The position numbers were made by a program, and so were the translations under genes. Below are positions 1-64,000 of a stretch of 64,000 nucleotides of DNA, in pieces; position 1 is the first letter of the stretch, and each line of letters begins with the position of its first letter. Origin of the DNA: Roseobacter fucihabitans (lineage in GTDB: Bacteria > Pseudomonadota > Alphaproteobacteria > Rhodobacterales > Rhodobacteraceae); NCBI RefSeq assembly GCF_014337925.2, contig NZ_CP143423.1, forward strand, positions 2,138,501 to 2,202,500. Reading direction: 5' to 3'. The notes below the pieces were generated by a model. That model was not told where the DNA came from, made no database searches, and saw only the letters and a list, made by a program, of their open reading frames with translations.

Positions 1-4
1 TGAA

Positions 5-27
5 GGTGGCCTGAAAGCCCACCTTAC
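5..27 (-). repeat. REP-like palindrome, left copy of an inverted pair
   Basis: Read on the minus strand this is GTAAGGTGGGC-TTTCA-GGCCACC, a short imperfect hairpin preceded by GTAA. It faces the copy at 59-81 and differs from it at two positions out of 23. A GTAG-like tetranucleotide followed by a GC-rich hairpin is the usual form of REP elements mobilised by RAYT transposases. No RAYT gene is in the window. The pair sits just past the 3' end of pgi, a usual place for REP elements. Confidence 0.65.
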
Positions 28-58
28 GCGATAAACGCAACCGAACCGTCTAGGTGCC

Positions 59-81
59 GTAGGGTGGGCTTTGAGGCCACC
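59..81 (+). repeat. REP-like palindrome, right copy of an inverted pair
   Basis: The element reads GTAGGGTGGGC-TTTGA-GGCCACC on the plus strand and ends four bases before the pgi stop codon complement. With the inverted copy at 5-27 it forms a BIME-like unit with a 31-base centre. The two arms could fold together into a long stem in pgi-operon mRNA, which would act as a 3' end stabiliser or weak terminator. A third copy lies at 35696-35718. Confidence 0.65.
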
Positions 82-85
82 CGGA

Positions 86-1696
86 TCACCCTTCCTGCTT
101 TTGATGTTGATGCAGAAAGCCTACCAGCGCTGCGGTTGAACCATCCTTTTCCGACGCGTCCGCATGGCCTTCAATGATTGGCTGTAGGGAGGTCGCAAGT
201 TCTTTGCCCAACTCGACACCCCATTGATCAAACGAATTGATGCCCAGAATGACGCCCTCGACAAACACGCGATGCTCATAGAGCGCCACGATTTGGCCCA
301 GCACAAAGGGATCGAGCCTTGGATAGGCAAGCGTCGTGGACGGGCGATCACCGGTAAACACCCTATGGCGCGCCTGGCGTTCCAACTCATCCCCGCTTAA
401 CCCGGCCGCCTCCATCTTGGCGCGCGCCTCCTCAAGCGACCGCCCGCGCATCAGCGCTTCGGATTGCGCGAGGCAATTGGCGATCAACAGCTGGTGGTGA
501 TGGGCTAGATCCGGCTCATGCCCTTCCGCAGCAATCATGAACTCGCAAGGCACAATCCGCGTCCCCTGATGGATCAGCTGGTAAAACGCATGCTGCCCAT
601 TGGTTCCCGCCGCGCCCCATACAATCGGCCCGCTCGACACATCCACCGGCGTACCATCCATTTGCACAGCCTTACCGTTGCTTTCCATTTCCAGCTGCTG
701 GAAATAATCCGGCAACCGCGCCAAGCGTTGGTCATAAGGCAACACAGCCCGGCTGGCATATCCGCAGACCTGCGCATGCCAGATCCCGACCAGCGCCAGC
801 ATCACCGGCAGGTTTCCAACGCCCTGTGCCGTCTGGAAATGGCGGTCCATCTCCTGCCCGCCCCGCAGAAACGCATCAAAACGATCCGGTCCGATGGCAA
901 TCATCAGGGACAATCCAATCGGCCCCCAGAGCGAATAGCGCCCGCCGACCCAATCCTCAAACCCAAATACGCGCTCGGGCGGGATGCCGAAATCGCGGGT
1001 CTTTTCCTCAGATGTGCTCAGCGCGGCAAACTGCGCGCTTGCATCACCCCCCTGCGCTTGCATCCAGGCCTTGGCGGTGCGCGCATTGGTCATGGTCTCG
1101 ATTGTCGTGAAGGTCTTGGAAGCCACAATCACCAAGGTGGTTTTCGCCTCCAGCCCGCGCAGCACATCCGCGATATGCGCCCCATCCACATTGGACACGA
1201 AATGGCACCGTGGCCCGTCATGATAAGGCGACAACGCCTGCACCGCCATGGCCGGCCCCAGATCGGATCCGCCAATCCCGATGTTCACCACATCCGTGAT
1301 ATCGCTGTTGCGGATATGGTTGGCGTAAATGCGCATCCGTTCCAGCGTCGCATGGATCCCCGGCATGACATCGAACCCATCCACATACACCGGCCCCCCA
1401 TCAAGGTTGCGCAGAGCGGTATGCAGAACGGCACGGCCTTCGGTGTCATTGATCGCTTCGCCCCCAAACATCGCGGCGCATTTTGCAGGCGCATCCGCCG
1501 CCTCGACCAAGGCGAGCAGCGCGTCACGGGTTTCCGCATCCAGGTTCGTCTTGGAATAATCAAACAGCATATCACCGGTCTGCGCGCTGAACTCTGAGGC
1601 CCGGTTGGGGGTGTCAAACAATGACAGGATGGAACGGCCCTGGTTCTTTTCTTTCAGGGCCGCAAGCGCTGCCCACTGCACACTCAGGCTGCCCAA
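86..1696 (-). CDS. pgi: Glucose-6-phosphate isomerase
   Basis: The enzyme interconverts glucose-6-phosphate and fructose-6-phosphate in the cytoplasm, joining gluconeogenesis to the pentose-phosphate and Entner-Doudoroff routes. The 536-residue protein carries the phosphoglucose isomerase signatures [12 protein letters not shown] and the [16 protein letters not shown] segment, with GVELGK near the C terminus, and is close to the usual length of about 540. It is the last gene of zwf-pgl-pgi. The start is unsure: the longest reading begins at TTG (1696), overlapping the end of pgl by 13 bases, and a GTG five codons later (1681) lies just after the pgl stop. Either start implies translational coupling to pgl. 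Confidence 0.97.
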
Positions 1697-2355
1697 TGCA
1701 CGACCCCCCCTTTGATCACGGCCCCAATTGGAGCGTCCTGCGGCGGCAATGTCATCGCGCGCTCCAGGGCTGCGCGTTTGTCATCACCAAAAATCACCAG
1801 ATGTTTGTCCATCGCCCCCGCCAGCGCGGGCGCGCTCAGCGAGATGCGATCCTCTGGCTGGTCTGGCGGGCTCACCGCGCAAATCAACGGCGCATCACGC
1901 CCCATCGCCTCCGCCAATCCCGGCGCACCCGGAAACAGCGAGGCCGTATGCATATCCGCACCCATGCCCAGCAACAAAACCGAAATCGGCACCTCTCCGG
2001 TCAATTTCTGTGACAGCTGCGGCGCGGCCTCCTGCGCGCGCAGACCCTGCCGATAATAGGACACAAACCGCGCCGCCGCCGCTTTCCCGGTCAACAGCCG
2101 CGCCTTGACCAGCCCGGCGTTGGAGCGCGCATGATCATCGGGCACCCAGCGCTCATCCGTCAGCATCACATGCACCCGGTGCCAGTCGATCTCCACCGAA
2201 CTCATCGCATCAAAGATCGGCCCCGGCGTGGTCCCGCCGGGCACCGCAAAACTGGCAAATTCATGCTGCAACAAACACTTGCGCAAATCGCTGGTCAACG
2301 CGTGGGCGATATTCATCACCGCCATGTCGCGATCCGCGTTTTCAATAAACTTCAT
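1684..2355 (-). CDS. pgl: 6-phosphogluconolactonase
   Basis: The enzyme hydrolyses 6-phosphogluconolactone to 6-phosphogluconate, the step after Zwf. The protein of 223 residues begins [10 protein letters not shown] and has the family segments [14 protein letters not shown] and [18 protein letters not shown] chose the ATG at 2355 because it forms an ATGA overlap with the zwf stop and has a strong GGGAGGT ribosome site six bases upstream, which lies inside the end of zwf. A longer reading of six more codons is possible but has no better site. It is translated coupled to zwf and overlaps pgi. Confidence 0.96.
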
Positions 2356-3818
2356 GGTGTGACCTCCCGCCATTCCCGCCCGTCACGGCGCATCAATTGC
2401 GCGGATGCATCCGGGCCTGCGCTATGGCTGTCATAGGGTTTTGGCACGTCATTGCTATTTGTCCACCCCTCAATGATCGGATCGGTCCAGGCCCAGGCGG
2501 CCTCGACCTCATCCCCGCGCATGAACAGCGTCTGATTGCCCCGGATCACATCCATGATCAAGCGTTCATAGGCATCCACATTATCCGCCCCCTCCGGCCC
2601 AAGCGCATCCGCAAATGTCATGTCCAGCGGCACGTCGATCAACCGCATACCACCAGGCCCCGGTTCCTTGATCGTCACGCCAAGCTTGATGCCCTCATTG
2701 GGTTGCAAGCGGATCGATAGCACATTGCGGTGGCGTCCGGCCTCCTCGCCAAAAATCGAATGCGGGGTGTCCTTGAAGACAATCGAAATTTCTGAGGAGC
2801 GCGCACAAAGCCGCTTGCCCGTGCGCAGATAAAACGGCGTTGCCGCCCACCGCCAATTGGCAATATGGGTTTTCATCGCGATGAAACTCTCGGTCTTGGA
2901 CTTGGGATTATCGACCGCGGTGCGATAATCGGGGTGCTCATCGGGATCATCCACATCCGCGCCGTATTGGCCGCGCACGATGTGATGTGGCTCCACAGGT
3001 TCCAGCGCGCGAATGACCTTCAACTTTTCATCACGCACCGCATCCGGGTCAAACCTTGCGGGCGGCTCCATCGCGATCAGGCAGAGCAATTGCATCAGGT
3101 GGTTCTGCACCATGTCGCGCATCGCACCGGATTTGTCGTAATATTCACCGCGCCCGCCCACGCCGACCGTTTCGGCCACGGTGATCTGGATGTGATCCAC
3201 AAACTGGCTATTCCAGAGCGGCTCAAACAGCATATTGCCAAAGCGCACCGCCATCAGGTTTTGCACCGTCTCCTTGCCCAGATAATGATCGATGCGGTAA
3301 ATCTGGCTCTCCTCAAAGAACGCCGCCAGATCTCCGTTTAGCTTCTGTGCCGTCTCAAGATCGCGGCCAAAGGGTTTTTCAACCACAATACGGCTGTTGT
3401 GATCCGTCAGCCCGTGATTGTTCAGCCGCTCGGCCAAATCACCAAACAGGCTGGGGGCCACGGAGAAGTAAAATGCGCGCACGACCTTGCGCCGCATCAA
3501 CGCCTTAAGATCGCGCCAGCCGGTCTCCCCGCGGGCATCAATCGCGACATAGGAGAGGTTTTGCAAAAAGGCGCTCAACTGGGCTTCATCGGTCTTTTCC
3601 ACGCCGCCGAATTCCAAAATAGCATCCCGGATCATGTCACGATACGCGGCTTCGCTGATCTCGGTACGCGCGGCGCCAATAACATGCGCATTATCTGGCA
3701 TCTGCCCCGCACAAAACCGACGGAACAACCCCGGCAAGATTTTGCGACGCGCCAGATCACCCGTGCCGCCAAAGATTACGAGATCGAAAGGATCGACCGG
3801 AATTACGCGCGAAACCAT
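2352..3818 (-). CDS. zwf: Glucose-6-phosphate 1-dehydrogenase
   Basis: The enzyme oxidises glucose-6-phosphate with NAD(P)+ to 6-phosphogluconolactone, the entry to the oxidative pentose-phosphate and Entner-Doudoroff pathways. The 488-residue protein has an N-terminal Rossmann motif FGGTGDLARRKILPGLF and the active-site signature RIDHYLGKE in which the Lys and His bind substrate. It is the first gene of zwf-pgl-pgi on the minus strand; its promoter must lie in 3819-3988, shared with the divergent radical SAM gene. The ATG at 3818 has an AGGA site nine bases upstream. The operon has no edd or eda gene within the window. Confidence 0.98.
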   Translation of the reverse strand: MVSRVIPVDPFDLVIFGGTGDLARRKILPGLFRRFCAGQMPDNAHVIGAARTEISEAAYRDMIRDAILEFGGVEKTDEAQLSAFLQNLSYVAIDARGETGWRDLKALMRRKVVRAFYFSVAPSLFGDLAERLNNHGLTDHNSRIVVEKPFGRDLETAQKLNGDLAAFFEESQIYRIDHYLGKETVQNLMAVRFGNMLFEPLWNSQFVDHIQITVAETVGVGGRGEYYDKSGAMRDMVQNHLMQLLCLIAMEPPARFDPDAVRDEKLKVIRALEPVEPHHIVRGQYGADVDDPDEHPDYRTAVDNPKSKTESFIAMKTHIANWRWAATPFYLRTGKRLCARSSEISIVFKDTPHSIFGEEAGRHRNVLSIRLQPNEGIKLGVTIKEPGPGGMRLIDVPLDMTFADALGPEGADNVDAYERLIMDVIRGNQTLFMRGDEVEAAWAWTDPIIEGWTNSNDVPKPYDSHSAGPDASAQLMRRDGREWREVTP

Positions 3819-3916
3819 ATGGTGTCATCCTGATTGACGGCGTCCATTCGCCGCAGTTGATGTTAGCGCAAACATGCCCCAAGAATCCTGCAATCACAAG
3901 AGCGTGCTTTAGTAGT

Positions 3917-3928
3917 AAAACCGGTTTT
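3917..3928. other. Perfect 12-bp palindrome between zwf and the radical SAM gene
   Basis: AAAACCGGTTTT lies in the 170-base divergent promoter region, about 60 bases before the radical SAM start and 98 bases before zwf. It is a plausible operator for a dimeric regulator but I do not recognise the regulator. A palindrome of this length could also occur by chance. Confidence 0.3.
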
Positions 3929-3988
3929 CTTACATTTATATATCTCTTAGCACAGTTTTACAAAAACCACCCAAGGACGTTATCCTTT

Positions 3989-4936
3989 ATGAAAGATCTC
4001 GCAGCGGCCAACGCAGGCAAGTTCCTAGACCCTGAACGCACCGCAAAGGGTGAAGAACGTGCGCATGTCAGCCTGAGCGCGCCGAAAACGCTTTGGTTTA
4101 ACACCGGGACGCTGTGCAACATCGAATGTGTGAACTGCTATATCGAGAGCAGCCCGAGCAATGATGCGTTGGTCTATATCAGCGCGGATGAGGTGAGCGA
4201 CTACCTCGATCAGATCAAAACCCGCAGCTGGCCGATCACGGAGATCGCTTTCACGGGGGGCGAGCCCTTCATGAACCCGCAGATGATCGAGATCGCTCGC
4301 CGGTCGCTGGCACGCGGCTTTGATGTTTTGATCCTGACCAATGCGATGCGCCCGATGATGCGCACCAAGATGCAGGCGGGCTTGAAGGAATTGAACGCCG
4401 CTTATCCCGGCAAACTGACGTTGCGCATTTCCGTCGATCATTACAGCGCGGCGTTGCATGATGCTGAGCGCGGTGTCGGGGCCTTTGACAAGACGCTGGC
4501 GGGGATGAAATGGCTGCGCGATGCCGGGATCACGATGGCCGTTGCAGGTCGGTCGATCATGGCCCATAGCGAGGCCGAGAGCCGGGCGGGGTATGCCGAT
4601 TTCTATGCACGCCACGGCTTTGAGATTGATGCGATGGACCCCGGCGCGACCGTCCTGTTTCCGGAAATGGACGAGAGCGTTGAGGTGCCCGAGATCACCA
4701 CCGCCTGTTGGGATATCTTGGGTAAATCACCAGACGCGCTGATGTGCGCCTCCTCGCGCATGGTGGTCAAGCGCAAAGGGGCCGCGCGCCCTGCCGTGCT
4801 GGCCTGCACGCTCCTGCCCTATGCGCCCGAGTTTGAACTGGGGGCGACACTGGCCGAGGCTGAACGCGATGTTTCGCTCAATCACCCGCATTGCGCGAAA
4901 TTCTGCGTTCTTGGTGGTGCCAGCTGCTCTGCCTGA
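3989..4936 (+). CDS. Radical SAM protein of unknown substrate
   Basis: The 315-residue protein has the radical SAM cluster motif CNIECVNC (Cys43, Cys47, Cys50 from the chosen start), followed by FTGGEPFMNP, the SAM-binding GGE segment. The C terminus carries three more cysteines in CAKFC...GASC, which could hold a second cluster in the manner of SPASM or twitch domains, though spacing is too short for a full SPASM domain. The MoaA/PqqE-like fold uses SAM to make a 5'-deoxyadenosyl radical; the substrate is not evident. I placed the start at the ATG at 3989, after an AAGGA site, instead of 44 codons upstream because the upstream part looks like promoter DNA. It stands alone, divergent from zwf and convergent with usg. 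Confidence 0.85.
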   Translation: MKDLAAANAGKFLDPERTAKGEERAHVSLSAPKTLWFNTGTLCNIECVNCYIESSPSNDALVYISADEVSDYLDQIKTRSWPITEIAFTGGEPFMNPQMIEIARRSLARGFDVLILTNAMRPMMRTKMQAGLKELNAAYPGKLTLRISVDHYSAALHDAERGVGAFDKTLAGMKWLRDAGITMAVAGRSIMAHSEAESRAGYADFYARHGFEIDAMDPGATVLFPEMDESVEVPEITTACWDILGKSPDALMCASSRMVVKRKGAARPAVLACTLLPYAPEFELGATLAEAERDVSLNHPHCAKFCVLGGASCSA

Positions 4937-5089
4937 GACGGGTCAGTTGATGCGCATTGAACGCTTCACGATCCTGCATCAGCTTTATGCGCCAGCGAGA
5001 AATGACGCCATTGTGCATGTTGAGCAGCAGATCAGACTCCGTGACCCGATAGGTTCCGCGCGTCGCGCGCCTGTCCGGTCAGGACCCCC

Positions 5090-5359
5090 TTAGTGTAGTG
5101 TAAACTCACCCGTTACATTGCGCCATTCTCCGGAACTGAGCATCTTGCGATGGGTAAATCGCACTGAATGCAGCGGCCCTTCGATTTCGGATTGCCAGAA
5201 TTCTACGAATTTGAACAGCTTGGGGTGGTCGGGCGCGATGTCATATTCCTGCCAGACGAAGCTGTTGAGCACATGGGTATAATCGGGCATATGATAGAAG
5301 AATTCCGCCGTTGTCAGGCCATATCCTTTCAGCATCAGTTCGGTTTCAGATTGGGGCAT
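5090..5359 (-). CDS. usg: Usg family protein
   Basis: This 89-residue protein (MPQSETELMLKGYGLTTAEF...) matches the small alphaproteobacterial Usg family, first noted beside tryptophan genes in rhizobia. Its biochemical function is not known. It is rich in aromatic residues (YHMPDY, WQEYDI, FVEFWQ), has no membrane segment or signal peptide, and is probably cytoplasmic. The ATG has an AGAGGA ribosome site about five bases upstream. It is not in a trp operon here; it is convergent with the radical SAM gene and divergent from gyrA. Confidence 0.85.
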   Translation of the reverse strand: MPQSETELMLKGYGLTTAEFFYHMPDYTHVLNSFVWQEYDIAPDHPKLFKFVEFWQSEIEGPLHSVRFTHRKMLSSGEWRNVTGEFTLH

Positions 5360-5549
5360 ATTGTGTCCTCTTGACTGCTACAGAATTCCAGAATGCCATG
5401 GATAAATTACTTTTCAATGAAAACAATATATTAGCACTTGACTGTGATGGCTGCCAAGGACGAGAAGCCTCAGGCATTGCACCTCATATGCGCCGCTGAT
5501 AAGGTCGTTCTACAATATATAGACCCCGCGGCAAAGATGGGCAAAGCAC

Positions 5550-8297
5550 GTGAGCGATACACCACAACCCCCTGAGAACGATGATGAAATGACGCCTGAG
5601 CGGCCTGTCTATGACGGTCCCTCGGTCAGCATCGAACATGAGATGCGCACGTCCTACCTTGATTATGCCATGTCGGTTATCGTCAGCCGGGCGATCCCTG
5701 ATTTGCGCGATGGGTTGAAACCGGTGCACCGCCGCATCCTGTTTGCGATGCATGAAACCGGCAATACGCACGATAAATCCTACCGTAAATCCGCGCGCCC
5801 GGTTGGTGATGTGATGGGTCAATACCACCCGCATGGGGATTCCGCGATTTACGACGCCCTTGTGCGGATGGCGCAGGATTTCTCCATGTCGCTGCCGTTG
5901 CTGGATGGGCAGGGTAATTTTGGCTCCATGGACGGCGATAACCCGGCCGCGATGCGTTATACCGAAGTGCGCATGGACAAGCCTGCCGCCTATCTCCTGG
6001 CGGACATCGACAAGGATACTGTCGATTATCAGGACAACTATGATGGCAAGCAGCAGGAGCCGACCGTGCTCCCTGCCCGCTTTCCCAACATGCTGGTCAA
6101 TGGTGCCGGTGGGATTGCCGTCGGCATGGCCACCAATATCCCGCCGCATAACTTAGGCGAAGTGATTGATGCGACGTTGGCGCTAATTGAGGAGCCGGAT
6201 TTGACGTCCGAGCAACTCATCGAATATGTGCCCGGTCCCGATTTCCCGACCGGCGGCATCATGCTGGGCCGCACGGGCGCGCGCAAAGCCTACCTTGAAG
6301 GGCGTGGCAGCGTTATCATCCGCGCTAAAACCCGCGTTGAAGAAATCCGCAAGGACCGTTGGGCCATCGTCGTCGATGAGATCCCCTATCAGGTCAACAA
6401 GGCCTCGATGATCGAGAAAATCGCCGAGCAGGTACGCGAAAAGAAGATCGAAGGCATCTCCCACGTACAAGACGAATCCGACCGCAATGGCGTGCGGGTT
6501 GTGGTGGAGTTGAAACGTGACGCCACCGCCGAGGTGGTGATGAACCAGCTTTACCGTTTCACGCCGATGCAGACCTATTTCGGCTGTAACATGCTGGCGC
6601 TAAACGGCGGGCGCCCCGAACAGCTCACCCTGCGCAAGTTCCTGACCTATTTCATCGATTTCCGCGAGGATGTCGTCGCGCGCCGCACCGCCTATCTGTT
6701 GCGCAAGGCCCGCGAACGCAGCCACGTGCTCTGTGGACTCGCCGTGGCCGTCACCAATATTGACGAAATCGTCGCGACCATCCGCTCCTCTGCTGACGCC
6801 GCCGAGGCGCGCAGCAAGCTGATGACGCGCCGCTGGCCTGCGCAGGACATCCTGCCCTATATCGCGCTGATCGACGATCCGACCCATACCGCGAATGACG
6901 ATGGCACCTATAACCTGTCGGAAACGCAGGCCCGCGCGATCCTTGAATTGCGCCTGCAACGTCTGACCCAGATCGGCGTGAAAGAGGTCACCGACGAGCT
7001 TGAAGAGCTGGCTGGCAAGATCAAGGAATACCTCGAAATTCTGGGCTCGCGCGACCGCATCATGGGCATCATCGCGGATGAGCTGCGCGAAGTGCGCGAC
7101 CTCTTCGCCGTGCCGCGCCGCACCGAGATCGTCGATTGGTCTGGGGACATGGAAGACGAGGACCTGATCGCGCGTGAGGATATGGTCGTGACCGTGACCT
7201 CTGGCGGCTATATCAAACGCACGCCACTCGCCGATTTCCGCAGCCAAAAGCGTGGCGGCAAGGGTGTGTCCGGCATGCAGACCAAAGAGGAGGACGTCAT
7301 TACCACCCTCTTTGTCGCCAATACCCATACGCAGCTGTTGTTTTTTACCACGGACGGCATGGCCTATAAACTCAAGACCTGGCGTTTGCCCCAGGGGGGT
7401 CGCACCTCCAAGGGCAAGGCGATCGTGAATATCCTGCCGATCCCGCCCGGTGTGTCCGTGGCCGATATTATGCCGGTGGATCGCGATGAAAAGGACTGGT
7501 CCGAGCTACAGATCGTATTCGCGACCTCTGCGGGCACCGTGCGGCGCAATGCGCTCAGCGATTTCACCAACGTCAAATCCAACGGCAAGATCGCGATGAA
7601 GTTCGAGGAGGATCATGCGGAAACCACGCTGATCAATGCGAAAATCGCATCCCGCGATGAAGATGTGATGCTAGTGACGGCCTCCGGGCGTGCTATCCGC
7701 TTCCCCAGCGAAGACGTGCGCGTGTTCAATTCGCGCAGTTCGGTCGGCGTGCGCGGTGTGCGCTTGTCCGGCAAGGATAAGGTCGTATCCATGTCGGTGA
7801 TCCGCCACTTTGATGCGACATCGGATGAACGCGCGGCTTACCTGAAAATGCGCCGTGCGATGGTCGGGTTGACCGATGATACGGAGGCTGCGGATGAGGA
7901 TGACGCGGATGCAAATGCCACCATCAGCCCGGATCGTTATGCCGAAATGTCGGCGGCTGAAAACCTGATCCTGACGCTGACGGCACAGGGTGCGGGCAAG
8001 TTAAGTTCGAGCCATGATTATCCGGTGCGCGGACGTGGCGGCATGGGGGTTCAGGCGATGGATAAAGCCATGCGCGGCGGTGCCTTGGTCGCCTCTTTCC
8101 CGGTTGAAATGGACGACCAGATCATGCTGGCCACCTCCAAGGGCCAGTCGATCCGCGTCCCCGTTGAGGGCATTTCGTTCCGTTCCCGCTCTGCGGGCGG
8201 TGTAAAAGTGTTCAACACCGGCAAGGGTGAAGAGGTCGTAAGCGTGGCTTGGATTGCGGATCAAGGCGAAGAAGAAAGCGGCGAAGACGAGGCTTAA
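5550..8297 (+). CDS. gyrA: DNA gyrase subunit A
   Basis: GyrA cuts and rejoins DNA in the A2B2 gyrase that introduces negative supercoils. The 915-residue protein has the quinolone-resistance region [19 protein letters not shown] with Ser98 and Asp102 at the positions of E. coli Ser83 and Asp87, the sensitive residues, and the catalytic tyrosine in AAMRYTEV (Tyr137). The C-terminal beta-pinwheel follows, with an acidic insert ([11 protein letters not shown], about residue 780) and an acidic tail. The GTG start gives [10 protein letters not shown]. The presence of the gyrase-box segment and HPHGDSA with standard quinolone residues favours gyrA over parC. The divergent upstream region (190 bp) is AT-rich and holds the promoter. 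Confidence 0.97.
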
Positions 8298-8314
8298 CAG
8301 CTTTTCAATTTTTT

Positions 8315-8352
8315 CCGGGCACAGTGGCGTTTCAAACCTGCGAGGTGCCCGG
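8315..8352 (+). promoter_or_regulatory. Inverted repeat abutting a start codon
   Basis: CCGGGCAC (8315-8322) and GTGCCCGG (8345-8352) form a perfect 8-bp stem with a 22-base loop. The right arm ends on the base before the ATG of the DUF6614 gene and covers the end of its GAGG ribosome site (8342-8345). Such a hairpin would reduce translation unless opened. It has no T-run after it, so it is not an intrinsic terminator for gyrA on the plus strand. Confidence 0.5.
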
Positions 8353-8703
8353 ATGAATGTTTATTGTTGCATGATCACGCTGAAAGATAATGCCAAAGCC
8401 CTGCTCTTTGCCAAGGCGCTTGAGGATTGGATGGGCCATTTGCGCGCCAGTGATGCCATCGGTGATTGGCGGCTGATGCGGCGCAAACTAAACCTTGCGG
8501 CAGATTGCTATCGAGATTTCCTGTTGGAAATCGAGGTGGATGGCTTGGCGCAGCTCGAAACAGCGTTTCGCCTGACCGGGACCCATGACGATGAAGTCGC
8601 TCAATTGCACCGCGCGGTGCATGATTTGATCGAGACTGCGGAATTCGCCCTATATCGTCCCTACCCGGACATGGAACGATCCGAACGCATGGCGCTGCTC
8701 TAA
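8353..8703 (+). CDS. DUF6614 family protein
   Basis: A 116-residue protein starting MNVYCCMITLKDNAKAL. I recognise the pattern MNVYCCMI...WMGHL...IGDWRLMRRKLNLA...LLEIEV...HDDEVAQLHRAVHDL...LYRPYPD as the small Rhodobacterales family DUF6614, whose function is not known. It has no signal peptide or membrane segment. The reading frame is open for 33 codons upstream into gyrA, but the GAGG site seven bases before the ATG at 8353 and the family N terminus decide this start. It follows gyrA by 55 bases and is convergent, three bases apart, with the peptidase gene. Confidence 0.75.
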   Translation: MNVYCCMITLKDNAKALLFAKALEDWMGHLRASDAIGDWRLMRRKLNLAADCYRDFLLEIEVDGLAQLETAFRLTGTHDDEVAQLHRAVHDLIETAEFALYRPYPDMERSERMALL

Positions 8704-8706
8704 CCG

Positions 8707-10182
8707 TTACACCCCATAGATACCGGTGAATTTCTCTTTGAGATAGGCGAGCAGCGGTGCCTCGCTGGGGGCTGACCCGCTGGCTTTTGCAATGACATCG
8801 CGCGGCTCATAAAGCCCACCGTGGGTCTGGACATGCTTGCCCAACCACGCGGTTGCGCCGGATGTGTCCCCGCGCGCCAGTTGGGCGTCAAGGTCGGGAA
8901 GTGCTGCGCGCATGGCCTTGTTCAAGCACCCTGCGTAGACATTGCCCAAGCTATAGGTCGGGAAGTAACCGAACAATCCAACGGACCAATGCACATCCTG
9001 CAAAACGCCGTTCGACGGTTTATCGACGGCAAATCCAAAATCCGCCTCAAAGCGGTCATTCCAAGCGGCCTCCAGCTCAGCGACCTTCAAATCCCCTGCA
9101 ACCAAAGCGCGCTCCAGATCAAAACGCAGCAGCACATGCAGGTTATATTGCAATTCATCAGCTTCCGTGCGGATGAACCCATTGGAGACGCGATTTACGC
9201 AGGCATAAAACGCTTCCTCATCGCGAATGCCAAAATCGCCGAAAGCATCGCGCATCTGCCCGTAAAGCCAGCCGGTAAAGGCGCGGCTGCGTCCGATCTG
9301 ATTCTCATAGATGCGGCTCTGGCTTTCATGCACGCCCATGGACACGCCCGCCCCCAAGGGGGTCAGCAGGTAATCGGTATGGATGTTCTGCTCATAGGCT
9401 GCATGGCCTACTTCATGGATCGTGGAGTAAAAACAATTGAACGGATCGACAGGGTTGGTGCGTGTCGTGATGCGCACATCAAGCCCGGAGCCGGAACTGA
9501 ACGGATGCACGGCCTTGTCCACCCGCCCGCGTGACATGTCATACCCGAAGGTCTTGGCCAGCTTGCGTGTCAGGCCCATCTGCGCGGCCTCATCAAATTC
9601 GCCGGTGAGCCTGGAGGGCGCATCGGCTTCAAGCACGGCGGCGCGCAAGGTGGCAAGCTCGGGACGCAGGGCTCCAAACATCGCCTCCAGCTCAGCACCT
9701 GTGGTGCCGGGCTCGTAGTCGGCCAACATCGCATCATAAACGTCACCGCCATCCGCCAGCGCGTGCCCCTCTTCGCGCTTGAGCGTGAGGACCTCGTCAA
9801 GCGTCGGGGCAAAACGCGCAAAATCATCGGCCGCGCGCGCATCCGCCCAAACGCCCTGCGCCTTGGATGTGACGCGCGCGATCTGTGCGGCCAATGCGGC
9901 GGGGACCTTGCGCGCGCGCTCAAAATCCCGGCGAATGTGACGCAGTTGTGCCGCGGCGACGTCATCCAGCGGCGTGCCAGCAAGGGCGTCGAGCCAATCC
10001 CCGACCCGCGGATCAACGCGCCGGGCATGCAGAACACTTGCAATTGCGGCACATTCCTCACCGCGTTGCGGCGCGGCACCGCGCGGCATCATCGTTTCCT
10101 GGTCCCACTCCAGACGCCCGGCGATCTGGCTCAGCGCCTGAGTTTCGCGCACGAAAGCCATCAGATCATCATAGGCACTCAT
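8707..10182 (-). CDS. M32 family metallocarboxypeptidase
   Basis: A cytoplasmic zinc carboxypeptidase of the thermostable carboxypeptidase Taq (M32) family, which removes C-terminal residues of broad type except usually proline. The 491-residue protein has the zinc site HEVGHAAYEQ (HExxH) with the family surround STIHEVGHA, and the N-terminal segment RLEWDQETMMP typical of M32. The ATG at 10182 overlaps the ctaA stop as ATGA and has a GAGAGG site; a longer reading of 24 codons would lie inside ctaA. It is co-transcribed with ctaA, although the two have no known functional tie. Confidence 0.94.
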   Translation of the reverse strand: MSAYDDLMAFVRETQALSQIAGRLEWDQETMMPRGAAPQRGEECAAIASVLHARRVDPRVGDWLDALAGTPLDDVAAAQLRHIRRDFERARKVPAALAAQIARVTSKAQGVWADARAADDFARFAPTLDEVLTLKREEGHALADGGDVYDAMLADYEPGTTGAELEAMFGALRPELATLRAAVLEADAPSRLTGEFDEAAQMGLTRKLAKTFGYDMSRGRVDKAVHPFSSGSGLDVRITTRTNPVDPFNCFYSTIHEVGHAAYEQNIHTDYLLTPLGAGVSMGVHESQSRIYENQIGRSRAFTGWLYGQMRDAFGDFGIRDEEAFYACVNRVSNGFIRTEADELQYNLHVLLRFDLERALVAGDLKVAELEAAWNDRFEADFGFAVDKPSNGVLQDVHWSVGLFGYFPTYSLGNVYAGCLNKAMRAALPDLDAQLARGDTSGATAWLGKHVQTHGGLYEPRDVIAKASGSAPSEAPLLAYLKEKFTGIYGV

Positions 10183-11333
10183 GCGGGTTTTCCTCTCAGG
10201 GATGTGGCGATGGGATAGCCGCTCAGGAAGCGCGCGCGCAGGATCAGAACCCAAAGGATCACAGCCATGACCTGATGCACCAGCGCGATATGCACGGGCG
10301 CGCCATATAGCACGGTGGCAATCCCGATCACGACCTGCAAGGCTACGGCGGCGATCACCGCGTTAAATGCAAAGCGCGTGTTGGGATGTACCGATTTGCG
10401 CCCGCGCAGCCAGACGATAAGGGCAAAAGCGGCCAGCAGATACCCCGCGATACGGTGAATAAATTGCACAAGACCGGGGCTTTCAAAGAAGTTCCGCCAG
10501 AGGGGGTCCAGCGTCAATGCGCTGGCTGGGAAGACTTGCCCGCCCATCAGGGGCCAGTCGGTATAGCTGCGCCCGGCGTCAATCCCCGCGACCAGCGCCC
10601 CGATCAGGATTTGTAGGAAGGCAAAATGCATCAGCCCCGTGGCCATACCCCATTGTTTGGTCTCCTTGGCACGGCGCGCCTGCATCAAATCGCGCCCGGA
10701 ACGGCCCATTTCCATCGCATACCATGCAATGAACCCCAGGATCACAAAGGCCAGGCCAAGATGCGTGGCCAGCCGGTAACTCGCCACATCGGTGACGCCC
10801 TCGCCCTGCGTGACACCAGAGGAAACCATCCACCAGCCGATGGCGCCCTGCGCACCGCCCAAGGCCCCGAGCCACAGTAACTTGGGTGTCCAGCCGGTCG
10901 GGATCTGGCGGCGGATCACGAAATATCCAAAGCCCAAGGCCCAGACTACGCCAATCACGCGCCCCAACTGACGATGACCCCATTCCCACCAGTAAATTAC
11001 TTTGAAATCATGCAGTTCCATCCATTGGTTCTGGATACGGAATTCGTCAATCGCCTGGTATTTGGCGAATTCGGAGTCCCAATCGGCGGCGCTCATCGGC
11101 GGCAAGGCCCCGGTAAAGGGCCGCCATTCCGTGATGCTGAGCCCGCTGTCCGTCAGGCGCGTCAGCCCGCCCACGGCGATCATGATGAACACCAGCGCAA
11201 AGAGCATCATCAACCATACCCGTATCGCGCCGCGCGCCCCGCCGTGACCCTGATCGATCAACCCCGGTTGCACTGCGAGCCGCGTCGCCTCAATGCTGCC
11301 CACTTCCTCGAAAAGCTTTCGCTTACCGCTCAT
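10179..11333 (-). CDS. ctaA: Heme A synthase
   Basis: An inner-membrane enzyme (COX15/CtaA, type 2 family) that oxidises the C8 methyl of heme O to the formyl group of heme A for aa3-type cytochrome oxidase. The 384-residue protein has eight hydrophobic segments, the first at about residues 38-57, followed by GGLTRLTDSGLSITEWRP, a family signature. Conserved histidines for heme lie in YWWEWGHRQLGR, ATHLGLAF, IHRIAGY and LVHQVMA. Length is usual for the family. It is translated into the peptidase gene through an ATGA overlap. No other ctaB/ctaG genes are in the window. Confidence 0.96.
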   Translation of the reverse strand: MSGKRKLFEEVGSIEATRLAVQPGLIDQGHGGARGAIRVWLMMLFALVFIMIAVGGLTRLTDSGLSITEWRPFTGALPPMSAADWDSEFAKYQAIDEFRIQNQWMELHDFKVIYWWEWGHRQLGRVIGVVWALGFGYFVIRRQIPTGWTPKLLWLGALGGAQGAIGWWMVSSGVTQGEGVTDVASYRLATHLGLAFVILGFIAWYAMEMGRSGRDLMQARRAKETKQWGMATGLMHFAFLQILIGALVAGIDAGRSYTDWPLMGGQVFPASALTLDPLWRNFFESPGLVQFIHRIAGYLLAAFALIVWLRGRKSVHPNTRFAFNAVIAAVALQVVIGIATVLYGAPVHIALVHQVMAVILWVLILRARFLSGYPIATSLRGKPA

Positions 11334-11408
11334 CCTTGCGTCCTCGTCTTGCGCGTCGCCTGCATACCTATGCCCTGTGTGCGGCGGGGTCCAGAGAGAC
11401 CAGCGCGT

Positions 11409-12164
11409 CTAGTCGTCGCGCATTTTCCATCGCACCATCTGGCGCAACACCCCGTGCATCATCTGCACATCCGCGCGGGTCAGCGGCATCCGGCTCCACA
11501 TATTGCGCAGGTTGGTTTTCATCGACTGCGCTTTGTGCTCGGGAAAGAAGAACCCGGCCTGCTCCAGCCGGTCCTGATAGTGATGCGCCAGATGTTCGAC
11601 TTCGAGCGTTTCGGCCCACTCTGTACCGGCCATTTCGGTGCTCTCATGGGTGACCTCCCCGGTGGCGCGCATCCATTCGTACCCCACCAGCAAAACGCAT
11701 TGCGCCAGGTTCAGCGAGGCAAACTGCGGATTGACCGGCACCGAAATAATCGCATTGGCGCGCGCGATATCCTCGTTTTCCAACCCCGCCCGTTCGGGGC
11801 CAAAAAGCACGGCAACCCGTTGCCCTGCGGCGATTCGTTCTGCTGCAAGGCGCATTGCGGCCTCGGGGCTGAACACCGGTTTGGTCAAATCCCGCGCCCG
11901 CGCCGTGGTCGCAAAAACATAAGAACAATCGCCTACGGATGTCGCCACGTCATCGCTGAGTTGCGCCTCATCCAGCAGCCGCCCCGCACCACTGGCCATG
12001 GCGGTCGCGTTTGGATTTGGCCAGCCGTCGCGCGGTGCCACGATCCGCATCCGGTCCAGCCCGAAGTTCCACATCGCACGCGCCGCGGCACCGATGTTTT
12101 CACCCATCTGTGGGCGCACCAAAACAAAGGCCGGGCAAGCAGGGTGTTCAACAGGATCATTCAT
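11409..12164 (-). CDS. trmJ: TrmH-family group 1 tRNA/rRNA methyltransferase (TrmJ-like)
   Basis: A SPOUT-class SAM-dependent 2'-O-ribose methyltransferase; group 1 members such as TrmJ modify position 32 of tRNAs. The 251-residue protein begins MNDPVEHPACPAFVLVRPQMGENIGAAARAM and has the knot motifs LFGPERAGLENEDI and PVNPQFASLNLAQCV. A helical C-terminal extension of about 80 residues follows, as in TrmJ. I chose the ATG at 12164 instead of an upstream start 40 codons earlier because the family begins here. It is divergent from the ThiE-like gene. The exact RNA target is inferred from family, not shown. Confidence 0.88.
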   Translation of the reverse strand: MNDPVEHPACPAFVLVRPQMGENIGAAARAMWNFGLDRMRIVAPRDGWPNPNATAMASGAGRLLDEAQLSDDVATSVGDCSYVFATTARARDLTKPVFSPEAAMRLAAERIAAGQRVAVLFGPERAGLENEDIARANAIISVPVNPQFASLNLAQCVLLVGYEWMRATGEVTHESTEMAGTEWAETLEVEHLAHHYQDRLEQAGFFFPEHKAQSMKTNLRNMWSRMPLTRADVQMMHGVLRQMVRWKMRDD

Positions 12165-12295
12165 AGGGGCCTCATAGGGTGACACCGCCCCGCTCGCAAG
12201 CAGGCGCGCGCGATGCCCCCTCAGAAAGGCATAAAAGTTTTCATTTCCCAAAGCTTGCGTTACTGGTCTGAAAAAGATTTCCAAAGGACACGCCC

Positions 12296-12916
12296 ATGGA
12301 CACGCCCGAGCAACCCCAGCTGTATCTGATCACACCCTCCGAGATTGAGCTCTCGACCTTTCCTGATCTCCTGGCCGCCGTGCTGGATGCGCAGCCCATC
12401 GCCTGCGTGCGCCTGAGCCTTGCCACACGCGACGAGGATCGATTGTCACGCGCCGCTGATGCGCTGCGCGAGGTCACACATGCGCGCGACATTGCGCTGG
12501 TGCTCAGCGATCACACGCTGTTGGCGGATCGCTTGGGGTTGGATGGCGTCCATTTGAGCGATGCGGCGCGCTCGGTGCGCGACACCCGCAAGACACTTGG
12601 TGAAGATGCGATTGTTGGCAGTTTCTGTGCGACCTCGCGTCATGACGGCATGAGCGCGGGCGAAGCGGGCGCGGATTACGTCGCATTTGGTCCCGTGCAA
12701 GCGGGCGTCCTTGGCGATGGTAGCTTTGTCGATCTGGAGGTGTTTCAGTGGTGGTCCGAGACCATCGAAGTCCCGGTTGTGGCCGAAGGTGCGCTGGATG
12801 AAACCATGGTCCGCACGCTCACGCCCTATACCGATTTCTTTGGCATCGGTGAGGAGATCTGGAATACCGATGATCCCGCCCAATCGCTGGCGCGCCTGGT
12901 TGCGGCGATGGGCTGA
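12296..12916 (+). CDS. ThiE/TenI-like protein (putative thiamine phosphate synthase)
   Basis: A 206-residue TIM-barrel protein resembling thiamine phosphate synthase, which joins the pyrimidine and thiazole halves of thiamine. The segments LADRLGLDGVHL, GADYVAFGPV and PVVAEGALD line up with ThiE. However, the usual lysine of the QLR-x-K loop is replaced (ACVRLSLAT), the ND pair before the DGVHL strand is SD, and the phosphate-binding GGI is GAL. These changes suggest a TenI-like or altered enzyme. It stands alone, not in a thi operon, and I see no TPP riboswitch upstream. The MDTPEQPQ start is an ATG with AAAGGA upstream. Confidence 0.75.
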   Translation: MDTPEQPQLYLITPSEIELSTFPDLLAAVLDAQPIACVRLSLATRDEDRLSRAADALREVTHARDIALVLSDHTLLADRLGLDGVHLSDAARSVRDTRKTLGEDAIVGSFCATSRHDGMSAGEAGADYVAFGPVQAGVLGDGSFVDLEVFQWWSETIEVPVVAEGALDETMVRTLTPYTDFFGIGEEIWNTDDPAQSLARLVAAMG

Positions 12917-12919
12917 GGC

Positions 12920-14065
12920 TTACAAAAACACGCGCTCCACGAACCAATATGCCCCGACTGCCGCGATTGCGCAGGATGCGGGGACAGCGATGCGCGCACG
13001 GTACCATTCTTTGCGCGCAAACCAGCCGACACAGGCAAAGGCGATGGCAATCACCGTCAACTGACCCAGTTCAACGCCCACATTGAACCCGATCAGCGCG
13101 GGTACAAACTGACCTTCGGGCAGGCCGAAATCCCCCAACACGGAGGCAAAACCCAATCCGTGCAATAAACCGAAACAAAAGATCACCACCGGGCGCCACG
13201 GGTTAAGACCTGAGGCGAAGACGTTTTCGATTGCCACAAACACAATAGAGGCCGCAATCAGCGGTTCGACAAGCGCAGGATTGATGCTCACAACGCCCAG
13301 AGCACCGAGCGCCAGTGTCACGGTATGCGCCAGCGTGAAGGCGCTGACCTGCCAGACCAACGGCCTGACGCGCGCGCTGAGGAAAAACAGGCCCAGCACA
13401 AATAGGATATGATCCAGCCCTTTGGGCAGGATATGGTCAAACCCCACCGGGATATATCCAAAAAACGCCTCGCTCAAACTCTGCGCGCCGCCCCCTGCAA
13501 ATGCGATGGGCGGGCTGGTCTCACCGCCCGCAAGATATCCGGTAAAGGGGGCATCGACACCCTGTTGGCGCAAAACCAGAGCTCCCGATCCATCGGGCCA
13601 GTTCAGCGTCATATTACGCGCGCCCTCCGGCAAAAGCGCCGTCAACGTGAGCAGCGAGATGCGCGGCAACTCCTCGCTCAACCCCTCGGGCACCTCAACG
13701 CGGGTGATCCCGAATACCAATGCGCCATCGGCTTCACCCAGCCGCGCTTGGTTCCAAAGATCGACCAACTGTGGCACCCGCGCCCTCAATTCCGACGCGC
13801 CCAACCCGCGAAGGGTTGTATAGGCTTCCCCCGCATCATCGTCATCGGTGTTCTGGGCCGCGTCCAGATCAACGCCTGCCAGAAAGGCTTCCAGGTTGAT
13901 CCGAAAATCGAGAACCACGCTCTGCGCGTCCAGCACGGTCATATCCGCGATCGTTGGGACCAATTCGTGGCTGAGACCGCGGGGGGCCGTGATCGCGAGA
14001 CCCGCAGTTGACATCACTCCCAAAAGCAGCAGCTTTAAGATAAATGTGTTGAGGGATGACATCAT
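12920..14065 (-). CDS. HupE/UreJ family membrane protein
   Basis: A 381-residue membrane protein with an N-terminal signal-like helix (ILKLLLLGVMSTAGLAI), an extracytoplasmic domain of about 170 residues, and a C-terminal block of six or so membrane helices. The helix block has the HupE/UreJ pattern GFDHILPKGLDHILFVLGLFF with FTLAHTVTLAL and FGLLHGLGFA; its histidines and aspartates could bind nickel or cobalt. HupE/UreJ proteins are linked to nickel uptake for hydrogenase or urease, but this long form is found apart from those enzymes. It is divergent from a DUF4198 protein, a family also linked to nickel or cobalt transport. The two start codons overlap. Confidence 0.85.
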   Translation of the reverse strand: MMSSLNTFILKLLLLGVMSTAGLAITAPRGLSHELVPTIADMTVLDAQSVVLDFRINLEAFLAGVDLDAAQNTDDDDAGEAYTTLRGLGASELRARVPQLVDLWNQARLGEADGALVFGITRVEVPEGLSEELPRISLLTLTALLPEGARNMTLNWPDGSGALVLRQQGVDAPFTGYLAGGETSPPIAFAGGGAQSLSEAFFGYIPVGFDHILPKGLDHILFVLGLFFLSARVRPLVWQVSAFTLAHTVTLALGALGVVSINPALVEPLIAASIVFVAIENVFASGLNPWRPVVIFCFGLLHGLGFASVLGDFGLPEGQFVPALIGFNVGVELGQLTVIAIAFACVGWFARKEWYRARIAVPASCAIAAVGAYWFVERVFL

Positions 14066-14876
14066 GATATTCTCGCGTCTGTTACTCGGTTGTGCAATGC
14101 TGGCGGCCAGCCCTGTGCTTGGCCATGAGTTTTGGATTGACCCACAGAAATATCAAGTGGAAACCGGCGCCCCGCTTGTGGCCGACCTGCGCAATGGCCA
14201 AAACTTCGAAGGGATCACCCTGGCGTGGTTTGATAACCGGTTTACGCGGTTTGACATGGCGCAGGGCGATGCGGTCCAGCCCGTAGAGGGGCGCATCGGG
14301 GATACGCCCGCGCTGAACACGCTCGCGCCGGGGGATGGGTTGCTGGTCATACTGCATGAAACGACCCCGTCCAGTCTGACCTATAAGGTGTGGGATAAAT
14401 TCCTCGCCTTCGCCAAACACAAGGATTTCACCAAGGCCGCTGCGGATCACGCGGCCGCGGGATGGCCCCAGGAGGGTTTCCAGGAAAGCTATACCCGTCA
14501 CGCCAAATCGCTCATTGCCGTTGGGACTGGCTCGGGCGCGGATCGTGCTTACGGGATGGCGACGGAATTTGTCGCCCTTACCAACCCCTATGAACCCGGT
14601 TTCGACAATCAGATGCGCGTGCGGGTGCAGTATAACAACGCCCCACGAACGGATGCGCAGATCGAGGTCTTTGAGCGCGCGCCCGACGGCACGGTGAACA
14701 TCACGCTGACCCGAACGGATTTAGCAGGCGAAGCCAGCATCCCGGTCCTGCCCGGTCATCATTATCTGTTTGATGCGGTCGTGTTGCGCGCCAGCCCGCA
14801 GGCCGGCACGTCCGAGCAAGCCCCGGTTTGGGAAACGCTCTGGGCGGCGCTGACTTTTGCGGTGCCGGGCGGATAG
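14064..14876 (+). CDS. DUF4198 domain-containing periplasmic protein
   Basis: A 270-residue protein with a clear Sec signal peptide (MIFSRLLLGCAMLAASPVLG, cut before HEFW). The mature N terminus HEFWIDPQKYQVETG is typical of DUF4198, a beta-sandwich family that occurs with nickel/cobalt transporters (NikK/NikM-type). The histidine at the new N terminus may bind metal. The ATG is at 14064, with a GAGGG site upstream inside the opposite gene; it shares two bases with the start codon of the divergent HupE/UreJ gene. The pairing suggests a joint role in metal handling at the cell envelope, which is inference. Confidence 0.8.
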   Translation: MIFSRLLLGCAMLAASPVLGHEFWIDPQKYQVETGAPLVADLRNGQNFEGITLAWFDNRFTRFDMAQGDAVQPVEGRIGDTPALNTLAPGDGLLVILHETTPSSLTYKVWDKFLAFAKHKDFTKAAADHAAAGWPQEGFQESYTRHAKSLIAVGTGSGADRAYGMATEFVALTNPYEPGFDNQMRVRVQYNNAPRTDAQIEVFERAPDGTVNITLTRTDLAGEASIPVLPGHHYLFDAVVLRASPQAGTSEQAPVWETLWAALTFAVPGG

Positions 14877-14931
14877 AGGATCGCACCCACAGCCCCTTGA
14901 ACCCGCCCAATTTCGCAGTCACAAGACAAAC

Positions 14932-15825
14932 ATGACCCGAGAACCTGATATTTTATGCATTGGCTCCGTGCTGTGGGACGTGATCGGGCGTTCGGCCAGC
15001 GCAATGCGGCAAGGCTCGGATGTGCCGGGGCGTATCACGCGGCTGCCGGGCGGTGTGGCGATGAACATCGCGATGACGCTGGTGCGCTTTGGCCTGACGC
15101 CCGCGCTGCTGACGGCGGTGGGCCGTGATGGTGAGGGCGATGAGTTGATCGCGGCCTGCACAGCGCGGGGAATGATCACCGACACCGTGTATCGCTCTGA
15201 TGACTTGCCCACGGATGTTTACATGGCCGTCGAGGGGGCCAATGGGTTGATCGCCGCCATCGCGGATGCGCATTCGCTGGAAGCGGCGGGCGCGAAAATT
15301 CTGGCACCACTTTCAGATGGGCGTTTGGCAACGCCGCAGGCACCCTTTGGCGGTCTGGTCGCGCTTGATGGCAATCTGACGCTGACCTTGCTCAGCGAGA
15401 TCGCGCGCAGCCCGCTTCTGGCACAGGCCGATCTGCGCGTCGCACCCGCCTCGCCCGGCAAGGCGGAACGGCTGACCCCTTTTGTACAAGCCGGTCGCGG
15501 GACGCTTTACGTCAACCTCGAAGAAGCGGGGTTGCTCTGCCAGACTGATTTTGACAATTCGCGTGACGCCGCCGCAGGATTGCTGAAACGTGGCGCGGCC
15601 CGCGTTCTGGTCACGGATGGCGGATCAGACGCCACCGAAGGGCGCAGAGATGGGTTGCTGACCCAGACACCGCCGCAAGTGCTGGTGACCCGTGTGACTG
15701 GCGCGGGGGACACCTTCATGGCCGCCCATATCGCCGCAGATGCCGGCGGTGCCCCCCCCGAGGACGCGCTGAACAAGGCGTTGCTGGCCGCCGCAACCTA
15801 TGTTTCCGGAGAGACCGCTTTATGA
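14932..15825 (+). CDS. psuK: PfkB-family kinase, likely pseudouridine kinase
   Basis: A 298-residue ribokinase-like enzyme beginning MTREPDILCIGSVLWDVIG, with the substrate motif GGVAMNIAMTLVRFG and the PfkB signature VTGAGDTFMAAH holding the catalytic Asp. It overlaps psuG by ATGA at its end, so the likely reaction is ATP-dependent phosphorylation of pseudouridine to pseudouridine 5'-phosphate, the substrate of PsuG. The start is set by the family N terminus; the upstream ribosome site is weak. No dedicated nucleoside transporter adjoins. Confidence 0.87.
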   Translation: MTREPDILCIGSVLWDVIGRSASAMRQGSDVPGRITRLPGGVAMNIAMTLVRFGLTPALLTAVGRDGEGDELIAACTARGMITDTVYRSDDLPTDVYMAVEGANGLIAAIADAHSLEAAGAKILAPLSDGRLATPQAPFGGLVALDGNLTLTLLSEIARSPLLAQADLRVAPASPGKAERLTPFVQAGRGTLYVNLEEAGLLCQTDFDNSRDAAAGLLKRGAARVLVTDGGSDATEGRRDGLLTQTPPQVLVTRVTGAGDTFMAAHIAADAGGAPPEDALNKALLAAATYVSGETAL

Positions 15826-16754
15826 CCACCCTGCCCCTGATCCATTCTGCTGAAGTCGCCGCCGCCAAGGTCGCCAATAAGCCCATGGTCGCGCTGGAAA
15901 GCACGATCATCACCCACGGCATGCCTTATCCGCAAAATCTCGAGGTGGCGCGTCAGGTCGAAAACGACATTCGCGCGGCGGGTGCCACCCCTGCGACCAT
16001 CGCGGTGATCGCGGGGGTTTTGCACATTGGTCTGGAGGATGGCCAGCTTGAAACACTGGCGCAGGCCCGCGGTGTGGCGAAACTTTCGCGCGCCGATCTG
16101 GCGGCCTGCATCGCGACAGGCGGCACCGGCGCGACCACTGTTGCCGCCACGATGATTGGCGCGCATCTGGCCGGTATTGCGGTCTTTGCGACGGGCGGTA
16201 TTGGCGGGGTGCACCGGGGGGCGGAGAACAGCTTTGACGTCTCTGCCGACCTTATGGAACTGGCGCAAACGCCCGTCACCGTGATTGCCGCCGGGGCCAA
16301 GGCGATCCTGGATGTCGACAAGACGCTGGAGGTTCTCGAAACCCAAGGCGTCCCCGTGATCGCCGTGGGTCAGGACAGCTTTCCTGCCTTCTGGAGCACC
16401 ACATCGCCGCTCAAGGCACCGCTGCGGATGGATGATCCCGCCCAGATTGCCCGCGCGCATCACATGCGCGGCGCGCTTGGCCTGCCGGGGGGGCAGCTGG
16501 TGGCCAATCCGATTCCCGTCGAGGATGAAATTCCGGCCAAGACCCTCGCCCCTATCATCGCGCAGGCTCAGGCGGATGCCGACACGCACGGCATCCGCGG
16601 GAAAGCCGTGACCCCCTATTTGTTGCAGCGTATTTTCGAGCTGACAGAGGGAAAATCCCTGACGGCGAATATTGCGCTGGTGCGCAACAACGCGCGGCTG
16701 GCGGCGAAAATTTCATCAGAACTCGCCACACTTGCTCGGTCTACGGGAAATTAA
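15822..16754 (+). CDS. psuG: Pseudouridine-5'-phosphate glycosidase
   Basis: The enzyme cleaves the C-C glycosidic bond of pseudouridine 5'-phosphate to uracil and ribose 5-phosphate, recovering modified nucleosides from RNA turnover. The 310-residue protein has the family segments ALESTIITHGMPYPQN, KLSRADLA with the Schiff-base lysine region, GGTGATTVAATM and FATGGIGGVHRGAE. Length matches the family. It is coupled to psuK through ATGA. Confidence 0.96.
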   Translation: MTTLPLIHSAEVAAAKVANKPMVALESTIITHGMPYPQNLEVARQVENDIRAAGATPATIAVIAGVLHIGLEDGQLETLAQARGVAKLSRADLAACIATGGTGATTVAATMIGAHLAGIAVFATGGIGGVHRGAENSFDVSADLMELAQTPVTVIAAGAKAILDVDKTLEVLETQGVPVIAVGQDSFPAFWSTTSPLKAPLRMDDPAQIARAHHMRGALGLPGGQLVANPIPVEDEIPAKTLAPIIAQAQADADTHGIRGKAVTPYLLQRIFELTEGKSLTANIALVRNNARLAAKISSELATLARSTGN

Positions 16755-16830
16755 CCAATTTGACGGCCAAAGCCATTGTGAACCCTGCCCATAGCGCCTA
16801 CCTAGCGAGCACGCCAGTTAGAGTTGTGTC

Positions 16831-17550
16831 ATGAACACCCCGTTTGATCCAGAACCGCCCGTATCGAAACGCAGCCTCTTTGCCGCGCTTCGGGCGTCGT
16901 TTTTGACAGGTCTTGTCGTGATTGCCCCTGTTGGCCTGACGATCTGGTTGATCTGGTCGGTTGTCGGCTGGATAGATGGGCTTGTCTTGCCACTGGTGCC
17001 CGGCTCTTATCAGCCCGACCGCGTGTTGCAGGACTGGCTCGGGCTTGATCCGGAAATTCAGATCAACATTCGCGGCATCGGCGTGGTGATCTTTTTGGCC
17101 TTCACCATTCTGGTTGGATGGATGGCCAAGGGGTTTCTGGGGCGCTCCTTCATCCGCTTTGCAGAAAGCCTCGTGGAACGCACGCCCGTGGTGCGCTCAA
17201 TCTATTCGGGCATCAAGCAAATCTCGGAAACCGTGTTTGCGCAATCGGACCGTTCATTCGAAAAGGCCTGCCTGATCGAATATCCCCGCCGGGGCATCTG
17301 GGCGATTGGTTTCATTTCCACGACCACAAAAGGCGAAATCGCCGCCCGTGCCAATAACGCGAATCCGATGGTCAGCATATTTGTGCCGACAACACCAAAC
17401 CCCACCTCGGGTTTTTTGCTGTTTTTTCCCGCCGATGACGTGATCGAATTGGATATGACCGTGGAAGATGCCGCCAAGCTGGTGATTTCGGCGGGCCTTG
17501 TTTACCCCAATGGCAAGGATCCGACCGTTCCGGCGGTCAACAGTGCCTGA
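16831..17550 (+). CDS. DUF502 family membrane protein
   Basis: A 239-residue protein with two membrane helices (about residues 23-50 and 85-103), a linker with FAESLVERTPVVRSIYSGIKQ, and a C-terminal soluble domain with FVPTTPNPTSGFLLFFP. These features define the DUF502/COG2928 family of inner-membrane proteins of unknown function. It is monocistronic, starting 76 bases after psuG and ending two bases before the convergent patatin gene. Confidence 0.9.
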   Translation: MNTPFDPEPPVSKRSLFAALRASFLTGLVVIAPVGLTIWLIWSVVGWIDGLVLPLVPGSYQPDRVLQDWLGLDPEIQINIRGIGVVIFLAFTILVGWMAKGFLGRSFIRFAESLVERTPVVRSIYSGIKQISETVFAQSDRSFEKACLIEYPRRGIWAIGFISTTTKGEIAARANNANPMVSIFVPTTPNPTSGFLLFFPADDVIELDMTVEDAAKLVISAGLVYPNGKDPTVPAVNSA

Positions 17551-17552
17551 GC

Positions 17553-18590
17553 TTACTGAAACATCTCCACTAGATCCACCGAGCTGCGCTTATTGAGGTC
17601 ATCTTTGTGGTGCGTCAGAAAACCATCCGCTGCCTTCTGCCCGGCCTCCTTGAGGCGCGCCAGCGTAAAGGGTGTCGGGACCAGTTTTGTGGCGACCGAG
17701 AGTTCATTCATCAGAGCATCATCCGCAACCATGTGAACCAACACGCGGCTTTTATGCTCGGTGCTTAACGCCCCTTGCGCCAACAGCCGCTGAACGAATT
17801 CGATGGCACGCAATTCGCGCAACAGGGATGAATTGAAACTGATCTCATTGATTCGGTTCTGGATGGCCTGTGCGGTGCGCGGCAATTCCGTGCGCTCCAG
17901 CGGGTTGATATTGATGATCAATATGTCATCGGGCAGCGCGGGGTTGAACAGCGGAAAAAGCGCCGGGTTGCCAGTATAACCGCCGTCCCAGAAAGCTTCC
18001 CGCAGGCCGGTTTCCGCATCCTCGACCTCCACAGCCTGAAAGACGGTGGGCAAACAGGCGGAGGCCAGAATCGCATCGGTGCTGATTTCGCTGTCCTTGA
18101 AGACCCGCACCTTGCCATTGCGCACGCGGGTGGCACAGATGAACAGGCAGGGTCCCTTCCCGCCCTCCTCATGCACCGCGTCCAGATCGAATTGTTCCAC
18201 TATGGGGCGCAGCGGGTTCTTGTAAAACGGCCCGTAAGCATAGGGCGAGACAGAGCGTGACCAGGCGTCCGCCGCCATGACCGGCCAGGAATACTCAAGC
18301 GCCTGACTGAAATCCGTCAGCGAAAACGGCTGCATCCACTCCGGCAATTGCAGATCGGGGCGCGCCCCCACCTCACCCCAGAGCCAGTCCAGCCGATCGC
18401 GCGCGCCCTGCCGTCCGCCCTCAATCATCCCCGCCTTGAGCGCCGCCCCATTCAGCGCCCCCGCCGAGGTGCCCGAAATGGCGGCGATTTCGATATCCTC
18501 CTCGCACAGAAGTCGATCCAGGACGCCCCAGGTAAAAGCCCCATGCGCGCCCCCGCCCTGAAGGGCCAGATTGATCTTTTTGACTGCCAT
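17553..18590 (-). CDS. Patatin-like phospholipase family protein
   Basis: A 345-residue Ser/Asp-dyad lipid acyl hydrolase. It has the oxyanion loop QGGGAHGAF, the nucleophile elbow GTSAG (Ser42) and the catalytic aspartate in FWDGGYTGNP. No signal peptide is present, so it is cytoplasmic. It lies 62 bases after 3-hydroxybutyrate dehydrogenase on the same strand. A bdhA-patD operon is known in Legionella, and the pairing suggests a link with polyhydroxybutyrate or membrane lipid turnover. Whether it acts on PHB granules or phospholipids cannot be told from sequence. Confidence 0.93.
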   Translation of the reverse strand: MAVKKINLALQGGGAHGAFTWGVLDRLLCEEDIEIAAISGTSAGALNGAALKAGMIEGGRQGARDRLDWLWGEVGARPDLQLPEWMQPFSLTDFSQALEYSWPVMAADAWSRSVSPYAYGPFYKNPLRPIVEQFDLDAVHEEGGKGPCLFICATRVRNGKVRVFKDSEISTDAILASACLPTVFQAVEVEDAETGLREAFWDGGYTGNPALFPLFNPALPDDILIININPLERTELPRTAQAIQNRINEISFNSSLLRELRAIEFVQRLLAQGALSTEHKSRVLVHMVADDALMNELSVATKLVPTPFTLARLKEAGQKAADGFLTHHKDDLNKRSSVDLVEMFQ

Positions 18591-18652
18591 ATCGGGTCCA
18601 TTTCAGTGGGGTTGCGTTTGTTTAAAATTGCCCGCGCAGGGTAAAGAAGCCC

Positions 18653-19438
18653 TTACAAGGCCGTCCAGCCGCCATCTACGCTGATTGTCGTACCAGTGAT
18701 CTGCGCCGCAGCATCCGAGCACAGAAACGTCGCCGTGCCGCCCATCTGCTCCACCGTGGCGAATTCCTTGGAGGGCTGGCGCGTCAGCATGACGTTCTCG
18801 ATGACCTCCTCGCGGGTCATGTCATATTCCTTCATCGTATCGGGGATCTGCTTTTCCACAATCGGCGTCAATACATAACCTGGACAGATCGCATTGGCGG
18901 TGATCGGCTCCTTGGCGGTCTCAAGCGCGGTGGTTTTGGTCAGCCCGACCACCCCGTGCTTGGCTGCGATATAGGCGGATTTATAGGGCGAAGCCGTCAA
19001 CCCATGCGCGGAGGCAATATTGATCACCCGCCCCCACCCGGCCGCACGCATCATCGGCAAGGCGATGGCGGTGGTATGAAACGCCGAGGACATATTGATT
19101 GCGATGATCGCGTCCCATTTTTCCACCGGGAAATCGGGGATCGCGGCCACGTGCTGAATACCGGCGTTATTCACCAGAATGTCGCATTTGCCCGCATCCT
19201 CGATCAGGCGGCGACATTGATCGCCCTTGGACATATCGGCCTGAATGTAGCGAACGTTGACACCGGTTTCCTGCGCCATTTCCTTGGCGAGCGCGTGATC
19301 CTCTGCGGCATCGGTGAAGGAATTGAGCACGATATCGGCCCCCGCGCGGGCCAACTCCCAGGCAATGCCCAACCCGATCCCGGAGTTTGATCCGGTGATG
19401 ACGGCGGTTTTTCCGCTCAATGAAATCTCATATGCCAT
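18653..19438 (-). CDS. bdhA: 3-hydroxybutyrate dehydrogenase
   Basis: A 261-residue short-chain dehydrogenase that oxidises D-3-hydroxybutyrate to acetoacetate with NAD+ during polyhydroxybutyrate use. It shows TGSNSGIG for cofactor, NNAG, and the Ser143-Tyr156-Lys160 catalytic set (IASAHG, YKSAYIAAK). The segment QIPDTMKEYDMTREEVIENVMLTRQPSKEF is typical of bacterial BdhA. The start has an excellent AAGGAG site six bases upstream. It is followed by the patatin gene. The upstream region has TGC-rich stretches that might bind PhaR. Confidence 0.95.
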   Translation of the reverse strand: MAYEISLSGKTAVITGSNSGIGLGIAWELARAGADIVLNSFTDAAEDHALAKEMAQETGVNVRYIQADMSKGDQCRRLIEDAGKCDILVNNAGIQHVAAIPDFPVEKWDAIIAINMSSAFHTTAIALPMMRAAGWGRVINIASAHGLTASPYKSAYIAAKHGVVGLTKTTALETAKEPITANAICPGYVLTPIVEKQIPDTMKEYDMTREEVIENVMLTRQPSKEFATVEQMGGTATFLCSDAAAQITGTTISVDGGWTAL

Positions 19439-19595
19439 GGGTAGGCTCCTTTTGATCAGGGGTCATACTGCGCTGCACAGATCATGGCGTGCTGCGCTTG
19501 CAAAGGAAACGCGGTTTTTGAGGGTGGATCCGGAAATGATGCGGGAACGATGTTGTCCCACCAAATGCCACCGAAACACAAGTTTGGATAGGCAC

Positions 19596-19671
19596 AAAAA
19601 AAACGCCTGCACAAGGCAGGCGTTAAGTTATTGAGGCAGGTTTCATACAGGCAAGAAACCTATCGAGCAGT
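19596..19671 (-). ncRNA. Candidate small regulatory RNA
   Basis: On the minus strand a sigma-70-like promoter (19706-19678) would start a transcript near 19671. The RNA of about 76 nt would hold a 7-bp hairpin (AGGTTTC at 19661-19655 on the minus strand pairing with GAAACCT at 19644-19638, ten-base loop) and end at a perfect 9-bp terminator hairpin with a run of eight U. There is no minus-strand coding sequence between this terminator and the plus-strand gene at 19786. The layout (promoter, hairpin, single-stranded stretch, terminator) is that of a trans-acting sRNA, possibly Hfq-bound since hfq is present. I do not recognise an Rfam family. Confidence 0.6.
19602..19624 (-). terminator. Intrinsic terminator of the candidate sRNA
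   Basis: AACGCCTGC (19602-19610), loop ACAAG, GCAGGCGTT (19616-19624): a perfect 9-bp stem. On the minus strand it is followed by an uninterrupted T8 tract (plus-strand A at 19596-19603), the hallmark of a Rho-independent terminator. The plus-strand side has only a weak T content, so it works on the minus strand. Confidence 0.8.
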
Positions 19672-19677
19672 GAGATC

Positions 19678-19706
19678 GTTATAAGCAATCTGGCGCCGCT
19701 GGCCAA
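19678..19706 (-). promoter_or_regulatory. Sigma-70-like promoter of the candidate sRNA
   Basis: Minus strand: -35 TTGGCC (19706-19701), 17-base spacer, -10 TATAAC (19683-19678). The spacing is ideal and the hexamers match the consensus TTGACA/TATAAT at four and five positions. It points to the hairpin-terminator unit downstream and to no coding gene. Confidence 0.55.
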
Positions 19707-19785
19707 GCTAAAAGTTTGATAAGATGTAAATACCTCGGTACGCTGGCGTTCAAGAAAACAAGGCACGCAGGGGATTGTCGCTAAA

Positions 19786-21603
19786 ATGGGTACTGATTTT
19801 TTCCGCCACTTCACGCGGATTTTGACGCCATGCGTCGCGATTCTGTGGATCACAAGTGCTGCGGCCGAGCCCCAACACGGGATATCTATGTATGGGACCC
19901 CCGACTTGCCACCTGATTTTGTGTCGCTCCCCTACGTTTGGGCGGACGCCCCCAAGGGTGGCAATATTACGCTGGGCAACACCGGCGGCTTTGACAGCCT
20001 GAACCCATTTGTGCGCAAAGGGACGGTGCCGTGGCAGCTCAGTTTCCTGACCCATGAGAGCCTGATGGGACGGTCCTGGGAAGAACCTTTCACGCTTTAC
20101 GGGCTTTTGGCCGAATCGGTTGAGGTGGCCCCGGACCGCTCCTGGGTCACCTTCACGCTGCGCGAAGGCGCGCAATTCTCGGATGGCTCCCCTGTGACGG
20201 TGGAGGATGTGATCTTCACCTATGACCTGCTCGCCACGCAAGGCCATCCGAAATACCACAGCCTGGCCGCCCAGATCGAGCAGATCACAAAAACCGGGCC
20301 GCGCACATTGCGCATTGATTTCAACACTGAAAATCGCGAATTGGCTCTGCTGGCAGGCATGCGGCCTATCCTGAGCCGCGCGCAATGGGAGGGTCGCGAT
20401 TTTGCCAATGCACCGCTGGCTGAAATTCCCCTTGGCACCGGCCCTTATACGGTGACCGATTATGAAGCCGGGCGTTTCGTGCAACTGATCCGCAACCCCG
20501 ACTATTGGGGGGCGGACATCCCGTTTCGCCGCGGCACCCACAATCTGGATGGAATCAAGCTGGATTTCTATGGCGATGCCTCGGTGATGTTTGAGGCCTT
20601 CAAAGGCGGTGATATCTCTGCTCTGCGCGAATTCAACGCGGAAAAATGGGCAACCCAATATGATTTCCCGGCCATCGACCGGGGCGATATGGTGAAATCG
20701 GAAATTCCCCATCAAAAGCCATCCGGTATGACCGGCTTCGTAATGAACACACGTAACGCGCCCTTTGACGATTGGCGCCTGCGCGAGGCACTGATCCAGG
20801 CGTTCAATTTCGAGTACATCAATGACACGCTGACGGGCGGGGCGCAGCCGCGGATCACATCATATTTTTCCAACTCCACACTGGCGATGAAACCGGGTCC
20901 TGCGCAAGGGGCCGTGGCGGCCTTGCTTACGCCTTTTGCGTCCGATCTGTTGCCCGGCACCTTGGAGGGGTATGCGTTGCCTCAATCGGATGGGTCCGCG
21001 CGCAATCGCAAGGGCATCCGCACGGCTCTTGCGCTTCTGGCGGAGGCCGGATGGACGCCGAAGGACGGTGTGATGCGCAACGCGGAGGGGCAGCCGCTCG
21101 CCTTTACCATCCTGTTGGCACAAAACAGCAGCGAAAACATCGCCATTGCCGATCTTTATCTTTCGGCCCTCACCCGCCTGGGTATTGATGTGACGATTGA
21201 GACCACCGACAGCGCGCAATATACCGCGCGCACCAATGCATTTGATTTCGACATGACCCTTTATCGGCGCGCTTTGTCCCTGTCGCCGGGCAATGAACAG
21301 AGGTTCTATTGGGGGTCGGAAGCCGCCGATCAACCGGGATCGCGCAATTGGATGGGTGTGAAATCGCCTGCGGTGGACGGTATGATCGATGCGATGCTCT
21401 CTGCCAAGGATGAGGCGGATTTTAACGCCGCCGTGCGCGCATTGGACCGGGTGCTGACGGCGGGGCGCTATGTGATTCCGTTCTGGCAATTCACCACCGG
21501 TCAGATCGCGCATATCAAGGCGTTGAAATACCCCGATACCTTGCCGATTTACGGCGACGGTCCGAACTTCATGCCAGAGGTGTGGTGGTACGATCCCTCC
21601 TGA
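19786..21603 (+). CDS. ABC transporter solute-binding protein, family 5 (oligopeptide/YejA-type)
   Basis: A 605-residue periplasmic binding protein with a Sec signal (cleavage near SAAA-EPQHG). It has the family 5 pattern VTFTLREGAQFSDGSPVTVEDVIFTYDLL, LGTGPYTVTDYEAGRFVQLIRNPDYWG, and the C-terminal FYWGSEAAD...SRNWMGVKSP, typical of YejA-like peptide binders. Its role is to deliver peptides or similar solutes to an inner-membrane ABC permease. No permease or ATPase gene adjoins, so it is an orphan here and must pair with a transporter elsewhere. It is convergent with the HTH-cupin regulator. Confidence 0.9.
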   Translation: MGTDFFRHFTRILTPCVAILWITSAAAEPQHGISMYGTPDLPPDFVSLPYVWADAPKGGNITLGNTGGFDSLNPFVRKGTVPWQLSFLTHESLMGRSWEEPFTLYGLLAESVEVAPDRSWVTFTLREGAQFSDGSPVTVEDVIFTYDLLATQGHPKYHSLAAQIEQITKTGPRTLRIDFNTENRELALLAGMRPILSRAQWEGRDFANAPLAEIPLGTGPYTVTDYEAGRFVQLIRNPDYWGADIPFRRGTHNLDGIKLDFYGDASVMFEAFKGGDISALREFNAEKWATQYDFPAIDRGDMVKSEIPHQKPSGMTGFVMNTRNAPFDDWRLREALIQAFNFEYINDTLTGGAQPRITSYFSNSTLAMKPGPAQGAVAALLTPFASDLLPGTLEGYALPQSDGSARNRKGIRTALALLAEAGWTPKDGVMRNAEGQPLAFTILLAQNSSENIAIADLYLSALTRLGIDVTIETTDSAQYTARTNAFDFDMTLYRRALSLSPGNEQRFYWGSEAADQPGSRNWMGVKSPAVDGMIDAMLSAKDEADFNAAVRALDRVLTAGRYVIPFWQFTTGQIAHIKALKYPDTLPIYGDGPNFMPEVWWYDPS

Positions 21604-21612
21604 ACGCCCGGT

Positions 21613-22236
21613 TCAGCTCAGCGATGTGACCCAGAGTATCTCGGCATCCTCATTGCTGAGCGAGACCACATTGTGACCCATCGTAGCGTCATAATAAGCG
21701 CTATCTCCCCGGCGCATCTCAACCGGCTCATAAAATTCCGTAATCAGTTGAATGACGCCGGTGAGCACATAGAGGAATTCCTCGCCGTCATGACGCACCC
21801 AGCCATCAAATTCATCCATACTGCGCGCCCTCACCTTTGCACGGTAGGGCAACATCCGTTTTTGCGTCAGCGCTTCGGCCAGCAATTCATGCTCATAAGT
21901 CACAGTGGCCTGCGCCGCCCCCTGCCCTGATTTCGTCACGGCCATACGCCCGTTGACCTGACCGGTTTGTGGCTGCGTGAACAATTGCGGTACAGATATT
22001 TCCAGCCCCGTCGCCAGTTTTTTCAGCGCGTCATAGGTGGGGGACATCTGCCCGTTTTCGATCTTGCTCAGCGTGGAGCGCGCCAATCCCGCCTGGTTTG
22101 CCGCCTGCTCCAGCGTCCAGTGGCGCGCCTTGCGCAATTCGCGCACCCGCTCTCCAAGGTCCACTGGCGTGCCATGCTCTGCATCCCCGCTCTGGCGTGC
22201 AATTTGGATCAGGTGCTTTGGATCAGATGTTTTCAT
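21613..22236 (-). CDS. XRE-family regulator with C-terminal cupin domain
   Basis: A 207-residue regulator. Residues about 23-78 form a helix-turn-helix (LGERVRELRKARHWTLEQAANQAGLARSTLSKIENGQMSPTYDALKKLA) and the C-terminal 70 residues form a cupin effector domain (DGEEFLYVLTGVIQLI...RRGDSAYYDATMGH). Such proteins sense small metabolites and repress or activate nearby genes. The ATG at 22236 is preferred over a TTG eight codons earlier. It starts 64 bases from the divergent acyl-CoA synthetase, so control of that gene and of itself is the likely role. Confidence 0.9.
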   Translation of the reverse strand: MKTSDPKHLIQIARQSGDAEHGTPVDLGERVRELRKARHWTLEQAANQAGLARSTLSKIENGQMSPTYDALKKLATGLEISVPQLFTQPQTGQVNGRMAVTKSGQGAAQATVTYEHELLAEALTQKRMLPYRAKVRARSMDEFDGWVRHDGEEFLYVLTGVIQLITEFYEPVEMRRGDSAYYDATMGHNVVSLSNEDAEILWVTSLS

Positions 22237-22300
22237 TTGCCAGCTATAGAACCCGGCCAACAGGCTTGCAACGCAGGTCTGCGCAGGCTAGCACGCAAAA

Positions 22301-23815
22301 ATGCTGTCAATCTTTGATCACGGGCGCGCTGCTGCCTGCCCCAGCCCGTTCAATATGGCCGCCCATGTCCTTGCGCGCGCGCATCTGGATCCGCTCAAGG
22401 ATGCGCTTGTGATCATCGGGGCCAATCACGTCGAACGCTGGTCTTATGGCGATCTGGAGCGGGCGGTACGTGCCACAGCAACGGGCCTGCTGGAGCTGGG
22501 TCTGGTGCCCGGTGACAGGGTGCTGATGCGGCTGGGAAACACGGTGGATTTTCCAATTGCCTATCTCGGTGCGCTGACCGCCGGTTTGGTGCCCATCCCA
22601 AGCTCTTCGGCTCTTACCGAGCCCGAAACCGCCCGCATCATCGCGCAGACCGCGCCCAAACTCATCCTGCGCGATGAAACTGTCGCCTGTCCCGCAAATG
22701 CCGCGATCCTGTCGCTCGAGACGTTGCGCGGCTTTCGCACCCTGGCTCGCGCGCCCTTTCATATGGGGGATCCCGAGCGGATCGGCTATATCATCTATAC
22801 CTCGGGCACCTCAGGCGTGCCGCGCGCGGTGGCCCATGCACATCGTGCCATCTGGGCGCGCCAGATGATGTTTGAGGGGTGGTACGGTTTGCGTCCAGAT
22901 GACCGGGTGTTACACGCGGGGGCCTTCAACTGGACCTATACGCTTGGCACCGGCCTCATGGACCCTTGGACGATGGGGGCAACCGCTTTGATCCCGGCAC
23001 CCGGAACTGCCGCCGATGCGCTGCTGGCGTTGCTCGCAAGACATGAGGCGACGATCTTTGCCGCCGCACCGGGGGTTTATCGACAATTGCTTAAATCCAC
23101 CGAACCCTTTGAAACGCACAGGCTGCGTCACGGATTAAGCGCGGGCGAGAAATTGCCGCCGCGCCTTGCGGATGGGTGGCGTGACCGTACCGGCACCGAT
23201 CTGTTTGAAGCCTATGGCATGTCGGAATGCTCGACATTCATCTCCAGCGCCCCTGCCCATCCAGCGGCCAGCGAAACGCTCGGCCGCCCCCAACCGGGAC
23301 GGCGCGTTGCGTTGCTGGATGAAAACGGCCCCGTCCCCCTGGGCCGCGAGGGTACCATCGCCATAGACCGGCGCGACCCCGGTCTGATGCTGGGCTATCT
23401 GGATGCGCCCGATGCGACCGCCGCGCGGTTTCAGGGTGAGTGGTTTATGACCGGCGATCAGGGCGTGATGAGCGAAGATGGGCAGATCACCTATCTGGGG
23501 CGCAATGACGATATGATGAACGCCGGGGGCTACCGCGTGTCCCCCATTGAGGTCGAAGCTGTCCTGACCACCCTGCCCGACATGACCGCCGTCGCCGTGA
23601 CGGATGTTCTGATCAAGGAAGACACCCGCGTGATCGCCGCCTTTTATACCGGCCCCGTTGCGCTGGACGATCAGGTGTTGAACGCCTATGTGTCTGATAA
23701 GTTAGCGCGTTACAAACAACCGCGCCTTTATATCCACCTGTCCGAGCTGCCTATGGGCGCGAATGGCAAAATCCTGCGGCGTGCTTTGCGGGACAATTTT
23801 GAGGTTCCCGAATGA
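22301..23815 (+). CDS. Class I adenylate-forming enzyme (acyl-CoA/benzoate-CoA ligase type)
   Basis: A 504-residue AMP-binding enzyme that would activate a carboxylic acid as acyl-AMP and then acyl-CoA. It shows IIYTSGTSGVPRAVAH (P-loop-like), FEAYGMSE, GEWFMTGDQG with the conserved aspartate, GRNDDMMNAGGYRVSP hinge, and NGKILRR with the catalytic lysine near the C terminus. The sequence is nearer to benzoate- and short-chain acyl-CoA ligases than to long-chain forms, but the substrate is not evident. It overlaps the DsbA-like gene by ATGA. No ribosome site is clear before the ATG at 22301; a start at 22355 is possible. Confidence 0.88.
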   Translation: MLSIFDHGRAAACPSPFNMAAHVLARAHLDPLKDALVIIGANHVERWSYGDLERAVRATATGLLELGLVPGDRVLMRLGNTVDFPIAYLGALTAGLVPIPSSSALTEPETARIIAQTAPKLILRDETVACPANAAILSLETLRGFRTLARAPFHMGDPERIGYIIYTSGTSGVPRAVAHAHRAIWARQMMFEGWYGLRPDDRVLHAGAFNWTYTLGTGLMDPWTMGATALIPAPGTAADALLALLARHEATIFAAAPGVYRQLLKSTEPFETHRLRHGLSAGEKLPPRLADGWRDRTGTDLFEAYGMSECSTFISSAPAHPAASETLGRPQPGRRVALLDENGPVPLGREGTIAIDRRDPGLMLGYLDAPDATAARFQGEWFMTGDQGVMSEDGQITYLGRNDDMMNAGGYRVSPIEVEAVLTTLPDMTAVAVTDVLIKEDTRVIAAFYTGPVALDDQVLNAYVSDKLARYKQPRLYIHLSELPMGANGKILRRALRDNFEVPE

Positions 23816-24453
23816 GCGATCCGATCAAGCTTGATATCATGTCCGACCCGATTTGCCCCTGGTGTTTTATCGGTAAGGCGCATCTGGACAAGGCGCTCAG
23901 CGATATTCCCGATCATCCTTTCGCGATCGAATGGCATCCGTTTCAGCTCAACCCCGACATGCCACGCGCTGGCATGGATCGGCGCGCCTATCTGGAGGGT
24001 AAATTCGGCGGCAAGGACGGTGCCGTGCGGGCCTATGCGCCCGTGGTGCAGGCAGCCGAGGCTGCTGGCCTGACCATCGACTTTGAGGGGATGAAACGCA
24101 CGCCCAACACGCTGGATGCGCATCGCCTGATCCACTGGGCCGGGATCGAGGGGCGCCAGACCGCCGCCGTCTCAGCACTTTTTCAGGCCTATTTCGGGCA
24201 GGCCCGCGACATAGGGGATCATGATGTGCTTGCCGACATCGCCGATGGCATCGAGATGGATGCCGCCGTGGTGCGCAAATTGTTGGAAACGGAGGCGGAT
24301 GCGCAGGATATCCGTGACCGGGATGCCCATAGCCGTTCGATGGGGATCAATTCGGTCCCGACCTTCATCGTGGCGGGCAAACACGCCGTGCCCGGTGCCC
24401 AGCCGCCAGAGCTTTGGGCCAAGGTGATTGAGGAGCTCGCGGCCACCGCCTGA
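23812..24453 (+). CDS. DsbA family oxidoreductase (FrnE/HCCA-isomerase-like)
   Basis: A 213-residue thioredoxin-fold protein with the redox motif CPWC at Cys15-Cys18 (MSDPICPWCFIG). The long helical insert and the cis-Pro segment GINSVPTFIV place it with the FrnE and 2-hydroxychromene-2-carboxylate isomerase-like group. There is no signal peptide, so it is a cytoplasmic dithiol oxidoreductase or glutathione-linked isomerase. It is translated coupled to the acyl-CoA synthetase gene, which may mean a shared aromatic-acid pathway, but this is inference. Confidence 0.9.
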   Translation: MSDPIKLDIMSDPICPWCFIGKAHLDKALSDIPDHPFAIEWHPFQLNPDMPRAGMDRRAYLEGKFGGKDGAVRAYAPVVQAAEAAGLTIDFEGMKRTPNTLDAHRLIHWAGIEGRQTAAVSALFQAYFGQARDIGDHDVLADIADGIEMDAAVVRKLLETEADAQDIRDRDAHSRSMGINSVPTFIVAGKHAVPGAQPPELWAKVIEELAATA

Positions 24454-24582
24454 CGTTTCCGCGCGAACCCTGCGCTTTCGCACGCTTGAATGTGTAAATT
24501 TACGGCGTTGTCTGATTTTCAACTGTGGGTTACACCGCGTTAACCTTTGCGTAGCTGCGCGCAATCAGGCGGGAGTTCTTAA

Positions 24583-25803
24583 GTGTCGCAACGGGTGTCG
24601 CAGCCTGCTATCGGGCGGGCTGAGTTTATTGCTTTGATGGCGATGATGTTCGCCACAATTGCATTTTCCATTGATGCGATGCTGCCCGCCCTGCCCAATA
24701 TCGCGCAGGAACTGACCCCGGATGATCCCACACGCGCACCGCTAATCATGACCGCCTTCGTGCTGGGCATGGGCTTGGGTACGTTTTTCACCGGGCCGCT
24801 CTCGGATGCCTATGGGCGCAAGGTCGTGATGGTCTGCGGGGCCGCGATTTATATCATCGCCTCCGCGATTGCCTGGGCCAGTTCGACGTTTGAAATCGTG
24901 ATCGCCGCGCGTATCCTTCAAGGGCTGGGAGCGGCGGGTCCGCGGGTGGTCTCCATCGCCGTCATTCGCGATCTGTTTTCGGGCCGTGAAATGGCCAAGA
25001 TCGTGTCGATTGTCATGATGATCTTTACCCTCGTGCCCGGCATCGCGCCGACCCTTGGCTATGTCATCATCACCACGCAAGGATGGCGCGGGATTTTTGC
25101 CGCCTTCATCATTTTCTCGCTGATCACTGTCATCTGGATGACCTTCCGCCTGCCCGAAACGCTTGCGCCCGAAAACCGTCGCCCCATGCGCGTCGGGCTG
25201 CTATTCAGTGCCGTGCGCGAAATGTTTACCCACCCTATCGTGCGCCTGTCCATCTTCGTGCAGACCCTGTGCATGTCCATGTTGTTCACAGTTCTGATGC
25301 TGATCCAGCCGGTCTATGAGCAGGTCTATGACAAGCAGGACAGCTTTCATTTCTGGTTTGGTGGCATTGCCTTGATCTCGGCACTGGCCAGCCTTCTGAA
25401 TGCGCTGCTGGTGGTGCGCTTTGGCATGCGCCGTCTGATCACCATCGCGCTGGCGTTGCAGATCATTCTGTCGCTCGGTGTCTTGCTCAAACATGAATCC
25501 ATAGGCTTCAGCAGCTTTGCACTCTTCGCTTTCTGGCAGGCCTATGTGTTCTTTCAGGCCGGGTTGACCATCGGTAATCTGAACGCGATCGCGATGGAGC
25601 CGATGGGCCATATCGCAGGCATGGCCGCCAGCGTGATTGGGGCGGTGTCCACGGTGCTGGCGGCGGCAATTGCCTCGCCCATCGGCTTGCTGTTTGATGG
25701 CACGATCCGCCCCCTTGTCGGGGCGATCCTGATCATGGCTTTTCTGGCCTATCTGTTGATGCGCCATATGGGCCGCGTCGAGGCCCGCCTTCCGGCCGAA
25801 TAA
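24583..25803 (+). CDS. MFS drug-resistance transporter, Bcr/CflA type
   Basis: A 406-residue inner-membrane proton antiporter with twelve predicted helices. The segment FSIDAMLPALPNIAQEL in helix 1 and GPLSDAYGRKVVMVCG in loop 2-3 are marks of the Bcr/CflA subfamily of multidrug exporters, which includes exporters of bicyclomycin and chloramphenicol. The start is a GTG with GGGAG seven bases upstream. It is monocistronic, in a 129-base gap after the DsbA-like gene, and convergent with mfd at zero distance. The substrate is not known. Confidence 0.9.
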   Translation: MSQRVSQPAIGRAEFIALMAMMFATIAFSIDAMLPALPNIAQELTPDDPTRAPLIMTAFVLGMGLGTFFTGPLSDAYGRKVVMVCGAAIYIIASAIAWASSTFEIVIAARILQGLGAAGPRVVSIAVIRDLFSGREMAKIVSIVMMIFTLVPGIAPTLGYVIITTQGWRGIFAAFIIFSLITVIWMTFRLPETLAPENRRPMRVGLLFSAVREMFTHPIVRLSIFVQTLCMSMLFTVLMLIQPVYEQVYDKQDSFHFWFGGIALISALASLLNALLVVRFGMRRLITIALALQIILSLGVLLKHESIGFSSFALFAFWQAYVFFQAGLTIGNLNAIAMEPMGHIAGMAASVIGAVSTVLAAAIASPIGLLFDGTIRPLVGAILIMAFLAYLLMRHMGRVEARLPAE

Positions 25804-28800
25804 TCAACCTGCCTTGGCTTTGCGCGCCTTCTTTTCGGCAACAACCTTCTCGGCCAGATCGCGGGCAATGGCAAAAGCCCCTTTGATCTTATCCGTATCT
25901 GACGTCCAATCCCGGCGCACCACGATTTTATTGTCTTTGACTTTTGCCTGCCCACGCTGGTCCTGGATGAAATCAACCAATCCCTTGGGAGAGGCGAATT
26001 TATCATTGTGAAACTGGATCGTGGCCCCTTTTGGCCCGCCATCCAGTTTGGCAATCCCTGCGCGTTTGCACATCGCCTTGATGCGCACGACCAGCATCAG
26101 CGTGTTGACCTCGCGCGGGAGTTTACCAAAGCGGTCAATGAGTTCGGCGGCAAAGCCTTCGAGTTCCACCTTGCTGCTCAGGCTGCTGAGGCGGCGATAA
26201 AGCCCCAGACGCACGTCGAGATCGGGCACATAGGCTTCGGGTATCAACACCGGCACGCCGAGGTTAATCTGCGGGGCCCACTGGTCATCCGCCTCGCTGA
26301 GACCCTCCATCTCCCCGGCCCGGATTTTGGCAATCGCCTCCTCCAGCATGGATTGGTAAAGTTCGAAACCGACGTCGCGCATTTGTCCCGATTGCTCTTC
26401 GCCCAGAAGGTTACCCGCGCCGCGAATATCGAGATCCTGTGACGCCAGCGTGAAGCCCGCGCCCAATGTGTCGAGGCTGGAGAGCACCCGCAGCCGCTTT
26501 TCCGCCGTCGCGGTCAGCTTCGCGCGTGGTTTTGTGGTGAGATAAGCATAGGCGCGGGTTTTGGAGCGCCCGACCCGACCGCGGATCTGGTAAAGCTGCG
26601 CGAGGCCAAACATATCGGCGCGGTGGACCACCATTGTGTTGGCCGTGGGAATATCGAGGCCCGATTCCACAATTGTTGTGGCCAGCAGCACATCGAATTT
26701 CCCGTCATAAAATGCGTTCATTCGGTCATCAAGCTCGCCCGCCGCCATTTGCCCATGCGCCACGACATAGGAGAGTTCGGGCAGTTGCTCTTTGAGGAAT
26801 GCCTCAATCTCAGGCAGGTCCGATATGCGCGGCACCACATAAAAGGATTGCCCCCCGCGATAATGCTCGCGCAACAAGGCCTCGCGCAGCGTGACGGTGT
26901 CAAATTCGCTGACATAGGTGCGGATCGCCAGACGATCCACCGGCGGTGTGCCGATGATGCTCAAATCCCGCACCCCCGTCAGGCTCAGCTGCAAGGTGCG
27001 CGGGATCGGCGTCGCGGTCAGTGTCAACACGTGGATGTCCGTGCGCATCTGCTTGAGGCGCTCCTTATGCGTCACGCCGAAATGCTGCTCCTCGTCGATC
27101 ACCAACAGGCCGAGGTTCTGAAACCGGATGCCCTTGGCGAGCAGCGCATGGGTGCCGATCACGATATCCACCGTGCCGCGCGCCATCCCGTCGCGCGTGG
27201 CATTGGCGTCCTTGGTGGACACAAACCGGCTCAATTGGCGCACGTTGATCGGAAAACCGCGAAAGCGTTCAGCGAAACTTTTGTAATGCTGGCGCGCCAG
27301 CAAGGTCGTCGGCGCGATCACAGCCACCTGCGTGCCGGACATCGCCGCGACAAAGGCCGCGCGCATGGCGACCTCGGTCTTGCCAAAGCCCACATCGCCG
27401 CAGACCAGCCGATCCATCGGATTGCCGCTCGTCAGATCATCAATCACATCGCCAATGGCGCTCAGCTGGTCGTCGGTTTCCTGATAGGGAAAACGCGCGG
27501 AAAACGCGTCCCACATGCCTTCGGGCGGTTCCAGAACGGGGGCTTTGCGCAGGGCGCGTTCGGCTGCGACGCGGATCAGCTTGTCTGCGATCTCGCGGAT
27601 GCGCTCCTTAAGGCGGGATTTCTTGGCCTGCCATGCCCCACCGCCCAGACGGTCCAGCAGGCCCTCTTCATGGCCGTATTTCGACAGCAGTTCGATGTTT
27701 TCAACGGGCAGGTAGAGCTTTGAGTTTTCTGCATATTCCAGCAGGATACATTCATGCGCGGCACCGGCCGCCGTGATCACCTCAAGCCCTTTGTATCGCC
27801 CGATCCCGTGATCCACATGCACGATCAGATCACCAGGGCTCAGCGATTGGGTTTCGGTCAGGAAATTCTCCGCGCGCCGCCGCTTCTTGGCGCTGCGGAT
27901 CAATCGGTCCCCCAATACGTCCTGTTCGGAAATCACCGTCAGGCCCGGGGCCTCGAACCCATGCTCCAAGGCCCAGACCGCCAGATGCAGCCCGCGTTTT
28001 CCAACGCGTGTGATGTTGGGCACCGGAATGGCCTCGCCCAGCCCCTCATCCTCGATCAACCCCGTCAGACGTTCGCGCGCGCCCTCCGAGTAGCTCGCGA
28101 TCAGCACCGGTCCGACGTCCATCTTCACTTTAATATGCGCGGCCAAGGCCCCGAAAAGGCTTAATGATTCCTGTTGACGTTCCGGTGCGAAATTCCGCCC
28201 CATCCGCGCGCCGGCATCTATGACACCCGGACCCGTGGCCTGCGGCAAGGTCGCCAGCTGTACAACGCGTCGCCCTGCCACGGCATTTTCCCAGGCGTCA
28301 TCATCAAGATAAAGCGCCTCCGGCGGGCAAGGTTTATAAACGCTGTCCATCTTGGAGCGATGCGCCATCGCCAATCGCCGCGTTTCATATTGATCCGCGA
28401 TGCTCTCCCAGCGGGCCAGTCGGATTGGCGTGACCTGATCATCCAAGGTGACAGAGGCCTGCGGGACGTAATCGAAAATCGTTTCCAGATTTTCGTGGAA
28501 AAACGGCAGCCAATGTTCCGCGCCCTGATGCTTGCGCCCGGCGCTGATCGCCTCATAAAGTGGGTCGTCCGTGCCAGCCGCGCCAAATTCGATCCGGTAA
28601 TTCTGGCGAAACCGGGTGATGGCGGCCTCGTCCAGGATCACCTCGGAGACAGGGGCCAGTTCGACCACCTCCAATTTCTCTGTCGTGCGCTGCGTGGCCG
28701 CATCGAAACGGCGCGCCCCGTCCAGCACATCCCCGAACAGATCGAGCCGTACCGGCCCCAGATCGCCGGGGGGAAAAATATCGATGATCCCGCCGCGAAT

Positions 28801-29268
28801 GGCATAATCGCCGGGTTCCGTCACGGTCGGGCTTTGCACGAAACCCATGCGCACGAGGAAATTGCGCAACGCGGCCTCATCCAGCCGTTCACCGACATGG
28901 GCCTTGAAGGCGGCGCCTTTGAGCGTCGCGCGCGCGGGAACGCGTTGAGACGCGGCATTAAGCGTGCTCAGCAGAATGAAGCGATCCGGCATGCCGTGCA
29001 CCAGACCGGCCAGCGTTGCCATGCGCCCGGCGGAGATATCGGCGTTGGGCGAGACCCGGTCATAGGGCAGGCAATCCCAACCGGGGAACACCACGACGGG
29101 CATGTCGGGGGCAAAAAAGCGCAAACTGGCCTGCATCCCGGCCAGCCGTTTGGCATCGCGCGCCACGTGCAAAATCGGGCCGTCCTGCTTGTCAAGCTCG
29201 GACAACAGGAACCGCGCATCAAACCCTTCGGGCACACCGGAGGCGGTAATATGGGATGGATCAGCCAT
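25804..29268 (-). CDS. mfd: Transcription-repair coupling factor
   Basis: Mfd removes RNA polymerase stalled at DNA damage and recruits UvrAB. The 1154-residue protein has an N-terminal UvrB-like module with [15 protein letters not shown], the RNA-polymerase-binding CarD-like domain ([18 protein letters not shown]), helicase motif [16 protein letters not shown] near residue 620, motif II DEEQHFG near 724, [10 protein letters not shown], and the TRCF C-terminal domain. I chose the ATG at 29268; a TTG four codons earlier is possible. It stands alone, with a convergent exporter downstream. Confidence 0.98.
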
Positions 29269-29301
29269 GGGGCGTTTCAATTGGCGTTTGCATGGGCCAT
29301 G

Positions 29302-29829
29302 TCAACCACCCAATGGGCCAACGGAGAGGTTTTGATACATCCCCCAGAGAGCGGTGACAAAAATCGAGATCACACCAGTCATTTGCACATAGAGCCGGTG
29401 GCGCGTCAGCCGCGCTCGCAGCTGTTCGCCTTGTGACATTTCATGCTGGATCAACCGCGCCGTGGAGAGCGAGATCAACCCGACAAGCGACATCGGAAAC
29501 CCGAGCAGAAACAGCGCCTGGGCAAATTCCACGCGGTAAACGAACCCCAGCACGCAGAGCGTCGTCAACAAAAAGCACCCCAGCGCCAGCATCCAAAGAC
29601 CGGATACATTCGCGATATAAAGCAGGCGGTTGGTATTGATGCGCACGAGGTCTTCGAGGTCCTGCTCGATTTGCCCGCCATTGCGCCGCGCGCGCAGCAC
29701 CATGTCATAAGGCACGCCCAGCACCCAATGGCTGGCCGATGACCACATCACCGCCAATGCGATCCAGAACCACAGGTTCGAGAAGGACCGCATGTCAATC
29801 AGTTCGAAAACACTTTGATAAAAACTCAA
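29302..29829 (-). CDS. Conserved 4-TM membrane protein, often named 'component of SufBCD complex'
   Basis: A 175-residue protein with four hydrophobic segments (about residues 17-38, 72-97, 100-123, 150-168). The N terminus FELIDMRSFSNLWFWIALAVMWSSASHWVLGVPYD is strongly conserved in Rhodobacterales, where databases often label it a SufBCD component. Nothing in the sequence or neighbours supports iron-sulfur assembly: there is no suf gene near and no cysteine cluster. The start is a TTG at 29829, since the conserved N terminus lies before the first ATG (29793). Function is unknown. Confidence 0.75.
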   Translation of the reverse strand: MSFYQSVFELIDMRSFSNLWFWIALAVMWSSASHWVLGVPYDMVLRARRNGGQIEQDLEDLVRINTNRLLYIANVSGLWMLALGCFLLTTLCVLGFVYRVEFAQALFLLGFPMSLVGLISLSTARLIQHEMSQGEQLRARLTRHRLYVQMTGVISIFVTALWGMYQNLSVGPLGG

Positions 29830-29910
29830 GGGCGATGGCTCTTGTTGGGGTGACGGTCTCTCTTAGCCTTGGATTTGGATGATTCCCACCCTTGGCTTGC
29901 GGAAAATTCC

Positions 29911-29931
29911 GTGGCACTCATGAAGTGTCAC
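29911..29931. promoter_or_regulatory. Dyad upstream of hemB
   Basis: GTGGCACT-CATGA-AGTGTCAC is a 21-base dyad with one mismatch between its 8-base arms. It overlaps the left arm of the PpsR-like box at 29926-29943 and may be part of the same operator region. The binding protein is not known. Confidence 0.3.
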
Positions 29932-29943
29932 TCAAATTGGACA
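29926..29943 (+). promoter_or_regulatory. PpsR/CrtJ-like palindrome before hemB
   Basis: TGTC-N10-GACA, an exact match to the TGT-N12-ACA site with symmetrical inner bases bound by the photosynthesis repressor PpsR/CrtJ in Rhodobacter. It ends eight bases before the hemB ATG, a place where binding would block transcription start or clearance. No PpsR gene is in this window, so the link is by motif only. Confidence 0.45.
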
Positions 29944-29951
29944 TATATCTC

Positions 29952-30950
29952 ATGCGCCCCACCCAAGCCCCCTTTCCTGCCACCCGTATGCGCCGCGCGC
30001 GTCAAAGCCCCGCGATCCGGGCGTTGACGCGCGAAAACACCCTCAGCGTGGATGATTTCATCTGGCCGGTCTTTGTGCGCTCAGGCGAGGGTATCAAGGA
30101 GCCGATCCCCTCCATGCCAGGTGTTTTCCGCCGGTCGGTTGATGAAATCGTAAAGGCCGCGCGTGAGGCCGCGGATCTGGGCATCCCGGCGATCTGCATT
30201 TTCCCCTATACGTCACTGGAAGAGCGCACCGAGGATTGCGCCGGGGCTTGGGATCCTGAAAACCACGCCAATCGCGCCATTCGGGCCATCAAGGCGGCCG
30301 TCCCCGAGATTGCGGTGATGACCGATGTGGCGCTCGATACCTATAACATCAACGGCCATGACGGGTTTGTGGAGGACGGCGAGATCGTCAATGACCGCAC
30401 CGTGGAGGCCCTGGTCAAAATGACGTTGGCACAGGCGGAGGCGGGTGCTGATATCATCGGACCGTCCGATATGATGGATGGGCGGATCGGTGCGATGCGT
30501 GCAGCCCTTGAGCGCGGGGGCCATCAGAATGTGATGATCCTGAGCTATGCGGCGAAATATGCTTCGGCGTTTTACGGACCTTTCCGCGATGCCGTGGGGG
30601 CCTCCGGAGCGCTGAGCGGGGATAAGAAGACCTATCAGATGGATCCGGGCAATTCGGATGAGGCCATGCGCCTGATTGAACGCGACCTGCGCGAGGGCGC
30701 GGATATGGTCATGGTCAAACCCGGCATGCCCTATTTGGATATCTGCCGCCGCGTGAAGGACAGCTTTGGCGCGCCGACCTATGCCTATCAGGTGTCGGGC
30801 GAGTTCAGCATGATCCAGGCCGCAGCAGAGCATGGCTGGATTGACGGGGAAAAGGCGATGATAGAGAGCCTGTTGGCGTTCAAACGGGCGGGATGTGACG
30901 GTATCCTGACCTATTTCGCCCCCGCCGCCGCGCGATTACTCAATTCATAG
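29952..30950 (+). CDS. hemB: Delta-aminolevulinic acid dehydratase (porphobilinogen synthase)
   Basis: The enzyme condenses two 5-aminolevulinate molecules to porphobilinogen, the first common step to heme, siroheme and chlorophylls. The 332-residue protein has the two substrate lysines, Lys202 in SYAAKYASAFYGPF and Lys256 in MVMVKPGMPYLD. In the metal region it reads DVALDTYNINGHDG (Asp125, Asp129) in place of the cysteines of zinc enzymes, as in Rhodobacter and rhizobial forms that do not need active-site zinc. The ATG at 29952 gives the family N terminus MRPTQAPFPATRMRR; no clear ribosome site precedes it. A PpsR-like box lies just upstream. Confidence 0.97.
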   Translation: MRPTQAPFPATRMRRARQSPAIRALTRENTLSVDDFIWPVFVRSGEGIKEPIPSMPGVFRRSVDEIVKAAREAADLGIPAICIFPYTSLEERTEDCAGAWDPENHANRAIRAIKAAVPEIAVMTDVALDTYNINGHDGFVEDGEIVNDRTVEALVKMTLAQAEAGADIIGPSDMMDGRIGAMRAALERGGHQNVMILSYAAKYASAFYGPFRDAVGASGALSGDKKTYQMDPGNSDEAMRLIERDLREGADMVMVKPGMPYLDICRRVKDSFGAPTYAYQVSGEFSMIQAAAEHGWIDGEKAMIESLLAFKRAGCDGILTYFAPAAARLLNS

Positions 30951-31062
30951 CGATAAGCCGCGCAAGCTGGGACGTTTCGGGTGACACCCGGTCTCAATCG
31001 GCGTATGTTTGCGCATAAGTCGGGATAACCGGCAATCGAGCAACAGTTTACAGGCGGACATC

Positions 31063-31629
31063 ATGGACGGAAAAACTCTCTCCCGCAGGGTCTTCACCCT
31101 TGGCGCGCTCGCAGGCGTGTCTGTCACGGCGGCATGTGGCAATGGCATTGGCTCGCAAGGGGCCGCAACGATCGATTCGCGCGTCGAGCGGACCCTGGCG
31201 GAAATGTACCGCCAATTCCCCAACACGCAAAATCTGGCGGATAAAGCGAACGGGATGCTGGTCATGCCGCTGGTCACAGAGGCCGGTTTTGGCTTTGGCG
31301 GGGCCTATGGGCGCGGCGCGTTGCAGGTCAATGGTATGACGGTGGATTATTATTCCACAACGCAGCTGTCGGGCGGTCTGCAAATCGGCGCTCAGCAATA
31401 CTCACATGTGTTGTTTTTCATGAACGAGAGCGCGCTGACGGAATTCCGCCGCTCTCCCGGCTGGGCTGTCGGGGGCGATGTGGAATATGTCATCTCCGCA
31501 CAGGGCGACGGGTTTAAAGCCGACAGCACGACGACCTTCTCGCCGGTGCTTGCGGCGGTCTTTGGACGCGCAGGGCTTTTGATCGGTGCCACATTGCAAG
31601 GCACTAAGTACACGCGCATCATCCCCTGA
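31063..31629 (+). CDS. SYLF-domain (YSC84-like) lipoprotein
   Basis: A 188-residue exported protein. The N terminus has a twin-arginine-like SRRVF followed by a hydrophobic stretch and the lipobox VTAAC, so it is probably a lipid-anchored envelope protein. The rest (NLADKANGMLVMPLVTEAGFGFGGAYGRGAL...) is the SYLF/DUF500 domain, a lipid-binding fold also found in eukaryotic YSC84. The function in bacteria is unclear. The ATG at 31063 is chosen because it starts the signal peptide. A strong bidirectional terminator follows. Confidence 0.87.
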   Translation: MDGKTLSRRVFTLGALAGVSVTAACGNGIGSQGAATIDSRVERTLAEMYRQFPNTQNLADKANGMLVMPLVTEAGFGFGGAYGRGALQVNGMTVDYYSTTQLSGGLQIGAQQYSHVLFFMNESALTEFRRSPGWAVGGDVEYVISAQGDGFKADSTTTFSPVLAAVFGRAGLLIGATLQGTKYTRIIP

Positions 31630-31651
31630 GGTTCGCAGAGGCGTGATATGG

Positions 31652-31688
31652 AAAAAAGGCGCTCGCAGAACATGCAGAGCGCCTTTTT
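31652..31688. terminator. Bidirectional intrinsic terminator
   Basis: AAAAAGGCGCTC (31653-31664) pairs with GAGCGCCTTTTT (31677-31688), with a GCA/TGC pair extending into the loop. A-tract and T-tract lie on either side of the GC stem, so it can end the SYLF gene (plus) and the beta-hydroxyacid dehydrogenase gene (minus), which converge here. Confidence 0.9.
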
Positions 31689-31697
31689 ATCATAAAT

Positions 31698-32570
31698 TCA
31701 GCCCAGAGCTTGCAGCCGTTTGAACAGGCTCGAGGTATCCCAGCGACCACCGCCCATATTTTGCACATCTTTGTAGAATTGATCGACCAGCGCCGTGACC
31801 GGCAGGCTGGCCCCGGTTTCATCCGCTGTGGACAGGCAAATCCCGAGATCCTTGCGCATCCAGTCGGTGGCAAAGCCGTGATCGAAATGATCATCCAGCA
31901 TCGTTTCATATCGGTTGTTCATCTGCCAGCTGCCCGCCGCACCCTGGCTGATGACCTCGACCACCGCGCGCCCGTCAAGGCCCGCTTTATCCGCGAAATG
32001 CAGCGCTTCGCTCAGCCCCTGCACCAGACCGGCAATTGCGATCTGGTTGCACATCTTGGTCATTTGCCCCGCACCGCTGTCACCAATCCGCCGACAGATT
32101 TTGGAATAAACCTCCATGATCGGCAACGCGCGCGCGTAGGCACCTTCTTCACCGCCGCACATGATCGACAGGGCCGCGTTCTCCGCACCCGCCTGCCCGC
32201 CCGAAATCGGCGCGTCCACGAAACTGATCTGCGCTACATTGGCCGCGCCGTAGAGTTCGCGCGTCACCGCCGCCGATACCGTCGTGTGATCCACGAACAC
32301 CGCACCGGAGATCATACCGGCAAACGCGCCGTCAGCGCCCAGACAGACAGAACGCAGATCATCGTCATTGCCAACGCAAGACATCACGAAATCCGCACCC
32401 TGCGCGGCCTCGAGCGGCGTTGTGGCCATGGCACCCCCATGGGTTGCAACCCAATCCTCGGCCTTGCTCGCGGTACGGTTGTAGACCGTTACGTCATGTC
32501 CCGCCTTTTGCAAATGGCCCGCCATCGGGCCTCCCATGACGCCCAATCCTAAAAATGCCAGCTTGGCCAT
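31698..32570 (-). CDS. NAD(P)-dependent beta-hydroxyacid dehydrogenase (3-hydroxyisobutyrate/tartronate-semialdehyde type)
   Basis: A 290-residue dehydrogenase with the Rossmann motif FLGLGVMGGPMAGHL, the signature DAPISGGQAGAENA and the catalytic-lysine segment AGQMTKMCNQI (lysine near residue 171). The family includes 3-hydroxyisobutyrate dehydrogenase, 2-hydroxy-3-oxopropionate reductase and glyoxylate/succinic semialdehyde reductases; neighbours do not tell which. It is monocistronic on the minus strand, divergent from the penicillin-acylase gene. Confidence 0.9.
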   Translation of the reverse strand: MAKLAFLGLGVMGGPMAGHLQKAGHDVTVYNRTASKAEDWVATHGGAMATTPLEAAQGADFVMSCVGNDDDLRSVCLGADGAFAGMISGAVFVDHTTVSAAVTRELYGAANVAQISFVDAPISGGQAGAENAALSIMCGGEEGAYARALPIMEVYSKICRRIGDSGAGQMTKMCNQIAIAGLVQGLSEALHFADKAGLDGRAVVEVISQGAAGSWQMNNRYETMLDDHFDHGFATDWMRKDLGICLSTADETGASLPVTALVDQFYKDVQNMGGGRWDTSSLFKRLQALG

Positions 32571-32673
32571 ATCGTTGCCCTTCCCGTTTTCCGTGTTGCG
32601 TTACGCTGCGGACCTACCTAACAGTCAAATCCCAAGGGTCAATAAGACGACGGATAATAGACACGGAGACCGG

Positions 32674-35139
32674 ATGAATCTGATCTTTCGATGGTTGATG
32701 CGATTGAGCGCCACTTTGGTAGTGGTGATCGTGCTGGGTGTGGCGATGGTCTATTACCTCGCCTCTCGTTCCTTACCGGAATATGACAAGGTGCTGGATC
32801 TGCCGTATCTGACCGCGCCAGTCGAGATCGTGCGCGACAATGCCAATGTCCCCCATATCTTTGGTCAGGCGGATACCGATGTGTTTTACGCGCTGGGGTA
32901 TGCGCATGCACAGGACCGGCTTTGGCAAATGACCATGCTGCGCCGCACCGCACAGGGGCGATTGTCGGAGATATTCGGGACCGCCACGGTTGAGATCGAC
33001 AAGCTGATCCGGCGTCTGGATATTTATGCGCTGGCCGGGGCGTCAGTCGAGGCACAGGACGCGCGCACCAACCTGATGCTGCGCGCCTATGCCACCGGCG
33101 TGAACGCGCGCCTTGACGAGATCAACACAAGCGCGCTGGGACGCGGTGCGCCGGAGATGTTCATCTTCAATGCGCCCGTGTCGGCATGGCGGCCCTCGGA
33201 TTCGCTGGCGATCGTCAAGCTGATGGGCTTGCAGCTGTCGGGTCACCTCAACCATGAGGTGTTGCGCGCGCAGATGTCGCTGGCGGTGCCTGATCCCGCG
33301 CGGTTGGCGGATATTTTGCCCGATAATCCCGGCTCCGGGCTGACCGCGCTGCCGGAATATTCTCAGATCGTGCCCGGTGTGCAGCGTTTTGCGGAAACCC
33401 TGCCGCGCGACGATCATCCGCTGTCGCCCTTCAAGGCGCGCGCTTTTGCCGGTGCCTCCAATGTCTGGGCGGCGGCCCCGTCACGTTCGGCCTCGGGCGG
33501 CACTTTGCTGGCAAATGATCCGCATCTGGGTTTCACTGCGCCCTCAATCTGGTATCTGGCGCGGCTGCAATTGCAATCGGGCAGCGTCATCGGGGCGACG
33601 ATCCCCGGCATGCCGGTTGTGCTGAGCGGGCGCAGCGAGGCTCTGGGCTGGGGGCTGACGTCGGCGGGGCTGGATGATCAAGATGTTTACATCGAGCAGG
33701 TAAACCCGGAAAATCCCGAAGAATACCGCACACCGGATGGGTTCAAAACCTTTGAAAAGCGCGGCTCGATCATCAATATCAAAGATCAGGCCCCGATCAC
33801 CATTACCCTGCGCTGGACGGAGAATGGACCCGTTTTGCCCGGCACGCAGTATAACCTCGCCAGTATCACGCCGCCGGGTCATGTGGCGGCCCTCGCCTGG
33901 ACCGTGCTGAGCCCTAAAGACACCACGATGAGCGCCGCCATGCGCCTGATGGAGGCGAAATCCGTCCATGAGGGGATGACGGCCATTGAGGGCTATATCG
34001 CGCCCGCGCAAAACCTGATGTTGGTGGATCGTAAAGAGATTGCGATGAAAATGATCGGCGCAATGCCACGCCGGGACGCGCGCCATCAAAGCCAGGGCCG
34101 TTTGCCCAGCCCCGGCTGGATCGAGGCGAACCGCTGGCAGGGGCGTTTGCCCTATGCTTCCAACCCCGAGTTTATCGCGCCCAATGGCGGGATTTTGGGC
34201 AATACCAACAATAAGACCGTAGATCGCCCGTTTCCCAATCACGTCTCCTTTGACTGGGGCGACACGCAGCGGGTGCAACGCTGGCAACGGCTGATGCAGG
34301 CGCGCGAGGTCCATACGCGTGACAGCTTCATTGAGGCGCAACTGGATACCGTCAGCTTCACCGCGCGCTCGCTCTTGCCGCTGATCGGGGCGGAATTGTG
34401 GTTTACCGGTGAGGCCGCGCCCGAGGGCACACCCCTGCGCCAGCGTCAACGTGCCTTGACCCTGCTGGCCGAATGGTCCGGCGAGATGAACGAACATCTG
34501 CCAGAGCCGCTGATCTATGCGGCCTGGCTGCGCAGCTTGCAGGACCGGATGGTGCGCGATGAATTGGGACCCCTGGCGCGGGAGTTAACCCATGTCGAGC
34601 CACTGTTCATCGAGCGCGCGTTTCGCGATGTGGATGGCGCTGCGGTCTGGTGTGACGTGATACAATCTGCGCTGGTGGAAAGCTGTGCGGATATGGCGCG
34701 GCTGGCTTTGGATGATGCGTTGATCTGGATCGAGGAGAGCTGGGGGTCTGCGCTGGAATCCCTGCGCTGGGGGGATGCGCATCAGGCGACGCATGATCAT
34801 CCCGCTTTGGGCGATGTGCCGCTGCTGCGCTATTTCGTGAACATCCGCCAATCGACCAACGGCGGGGATAACACCTTGCAGCGCGGGTTGACTCGCGGCA
34901 CCGGACCCGCCCCGTTTGAGAACGTGCATGGGGCCGCCTATCGCGGCGTTTATGATTTTGCCGATCCGGATAGTTCGGTTTTCATCACCTCGACGGGGCA
35001 GTCGGGGCATTTTCTGTCGCGCCACTATGATGACATGGCGCAGCTGTGGCGGCGCGGGGAATATATCCCGATGTCGCTGGATGAGGAACTGGCGCGCGCT
35101 GCCGCCGTCGGTGTGACCGTTTTACGCCCGCTGCGCTGA
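32674..35139 (+). CDS. Penicillin acylase family protein (Ntn hydrolase)
   Basis: An 821-residue precursor of the S45 Ntn-hydrolase family. It has an N-terminal membrane helix (about residues 10-29), the alpha-chain start VEIVRDNANVPHIFGQ, and the autocleavage site GASNVW in which Ser262 would become the N-terminal nucleophile of the beta chain. Later segments DPHLGF and GMPVVLSGRSEALGWGLT are also typical. Members hydrolyse amides, including beta-lactam side chains and acyl-homoserine lactones; the true substrate is not known. The ATG follows GGAGACCGG. It is anchored to the inner membrane facing the periplasm. rluE follows four bases after its stop. Confidence 0.93.
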   Translation: MNLIFRWLMRLSATLVVVIVLGVAMVYYLASRSLPEYDKVLDLPYLTAPVEIVRDNANVPHIFGQADTDVFYALGYAHAQDRLWQMTMLRRTAQGRLSEIFGTATVEIDKLIRRLDIYALAGASVEAQDARTNLMLRAYATGVNARLDEINTSALGRGAPEMFIFNAPVSAWRPSDSLAIVKLMGLQLSGHLNHEVLRAQMSLAVPDPARLADILPDNPGSGLTALPEYSQIVPGVQRFAETLPRDDHPLSPFKARAFAGASNVWAAAPSRSASGGTLLANDPHLGFTAPSIWYLARLQLQSGSVIGATIPGMPVVLSGRSEALGWGLTSAGLDDQDVYIEQVNPENPEEYRTPDGFKTFEKRGSIINIKDQAPITITLRWTENGPVLPGTQYNLASITPPGHVAALAWTVLSPKDTTMSAAMRLMEAKSVHEGMTAIEGYIAPAQNLMLVDRKEIAMKMIGAMPRRDARHQSQGRLPSPGWIEANRWQGRLPYASNPEFIAPNGGILGNTNNKTVDRPFPNHVSFDWGDTQRVQRWQRLMQAREVHTRDSFIEAQLDTVSFTARSLLPLIGAELWFTGEAAPEGTPLRQRQRALTLLAEWSGEMNEHLPEPLIYAAWLRSLQDRMVRDELGPLARELTHVEPLFIERAFRDVDGAAVWCDVIQSALVESCADMARLALDDALIWIEESWGSALESLRWGDAHQATHDHPALGDVPLLRYFVNIRQSTNGGDNTLQRGLTRGTGPAPFENVHGAAYRGVYDFADPDSSVFITSTGQSGHFLSRHYDDMAQLWRRGEYIPMSLDEELARAAAVGVTVLRPLR

Positions 35140-35143
35140 GCCG

Positions 35144-35707
35144 ATGACGCGGGTGATCCTGTTCCATAAACCCTTTGGGGTTTTGTCGCAATTTACCGAC
35201 AAAGGGAGCGAGGGGTCACCGCGCCCGACCCTGTCGGGGTTCATTGAGGCACCGGGGTTTTATCCCGCTGGACGTCTGGACAAGGACAGCGAGGGGCTGA
35301 TGGTGCTGACCGATGATGGCGCTTTGCAGGCGCGCATTGCCAATCCCAAGCATAAGATAGCCAAGACTTATCTGGTGCAGGTTGAAGGGACACCGGATGA
35401 GCGCATGTTGGCCGCGCTGGGGCGCGGTGTGGCGCTGAAAGACGGGATGACGCAGCCCGCGCAGGTATCACAGATTGCCCAGCCCGAACCGCTCTGGCCG
35501 CGCAACCCGCCCGTGCGGTTTCGCAAGACCGTGCCCGAGGCCTGGCTGCGCATCACCATCCGGGAAGGCAAAAACCGGCAGGTGCGCCGGATGACAGCGC
35601 ATGTTGGATTACCCTGCCTGCGGTTGATCCGGGTGCAGATTGGGCAATGGGGTTTGAATGAGCTGGCACCGGGTGCCTGGCGCTATGCCAGCGAGGGTGG
35701 CCCATAG
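35144..35707 (+). CDS. rluE: 23S rRNA pseudouridine synthase, RluE-type
   Basis: A 187-residue RsuA-family pseudouridine synthase lacking the N-terminal S4 domain. It shows the catalytic-aspartate motif GRLDKDSEGLMVLTDDG and the KNRQVRRMTAHVG motif. RluE converts U2457 of 23S rRNA in E. coli; small S4-less size supports this assignment over RluB/RluF. Its last codons lie inside a REP-like palindrome at the convergent end with hflX. Confidence 0.92.
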   Translation: MTRVILFHKPFGVLSQFTDKGSEGSPRPTLSGFIEAPGFYPAGRLDKDSEGLMVLTDDGALQARIANPKHKIAKTYLVQVEGTPDERMLAALGRGVALKDGMTQPAQVSQIAQPEPLWPRNPPVRFRKTVPEAWLRITIREGKNRQVRRMTAHVGLPCLRLIRVQIGQWGLNELAPGAWRYASEGGP

Positions 35708-35718
35708 GCCCACCTTAC
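35696..35718 (-). repeat. REP-like palindrome, third copy
   Basis: On the minus strand: GTAAGGTGGGC-CTAT-GGGCCACC, the same head and stem as the copies at 5-27 and 59-81. It covers the last codons and stop of rluE and ends five bases before the hflX stop, between two convergent genes. Here the stem arms are closer to perfect than in the pgi copies. Confidence 0.65.
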
Positions 35719-35722
35719 GGCG

Positions 35723-37021
35723 CTAGAGACGCTGGAACTGCGCTTCCTGCTGAGCGGTCCAGCGCACGGTGATCTCGAACCCCGCATCGGTTTGCGTTTC
35801 GCTTTGTACGAGGTCTTGTGAAAAGAGCCACGCACGTTCCTTGCCTTGCGCAAAGGTCAGGGCCAAATCAGCCTCGCGTTTGGCACCTTGCACCTGGAGC
35901 GTGACAGCATCGAGCAGATCCTCAATCCCCTCCCCCGTCAGCGCGGATATGGCGAAGACATGATCATCGCGCTGCGCCCGCACACGCATGGCCTCGCCAG
36001 CCTCGGGTGTCATCAGATCCAGTTTGTTCCAGATCTCATAGCTTGGCCGCTCTTCCGGCACACCAAGCGTGTTCAGGATATCGCGCACATCCTGTGCTTG
36101 CGCCTCGCTCTCGGGATGCGAAATATCGCGTACGTGGCAGATCACATCCGCCGCCAGCACCTCTTCGAGCGTGGCGCGGAAAGAGGCGACCAGTTCTGTC
36201 GGCAGATCGGATATGAACCCAACCGTGTCAGACAGGATCACCTCTGGCCCATCGGGCAATTGCAAGCGCCGCATGGTGGGATCCAGCGTAGCAAAGAGCA
36301 TATCCCTGGCCATCACATCCGCGCCCGTCAACCGGTTAAACAGCGTCGATTTGCCCGCGTTGGTATAGCCGACTAGCGCCACGATCGGATAGGGCACCTT
36401 GGCACGCGCTGCGCGGTGCAGCGCGCGGGTCTTAACAACCTTTTCCAACTGGCGGCGCAGGCGTGTGAGTTGATCGTCAATCGCGCGCCGGTCGGCCTCG
36501 ATCTGGGTCTCGCCCGGACCGCCGACAAATCCCAAACCGCCGCGCTGGCGTTCCAGGTGGGTCCAGGCCCGCACCAGACGCGTGCGCTGATAGCTGAGTG
36601 CCGCCATCTCGACCTGCAACACGCCTTCGCGGGTGGCGGCGCGGTCGCTGAAAATCTCAAGGATCAGGCCGGTGCGATCGAGCAGTTTAACACCCCAGGC
36701 TTTTTCGAGATTGCGTTGCTGCACCGGGCTGACCGGACCATCCACCAGCACCAATTCGATCTCGCGCTCCTCCAGCGCGTCATGGATCTCTTTGATCTTG
36801 CCCGAGCCAAACAACATGCCCGCCTTGACGGTTTTAAGCGGCACGATATCCCCGCCCACAACTTCCAGTTCCGGCAAGGCGCGCGCCAATGAAATCGCCT
36901 CGGCGAGCGCGTGATCAGGCAAGCGCCGCTCGGGATCGGATTTGATGTCCGGATGCAGCACCCAGGCACGGGTTACCCGCGAGGCGTCGTCATTCTCGAT
37001 TTGAAACGGCGGCTTGCTCAA
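35723..37021 (-). CDS. hflX: GTPase HflX
   Basis: HflX is a ribosome-associated GTPase that splits or rescues stalled ribosomes under stress. The 432-residue protein has the HflX N-terminal domain with [14 protein letters not shown] and [18 protein letters not shown], then the G domain with [14 protein letters not shown] (G1), DTVGF (G3) and NKLD (G4). The start is a TTG at 37021, which overlaps the hfq stop as TTGA and is the only start that fits. It lies in the conserved hfq-hflX pair. Confidence 0.97.
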
Positions 37022-37257
37022 GAAGCGTCTTCGCCCTCATACAGGCTGATCGGCTGGCTTGGCATGATCGTCGAAATCGCGTGCTTATAGACCAGTTGGG
37101 ATTGCCCGTCCCGGCGCAACAACACGCAGAAATTGTCGAACCACGTGATGACGCCTTGCAGCTTTACGCCATTTATCAGGAAGATTGTCACAGGAACTTT
37201 TGTCTTGCGCACATGATTCAGGAACGCATCCTGAAGGTTCTGTCTGTCCGACGCCAT
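37018..37257 (-). CDS. hfq: RNA chaperone Hfq
   Basis: A 79-residue Sm-like protein that forms a hexamer and pairs small RNAs with mRNAs. Sm1 ([23 protein letters not shown]) and Sm2 ([14 protein letters not shown], containing the bacterial YKHA core) are intact. It overlaps hflX by four bases. The promoter lies in 37258-37349, after the trkH terminator. In alphaproteobacteria Hfq also helps nitrogen control, which fits its place near ntrBC-ntrYX. Confidence 0.97.
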
Positions 37258-37349
37258 TTTAGCACTCGCCTTTTTTTCTTGCCGGTGCCCGCAGATCGAG
37301 CCCGCCCCTCACGCCGATTATGGAGCTTGGAACAAGGACATTCCACCCC

Positions 37350-37370
37350 AAAAAACAGTCCGTTACGGAC
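37350..37370 (-). terminator. Intrinsic terminator after trkH
   Basis: On the minus strand GTCCG-TAA-CGGAC is followed by TG and six T. It lies 17 bases after the trkH stop and separates trkAH from hfq-hflX. The stem is only 5 bp, so it may be leaky. Confidence 0.65.
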
Positions 37371-37387
37371 CTAAACCCGAAAAGGCG

Positions 37388-38942
37388 TCAGTCGCGCCAT
37401 AAATCCGGCGTCAAAAGAGCGATGATGGCCAGTGTTTCAAGGCGCCCCAGCACCATTGCTGCACAAAAAACGGCCTTGGCGTAGGGGCCCAGTTCCAACA
37501 GCGAAATTGGCGTATCAGCAGCAAAAGTGATCAACGGTCCGGTGGTGGACAGACCCGCGATGCTCAACACCAGCGCGTCCTGAAAGGAAACCCCCAAAAC
37601 CGCCAGCAGGATCGTCAATACGGCAAGTGTCAGGGCGAAGAGCATGAAGAATATCCATGCGATAAAGGCCCCGTTGCGCTGTATCCGCCGTGTTTGGGAG
37701 CCTGCGCTGCTGACCGATGAGGGATGCACAAGTCGTTCCATCTCGCGCAGCCCGTTGAGATAGAGCGCAAAGACGCGCAGCAGTTTCACCCCCCGCCGTG
37801 GTGGCTACCCCGCCCCCGATCAACGCGAGACCCATCAGGATGAGCCCCGGCGTCTCGAGGCCCGACCAGGCCTGTGCCTGCACCCAGTTTTCGCTGACGA
37901 AACCTGTTGTCGTCAGAAAGGACATGACGGTAAAAACCGATCCCCACAAAGCCCCTGCGGCCTGCCCGATGTCATCTTCGGCAGAGACGTCCAGAGCACC
38001 CAGCCAGTGACGCAAAAACAGGATCACCGGCACCCCGAGGACCAATAATATCCCAAGACGGAATTCCGGATCCGTGCGCAAACCGCTCTGGGTTGCGGTG
38101 ACGGTGTCGGAGGCAAAAGTCAGCCGGGACAGCGCAAACAGCATGAAAAGCAGCATGACGGCCTCTCCGGTAATGCCCGAGCCGCTATATTGCACACCGC
38201 CCACGGGAGAAATCCCGGAGGTTGCCATGATCGACATTGCATGACTGAGCGAGACCAGCGGGCGATCGCCACTTGCCAGCAGCAGCACCCAGAGCAGAAC
38301 GGTCAGCCCGATATAGATCGGCAGCAACGCGGCCGTCACACGCACCAGCCGTTCGCGCGGATCAGCCCGGCCAATCAGGCTGGAGCGGGCTTCACGCTGG
38401 CCGGGTTCGGCCTGAGCGGTGACTTCGAAACCGCCCAGATTGAGCGGTGCCAGGATCGCAGAAGCGGCGATCCACATGACAGCCCCCCCCATCCAGCCCA
38501 CCTGCGCGCGCCACAGATGCAGGGTTCCATCCAATCGCTCAGGGTCCTCAAACAGGGTCGCCCCCGTGGTGGTGATGGCGCTCACCATCTCGACATAGGC
38601 ATTGAGATAGGTGGTGGTCCCAAGGCCCTCGTAAAACGGTATCGCCAGGAACGCGGGCAGAAAAACGAAAGTCGCAAAAAGCGACATCAGCGAGCCCAAA
38701 GGACCCCGGCGGTCGCGCCGCCCGGCATGTGCGATGGCGATCAGCGTAAAAAACGTCACGCCCAGAATGGCGCAGTAAAAGAACATCCGCGCGGTATCAA
38801 GATTGCGCGCCGCCCCGCCATGCAGCGCAGGAATGAACATCGACACGGAGGCCACGCCAAAGATCAGCAGAAACAGCGGCAGGTCCATCAGTTGGACAAA
38901 TGCGCTGCGCTGTTTCTTTCTATGCGGGGCGCGTTGCATCAC
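37388..38942 (-). pseudogene. trkH: Potassium uptake protein TrkH, apparent frameshift
   Basis: TrkH is the membrane subunit of the Trk potassium uptake system. The reading frame runs from 38942 to GGGVATTAGG and then leaves the TrkH alignment. The rest of the protein (VKLLRVFALYLNG...LGRLETLAIIALLTPDLWRD) is intact in another frame to 37388. The change falls at a run of six C (plus strand 37789-37794); five would restore a 517-residue TrkH. The tail of the first frame past this point is non-TrkH sequence up to 37515. The cause could be a sequencing error, a real inactivation or a slippage site. The start is GTG at 38942, directly after the trkA stop, or ATG at 38939. Confidence 0.88.
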
Positions 38943-40319
38943 TCAGAAGAAATCAATCGAGACCTGCAACAGGCGTTCCACTTCGGGCACGTCCTCTGCC
39001 AGGGCAAAAATGGCGATCACGTCGCCTTCTTCGATGCGGGTTTTGCCGAGCGGGCGGATCACCTCATCGCCCTTTTTGAGCGCCCCAACCAGAACGCCTT
39101 CGGGGAAATCGACCTCCGCAATGCGTTTGCCCGCCAGTGGCGAGGTAGACAGGACCTCGGCCTCGATCACTTCCGCCTCCGCATCTCCGATGGAATAGAC
39201 CGCGCGCACCCGCCCGTGACGGATGTGACGCAGGATTGAACTGACCGTTGTGGCGCGTGGGTTGATATAGGCGTCAATGCCCAGAGGCGTCATCAGCGGC
39301 ACCAGTGTCGGGTCGTTGATCAGCGCAATGGTAAAGGGGCAGCCTTCGGCCTTGGCACGCACGCAGGCCAGCAAGTTGGTCTTGTCATCATCGGTCACCG
39401 CCAGCATGCCATCCGCGCGCGAAATCCCCGCTTCGGCGAGAAGACCGGAATCCAACCCATCGCCATTGAGAACGATCGTGCGTTCCAGCGCTTCCGCGGC
39501 CTTTTCCGCACAGATGCGGTTTTTCTCGATCACCTTGACGCGCACGCGCTTGGTTTGTGCCTCCAGCGTCTGCGCCACGGCCAGACCGACATTCCCGCCC
39601 CCGACAAGGACGACCCGGTCCTGTTTGCTCATCTTCTTGCCAAAGATCTCCAGGGTCCGCGGTACGTCTTCGCCGTGGGTAAAAACATAGCAATCATCGC
39701 CGACAAAAAGCTGGTCCTTGGCCTCGGGCGCAAACAGCGAGCCGTCCCGGCGCACCGCAACCACGGTCGCCCGCAACGTCGAGAACAGGTCCGTCAACTG
39801 GCGCAGAGGCGTGTTCACGACCGGGCATTCCTCCTCGATGGTGATCCCCATCAGATGCGCACGCCCGTTCATGAAGGTTTCGGTATCAAAAGCCGCGGGC
39901 GCGGAGAGGCGTTGCAAGGCCGCTGCGGCCACCTCCTTTTCGGGGCTGATCACCACATCGATGGGCATGTGATCGCGCCGATAGAGATCGGAATAGATCG
40001 CATTGAGGTAGGATTGGCTGCGCAACCGCGCGATCTTGCGATTGATGCCGAACACCGAATGGGCAACCTGACAGGTCACCATATTGACCTCATCGGAATA
40101 GGTCGCGGCGATGATCATTTCTGCATCGCGCGCCCCGGCGCGGTCCAGCACATCCGGGTAGCTGGCAAAGCCCGCGATCCCCTGCACATCAAGTGTATCC
40201 GTGGCGCGGCGCACCAAATCAGGGTTGCTGTCCACCACGGTGACATCGTTGCGTTCGCCCGACAAATGGCGCGCGATCTGCCAGCCGACCTGGCCTGCAC
40301 CACAGATGATCACCTTCAT
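38943..40319 (-). CDS. trkA: Trk system potassium uptake protein TrkA
   Basis: TrkA is the cytoplasmic NAD(H)/nucleotide-binding gating subunit of the Trk potassium channel. The 458-residue protein has two RCK modules: MKVIICGAGQVGWQIARHL with a TrkA-C domain, then RVVLVGGGNVGLAVAQTLE with a second TrkA-C domain. I chose the ATG at 40319, which opens the Rossmann strand. It directly precedes trkH with no gap. In many alphaproteobacteria trkA follows ntrX; here two plus-strand genes intervene. Confidence 0.96.
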   Translation of the reverse strand: MKVIICGAGQVGWQIARHLSGERNDVTVVDSNPDLVRRATDTLDVQGIAGFASYPDVLDRAGARDAEMIIAATYSDEVNMVTCQVAHSVFGINRKIARLRSQSYLNAIYSDLYRRDHMPIDVVISPEKEVAAAALQRLSAPAAFDTETFMNGRAHLMGITIEEECPVVNTPLRQLTDLFSTLRATVVAVRRDGSLFAPEAKDQLFVGDDCYVFTHGEDVPRTLEIFGKKMSKQDRVVLVGGGNVGLAVAQTLEAQTKRVRVKVIEKNRICAEKAAEALERTIVLNGDGLDSGLLAEAGISRADGMLAVTDDDKTNLLACVRAKAEGCPFTIALINDPTLVPLMTPLGIDAYINPRATTVSSILRHIRHGRVRAVYSIGDAEAEVIEAEVLSTSPLAGKRIAEVDFPEGVLVGALKKGDEVIRPLGKTRIEEGDVIAIFALAEDVPEVERLLQVSIDFF

Positions 40320-40423
40320 GCGCCCTTGGTCCTTCACGCCGTTTCGCAAGTTTGTGCATGGCAGATGGCCTTTGGGCGGTCAATTCAATTGTCCTTTGGG
40401 CCAAAGCAAGCCAAAATGGGGAG

Positions 40424-40906
40424 ATGAAGGTTTTTGGTGCCCTTATTAAAATCGGTCTGGTCTGTGTTGCGCTTGTGGCCTGTGCGCCCTTGTCGATCTA
40501 TTACAAGGAGGGTGCAGAGGTCACGCGCCTGCAAACCGACCAACTCAATTGCGAGATCGCGGCCCTCTCTGATGTGCCCGTCAGCAACCAGATCCGACAG
40601 GAACCCCCCGTTTATATCCCGTCGCGCCGCTATTGCGACGGTGCCGGGCGCTGTCATATCCGTGGTGGTTTTTTCGAACCCGGTCAAATCTATACCGTGG
40701 ACGTCAATGCAAACCTGCGCGGGCGGGCCGAAGGTCAATGCATGGCGCAAAAGGGGTATGCGCCGGTAACCGTCCCCAATTGCCCGAACGCCGTGTTTCG
40801 CGCCGCGCCCAAAGGGGCGACACAGGTATTGCCGCGACTGTCCGCACAAAGCTGCGTCATCCAATATCAGGACGATACCTGGCAAATTGTGAACCAGTCA
40901 GGCTGA
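40424..40906 (+). CDS. Putative lipoprotein of unknown function
   Basis: A 160-residue protein with a lipoprotein signal (LVCVALVAC, cysteine at residue 20). The mature part has about eight cysteines spread in CDGAGRC, QC, NC, SC, suggesting disulfides in the envelope. I do not recognise the family. The ATG at 40424 starts the signal peptide; a GGGGAG lies immediately before it, closer than usual. It is transcribed against trkA and ntrX, divergent from trkA. Confidence 0.7.
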   Translation: MKVFGALIKIGLVCVALVACAPLSIYYKEGAEVTRLQTDQLNCEIAALSDVPVSNQIRQEPPVYIPSRRYCDGAGRCHIRGGFFEPGQIYTVDVNANLRGRAEGQCMAQKGYAPVTVPNCPNAVFRAAPKGATQVLPRLSAQSCVIQYQDDTWQIVNQSG

Positions 40907-40960
40907 TCCGGTTGCATTTGGGCTGGAAAACGGTTGCGGGTTTTCCTAATGCTCGGTGCC

Positions 40961-41995
40961 ATGAATATATCGAATCCCACCGCCCCTGATGTGCAACCCG
41001 CCAAAGCGTTGGTGCAAGATCACTACGCAGCACTTGCCAGTGCCACCCCCGACACGGTTGCGGACGTTCTGGCGCAGAGGTTGGATCCGGCCTGCCACTG
41101 GTACGGGATGCATCCGTTTCACGAACAGACCGGGCCACAAGCGATCGGCGCTACATTCTGGACGCCTTTTCTGCGCGCTTTTTCCAATGTTCAGCGGCGG
41201 CAAGATATCTTTTTCGCCGGGCTAAACGAAATCGACGGGTTTCAGGGGGTTTGGACCTGCTCCATGGGTCACTTGATGGGGCTGTTTGATGCGCCGTTTC
41301 TGAACATCCCTGCGAGCCGGAAAATGACCTTTGTACGTTATGCGGAATTCAACAAGGTTGAGGACGGGCGGATCACACGCAGCGCGCTTTTTGTCGATCT
41401 GTTGCACCTGATGATGCAGGCCGGGCTGAACCCTTTGCGTGCGCCTCAAACCGGGCAGCACCTGGTACAGCCGGGGCCGATGACCCATGATGGTCTGTTG
41501 CATGGGGCCCAGGACCCGCGTGAAGGGGTGCGGACGCTCGCGCGCATCAACAATATGATCGGGTCGATCAACCACGCCAATGTCGCCCAAAAACCACCCT
41601 CCCCGCAAGAAGAACTGGCGGTGGACTGGCATCATGACATGATCTGGTGGGGGCCTGCCGGGATCGGGGCCACCTACACGATTGAGCGCTACATTGAACA
41701 GCATCAGCGCCCCTTCAGGACAGGTATCTCAGACAGGACCTATAATGGTCATCTGTGTCGCATGGCCGAAGGGACATATGGCGGTTTCTTTGGCTGGCCC
41801 AACCTGACGCTGACCAACAGCAACGGGTTCATGGGCGTGCCGGGCAGCGACACCCGCGCGGACATGCGGGTCGTGGATGTCTACCGACGCGCGGGCGACA
41901 AGCTGGCAGAGAACTGGATCTTCATCGACATGCTGCATTTCCTGAAAATGCAGGGGGTGGATGTTCTGGCGGAATTGGACGCTCAAACGGATTGA
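40961..41995 (+). CDS. Tandem SnoaL-like (NTF2 fold) protein
   Basis: A protein of about 344 residues made of two NTF2-like SnoaL modules, about residues 15-150 and 215-340. Both have the pattern of a helix, a W/F-rich sheet and a final RSALFVDLLHLMMQAG or NWIFIDMLHFLKMQGVD strand-helix. SnoaL relatives include polyketide cyclases and ester cyclases; here no polyketide genes are near and the substrate is unknown. The start is unsure (TTG 40934, ATG 40949 or ATG 40961). It ends 68 bases before the convergent ntrX. Confidence 0.75.
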   Translation: MNISNPTAPDVQPAKALVQDHYAALASATPDTVADVLAQRLDPACHWYGMHPFHEQTGPQAIGATFWTPFLRAFSNVQRRQDIFFAGLNEIDGFQGVWTCSMGHLMGLFDAPFLNIPASRKMTFVRYAEFNKVEDGRITRSALFVDLLHLMMQAGLNPLRAPQTGQHLVQPGPMTHDGLLHGAQDPREGVRTLARINNMIGSINHANVAQKPPSPQEELAVDWHHDMIWWGPAGIGATYTIERYIEQHQRPFRTGISDRTYNGHLCRMAEGTYGGFFGWPNLTLTNSNGFMGVPGSDTRADMRVVDVYRRAGDKLAENWIFIDMLHFLKMQGVDVLAELDAQTD

Positions 41996-42063
41996 TCCAG
42001 ACGCTGACCCGCGCCTCTGAGGCGCAAGGCAATTCGTTCTGCATTATGGCGAACGGTTCTTGA

Positions 42064-43476
42064 TCACTCGGCGGCGTCGATTTCCTCATCCACATGCGCC
42101 ACGCGCGCGCCTGATTTGGCAGAGGTCACCACGCCCAGAGATTTCAATTTGCGGTGCAGGGCAGAGCGTTCCATCCCGACGAAATTCGCCGTGCGCGATA
42201 TATTACCCCCAAAGCGGTTGATCTGCGTCAGCAGGTATTCCCGCTCAAAGGCCTCGCGCGCTTCACGCAACGCCAGCGTCGCCAAAGCCCCCGACAAAAC
42301 CACACGGCTTTCGTCATCGCTGCCCTCTTCGGTGCCCGGCAATTCACGCGCCTCTATGGGTCCCGTGCCATCGCCCAGGATCAACACCCGTTCCACCAGG
42401 TTTTTCAGCTGGCGCACATTGCCGGGCCAGACCATGGTTTGCATCAAGGCCTCCGCGTCTTCACTGATCTCGCGCAGCGGCAGGCCTTGTGCCGCGTTCA
42501 TCTCAGCTATGAAATGCCGCGCCAGCATCGGAATATCCTCGCGCCGTTCTTCCAGCGAAGGCACCGCAATCGGCACCACGTTCAGGCGATGATACAGTTC
42601 TTCGCGGAACGTCCCCGCCACAATTGCCGCTGTCAGATCCCGGTTGGTCGAGGAAATCACCCGCAGATCAACGCGCACCTTGTCATTGCCGCCCACCCGC
42701 TGGAATTGCTGATCCACCAGCACCCGCAGGATCTTGGATTGGGTGCCGACCGGCATATCCGCGACCTCGTCGAAATAAACCACCCCGCCATGTGCCTCCT
42801 CCAGCAGACCGGGCTCGACACCCCGCTCCGCGGTTTCGCGGCCAAACAGCACTTCCTCCATGCGCTCGGGGGCGACCCCGGCGCAATTCATCGTCACAAA
42901 GGGTGCCGAGGCCCGGTTGGAATTGGCATGAATATAGCGCGCGGCGACATCCTTGCCCGATCCCGCAGGCCCCGTCAGCATCACACGCCCATTGGATTTG
43001 GTCACCTTGTCCAAATGCCCAACCAGCGCCCGGAACCCCGCAGATTCACCGATCATATCGGAACTCGTCACATCACGGCGGCGCAGGCTCTGGTTTTCAC
43101 GGCGCAGACGCGAGGTCTCCATGGCGCGGCGAATGACCACCAGCAATTGGTCAATGTTGAAGGGTTTTTCGATGAAATCATAGGCCCCCTGTTTGATCGC
43201 GGCGACCGCGATCTCGATGTTGCCATGCCCTGAGATGATCACCACGGGCACATCCGGGTTATCCCGCTTGACGGTCTTGAGGATATCGATCCCATCCATG
43301 CGGCTGTCCTTGAGCCAGATGTCGAGCACAATGAGCGCCGGGGCGTCGGCATTGATCGCCGCCATCGCATCATCGGAATTGCCCGCCAGCCGGGTGCCAT
43401 AGCCTTCATCAATCAGGATATCCGAAATCAATTCCCGAATATCACGTTCGTCGTCAACAATGAGTATATCGCTCAT
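42064..43476 (-). CDS. ntrX: Nitrogen-regulation response regulator NtrX
   Basis: The response regulator paired with NtrY. The 470-residue protein has a receiver domain with Asp52 (IVLDIW), an AAA+ domain with Walker A GPAGSGKD (about 169-176) and HGGVVYFDEVADMP, and a C-terminal Fis-type HTH (GNISRTANFVGMERSALHRKLKSL). Where sigma-54 activators have GAFTGA the sequence reads LFGRETAERGVEPG, so it lacks that loop, as in other alphaproteobacterial NtrX. It overlaps ntrY by ATGA and is last in dusB-ntrB-ntrC-ntrY-ntrX. Confidence 0.96.
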   Translation of the reverse strand: MSDILIVDDERDIRELISDILIDEGYGTRLAGNSDDAMAAINADAPALIVLDIWLKDSRMDGIDILKTVKRDNPDVPVVIISGHGNIEIAVAAIKQGAYDFIEKPFNIDQLLVVIRRAMETSRLRRENQSLRRRDVTSSDMIGESAGFRALVGHLDKVTKSNGRVMLTGPAGSGKDVAARYIHANSNRASAPFVTMNCAGVAPERMEEVLFGRETAERGVEPGLLEEAHGGVVYFDEVADMPVGTQSKILRVLVDQQFQRVGGNDKVRVDLRVISSTNRDLTAAIVAGTFREELYHRLNVVPIAVPSLEERREDIPMLARHFIAEMNAAQGLPLREISEDAEALMQTMVWPGNVRQLKNLVERVLILGDGTGPIEARELPGTEEGSDDESRVVLSGALATLALREAREAFEREYLLTQINRFGGNISRTANFVGMERSALHRKLKSLGVVTSAKSGARVAHVDEEIDAAE

Positions 43477-45731
43477 GGGGTATTTCCTTCCAGCAAGGGG
43501 GGCGGTTCGGTTTGTGCGGTGTCTGTTGAGCAGGGCAAACTGATGATCGCCATCGCCCCTGCCTGGCTTTGGCCTTCAAAGAGCGGCGCATCCTCAAGGG
43601 TCAATGTGCCGCCATGCTCTTCGATGATCTTCTTGACGATGGGCAGGCCAAGGCCGGTGCCTTCGCTGCGCGTCGTGACATAGGGTTCAAACAGGCGCGC
43701 GCGATCTTCCGGCAACCCGATTCCATTGTCGGCCACGGTGATCACTGCGCGATCCTGATCTGTGGTGAGCTGCACTTTGATCATCGCTGAATGCCCGTCT
43801 GGCGCGCCTTTTTTCAGCAATGTTTCAATGGCTTCGCCTGCGTTCTTAATCAGGTTTGTAAGGGCCTGGCTGATCATTGTCGCATCCAGATCTGCCTTGA
43901 TGGGCGCATCCGGAAATTTTGCGGCGATCTGCACATTCGGTTGTCCGGTTTGCTGCAACAAGACTGCATCCCCCACGAGCGCGGTCAGATCAAGCGCCTT
44001 GCGGTCAGGCTCCGGCATCCGTGCAAATTTCGAGAATTCATCAACGATGCGACGCAGATCACCGGTCTGGCGGATGATCACGCCCGTCATCTGTTCCAGC
44101 GCCTCGCTGTCCTCGCCGACTTTTGAGGAAAACTTCCGCTTGATCCGCTCCGCCGAAAGTTGAATCGGCGTCAGCGGGTTCTTGATCTCATGGGCGATCC
44201 GGCGCGCGACATCGCCCCAGGCGGCCATGCGCTGCGCGCTCACCAGATCGGTCACGTCATCAAAGGAGACCACATAGCCTTCCAGCTCCCCGGACTGCGA
44301 GCGCCGCTTGGCCATACGCACCAGCAGGTTTTCCAAACGGCGCTGCCGGGTGACTTTGACCTCGCCCTGCGCCACCTCATAATGAGGCTGGGTTATTGTA
44401 TCAAAGATCGGTCCAAATTCCGGTACAGCAACTTTGATCGCCAGTGTTTCCTGACCTGCTTTCCAATCCAACAGCCGTTCGGCGGATTTGTTCACAAATC
44501 TGACGCGCCCCTCAGGGTCCAGACCCACAACACCTGATGTGACCGAACTCAGCACGGAATCAAACAACCGGCGGCGGCGTTCAATCTGCTCGGTGTTTTC
44601 AACCAATGCATCACGTTGCGCCTTGAGCTGCTTTGTCATCTGGTTGAAATACCGCCCCAGCATGGCGATCTCATCATCGCCCTCATCCTCGCGCACCTGC
44701 ACGTCCAGATCCCCCGCGCCGACCTGTTGCGCAGCCCCCGTCAGCCGCCCCACAGGCACCGAAAGACGTTCCGCAAACCACAGCCCCAACCAGATGGCTG
44801 CAAGGATCAGGATCACCGCAAAGGCCAGATAAAGCAGGACAAAATCAAACAGAAGGCGCCCGCGTTCGCTCTCCAATTGCTCATAGAGCCGCACCGTTTC
44901 CTTGGTTTCATCCAGCAGTGAGAGGATTTCACCATCCACCTCGCGGCTGATGTAAAGGAACCGGTCCACAAAGCCGGAAAGGCGCACCAGAGCGCGATAT
45001 TCATTATTGCTCCAATCCTCGATGACCAGAACCGGCACCTCATCGGCACCACTCAGCTGCTCTTCAGAGGGACGCTCGAAATCAAACAGATAAGAGCGAT
45101 CACCGCGCGCGCGGATATCGCCTGTGCCGTCAATCAGATAGGCCTCACGCAACCCGCGCTGTATCTGGCGTTGCCCGTCGCTGAGCAATTCGCTGTCGGA
45201 GACATTGACCCCGGTGCGGCGCGCCTCATCGAGGCTGCGTGCGAGCGCCCGCGCATCCTCTGCAAGATCCTCGCGCTGCTCGATTTCATAGGCTTCGGCG
45301 GCGGCAAGTGAGTTGCCCACCACCTGGCGTACCCGGTCCGAAAACCACCCCTCAAGCCCCACATTCACCGTCAGACCCGCAAAGATCGCCACCGTCACGG
45401 TCGGAATAAGCGCCATGAGCGCAAAAACACCCGTCAGGCGCAGGTGCAGCCGGGAGCCCGCGGATTTGGCACGCCGCGCCGCAATCAGCCGCCCGACCTG
45501 CGCCAGAACAAGGGCCGCCACAACCAGAATATACACCAGATCGGCCAGCAGGATCAGCCGCAGGCCCAGCGTATTGCCCGCCTGCCCCAACGGGCCCAAC
45601 ACCAGATAGGTCGAAAGCGCCAGCACCGGCCCGAGCACAACAAGCCCCAAGGTCGCGAAATTGCGCACACGGCGAATACGACGCAAGCGCCCTAGCCGCA
45701 GCCATAGTGACTTTTCTACCCGGGGGTTCAC
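43473..45731 (-). CDS. ntrY: Sensor histidine kinase NtrY
   Basis: A 752-residue inner-membrane kinase partner of NtrX, implicated in redox and nitrogen sensing. It has membrane helices near residues 26-46, 58-78, 102-122 and 297-320, an extracytoplasmic or coiled sensor region between the last two, a HAMP domain (SVPVGRLTGAAQQVGAGDLDVQV), a PAS domain (SGVVGLDPEGRVRFVNKSAERLL), the H-box ARRIAHEIKNPLTP (His514) and a HATPase domain. The start is GTG with GAGGT six bases upstream. Between ntrC and ntrY is a 102-base gap with a GGGGG-TGT-CCCCC hairpin (45796-45808) that may tune expression. Confidence 0.96.
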   Translation of the reverse strand: MNPRVEKSLWLRLGRLRRIRRVRNFATLGLVVLGPVLALSTYLVLGPLGQAGNTLGLRLILLADLVYILVVAALVLAQVGRLIAARRAKSAGSRLHLRLTGVFALMALIPTVTVAIFAGLTVNVGLEGWFSDRVRQVVGNSLAAAEAYEIEQREDLAEDARALARSLDEARRTGVNVSDSELLSDGQRQIQRGLREAYLIDGTGDIRARGDRSYLFDFERPSEEQLSGADEVPVLVIEDWSNNEYRALVRLSGFVDRFLYISREVDGEILSLLDETKETVRLYEQLESERGRLLFDFVLLYLAFAVILILAAIWLGLWFAERLSVPVGRLTGAAQQVGAGDLDVQVREDEGDDEIAMLGRYFNQMTKQLKAQRDALVENTEQIERRRRLFDSVLSSVTSGVVGLDPEGRVRFVNKSAERLLDWKAGQETLAIKVAVPEFGPIFDTITQPHYEVAQGEVKVTRQRRLENLLVRMAKRRSQSGELEGYVVSFDDVTDLVSAQRMAAWGDVARRIAHEIKNPLTPIQLSAERIKRKFSSKVGEDSEALEQMTGVIIRQTGDLRRIVDEFSKFARMPEPDRKALDLTALVGDAVLLQQTGQPNVQIAAKFPDAPIKADLDATMISQALTNLIKNAGEAIETLLKKGAPDGHSAMIKVQLTTDQDRAVITVADNGIGLPEDRARLFEPYVTTRSEGTGLGLPIVKKIIEEHGGTLTLEDAPLFEGQSQAGAMAIISLPCSTDTAQTEPPPLLEGNTP

Positions 45732-45833
45732 CCGATGACCTCACTTATGATGTGGCGCAAGCGCGCCGTACCGCTCTATTTTGTGGTCCTGATCAGGGGG
45801 TGTCCCCCAATGGCCACGGTTTATGTGGCAGTT

Positions 45834-47198
45834 TTACATCAATTTGCGACGCCGTGTCACCTCAATATCGAGATCGGTGATCTTTTTTCTCAAAGTGTTC
45901 CGATTTATGCCGAGCAGATCGGCGCATTTCGCCTGGTTTCCGCCCGTCGCTTCGAGCGCGATTTCGATCAGCGGCGCTTCGACCTCACGCAAAATACGCG
46001 CATAAAGCCCCGCAGGAGGCAGCATGTTGCCATGAAGATCAAAATACCGCCGCAAATGGGCCTCAACAGATGCGCCCAGCTTATCGGTGTTGCCCGCCAC
46101 ACGCATCGGTTCGAGATCGGGTTGCGCGCCCAGAACCTGTTCGACTTCCGAGACCGATATCTCAGTTGCCCGGCTGGTCAGCCCCAGGCGACGGACTGCA
46201 TTTTCAAGCTGACGCACGTTGCCCGGCCAGCTGTAATTACGAAATATCTCAATGGCTTCACGCGACAGGGCGCGTGGTCCTGTGCCCGTCACTTCCATTT
46301 TCGCCAAAAAATATTCCGTCAGGATTGGAATGTCATCTACGCGTTCGCGCAGCGCGGGCACGGTAAGCGTCGCGCCGCTTAATCGATAATAAAGATCCTT
46401 GCGCATGCGATCCGCCTCCATCGCACCGGCCAGATCGGATTGGCTGGTGGCCAGAAAGCGCGGTGCATACTCGCCGGGGGAATCCATCATATGGACCAGA
46501 CGCGCCTGCAGCTCAGCGGGCAGATCGGCGATTTCCTCGATCAGAAGCGTCCCCCCCTTAACCCGCGCCAAAAGCCGTGCAGGCCCCTCCAGATCCCGTA
46601 ACTCCTCTGCTGAGGCGTTGATGAACGGCAGGCTGCGACGGTCCGAAAAATCGTGAATGGAGCGCGCAATCAGAGATTTTCCGGTGCCCGATTCTCCCCA
46701 TATCAACACCGGCAGATCGGTATTCATCACCCGCGCCACCACGCGGTACAGCGCCTGCATCAACGCGGTGCGCCCCACCAGCGGCAATTCGTCGGGCCGC
46801 TGGTTGGCGTCCTCGACAACGCGCTGGTTCTGCGGACGCATCTCAAGCGCGCGCGCCGTGCGTTTCATCAGATCGGGCAAGTCAAACGGCTTGGGCAGAT
46901 AATCATAGGCCTCGGCTTCGGCGGCCTGAATGGCGGTCATGATGGTGTTTTGCGCGGAGATCACGATGACCGGCAGGCCGGGACGGTCCTGTGCGATTTT
47001 CGGCAGCATTTCCAGACCATTGCCATCCGGCATCATCACGTCCGATATGACCACATCGCCCTTCCCCTCCCCGACCCAGCGCATCAGCGTGGTCAGGCTG
47101 GAGGTGGCATGCACCTTGCAGCCCGCGCGTGTCAGGGCCTGGGTCAGAACCGTTCGGATCGTGCGGTCATCATCCGCAACCAATACCGTGCCATCCAT
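45834..47198 (-). CDS. ntrC: Nitrogen-regulation response regulator NtrC, without GAFTGA loop
   Basis: The enhancer-binding regulator of nitrogen assimilation genes. The 454-residue protein has a receiver with Asp53 (ISDVMMP), AAA+ Walker A GESGTGKS (168-175), [13 protein letters not shown] (215-227) and a Fis HTH ([21 protein letters not shown]). Between [14 protein letters not shown] and ARVKGGTLL the usual GHEKGAFTGA segment is absent. Rhodobacter capsulatus NtrC has the same deletion and activates sigma-70 RNA polymerase instead of sigma-54, so this protein very likely works that way. It starts three bases after ntrB. Confidence 0.96.
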
Positions 47199-47201
47199 AG
47201 A

Positions 47202-48290
47202 TCAATTCTCCTTTGGGGGGGCCTGCTCGGGCGTTATCGGCGCGCGCGGCAGGGAAATACGAAACACGGTTTTTCCGGGCACCGAGGTGACGGAAATCCA
47301 GCCGTGATGGTCCGAGATGATCTTGCTGACCAGCGCCAGACCGAGGCCCGTGCCGTTTTCGCGCCCCGATACAAACGGGTCAAACACATCCCCCTTGATC
47401 GCTTCGGGCAAGCCGGGACCATCATCGATCACCTCGACCTGCAAGGGCAAGGATTGACCGGAGCCGTCAGAGCGGCGCAAGCGAAAGGAATGCTCAAAAT
47501 AGCTGTGCAACCGGATCGTGCCCGGCGCGCCGTTCGAGGCTTCCGAGGCGTTCTTCAGTAGGTTCAGGATCACTTGCAGCAATTGATCCGGATCCCCCTG
47601 CGCCATGGGCAGGGAGGGGTCGTAATCCTCAATGATCTTCATATGCGCCCCGAATCCCAAAAGCGCCGAGCGACGTGCCTTGTCCAGCACATCATGCACA
47701 TTGACGGGTTGGAAATCTGGTGCCGAGAGGTTGCCAAATTGCTCCACCTGTCCCAGCAGCTTGACGATCCGGCGGCTCTCCTCGACGATCAGATCGGTCA
47801 GTTCCAGATCCTGCGGGCTCAGGTTCATGCTCAGCAATTGCGCCGCCCCCGTGATCCCCGCCAGCGGGTTCTTGATCTCATGCGCCAGCATTTCCGCCAT
47901 GCCGATCGCGGATTTAGCGGCGGATTTCACAGAGTGGTTTTGTGTCATCCGACCGGCCAATTCGCGCGGCGAGATCATCAGGATCATATGACCGGGGTGG
48001 CCGACCAAAGGGGCCACCTGCAAATCCGACTGCATCGGCGCGCGCTCCCCGCTGCCCACATCCACATCATTGACAAAAAGCGGCGTATTGGTGGTGCGGG
48101 CGCGCTCAAAGGCGGCCTCCAACGGATCATTCACCGCAATCAGATCCCAGACCGGCACGCCCTTTACGGATTTGGAGGAGACGTTCAAAAACCCTTCGGC
48201 GGCGGAGTTGATGTCCAGAATGCCCTCATCCGGCGCGATGATCAGCGTCGGCACAGGCAGGCTCGCCCAAATGGAGAAATCCGATGTCAT
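47202..48290 (-). CDS. ntrB: Nitrogen-regulation histidine kinase NtrB
   Basis: The cytoplasmic kinase/phosphatase that sets NtrC phosphorylation under control of PII (GlnB). The 362-residue protein has a PAS domain (residues about 10-100), the H-box AEMLAHEIKNPLAGITGAAQLL (His137) and HATPase motifs NLLKNASEA, DDGPGLP and ENGTGLGLALV. The ATG at 48290 overlaps the dusB stop as ATGA; a longer reading would extend into dusB. It is followed by ntrC. Confidence 0.96.
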   Translation of the reverse strand: MTSDFSIWASLPVPTLIIAPDEGILDINSAAEGFLNVSSKSVKGVPVWDLIAVNDPLEAAFERARTTNTPLFVNDVDVGSGERAPMQSDLQVAPLVGHPGHMILMISPRELAGRMTQNHSVKSAAKSAIGMAEMLAHEIKNPLAGITGAAQLLSMNLSPQDLELTDLIVEESRRIVKLLGQVEQFGNLSAPDFQPVNVHDVLDKARRSALLGFGAHMKIIEDYDPSLPMAQGDPDQLLQVILNLLKNASEASNGAPGTIRLHSYFEHSFRLRRSDGSGQSLPLQVEVIDDGPGLPEAIKGDVFDPFVSGRENGTGLGLALVSKIISDHHGWISVTSVPGKTVFRISLPRAPITPEQAPPKEN

Positions 48291-49270
48291 GCGGCCACCA
48301 GTTGATCGAACGCACAGGCCTGCAAGATCAGCGCCTGAGTTTCGCGGATGCTCGTTGCCCTCAACACCGCCTGGCGCAAATCCTGCGGCGTGGCGCAGCT
48401 GTCCATATACCACCCCAGATGTTTGCGTGCGACGCGCAGCCCCACGTCGGGGCCGTAAAATGCAATCATGGCGTCGTAATGCTGCGCCACCATTTCGGCG
48501 TATTGCTTGGCCTTGGGCACAACCGGAGCCGGGGTGGCAAATAAATCATGTGCAATCTGCGCTAACAGCCAGGGTCGCCCCCGCACGCCGCGCCCGATCA
48601 TGATACCATCCGCGCCCGACAATTTCAGAGCATGTCGCGCCGAGGCGGTATCGATGATATCGCCATTGGCAATCACCGGGATAGAAACCGCACGTTTCAC
48701 CGCGTTGATCGCGGCCCAATCCGCGCGCCCTTTATAGAACTGGCACCGGGTGCGTCCGTGGATGGTAATCAGCCGGATCCCCGCCGCTTCCGCGCGCCGC
48801 GCGATGTCGGGCGCATTGAGCAAGCCGTCATCCCACCCCAGCCGAGTTTTAAGCGTGACCGGGATTTGCACCGAATTCACCACCGCCTCGATCAAAGTCA
48901 GCGCGTGATCCGGGGTGCGCATCAGAGCGGAGCCGGAAAAGCCCTGCGTGACCTTCTTGGCGGGACAACCCATGTTGATGTCGATGACCTGCGCGCCCTG
49001 CCCTTCGACCATCCGAGCGGCTTCGGCCATGGGGGCGGCTTCACGTCCGGCAAGTTGGACGGCAGTGCCCACCTGGCCCAGACCCAATTCCGCCTTTTCA
49101 CGGCTGCCCGGACGGGCATTCAACATATCCTGGCTGGCGACCATTTCCGACACCACCAGCCCCGCCCCAAAGGTGGCGACGAGCGAGCGAAACGGCAAGT
49201 CGGTGATTCCCGCCATGGGGGCCAACATCACCGGAGGCGATAAAACAAAGGGAAAGGCAGAGGCAGGCAA
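48287..49270 (-). CDS. dusB: tRNA-dihydrouridine synthase B (NifR3 type)
   Basis: An FMN enzyme that reduces specific uridines of tRNA D-loops. The 327-residue protein has APMAGITDLPFRSL at the N terminus, the INMGCPAKKVTQGFSGSALM active site with the proton-donor cysteine, and TIHGRTRCQFYKGRADW. This is the nifR3 gene that heads the ntrBC operon in alphaproteobacteria. The start is TTG at 49270, with an AAGGA site eight bases upstream; later ATGs would remove the first strand. It is divergent from ispD, and the 180-base gap holds the operon promoter. Confidence 0.96.
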   Translation of the reverse strand: MPASAFPFVLSPPVMLAPMAGITDLPFRSLVATFGAGLVVSEMVASQDMLNARPGSREKAELGLGQVGTAVQLAGREAAPMAEAARMVEGQGAQVIDINMGCPAKKVTQGFSGSALMRTPDHALTLIEAVVNSVQIPVTLKTRLGWDDGLLNAPDIARRAEAAGIRLITIHGRTRCQFYKGRADWAAINAVKRAVSIPVIANGDIIDTASARHALKLSGADGIMIGRGVRGRPWLLAQIAHDLFATPAPVVPKAKQYAEMVAQHYDAMIAFYGPDVGLRVARKHLGWYMDSCATPQDLRQAVLRATSIRETQALILQACAFDQLVAA

Positions 49271-49450
49271 GCGATTAATCCTTAGGCATGTGCTGGAACC
49301 CTATCCATGCAACGATTTTATCTCAATATATCAGACCTATTGCACAGCTTGCTTACGTCAAGGTGCCCATTTATTAGGCACGTCATCAGAGCAATTGCCT
49401 CTCCGCCGCCAAACTCTTAGACACAGAGACATGACAATGGCCCCTCGGAT

Positions 49451-50116
49451 ATGAAAATCGCAGCAATTATCGTCGCGGCGGGGCGTGGCCTGCGCGCGGG
49501 AGGCGATACCCCGAAACAATGGCGCCCGCTCGCCGGGCACAGCAGCACATATTTTGCCGTGCAGGCCTTTGTCAGACATCCGCGGGTGTCGCGCGTGGTA
49601 TTGGTCATGAACGGCGCGGACATCGCCGCTGGCCTATGGCCCGGAGGCTTTGATGCCGATGTCGTCGCAGGCGGCGAGACGCGCAGCCTCTCGGTGCGGG
49701 CCGGGCTGGAACAGGTCGCGCCAGACTATGATCAGGTCTTGATCCACGACGCGGCACGGGCCTGCATCATGCGCGACGTGATTGACGGTGTGATCGCAGC
49801 CTTGCAAAGTCACAAGGCTGCGGCCCCTGCCGTGGCGGTCGTTGATGCGCTGTGGCGCGGCACATCGGGACATGTGGAGCAAACCGTTGATCGGACCGGG
49901 CTTTTTCGCGCGCAGACACCGCAGGGTTTTGATCTCAAAGCGATCCTCGCCGCGCATCGCCAATTTCCCGAGGGGGGAGCTGATGATGTGGAGCTGGCAC
50001 GCCTCGCGGGAATGGATGTTGCGATCACGCCGGGTCACGAGGATAATATTAAAATCACCCTGCCCGAGGATTTTGAGCGGGCCGAACGCATTCTGAGGGC
50101 GCGCGATGGACATTAG
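49451..50116 (+). CDS. ispD: 2-C-methyl-D-erythritol 4-phosphate cytidylyltransferase
   Basis: The third enzyme of the MEP isoprenoid pathway, transferring CMP to methylerythritol phosphate. The 221-residue protein has [21 protein letters not shown], the CTP-binding loop, and [11 protein letters not shown]-like segment [15 protein letters not shown] seven-codon reading frame (49431-49454, ATG ACA ATG...) ends in ATGA with the ispD start and may be a leader peptide for coupling, since no good ribosome site precedes ispD itself. It overlaps ispF by 11 bases. Confidence 0.95.
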
Positions 50117-50585
50117 GCTTGGCAATGGTTTTGACGTGCATGCTTTTGGGGCGGGCGATCATGTGATCCTGTGCGGTGTGAAAATCCCGCATGATCACGG
50201 GTTGGTCGGGCATTCGGATGCAGATGTAGGGCTGCATACGGTAACGGATGCGATTTACGGCGCGCTCGCGCAGGGCGATATCGGCCAGCATTTTCCGCCC
50301 AGCGATCCACAATGGAAGGGGATGTCCAGTGATGTGTTTCTACGCCATGCCGTTGAATTAACGGCTGAAATGGGGTTTTCGATCAGTAACGTGGATTGCA
50401 CGCTGATCTGTGAATTTCCCAAGATCGGACCCCATAGCGATGCGATGCGCGCGGGCATGGCCGCGATCATGGGGCTTGATGTGGCGCGCGTGTCGGTCAA
50501 GGCGACGACCTCCGAGAAACTCGGGTTCACCGGGCGCGGCGAGGGTATCGCCTGCATCGCCACGGCCGCTTTGGTGAAACCATGA
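50106..50585 (+). CDS. ispF: 2-C-methyl-D-erythritol 2,4-cyclodiphosphate synthase
   Basis: The fifth MEP-pathway enzyme, forming the cyclic diphosphate. The 159-residue protein has the metal motif DVHAFG (Asp and His) and [38 protein letters not shown], then [15 protein letters not shown]. Size is usual. In many alphaproteobacteria ispD and ispF are fused; here they are separate genes that overlap by 11 bases. It overlaps pgpA by ATGA. Confidence 0.97.
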
Positions 50586-51079
50586 AGGGGCTCGCAAAAC
50601 TCATCGCAACGCTCGCCGGGGTCGGTTATATCCGCCCCGCGCCAGGCACATGGGGCTCGCTCGTGGCCCTGCCCTGGGGGTGGTTGTTGCATGTTCTGGG
50701 CGGGTTTCCCTTGCTGCTGCTGGGGGTGGTCGTGGCTTTCGCAAAAGGCTGGTGGGCCACCGCGCAGATGACCAAAGATAGTGCGGATCATGACCCCTCC
50801 GAGATCGTCGTAGATGAGTTGGTCGGGCAATGGATCGCGCTTTTGCCGCTCTCTTATGCGGCCTGGTCGATGGGGTTGAATATTCTGGTGATGTGGCCGG
50901 GCTGGATCGCCGCCTTTGCGCTGTTTCGCCTGTTTGACATCCTCAAACCGGGCCCTGTCGGCTGGGCGGACCGGCGCGGCGATGCATTGGGCGTGATGCT
51001 GGATGACGTGATCGCGGGGTTCTTCGCCGCTCTGGGTGTTTTGGTTCTGGCCGGGTTGTATCATGGCATTCTAACATGA
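50582..51079 (+). CDS. pgpA: Phosphatidylglycerophosphatase A
   Basis: The inner-membrane enzyme that removes phosphate from phosphatidylglycerophosphate to give phosphatidylglycerol. The 165-residue protein has [15 protein letters not shown] at the N terminus, [15 protein letters not shown] with acidic active-site residues, and [28 protein letters not shown], all typical of PgpA. Three hydrophobic segments fit. It overlaps both ispF and the cinA-like gene by ATGA, so four genes are translated as a coupled set. Confidence 0.95.
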
Positions 51080-51540
51080 ATATCGCCGAAGAGGTCCTTG
51101 AAAAGGCTAAGCTTTCAGGCGTCATGATATGTGTCGCTGAAAGCTGTACCGGTGGGATGGTCGCAGCGGCGCTCACCGATATTCCGGGATCTTCCGCTGT
51201 GCTCGAGCGTGGCTTCGTGACCTATACCAATGCCGCAAAAGTTGAGATGCTGGGCGTCACCCCACAAGCGCTTGACGCGCATGGCGCGGTTTCCGAGCAG
51301 GTCGCCGCACAAATGGCGCAGGGCGCGCTTCGGGCCTCTCATGCGCAACTGGCCGTATCGATCACCGGCATTGCAGGTCCGGGTGGGTCCGAACACAAGC
51401 CGGAAGGTCGGGTTTGTTTTGGCGTGGCGCTGGGTGCGACCTTGCGCAGTGAAACGGTCGAATTCGGGTCAAGAGGTCGGGCGCAGGTGCGCGCCGCTGC
51501 CCGTGATCATGCATTGAAACTACTGCTCGCCGCGCTCTGA
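51076..51540 (+). CDS. CinA family protein (nicotinamide-nucleotide amidohydrolase domain)
   Basis: A 154-residue protein corresponding to the C-terminal domain of CinA (PncC), which hydrolyses the amide of nicotinamide mononucleotide to recycle NAD. It has CVAESCTGGMVAAALTDIPGSSAVLERGFVTYTNAAK and the AVSITGIAGPGGSEHKPEGRVCFG motif with the catalytic Ser/Lys region. The competence-linked N-terminal MoaB-like domain of long CinA is absent. It is the last gene of the ispD set and overlaps the convergent MmgE gene by 21 bases. Confidence 0.94.
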   Translation: MNIAEEVLEKAKLSGVMICVAESCTGGMVAAALTDIPGSSAVLERGFVTYTNAAKVEMLGVTPQALDAHGAVSEQVAAQMAQGALRASHAQLAVSITGIAGPGGSEHKPEGRVCFGVALGATLRSETVEFGSRGRAQVRAAARDHALKLLLAAL

Positions 51541-52821
51541 GCTTCCAATCGTCTCCAAAAACCCGGTCATATCGCTGGTCTTTATGGCCGACCAAAGCCG
51601 CGTTTCACGCGCCGCGCCAAGCAGATCCGTCGCTTTTGAGCGCAATTTTTGCTGCCGGATGGCCTCGGGAAGCGGCGCGGCAAGATCATGCGACACATCA
51701 ATCCTCTTGCCGCAGGTCAACATAATCGTCACTTCGGCCTGCATCTCGCTCAAATCGGTATCGCCTTTTACCGTGACCTTCCGGCGCAAGGCGAGGACCT
51801 CAGCGTCCTGCGCCATCACATCGCTGAACATATTGCGCTGCGCCGTGGATTTTCCCAGCATGGCCATGGCGGCCGTGTGCCGGTAACTGAACTTACTCGC
51901 CAGACCGGTGTCGGGCTCGGGAATGTTGCAAACGCTTAACCAGCGAGGATGAGTTTTTACCTCTATGCTTTCAATCTCTTGCGCGTCGACCGACACACCA
52001 TCCAAAGCTTCCAGCATCGCGTGCAACCCGTGACAGCAGGCGTGGAGCTTGTGGCTGATCGACAGGATTTGCCAGGGTGTTTTACCAAGCGCGGCCAAAT
52101 GGGTCTCATCCTGCGCGCCGTGATGGGTCGGGCCAAACCCCAAAGGCCCGGCCAACCCGTCCGCTGCCGCACTCATGCCGCACTGCGCCCAGAGCGCCGC
52201 CTCGACACCGCTGCGCGCGGCCAACCCCGCATTCAGAGGTTTGCCGCCGGTGCCAAATTGCGCCTTAATCCCCGAGGCCAGCGAGGCACAAAGCCCCAAT
52301 GCGTGGCGGGTCTCGACCTCAGACAGCCCTAAAAGCCGCGCTGCGGCCAGCGTCGCCCCGAAGGCCCCCGCGGTCGCCGTCTGGTGAAATCCGATCTGAT
52401 AATGATCGCGCCCCAGCCAGAGGCCGACGTGGATGGATGCCTCTACACCAATCAGCGCGGCGTCAAACATCGCGTCAAAATCGCGCCCCTCCCGTTGCGC
52501 CACAGCAAGCGCGGCAGGCGCAACCGCCACGGAGGGATGACCGATGTGGGCGAAATGCGTGTCGTCGAAATCCAGAGCGTGGCTGAGCGTGCCATTGATC
52601 AAGGCGGCTGCGGGTGCGGGCATGAGGGCACCGCCAAACACCATCGCCTCGCCCTGCCCGCCTTGTGCGCCTATGGATTTTTGGAACCGATCAAAGCCGC
52701 CCTCCTGCGCCCCGGCGATGCCACAGGCGGCCCAGTCAAACAGCGAAAGGCGCATCATCTCGCATGCCGCGCGGTCAGTTGGCGCCGTGCAAAAAGCGAT
52801 GAGATGGTCCGTGATACTCAT
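51520..52821 (-). CDS. MmgE/PrpD family protein
   Basis: A 433-residue protein of the 2-methylcitrate dehydratase/cis-aconitate decarboxylase fold. The segments GGALMPAPAAALINGTLSHALDFDDTH, AFGATLAAARLLGLS and SGIKAQFGTGGKPLNAGLAARSGVEAA are typical. Many members have an uncertain role; prpC, acnD and prpB are not near, so 2-methylcitrate use is not shown. It overlaps the 3' end of the cinA-like gene and precedes (on the minus strand) nothing else in operon; the Coq10 gene lies upstream. Confidence 0.92.
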   Translation of the reverse strand: MSITDHLIAFCTAPTDRAACEMMRLSLFDWAACGIAGAQEGGFDRFQKSIGAQGGQGEAMVFGGALMPAPAAALINGTLSHALDFDDTHFAHIGHPSVAVAPAALAVAQREGRDFDAMFDAALIGVEASIHVGLWLGRDHYQIGFHQTATAGAFGATLAAARLLGLSEVETRHALGLCASLASGIKAQFGTGGKPLNAGLAARSGVEAALWAQCGMSAAADGLAGPLGFGPTHHGAQDETHLAALGKTPWQILSISHKLHACCHGLHAMLEALDGVSVDAQEIESIEVKTHPRWLSVCNIPEPDTGLASKFSYRHTAAMAMLGKSTAQRNMFSDVMAQDAEVLALRRKVTVKGDTDLSEMQAEVTIMLTCGKRIDVSHDLAAPLPEAIRQQKLRSKATDLLGAARETRLWSAIKTSDMTGFLETIGSSERGEQ

Positions 52822-52839
52822 GCGCCAACGGCCATCGTT

Positions 52840-53295
52840 TCAGGACCCCGGTTTTCCGTAAAGCGCCTCGGCCCGCGCCTCAAAAGCCCGCACGATCCGC
52901 TGCATCGCCTCGTTGAAAACCACACCGATCAGACGTTCCAGGATCATGTTTCGAAAAGCGAAATCGACAAAGAAACTGACTTCGCAGCCCCCCTCAACAT
53001 CCGCGAAAGCCCAATTGGATTTCATGTATCGAAAAGGCCCATCAAGATATTCGGTATCGATATTCTTGTCATCCGGGGTCAACACGACACGGCTGGTGAA
53101 ACGTTCGCGAAACACCTTAAAACTCACAACCAGATCGGCCACCATGATCTGTTGATTGTCCTGGGGCGTCACGGATTTCACGCGCGCCGCCGAACACCAG
53201 GGCAAAAACTCTGGATAGCGCGCCACATCGGCCACGAGGTCATACATTTGTTGCGCCGAATACGGCAGCTTCCGGGTCTCTGAGTGCGTAGGCAT
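52840..53295 (-). CDS. Coq10/RatA family (START-like) protein
   Basis: A 151-residue lipid-binding START/polyketide-cyclase-like protein beginning MPTHSETRKLPYSAQQMYDLVADVARYPEFLPWCSAARV, the Coq10 family pattern. In alphaproteobacteria these proteins are thought to bind ubiquinone and aid respiration; the 'RatA toxin' name comes from an E. coli relative and is probably not apt here. It lies 18 bases before the MmgE gene on the same strand and is divergent from hpt. Confidence 0.9.
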   Translation of the reverse strand: MPTHSETRKLPYSAQQMYDLVADVARYPEFLPWCSAARVKSVTPQDNQQIMVADLVVSFKVFRERFTSRVVLTPDDKNIDTEYLDGPFRYMKSNWAFADVEGGCEVSFFVDFAFRNMILERLIGVVFNEAMQRIVRAFEARAEALYGKPGS

Positions 53296-53364
53296 TGCTT
53301 TGTCGATTTACTAAGGTTAGCCATTCGTGTCCTATTTCCGTCGTTCAAGATCAAGGCCTAACCC

Positions 53365-53907
53365 ATGTCCACGCGTCCATATGTCATAGATGAAATGATT
53401 TCCGCCAAGTCGATTGCCGCGCGCATTGAAGAGTTGTGCCGCGAAATCCAGACCGAATTTGCCGGTACTGATAAGTTGGTGGTGGTCGGCCTGCTGCGGG
53501 GCAGTTTCGTGTTTATCGCCGATCTGGTGCGCGAATTAGACCTGCCCATCGAGGTCGATTTTCTGGAAGCCTCGAGCTATGGTGACGGCATGGAAAGTAG
53601 CCGGGAAGTGCGTATTCTCAAGGATTTACGCGGTACCATAGAGGGGCGAGATGTGTTGGTGGTGGAGGATATCGTCGACACCGGGCACACGTTAAACCAT
53701 GTGACGCACCTGTTGGAAAGCCGCCTGCCCGCGCGTCTGAAATCCATCGCATTGCTGGACAAACCCAGCCGGCGCGAGGTCGATTTCAAAGCGAGTTGGA
53801 CAGGTTTCGAGATCCCGGATGAATTTGTCGTGGGCTACGGCATCGATTTTGCCCAACGCAATCGCAACCTGCCCTATATTGGCAAGGTGCGGTTTGAAGA
53901 CGGGTAG
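53365..53907 (+). CDS. hpt: Hypoxanthine phosphoribosyltransferase
   Basis: A purine salvage enzyme joining hypoxanthine (or guanine) to PRPP to give IMP (or GMP). The 180-residue protein has [19 protein letters not shown], the PRPP-binding motif [14 protein letters not shown] and the base-binding loop ([31 protein letters not shown]). Length is usual. It is monocistronic; an IS110 remnant and a small gene follow. Confidence 0.96.
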
Positions 53908-54470
53908 TATATCACGCTCACCAGTTCTATCCCTCTGGTGCCAGAACTGCGGCATCAACCCTATACCTCTTCGTCAAAACACCTCCCGCTTGCGCAAATC
54001 GGCGCGCAAAAGCGGATTATCTTTCACCAAAGGGCATTTTTCCTTGATAAAGGACGTGCTCAAATGCGCGATGATAGGCCCCCGTCGGTTCAAAAACCAC
54101 CATTCTGAGAGGGCTTTTGATCCAGAACAGCCCTAAGAGTTCCGACCAAAGGCTTCTTGCCAGTGCAATAATACCATTTTCCTTCATTTTTCTAGAAATG
54201 TGAACTGTTGGTCGGCCGCGGTGCCGTGGGACCAGGAGCCATATAAAACGGTACTAAATATATCAGAAAATCCTCTTTTCTCAGAAAGCACTTTGAGCGT
54301 GCCGTTCCAAGAGCAACGACGATGGCACCGGCGGTCAAACGGCCATTGCATCGCTCTTCCTCGGGCTTGCCAAAGGGGTCATGTCAGACTCAGTCCGGTT
54401 CACGCGATGTAATCCGTGCGATTCGCGCAGATGGGGCCTGGGTTTCTACCGAACGGCTCGAAAAGAGGGT
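53908..54470. other. Degenerate intergenic region with IS110 debris
   Basis: A 563-base stretch after hpt with no intact gene. Bases 53974-54187 hold a broken IS110-type transposase piece on the minus strand. The remaining bases 54188-54470 show no frame that I can relate to a family, and may also be old mobile-element sequence. Confidence 0.6.
53974..54187 (-). pseudogene. IS110-family transposase remnant
   Basis: On the minus strand the frame from 54187 to a stop at 54017 encodes ...PLRMVVFEPTGAYHRAFEHVL..., which matches the conserved (V/I)VFE(P/A)TG-YHRA-E segment of IS110-family DEDD transposases. The next segment, LVKDNPLLRADLRKREVF, continues the similarity to the family's V-K-V-N-P-x-x-x-R region but in another frame, after a shift near 54025. 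N- and C-terminal parts are absent. So this is a small, frameshifted fragment of an old insertion. Confidence 0.65.
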
Positions 54471-54623
54471 CTATGCCTCAGGCGCGGGATCCGATTGCGC
54501 ATCACGCGCGGTGATTGCGTTGATGGCATCATCGATATGATGGGTAGCCACATCGTATTTTTGAGTGTCCAGAGACTTCTGGATATCGCGGAGGGCGCAA
54601 ATCGCCCAGTAGGAATCGGTCAT
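54471..54623 (-). CDS. Small hypothetical protein (50 residues)
   Basis: A frame on the minus strand from ATG at 54623 encodes MTDSYWAICALRDIQKSLDT...ITARDAQSDPAPEA. An AAGAG ribosome site lies eight bases upstream. The composition (amphipathic helices, third-position GC bias, acidic tail) looks like a real soluble helical protein and not a chance frame. I do not recognise the family. It lies 64 bases upstream of a hairpin and then lipA, on the same strand, so it could be part of the unit read before lipA's 3' end, or stand alone. Confidence 0.5.
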   Translation of the reverse strand: MTDSYWAICALRDIQKSLDTQKYDVATHHIDDAINAITARDAQSDPAPEA

Positions 54624-54684
54624 AACCACAACTCTTGATAGAAAATTTCTTCCACCACTACATCAATGACGCCCACCTCTTAAC

Positions 54685-54707
54685 GGGAATTCTCAAAAGG
54701 AATTCCC
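54685..54707. other. Perfect hairpin near the lipA end
   Basis: GGGAATTC-TCAAAAG-GAATTCCC forms an 8-bp perfect stem with a 7-base loop between lipA (stop at 54730) and the 50-residue gene. No T-run follows on either strand, so it is not a classic intrinsic terminator; it may protect the lipA mRNA 3' end. Confidence 0.5.
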
Positions 54708-54729
54708 CGCAGCCATGATCATTCCCGCT

Positions 54730-55689
54730 TCAGGCGATACCGAGCTTGCGATTTCGCGCAGCCCGCAACCGTGCAAAATCATCACCCGCATGATAAGATG
54801 ACCGCGTCAGCGGTGTCGCTGAAACCATGAGGAACCCCTTGCCATAAGCCGCTTTTTCATAGGCCGCAAACTCATCAGGGTGCACGAAACGGTCCACCGC
54901 GTGGTGCTTTGGAGTCGGTTGCAGATATTGCCCGATGGTCAGAAAATCGATGTCAGCGGCGCGCATGTCTTCCATCACCTGCATCACGGCCTGTTTGTCC
55001 TCTCCAAGGCCCACCATGATCCCTGATTTCGTAAACATGCCAGGATCGAGCTCTTTCACGCGCTGCAACAGGCGCAGCGAATGGAAATACCGCGCGCCGG
55101 GGCGCACTTCGGGGTATAATCCGGGCACCGTTTCAAGGTTGTGGTTGAAGACATCCGGGCGCGCTTGCACCACCTGCTCCAGCGCTTCGGGCGCGCATTT
55201 GATGAAATCAGGCGTCAGGATTTCGATTGTCGTATCCGGGCTGCGATGCCGGATGGCGCGAATCGTCTGCGCAAAATGATCCGCACCCCCATCCTCGACG
55301 TCATCGCGGTCCACCGAGGTGATGACCACATGATTGAGGCCCAGCTTCTCCACGGCATGCGCCACGCGTCCGGGCTCAAAAGCATCCAGCGCGTCAGGCG
55401 GTTTGCCCGTTGCGATGTTGCAGAACGTGCAAGCGCGGGTGCAGACCTCGCCCATGATCATCATAGTGGCATGGCCCTGGCTCCAACACTCCCCGACGTT
55501 CGGGCACCCGGCTTCTTCGCAGACGGTGACCAATTTATGTTCGCGCATGATCCGTGCGGTTTTCGCATAACCTTCGCCGCCGGGGGCCTTGACGCGAATC
55601 CAGGCGGGCTTTTTGGGTTGCGGATTATCGGGACGGCGGGCTTTTTCAGGGTGGCGTTGCTCGGGAATTTTCAGATCGCGCGGGGCCAT
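54730..55689 (-). CDS. lipA: Lipoyl synthase
   Basis: A radical SAM enzyme that inserts two sulfurs into octanoyl groups on E2 and H-protein domains. The 319-residue protein has the auxiliary cluster cysteines [12 protein letters not shown] (Cys57, 62, 68) and the radical SAM motif CTRACTFC (Cys83, 87, 90), with the late RSSYHAGD serine ligand. The ATG at 55689 is chosen; a longer reading 15 codons upstream lacks support. It follows the DUF6456 gene on the same strand after a hairpin terminator. lipB is not adjacent. Confidence 0.97.
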
Positions 55690-55828
55690 AATGGTGTTCC
55701 TCAAACAGCAGGCGGTGAACGCGCCCAGGGTCATCCCCTGTGTAAACGGATTGTAGGGAGAGATTCAACCGGCGCTCCGGTCGCAGGGCACATGGGAGCC
55801 ATGCATTTCATTACTGCCCAAAACGACA

Positions 55829-55851
55829 AAGGGCGCCAAAAAGACGCCCTT
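55829..55851 (-). terminator. Hairpin terminator after the DUF6456 gene
   Basis: AAGGGCG (55829-55835) pairs with CGCCCTT (55845-55851) around a nine-base loop. On the minus strand the stem is followed by TGTCGTTTT, a poor T-run, so it may be partial. It lies 30 bases after the DUF6456 stop and before lipA. Confidence 0.5.
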
Positions 55852-55880
55852 GTGATGGTTTATCCGACCGCTTTGGGAAG

Positions 55881-57062
55881 TTACCCGATCAAGGGGCCGC
55901 CCGGACCAATCGTCTCGTCATAATGCCGTTTCAGCCGCATCAGCGCGATGCGCAGCACGATCTTGCCCGAACGCGCCGACCACCCCAGTTTTTTCTCTGC
56001 CGTCTCCAGCCCCTCAAGGTAGCAACAGCAGCGCAATACGACATCGGAAAGGCCAGGCCCGAGGTCCGCCAGCGCATCGGCAACACGCTTGCGCGCATTG
56101 GAGGGCCCATCGCCGACACCGCTGTCGGGAACGAAGCTGCCACACCCGCCAGACGTCAGGAAGCGGTCCCAATTCTGGGTCACGCGGGGGCCCATTTGCG
56201 CCAATTCGAAGTCTTCACGCAGACGTTCCCCGACCGTAACCAGATCATCGTCCAGAAAATTCTCGCCGTTCTTGTCGCGCCGCCGCGCCAGTGCTGTCAG
56301 CGGGCTTTCAGCCAGATTGTAGCGCATACGGCGCGGTCGCCCGGTATCCACATCAGGCAGGGTTTTTTCGCCCCAATTGTTGCGCTGACCCGCGAAATCG
56401 GCAGGGGCTTCGGCAAAACCGCCCACAGCGATGATGCCTTCTTCGCTGCCAAGCATCCCCTCCAACGCCGCCCGCCCGGCCGCCGTAATCGTATAGCGCG
56501 TGATTTTGCCCGTGGTTTGCGGTGATATCCATTCCTTCAACGCCATCGCCTCGGCGATCTTACGCGTCACAACGCCGGTACGGGTGGCTTGCGTTCCGGC
56601 ACCGTCACGCACAATCACGGCTTTTTCCATTTCGGCGGCAACCGCCAATACAGCCCCTTTTTCGCAGAGCCTGCGCAGCACGCGCGCGCCCTCTGCCATC
56701 AGCGAGGCTTCACTGGGAGGGGTATCCGGGTCACCCAAGGGGGTCGTCATTCGATCTTGAAAACTCATGGGCATTGCGTCCTTTTTAAGCTCTTGCACTG
56801 CGGTGGCGCCGGTAACAAAATGAGCAGCACCCAATGCCTTGAGGGCCGCATCCACCAATGGATCGTCACGCCGTGTCTCAACCCGCCGAATTTGGCGCAG
56901 TATCGTTGAGGCGTGGCAGCCTGCCGCCCGCGCGAGCGCTCGGATTGGCAGTCCTGCTTCGGTATGGGCCAGATAGACCTGCGCCGCTGCTGGAACCCAA
57001 TCCGGCAAAGCGGTCTGATGGGCCTCATTGTGTCGCAAAGAAGGTGTTTCTAGCTCGTTCAT
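55881..57062 (-). CDS. DUF6456 helix-turn-helix protein
   Basis: A 393-residue protein. Residues about 18-65 form a helix-turn-helix (WVPAAAQVYLAHTEAGLPIRALARAAGCHASTILRQIRRVE shape), the middle (about 140-200) looks like a winged helix (CEKGAVLAVAAEMEKAVIVRD, ITAAGRAALEGML), and the C-terminal 150 residues are the DUF6456 domain with ADLGPGLSDVVLRCCCYLEGLETAEKKLGWSARSGKIVLRIAL. It is likely a DNA-binding regulator, of unknown targets. The ATG at 57062 is preferred to a TTG 12 codons upstream. It is divergent from the DUF6477 gene. Confidence 0.8.
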   Translation of the reverse strand: MNELETPSLRHNEAHQTALPDWVPAAAQVYLAHTEAGLPIRALARAAGCHASTILRQIRRVETRRDDPLVDAALKALGAAHFVTGATAVQELKKDAMPMSFQDRMTTPLGDPDTPPSEASLMAEGARVLRRLCEKGAVLAVAAEMEKAVIVRDGAGTQATRTGVVTRKIAEAMALKEWISPQTTGKITRYTITAAGRAALEGMLGSEEGIIAVGGFAEAPADFAGQRNNWGEKTLPDVDTGRPRRMRYNLAESPLTALARRRDKNGENFLDDDLVTVGERLREDFELAQMGPRVTQNWDRFLTSGGCGSFVPDSGVGDGPSNARKRVADALADLGPGLSDVVLRCCCYLEGLETAEKKLGWSARSGKIVLRIALMRLKRHYDETIGPGGPLIG

Positions 57063-57429
57063 GTCATTGGCACCGTATTGTTCTCTTAGTTGATTCAATT
57101 TGTGTCAAATACAACCTAAAGATGAACGCGTTACCGGATGGTTAACAGTTTCTGATTTAGCAAGTATTGTATCTAAAACATAAACAGTATTTAAACCTGC
57201 GCACGCTTGCAGCGCGGCGCACGCAACGCCCCGGCCCTTCACATCCCACGCCGCCGCACAGCCCGTTGATTTCTTAACAAAATCCTAATGTTTCAAACGG
57301 TTAACAAGTCCCTAAACCCAACGCGCGTGGATTTGAAGGCCTGCGCAACAGGTCAATGTTGCATGTAATATCCGTCTCAGCAGAGTGAAAAAGCTCTGTT
57401 GGGGAAAGACGGATATAAAGGAAAACCAC
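57063..57429. other. Divergent promoter region between DUF6456 and DUF6477 genes
   Basis: A 367-base non-coding region. It is more AT-rich than its surroundings and holds two CtrA-like boxes at 57274-57315, a TAATAT hexamer at 57366-57371 that may be a -10 element, and a small hairpin CAGAG/CTCTG in the DUF6477 leader. I see no further gene in it. Confidence 0.55.
57274..57315 (+). promoter_or_regulatory. Two CtrA-like boxes
   Basis: TTAACAAAATCCTAA (57274-57288) and TTAACAAGTCCCTAA (57301-57315) both fit TTAA-N7-CTAA, one base from the CtrA consensus TTAA-N7-TTAA, and share the same TTAACAA head. They are 27 bases apart, about 115-155 bases before the DUF6477 start. Control by CtrA is possible but not shown. 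Confidence 0.4.
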
Positions 57430-57729
57430 ATGCAAGACCTGATCTCAATGCTGCACGCCATTCGCCGGCCACCACTTCTTATGCGCGCCGCACGTATTGG
57501 TGCAGAAGACTACAGACGCGCCGTCCACCTGCCACGATTGCTGGGCTATGGGATATTGCCCCGGCATGGTTCGGCGCTGCTGAAGCTGATGGAGATCGAA
57601 GCAGATTTAAACACGCAGCGCACAGGCGGAGATACAAGCTACAGCCTGATCCGCCACGTGGATGTGCTGATTGCGATGCTGGGTGAGGCCCGCGTGCTGC
57701 AAGCCTCACAAGCCGCCTGCGTTACATAA
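57430..57729 (+). CDS. DUF6477 family protein
   Basis: A 99-residue protein starting MQDLISMLHAIRRPPLLMRAARIGAEDYRR. The arrangement R-RP-LL-RAAR-G-x-x-Y-R, then EADLNTQRTGGDTSYSLIRHVDVLIAMLGEAR, matches the small Rhodobacterales family DUF6477, whose function is not known. AAAGGA seven bases upstream decides the ATG at 57430 instead of one 15 codons earlier. It is divergent from a DUF6456 regulator and overlaps the convergent MttB-family gene by eight bases. Confidence 0.78.
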   Translation: MQDLISMLHAIRRPPLLMRAARIGAEDYRRAVHLPRLLGYGILPRHGSALLKLMEIEADLNTQRTGGDTSYSLIRHVDVLIAMLGEARVLQASQAACVT

Positions 57730-59266
57730 AGCTGTCGGGCATTTCGGATTTCTTGCGTGCGACATAATCCGAAATCGCCTCATCGATGGCGGGATCCAAA
57801 GCAGGTTGCTGATAGTCGTTCAGCATCTTCTCAACACGCAAACTGGCAAGGGCTTGCGTGTCCCGGCCCCCTTCATCCTCCCAGGTTTCGTAGGGTTTGT
57901 AATCCAAGAGGTCTGACTTCCAGAAGGCAGCCTTGAAGTTATTCTGCGTGTGCTCGCATCCAAGATAATGACCACCGGGGCCGACCTCGCGGATGGCGTC
58001 CATGGCCTGTGCATTGGTGTCGATCTCAATCCCGCGCGCCAGGTGGTGCAGCGTGCCGAGTTGGTCCGCGTCCATCACGAATTTTTCAAACGACGACACA
58101 AGACCGCCTTCAAGCCAACCACAGGCGTGCAGCATGAAATTCACGCCCGACAACAGCCCCATGTTCAGGCTGTTGGAAGTCTCGTAAGCGGCCTGCGCAT
58201 CGGGTAGTTTTGAGCCACAAAACGATCCGGCGGAGCGGTAGGGCAACCCAAGACGGCGTGCCAATTGTCCGGCCCCATAGGTGATATGCGCAGCCTCCGG
58301 TGTGCCAAAGGTCGGCGCGCCCGAATTCATGTCGATAGAGGTCACAAAGGCCCCCATGATCACCGGCGCACCGGGACGAATCAGCTGGCTATAGGCGATG
58401 CCCGCCATGGTTTCGGCCAGAACCTGCGTCAATGTCCCCGCAACGGACACGGGTGCCATGGCACCGCCCACGATAAAGGGCGAAATAATGCAGGCTTGGT
58501 TATTTTTCGCATAGACCTCCAAGGCCCCCATCATCACGTCATCAAAGGTCATCGGCGAGTTGATATTGATCAGCGAGGTCATCACAGTGTTTTGCTGAAC
58601 GAAGTCTTCACCAAACAGCAATCCGCACATATCCACCGAATCCTGCGCGCGTGAGGGTTCCGTGACGGATCCCATGAACGGCTTGTCGCTCAATGTCATA
58701 TGAGCTTGCAACATATCAAGATGGCGCTTGTTCACCGGCAGATCGGTGGGCTCACACACCGTGCCTCCCGAATGGTGCAGCCATTTGGACATATATCCCA
58801 GCTTCACGAATTTGCGGAAATCTTCCATCGTGGCATAGCGCCGCCCGCCGATGGCGTCGCGCACAAAAGGCGGGCCGTAAACCGGCGCAAGCACCAGATT
58901 GCGCCCGCCGACCTCGACGTTGCGCGCCGGGTTGCGCGCATGTTGCGTGTAGCTGGAGGGCGCGGTCTTGCACAGCTGACGCGCCAACCCGCGCGGAATG
59001 CGCACCCGTTCGCCCTCAACATCCGCACCGGCATCACGCCAGCGTTGCAGCGCCACGGGGTTTTCGACAAAATTCACGCCGATCTCTTCAAGGACCGTTT
59101 CCGCGTTGGTTTCGATGATTTCCAGGGCTTCCTCGGTCAAAACCTCGAAATTCGGGATATTGCGTTCGATGAATCGCGCGGTCTCAAAAGACACGGCACT
59201 GCGTTCGGCGCGCCGGGCTGCTCCGCCACCGCCCCGTCTGCCTCTGCGCTCTGCTGCTTGCACCAT
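57722..59266 (-). CDS. Trimethylamine methyltransferase (MttB) family protein, non-pyrrolysine
   Basis: A 514-residue member of the MttB superfamily (COG5598), cobalamin-dependent methyltransferases acting on quaternary amines such as glycine betaine or proline betaine. It has the family N-terminal IEETNAETVLEEIGVNF-like segment and GAPVIMGAFVTSIDMNSGAPTFGTPEAA. The frame is free of an internal TAG, so there is no pyrrolysine, which points to a betaine-type and not trimethylamine substrate. No corrinoid-protein gene adjoins. The N terminus is rich in Arg and Gly (RRGRRGGGGAARR). It is divergent from guaA. Confidence 0.88.
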   Translation of the reverse strand: MVQAAERRGRRGGGGAARRAERSAVSFETARFIERNIPNFEVLTEEALEIIETNAETVLEEIGVNFVENPVALQRWRDAGADVEGERVRIPRGLARQLCKTAPSSYTQHARNPARNVEVGGRNLVLAPVYGPPFVRDAIGGRRYATMEDFRKFVKLGYMSKWLHHSGGTVCEPTDLPVNKRHLDMLQAHMTLSDKPFMGSVTEPSRAQDSVDMCGLLFGEDFVQQNTVMTSLININSPMTFDDVMMGALEVYAKNNQACIISPFIVGGAMAPVSVAGTLTQVLAETMAGIAYSQLIRPGAPVIMGAFVTSIDMNSGAPTFGTPEAAHITYGAGQLARRLGLPYRSAGSFCGSKLPDAQAAYETSNSLNMGLLSGVNFMLHACGWLEGGLVSSFEKFVMDADQLGTLHHLARGIEIDTNAQAMDAIREVGPGGHYLGCEHTQNNFKAAFWKSDLLDYKPYETWEDEGGRDTQALASLRVEKMLNDYQQPALDPAIDEAISDYVARKKSEMPDSFM

Positions 59267-59463
59267 TTCCGTCTCCCGTCCTGTGTTAGGGCCGGTGCTA
59301 TCCTATTCCGCCCGACCTATTGATGCGGTTAACGTCTTTGCAGGGAAAAAAGCGACATAACGCTCCGGGTCACGCGGCACACTGTGCAAATTTCGCAAGC
59401 CTGACCGACGTTAGCCTCATTCCGGCCCTTGCCACGCGCGCGCGGCGCGCCTAATCAGCACTC

Positions 59464-61026
59464 ATGCACACACATGATCATGACCGCCTCCTCATCATCG
59501 ACTTTGGCAGCCAGGTAACGCAGCTGATTGCGCGGCGCTTGCGTGAATTGAACGTCTATTGCGAAATTCATCCGTTCAACATCGTAACAGACGCGTTTCT
59601 GGCCGAATTTGCCCCCAAAGCGGTGATTTTTTCCGGTGGCCCGGCGTCGGTTTTTGCCGATGGCGCACCCATGCCCCCCAAAGGCGTGTTTGAACTGGGC
59701 GTGCCAATCCTTGGGATTTGCTATGGTCAGCAGGTGATGATGCAATGTCTGGGCGGCAAGGTAGAGCGCGGTCACGGCACGGCAGAGTTTGGACGCGCCT
59801 TCGTGACGCCGCAGACGCGCCGTCTGGCCTTATTGCAGGGCTGGTTTGAGGCGGACCGCGAGCAGGTCTGGATGAGCCACGGCGATCACGTCAGTGAAAT
59901 CGCGCCCGGTTTCGAGGTTTATGGCACCTCGCCCAACGCCCCCTTTGCCATTACCGGCGATATCGAACGCAATTTCTATGCGGTACAGTTTCACCCCGAG
60001 GTCCACCACACGCCGAATGGATCGAAACTCTACGAGAATTTCGTGCGTCTGGCCGGGTTTCGCGGGGATTGGACGATGGGGGCCTACCGCGAGGAGGCGA
60101 TCCAGCGGATCCGCGATCAGGTCGGCTCGGGCCGGGTGATCTGCGCGCTGTCGGGCGGGGTTGATTCTTCCGTCGCGGCGGTGTTGATCCATGAGGCCAT
60201 CGGCGATCAGCTGACCTGCGTCTATGTCGATCATGGGCTGATGCGCAAAAATGAAAGCGAACAGGTCGTGGGTATGTTTCGCGAACATTATAACCTGCCG
60301 CTGATCCATGCCGATGAATCCGATCTGTTTCTGGGCAAACTCGACGGTGTCAGCGACCCAGAGACCAAGCGCAAGATCATTGGCGGGCTGTTCATTGAAG
60401 TGTTCGAACGTCATGCCCGTGAAATGGGGGGCGCGGAATTCCTCGCCCAGGGGACGCTTTACCCCGATGTCATCGAATCGGTCAGCTTTTCGGGGGGGCC
60501 GTCCGTCACCATCAAATCGCACCACAATGTCGGCGGATTGCCCGAGCGGATGAACATGCAATTGGTCGAACCTTTGCGCGAACTCTTCAAGGATGAGGTG
60601 CGCGCGCTGGGGCGTGAATTGGGCCTGCCCGAAAGTTTCATCGGACGTCACCCCTTTCCCGGGCCGGGCCTCGCGATCCGCTGTCCTGGCGAAATCACGC
60701 GGGCGAAACTTGATATCCTGCGCGAGGCTGATGCCGTTTACATCGACCAAATCCGCAAACATGGGCTCTATGATGAAATCTGGCAAGCCTTCGTGGCGAT
60801 TTTGCCCGTGCGCACCGTGGGCGTGATGGGCGACGGGCGCACCTATGATTTCGCCTGTGCATTGCGCGCTGTGACATCGGTGGACGGCATGACTGCGGAT
60901 TATTATCCGTTCAGCCATGAGTTCCTGGGCGAAACCGCCACGCGCATCATCAATGAGGTACCAGGGATCAACCGTGTGACCTATGACATCACCTCCAAAC
61001 CTCCCGGCACCATCGAGTGGGAATAA
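59464..61026 (+). CDS. guaA: GMP synthase (glutamine-hydrolysing)
   Basis: The enzyme converts XMP to GMP using glutamine and ATP. The 520-residue protein has a class I glutaminase domain with GICYGQQ (Cys86) and QFHPEVHHT, the ATP pyrophosphatase loop SGGVDSSV, and the C-terminal dimerisation domain ending PPGTIEWE. Length is usual. The 3' end of guaA is a known integration site for genomic islands, and a P4-type integrase gene starts 314 bases after the stop here. The C terminus is intact, as expected if the att core restores the reading frame. Confidence 0.98.
61006..61026 (+). other. Putative attL core at the guaA 3' end
   Basis: The last seven guaA codons (GGCACCATCGAGTGGGAATA-A) match the region known to serve as attB for guaA-targeting islands. 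No second copy of this sequence occurs downstream in the window, so the other end (attR) must lie beyond 64000 if the island is intact. The exact crossover is inferred from other islands. Confidence 0.5.
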
Positions 61027-61340
61027 CTTTGCCTGCGCCAGCGTAGCCGATTTCCCTCTAGAGGGCGAACTAAGTATCTGATAACAAATAATACAACATG
61101 CGAGATGCTTTAATATCTATCGGTGGGCTATCGAATATTATGAGGGTATACCTGACGGTATGCGGGATTTCGAAATATGTCGAAATCTGATATAATATCA
61201 GCACTTCCAAGGCGATGACGGTATAAATATCTCCATAACATGCTGATTTATTGGATAAAATATCGAAATCGGATGTGAAATTCCAGCTGACGGTATATTT
61301 CCGTATTTTCGCTCGATAAACCCAGTTTTGGGAGAGTGTT
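61027..61340. other. AT-rich leader of the island integrase
   Basis: This 314-base region has far more A+T than the surroundings, with no supported gene. It holds three TGACGGTAT repeats plus one near-match, and TCGAAAT repeats (61170, 61181, 61264 areas). It probably contains integrase promoter and arm sites of the recombination region. Confidence 0.6.
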
Positions 61341-61414
61341 ATGCTGACAGATGCCGCCCTTAGATCCCTGAAACCAAGGGACAAATTGTATAAAATTTCG
61401 GACTGTGACGGTAT
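61141..61414 (+). repeat. Iterated TGACGGTAT motif
   Basis: Exact copies of TGACGGTAT lie at 61153-61161, 61216-61224, 61288-61296 and 61406-61414, and a one-mismatch copy TGAGGGTAT at 61141-61149. All are in the same direction; the last is inside the integrase gene. They resemble arm-type integrase sites or operator repeats for the AlpA-like regulator. Confidence 0.6.
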
Positions 61415-62597
61415 ATACGTCATGGTTCAACCTTCGGGCGCAATCATGTTCCGTTTCGACTATCGTTTGAATGATCGTCGTGAGACGCTCACCCTTGGTC
61501 GATATGGCTCAGCGGGCCTATCTCTGGCTCGCGCTCGAGAGGCATTGATCGATGCGAAGCGTCTCATTGCCGAAGGTCGTTCGCCCGCGCAGGAGAAGCA
61601 ACGCGACAAGCGTCGCCTGAAAGAAGCGAAGAGCTTCGGTGAGTTTGGCGAACGGTGGTTGAAAGAAGCCAAGATGGCGGACAGTACGCGCGCCATGCGG
61701 CGTTCCGTGTTTGAGCGGGATATTCTTCCAACGTTCCGAAATCGGTTGCTGTCGGAGATCAGTGCTGACGACCTGCGAATGAGATGCGCAACGGTAAAGG
61801 ATCGCGGCGCACCAGCGACCGCCGTCCATGTTCGGGACATCGTGAAACTCATCTACGCATTCGCGATCCTTCACGGAGAGAAAGTCGCCAATCCTGCGGA
61901 TGAGGTTGGACCGTCGTCCATAGCCACGTTCGTTCCAAGAGACCGGTCGCTGTTGCCCTCAGAGATAAGGATCATGCTAAACCAGCTTGAACATGTCGCG
62001 ACCCTTCCGACCATTCGTCTGGGCGTCAAAATGTTCCTGTTGACCATGGTTAGAAAGAGCGAACTTCAAGACGCAACTTGGGATGAAGTCGATTTTGAAA
62101 ACGCGGTTTGGTCGATTCCGAAGGAAAGAATGAAGCGATCCAAGCCCCATAACATTTACCTGGCACAACAGACGATCGACATACTGATCGCGCTGAAGAC
62201 CTGCGCAGGCAATTCCAGATATCTGCTTCCTTCACGTTATGACGCGGATGCCCCAATGTCGCGGGCGACATTCAACCGCGTAACAAAAGCTGTAATCATA
62301 CGAGCACAAAAGGAGGGCCTACCTCTCGAACACTTCACCGTTCACGACCTGCGCCGAACTGGCTCAACGCTGTTGAACGAACTGGGGTTCAATGTTGACT
62401 GGATTGAAAAATGTCTTGCACACGAAGACGGACGGTCATCGCGCGGAATTTACAACAAGGCCGAGTATGAGCACCAGCGCCGACATATGATGCAAGAGTG
62501 GGCCAATCTCGTGGACGCTTGGATGGCAGGTCAGAAATATCAACCTACGCTCTATCCGCCTGCGATGGACCTTCTCGTCCCCGAACCGACGGTTTGA
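61341..62597 (+). CDS. Tyrosine recombinase/integrase, P4 type (DUF4102)
   Basis: The enzyme that integrates and excises the island at guaA. The 418-residue protein has an N-terminal DUF4102 arm-binding domain (LTDAALRSLKPRDKLYKISD...LTLGRYG--GLSLARAREA), a core-binding domain (about 100-195) and the catalytic domain with Arg238 (TMVRKSEL), His335-x-x-Arg338 (HDLRR), His361 (LAHEDG) and Tyr371 (RGIYNKAEY). All catalytic residues are present. GGGAGAG lies just before the ATG. Its 3' end overlaps the convergent AlpA-like gene by 53 bases. Confidence 0.95.
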   Translation: MLTDAALRSLKPRDKLYKISDCDGIYVMVQPSGAIMFRFDYRLNDRRETLTLGRYGSAGLSLARAREALIDAKRLIAEGRSPAQEKQRDKRRLKEAKSFGEFGERWLKEAKMADSTRAMRRSVFERDILPTFRNRLLSEISADDLRMRCATVKDRGAPATAVHVRDIVKLIYAFAILHGEKVANPADEVGPSSIATFVPRDRSLLPSEIRIMLNQLEHVATLPTIRLGVKMFLLTMVRKSELQDATWDEVDFENAVWSIPKERMKRSKPHNIYLAQQTIDILIALKTCAGNSRYLLPSRYDADAPMSRATFNRVTKAVIIRAQKEGLPLEHFTVHDLRRTGSTLLNELGFNVDWIEKCLAHEDGRSSRGIYNKAEYEHQRRHMMQEWANLVDAWMAGQKYQPTLYPPAMDLLVPEPTV

Positions 62598-62859
62598 CCG
62601 GGCGGGCTTTGCGTAAGCGTACGTCCGGTATAGGGGCTCGCTTATCTGTTTTAGCGTCCGATATCCTACGGCGCTCGTCGAGCCATGCCTCTACCTCGCC
62701 TTGGTCCCAGACAACGCACCTGGCTGACAATCGAAACCGTCTTGGGAATTCTCCACGTCTTTCGAGTTCATAGATGGTGGTGTCAGCCAACGGTACCATC
62801 TCGCGAAGCTGATGACGCCTAATTGTTCTTCTCATGGGTTGCAACTTTTCGCGTGGCAT
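62545..62859 (-). CDS. AlpA-family regulator/excisionase-like protein
   Basis: A 104-residue protein with a MerR-type winged helix: LREMVPLADTTIYELERRGEFPRRFRLSARCVVWDQGEVEAWLDER, the AlpA pattern. AlpA proteins of P4-like islands turn on the integrase gene or act as excisionases. The ATG at 62859 has AAGGA seven bases upstream, which makes this start firm. The basic C-terminal 40 residues are unusual. It is convergent with the integrase and overlaps it by 53 bases, so the transcripts are antisense. Confidence 0.85.
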   Translation of the reverse strand: MPREKLQPMRRTIRRHQLREMVPLADTTIYELERRGEFPRRFRLSARCVVWDQGEVEAWLDERRRISDAKTDKRAPIPDVRLRKARPVKPSVRGREGPSQADRA

Positions 62860-63177
62860 AAGGCGTCCTTTCGATTCTCACATATAGTTCCTGATAGAGA
62901 CCGAAAGCCTTGGTTGAACGGAAGCCCTTGCCCAGCAGCTAACGGTAGTCGGATATTGTGGCGTGTAAATCGGATAGAGCAGCAGAACTTGGTTTCGGGG
63001 GCTCGCTGGGATCTCAAGTTGCTTTTTCAAGCGGCATCATAATATCGCACAAAGACTTGCTTTACCCTATGTCTCGATATTCGAACCTGCATCCAGTCGC
63101 TTGAGGGCCACCAATGGTCTTGCCACGTTTTAGTTCCGGTCTCTTTCGAGCAATGTTTGCTATGAAGGAGATAGAGA
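62860..63177. other. Non-coding region before the IS3 element
   Basis: A 318-base stretch with no gene that I can support. It holds the AlpA-like gene's promoter side. The left terminal repeat of the insertion sequence must lie here, probably between about 63060 and 63110, but I cannot place it without the right end. Confidence 0.5.
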
Positions 63178-63453
63178 ATGGCACCGAGATACACAGACGA
63201 GTTTCGTCTTGATGCAGTACGCATCGCAACGACCAGTGGGCTGACACGACCGCAAGCGGCAGCGGATTTAGGAGTTGGGCTTTCGACGTTGAACAAGTGG
63301 GTTCAAAAGCATCAGCATGACAACCTGATGTCGGGTCCTCACGAGGATGTCGAGAAAGAGAACGAACGCCTTCGCAAGGAAGTTCGGTTGCTTCGCGAGG
63401 AGAGGGAAGTGTTAAAAAAAGCGGCAATCTTCTTTGCAGGCCAAAGTCGGTGA
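63178..63453 (+). CDS. IS3-family transposase OrfA
   Basis: A 91-residue DNA-binding protein. It has the HTH segment YTDEFRLDAVRIATTSGLTRPQAAADLGVGLSTLNKWVQKH and a C-terminal leucine-zipper-like coiled coil (EKENERLRKEVRLLREEREVLKKAAIFF) that continues into the OrfAB fusion. AAGGAG lies seven bases before the ATG. It ends in GTGA with orfB. Confidence 0.93.
   Translation: MAPRYTDEFRLDAVRIATTSGLTRPQAAADLGVGLSTLNKWVQKHQHDNLMSGPHEDVEKENERLRKEVRLLREEREVLKKAAIFFAGQSR
63414..63421 (+). promoter_or_regulatory. Probable programmed -1 frameshift site
   Basis: A run of seven A followed by G (AAAAAAAG), about 35 bases before the orfA stop, is the usual slippery sequence for IS3 OrfAB synthesis. A -1 shift here joins ...EREVLKK to the frame that runs into OrfB (SVRFAFIDAW). 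Confidence 0.7.
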
Positions 63454-64000
63454 GGTTCGCCTTTATCGACGCCTGGAAAGAAGAATGGCCTGTCGAATTT
63501 CTTTGCCGCGTCATGCAGGTTACGTCGCGAGGATTTCGCGCGTGGCGAAGCCGCCCGATGAGCCAGCGACAGCGCGACGATATGGTGATCCTGGCGCATA
63601 TCCGCGAACAGCACCGCTTAAGCCTGCAAAGCTATGGCGGGCCTCGCATGACCGAAGAACTGCAAGAACTGGGTCTGCAAGTTGGGCACCGGCGCGTGGG
63701 CCGCTTAATGCGGGAGAATAGCATCAAAATCATCAGGACCCAGAAATACAAGGTTACGACCGACAGCAATCATGCGTTTAACATCGCCCCTAACTTGCTG
63801 GGCCAGGACTTCTTTGCAGATGGTCCAAACCAAAAGTGGGCCGATGACATTTCCTACATCTGGACCAGTGAGGGCTGGTTGTATCTGGCAGTGATCCTTG
63901 ATTTGTATTCCCGTCGTGTCATCGGTTGGGCGGTTAGCAATCGTATGAAGCGGGATCTGGCGATCCGAGCATTGGATATGGCTGTGGCACTGCGGCAACC
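63450..64000 (+). CDS. IS3-family transposase OrfB, 3' end missing
   Basis: The first 183 residues of the DDE integrase-like half: VRFAFIDAWKEEWPVEFLCRVMQVTSRGFRAW, then the HTH_21 segment YGGPRMTEELQELG--VGHRRVGRLMRENSI, and the rve core start NQKWADDISYIWTSEGWLYLAVILDLYSRRVIGWA, which holds the first catalytic Asp (WADDISYI). The second Asp and the Glu lie beyond the window. The GTG start overlaps the orfA stop. Translation is also expected as the OrfAB fusion. Confidence 0.92.
   Translation, partial: MRFAFIDAWKEEWPVEFLCRVMQVTSRGFRAWRSRPMSQRQRDDMVILAHIREQHRLSLQSYGGPRMTEELQELGLQVGHRRVGRLMRENSIKIIRTQKYKVTTDSNHAFNIAPNLLGQDFFADGPNQKWADDISYIWTSEGWLYLAVILDLYSRRVIGWAVSNRMKRDLAIRALDMAVALRQ

Follow-up and report, generated by a model that had tools for sequence, protein, structure and literature searches.

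Comparative sequence evidence suggests that the small RNA (sRNA) gene described here, from Roseobacter fucihabitans, likely encodes a trans-acting regulator that is universal in the Rhodobacteraceae and has as its main conserved target the 5' leader of the division/cell-wall (dcw, or mraZ) operon together with UpsM. The gene lies on the minus strand of the window, by which we mean the whole 64,000-nucleotide stretch of DNA that was analyzed. Conservation across the family indicates that it is a real small-RNA gene, not a chance arrangement of promoter, hairpin and terminator.

Structure and genomic context of the sRNA gene

An initial annotation had placed a promoter-hairpin-terminator unit at 19706-19596 of the minus strand, and direct reading of that strand confirmed these coordinates. 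From promoter to terminator the strand reads ...TTATCAAACTTTTAGCTTGGCC-(17)-TATAACGATCTC|ACTGCTCGATAGGTTTCTTGCCTGTATGAAACCTGCCTCAATAACTTAACGCCTGCCTTGTGCAGGCGTTTTTTTT. The promoter elements and their 17-nt spacer, a predicted RNA of 76 nt running from a likely +1 at A19671 to T19596, and the succession of a 7-bp hairpin (AGGUUUC/GAAACCU), a single-stranded stretch and a terminator were all as described there; TTGCCTGTATGAAACC is a stretch of the sRNA sequence. The features of the locus are as follows, with their evidence in parentheses.

19701..19706, minus strand: -35 element TTGGCC (sequence; column conservation; family consensus TTGGAC)
19678..19683, minus strand: -10 element TATAAC, 17-nt spacer (sequence; TATAA columns 82-96% conserved; family consensus TATAAA)
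19596..19671, minus strand: sRNA of 76 nt with a predicted +1 at 19671, present once in the genome (A19671 is the first invariant position; orthologues; fold z)
19632..19671, minus strand: invariant 40-nt core ACUGCUCGAUAGGUUUCUUGCCUGUAUGAAACCUGCCUCA (alignment of 69 distinct sequences)
19638..19661, minus strand: 5' hairpin AGGUUUC / GAAACCU with 10-nt loop UUGCCUGUAU (7 pairs, no variation)
19636..19652, minus strand: segment GCCUGUAUGAAACCUGC, made up of the loop and the 3' arm and proposed to pair with the target (dcw leaders contain its complement, AGGTTTCATACAGGC / TTCATACAGGC)
19664..19670, minus strand: CUGCUCG at the RNA 5' end, possibly a second segment that pairs (complement CGAGCAG in dcw leaders)
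19596..19624, minus strand: intrinsic terminator AACGCCUGC-CUUGU-GCAGGCGUU plus U tail (terminator scan; compensatory changes)
19703..19718, minus strand: conserved box CAAACTTTTAGCTTGG, overlapping the -35 element (imperfect dyad CAAACT-TTT-AGCTTG; columns 78-97% conserved over 97 family loci)
18653..19438, minus strand: bdhA, 3-hydroxybutyrate dehydrogenase, context (TIGR01963, 357.8 bits)
19786..21603, plus strand: divergent ABC-transporter solute-binding protein (SBP) gene, context (weak matches to oligopeptide/nickel SBP families)

None of 200 shuffled sequences folded as well as the RNA (z = -3.8), whose predicted fold has the 7-bp hairpin, with its loop of 10 nt, joined by a linker to the 9-bp terminator. 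A 9-bp terminator stem had been reported along with a full run of eight T; the stem is present, but it consumes two of the T's, and the element is counted either as seven GC-rich pairs followed by eight T or as nine pairs followed by six. Its stem is the longest among the 12 terminator matches in 6 kb. Because its -10 element, TATAAC, does not end in T, the promoter was not listed by a scan for the strict sigma-70 consensus.

The initial annotation had regarded the unit as an orphan. That term calls for a caveat: bdhA lies 157 nt downstream on the strand of the sRNA, and the SBP-sRNA-bdhA neighborhood is fixed. The locus is syntenic in this arrangement, with the SBP gene divergent upstream in 202 of 214 loci and bdhA downstream, on the strand of the sRNA, in 165 of the 214; bdhA was not detected in the other 49.

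Searches of Rfam with gathering and relaxed thresholds returned sub-threshold matches only. The initial annotation had recognized no known RNA family in the unit, and no Rfam family reaches its gathering score. The neighboring bdhA, a gene of polyhydroxybutyrate (PHB) degradation, had prompted a comparison with the MmgR/suhB RNA (alpha-r8, RF00519), which is also an alphaproteobacterial two-hairpin sRNA and has been linked to polyhydroxybutyrate; it was rejected on its score of 20.7 bits against a gathering threshold of 41, which gives no evidence of homology. Hrs13 (RF02631; 24.2 versus 52 bits) and BjrC1505 (RF02356; 27.4 versus 50 bits), both of which resemble the sRNA in their general two-hairpin architecture and terminator, likewise fell short of their curated thresholds. 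No coordinate listed for the RT-PCR-supported sRNAs of Paracoccus denitrificans coincides with that of the sRNA, but this comparison is uninformative, as the genome compared may be that of another strain (PMC5107571).

Distribution and conservation

A blastn search recovered the sRNA from each of the 19 genomes of its genus and from all remaining family members in the set of relatives, and no match was obtained in 24 genomes from other families. Orthologues, almost always single-copy, were identified in 193 of the 198 genera of the Rhodobacteraceae and in 124 of the 125 genomes of Paracoccus. When a covariance model was run against 289 genomes of the class, strong matches were confined to the four listed family members; five weaker matches (E about 1e-4, in five genomes) turned out on inspection to be unrelated terminators. 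These searches point to no convincing relative outside the Rhodobacteraceae.

Across 69 distinct transcript sequences, nucleotides 1-40 are identical save for one T19A in a single sequence. The major base accounts on average for a fraction of 1.00 at nt 1-40, 0.84 at nt 41-76 and 0.35, which equals background, right after the terminator. The initial annotation had tied its candidate sRNA to conservation in close relatives, and promoter, hairpin and terminator proved to be kept family-wide; this comparative evidence, together with the Rfam result, supports the sRNA reading. Covariation, for which a test of both stems had been suggested, is found in the terminator, where six of the nine pairs carry two-sided changes and 98.4% of cells are paired, but not in the 5' hairpin, which never varies and whose conservation therefore reflects fixed sequence and not structure alone. 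Within the promoter, TTGG at -35 and TATAA at -10 are conserved to 82-97% per column, and the columns of the upstream box CAAACTTTTAGC to 78-95%.

The strongly conserved dyad that overlaps the -35 element occupies the region that separates the sRNA gene from the divergent SBP gene, and may be the site of a regulator or an UP-like element; a regulon search found a single other exact copy in the genome.

Complementarity to the dcw leader

The initial annotation had named no target for its candidate sRNA. The target analysis covered 50 mraZ leaders, one per genus. The sRNA stretch GCCUGUAUGAAACCU matches the leader stretch AGGUUUCAUACAGGC, which lies about 160-245 nt upstream of mraZ. In the genome of the window, the dcw leader carries GCAGGTTCATACAGGC, the complement of GCCTGTATGAAACCTGC in the sRNA with one bulge; the leader stretch in the proposed pairing is CAUACAGG. 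An exact 11-mer complement, TTCATACAGGC (UUCAUACAGGC), is present in 41 of the 50 leaders as against 0.1% in shuffled leaders, and the exact 15-mer complement AGGTTTCATACAGGC in 27; they begin 159-245 nt before the match to the mraZ profile. A helix search located the best sRNA pairing at the same leader segment in nearly all leaders, and the loop-binding part of the site has a mean unpaired probability of 0.68 compared with 0.42 for the whole leader, being higher in 41 of 41 cases. A second element complementary to the 5' end of the sRNA, CGAGCAG, occurs in 40 of the 50. The search for targets across whole genomes used a single 11-mer. In same-genus relatives this 11-mer recurs at the sRNA gene and at the mraZ leader, and three of these Roseobacter genomes (G002, G004 and G009) contain it nowhere else.

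Binding energies calculated with ViennaRNA duplexfold were not discriminating, unrelated stretches scoring lower, because the RNA is GC-rich; duplexfold was replaced by site conservation, the helix search and cofold with shuffles. Cofold binding was better than that of the shuffled sRNA in five of nine genomes (G034, G082, G020, G113 and G088; z from -3.8 to -7.1). For R. sphaeroides it was no better than shuffles, which is due in part to a G-U pair in the UpsM site.

A hairpin-embedded block of the dcw leader, GCGCGAGCGAGCAGACATCCCCCCAG, is nearly invariant across genera (leader L220 and other mraZ leaders), and GAGCAGACATCCCCC is found in 36 of 50 leaders; the conservation of GCGCGAGCGAGCAGACATCCCCCCAG exceeds what pairing with the sRNA needs.

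The pairing site is absent from the dcw leaders of two genomes, G026 and G071 (leaders L254 and L232), in both of which the sRNA core is still invariant (for G026, in L082). The dcw target thus cannot explain all of the constraint on the core, which suggests that the sRNA has further conserved targets or constraints.

In R. sphaeroides, UpsM is an sRNA that originates in the dcw (mraZ) 5' leader and ends within it (PMC8307010, PMC5089854, PMC8625941); its cleavage shortens it from 206 to about 130 nt. In strain 2.4.1 (G093), the proposed pairing site is at 694,689-694,705. The position at which RNase E has been published to cut UpsM, 694,720 (PMC6238624), falls between the two leader elements that are complementary to the sRNA. 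The mraZ start codon is GTG, in agreement with PMC5089854. Pairing with the sRNA may alter cleavage of UpsM at this RNase E site. The circuit proposed here is the same UpsM/dcw-leader circuit, family-wide in the Rhodobacteraceae; UpsM (RSs0682) is the proposed target and comes from the mraZ 5' UTR, whereas the window sRNA is an independent gene located elsewhere.

Relationship to StsR

UpsM and the dcw leader are bound by a known sRNA, StsR, for which rpoE is another target. StsR (RSs0827) is a 72-nt, RpoHI/RpoHII-dependent sRNA of R. sphaeroides (PMC8307010); it pairs with UpsM as well as with the 5' UTR of dcw, and it stimulates cleavage by RNase E (PMC8307010, PMC8625941). The window sRNA resembles it in being a small RNA of the Rhodobacteraceae (72 nt for StsR and a predicted 76 nt here) that is complementary to the dcw leader and to UpsM. 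The R. sphaeroides orthologue (L083) is predicted at 72-76 nt, depending on the point in the U tail at which transcription ends. On the strength of the UpsM complementarity, the window sRNA had at first been assigned as the Roseobacter orthologue of StsR. That assignment was cast into doubt by a calibration of RSs numbers and by another RNA encoded at 858 kb.

The RSs numbers used for the calibration include those of PcrZ and SorX. RSs0682, RSs1543, RSs1624, RSs2430 and RSs2461 lie at 694.7, 1632.6, 1724.5, 2565.8 and 2598.2 kb, respectively (PMC6238624, PMC5036791), and the numbers rise linearly with position at 0.88-0.96 per kb. StsR (RSs0827) is thereby placed near 850 kb on chromosome 1, whereas the orthologue of the window sRNA lies at 1,443,996-1,444,071 (about 1,444 kb); the calibration carries the caveat that chromosome 2 is also numbered (RSs0019 is found there), and the window sRNA is not on chromosome 2. 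The promoter of the window sRNA looks housekeeping-like: set against the RpoHI consensus (PMC3441632) it has CTTG at -35, but its -10 element, TATAAA or TATAAG, lacks the T at -9 that has been reported as critical for RpoHI (PMC3441632).

The 858-kb RNA is encoded at 858,040-858,145 on the plus strand of R. sphaeroides chromosome 1 (L280:8040-8145), with a match in the genome of the window at G000:C1:960130-960178. This different conserved RNA has the core TTCACTGTCCCTCGTTCCGC, an RpoH-like promoter and -10 element and a terminator, and is present in 89 of 120 genera. It too complements the leader: the complement of its core, GGGACGAGGG or GGGACAG, occurs in 39 of 50 leaders as against 9.6% in shuffles, and lies near the dcw leader terminator. 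RNAs of this type were not found in G026 and G071. The predicted length of the 858-kb RNA, however, exceeds the 72 nt of StsR. Since interpolation places StsR near 850 kb, where another conserved leader-complementary sRNA exists, we judge it unlikely that the window sRNA is the StsR orthologue and have good confidence that it is not. Most simply, the 858-kb RNA, which fits StsR better, is probably StsR itself, and the window sRNA is probably a further sRNA directed at this leader.

Other readings of the locus

With bdhA situated 157 nt downstream on the same strand, an arrangement kept in 165 of 214 loci, the unit could instead be read as the 5' leader or attenuator of that gene, with transcripts that start at 19671 and mostly end at 19596 and an element that controls read-through into bdhA. 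We consider this very improbable. Conservation is at background (0.35 major-base fraction) immediately past the terminator, bdhA is not detected downstream in 49 of the 214 loci, and the arms of the terminator are free to change as long as their pairs compensate, whereas the core does not change, so that no conserved antiterminator can form between arms and core. Neither the alignment past the terminator nor the 214 loci revealed any conserved sequence, or any alternative structure, by which the element would be tied to bdhA. A short leader peptide (AUG AAA CCU GCC UCA AUA ACU UAA, MKPASIT) is hardly credible, for although most loci contain the in-frame ATG-to-stop, AAA CCU GCC UCA has undergone zero synonymous changes over 97 loci and is directly followed by frameshifts and read-through, and the upstream hairpin has no evident ribosome-binding site.

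Proposed mechanism and significance

The preferred reading remains that of a trans-acting sRNA directed at the dcw leader. The RNA has its own promoter, an intrinsic terminator and no ORF, and it has a conserved, predicted-accessible pairing segment with a conserved target site. In the mechanism that we propose, the hairpin loop UUGCCUGUAU would make first contact with the exposed leader segment AUACAGGC, after which the 3' arm would undergo strand exchange and the duplex would grow to about 15-17 bp. The 5' end of the sRNA, CUGCUCG, may dock on CGAGCAG further down the leader. Pairing would remodel the 5' domain of the leader around the known RNase E site, and this remodeling would shift cleavage and read-through into the division genes. 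We infer that the sRNA is expressed, that it depends on Hfq, that it pairs with the leader in cells and that RNase E is involved; by analogy with StsR, the effect would be lower dcw expression.

We hold it about evenly balanced that the dcw leader is a two-input hub, at which StsR would act on one site under stress and in stationary phase, and the nearly invariant sRNA with its housekeeping-type promoter on a second, at the RNase E position, the two jointly setting read-through into the division genes.

For a base-pairing sRNA it is unusual that 40 nt stay fixed over about 200 genera, and Rfam has no entry for the family. A trans-acting sRNA that pairs with an mRNA leader is a known kind of regulator, and there is a fair chance that the sRNA is an unrecognized second regulator of the division operon. 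The exact pairing between sRNA and leader that would have to be mutated is now defined, and the analysis yields a family model together with coordinates in R. sphaeroides, where StsR-UpsM genetics already exist. If the sRNA does act on the dcw leader, the whole family would control its division operon through small RNAs that meet on one mRNA leader.
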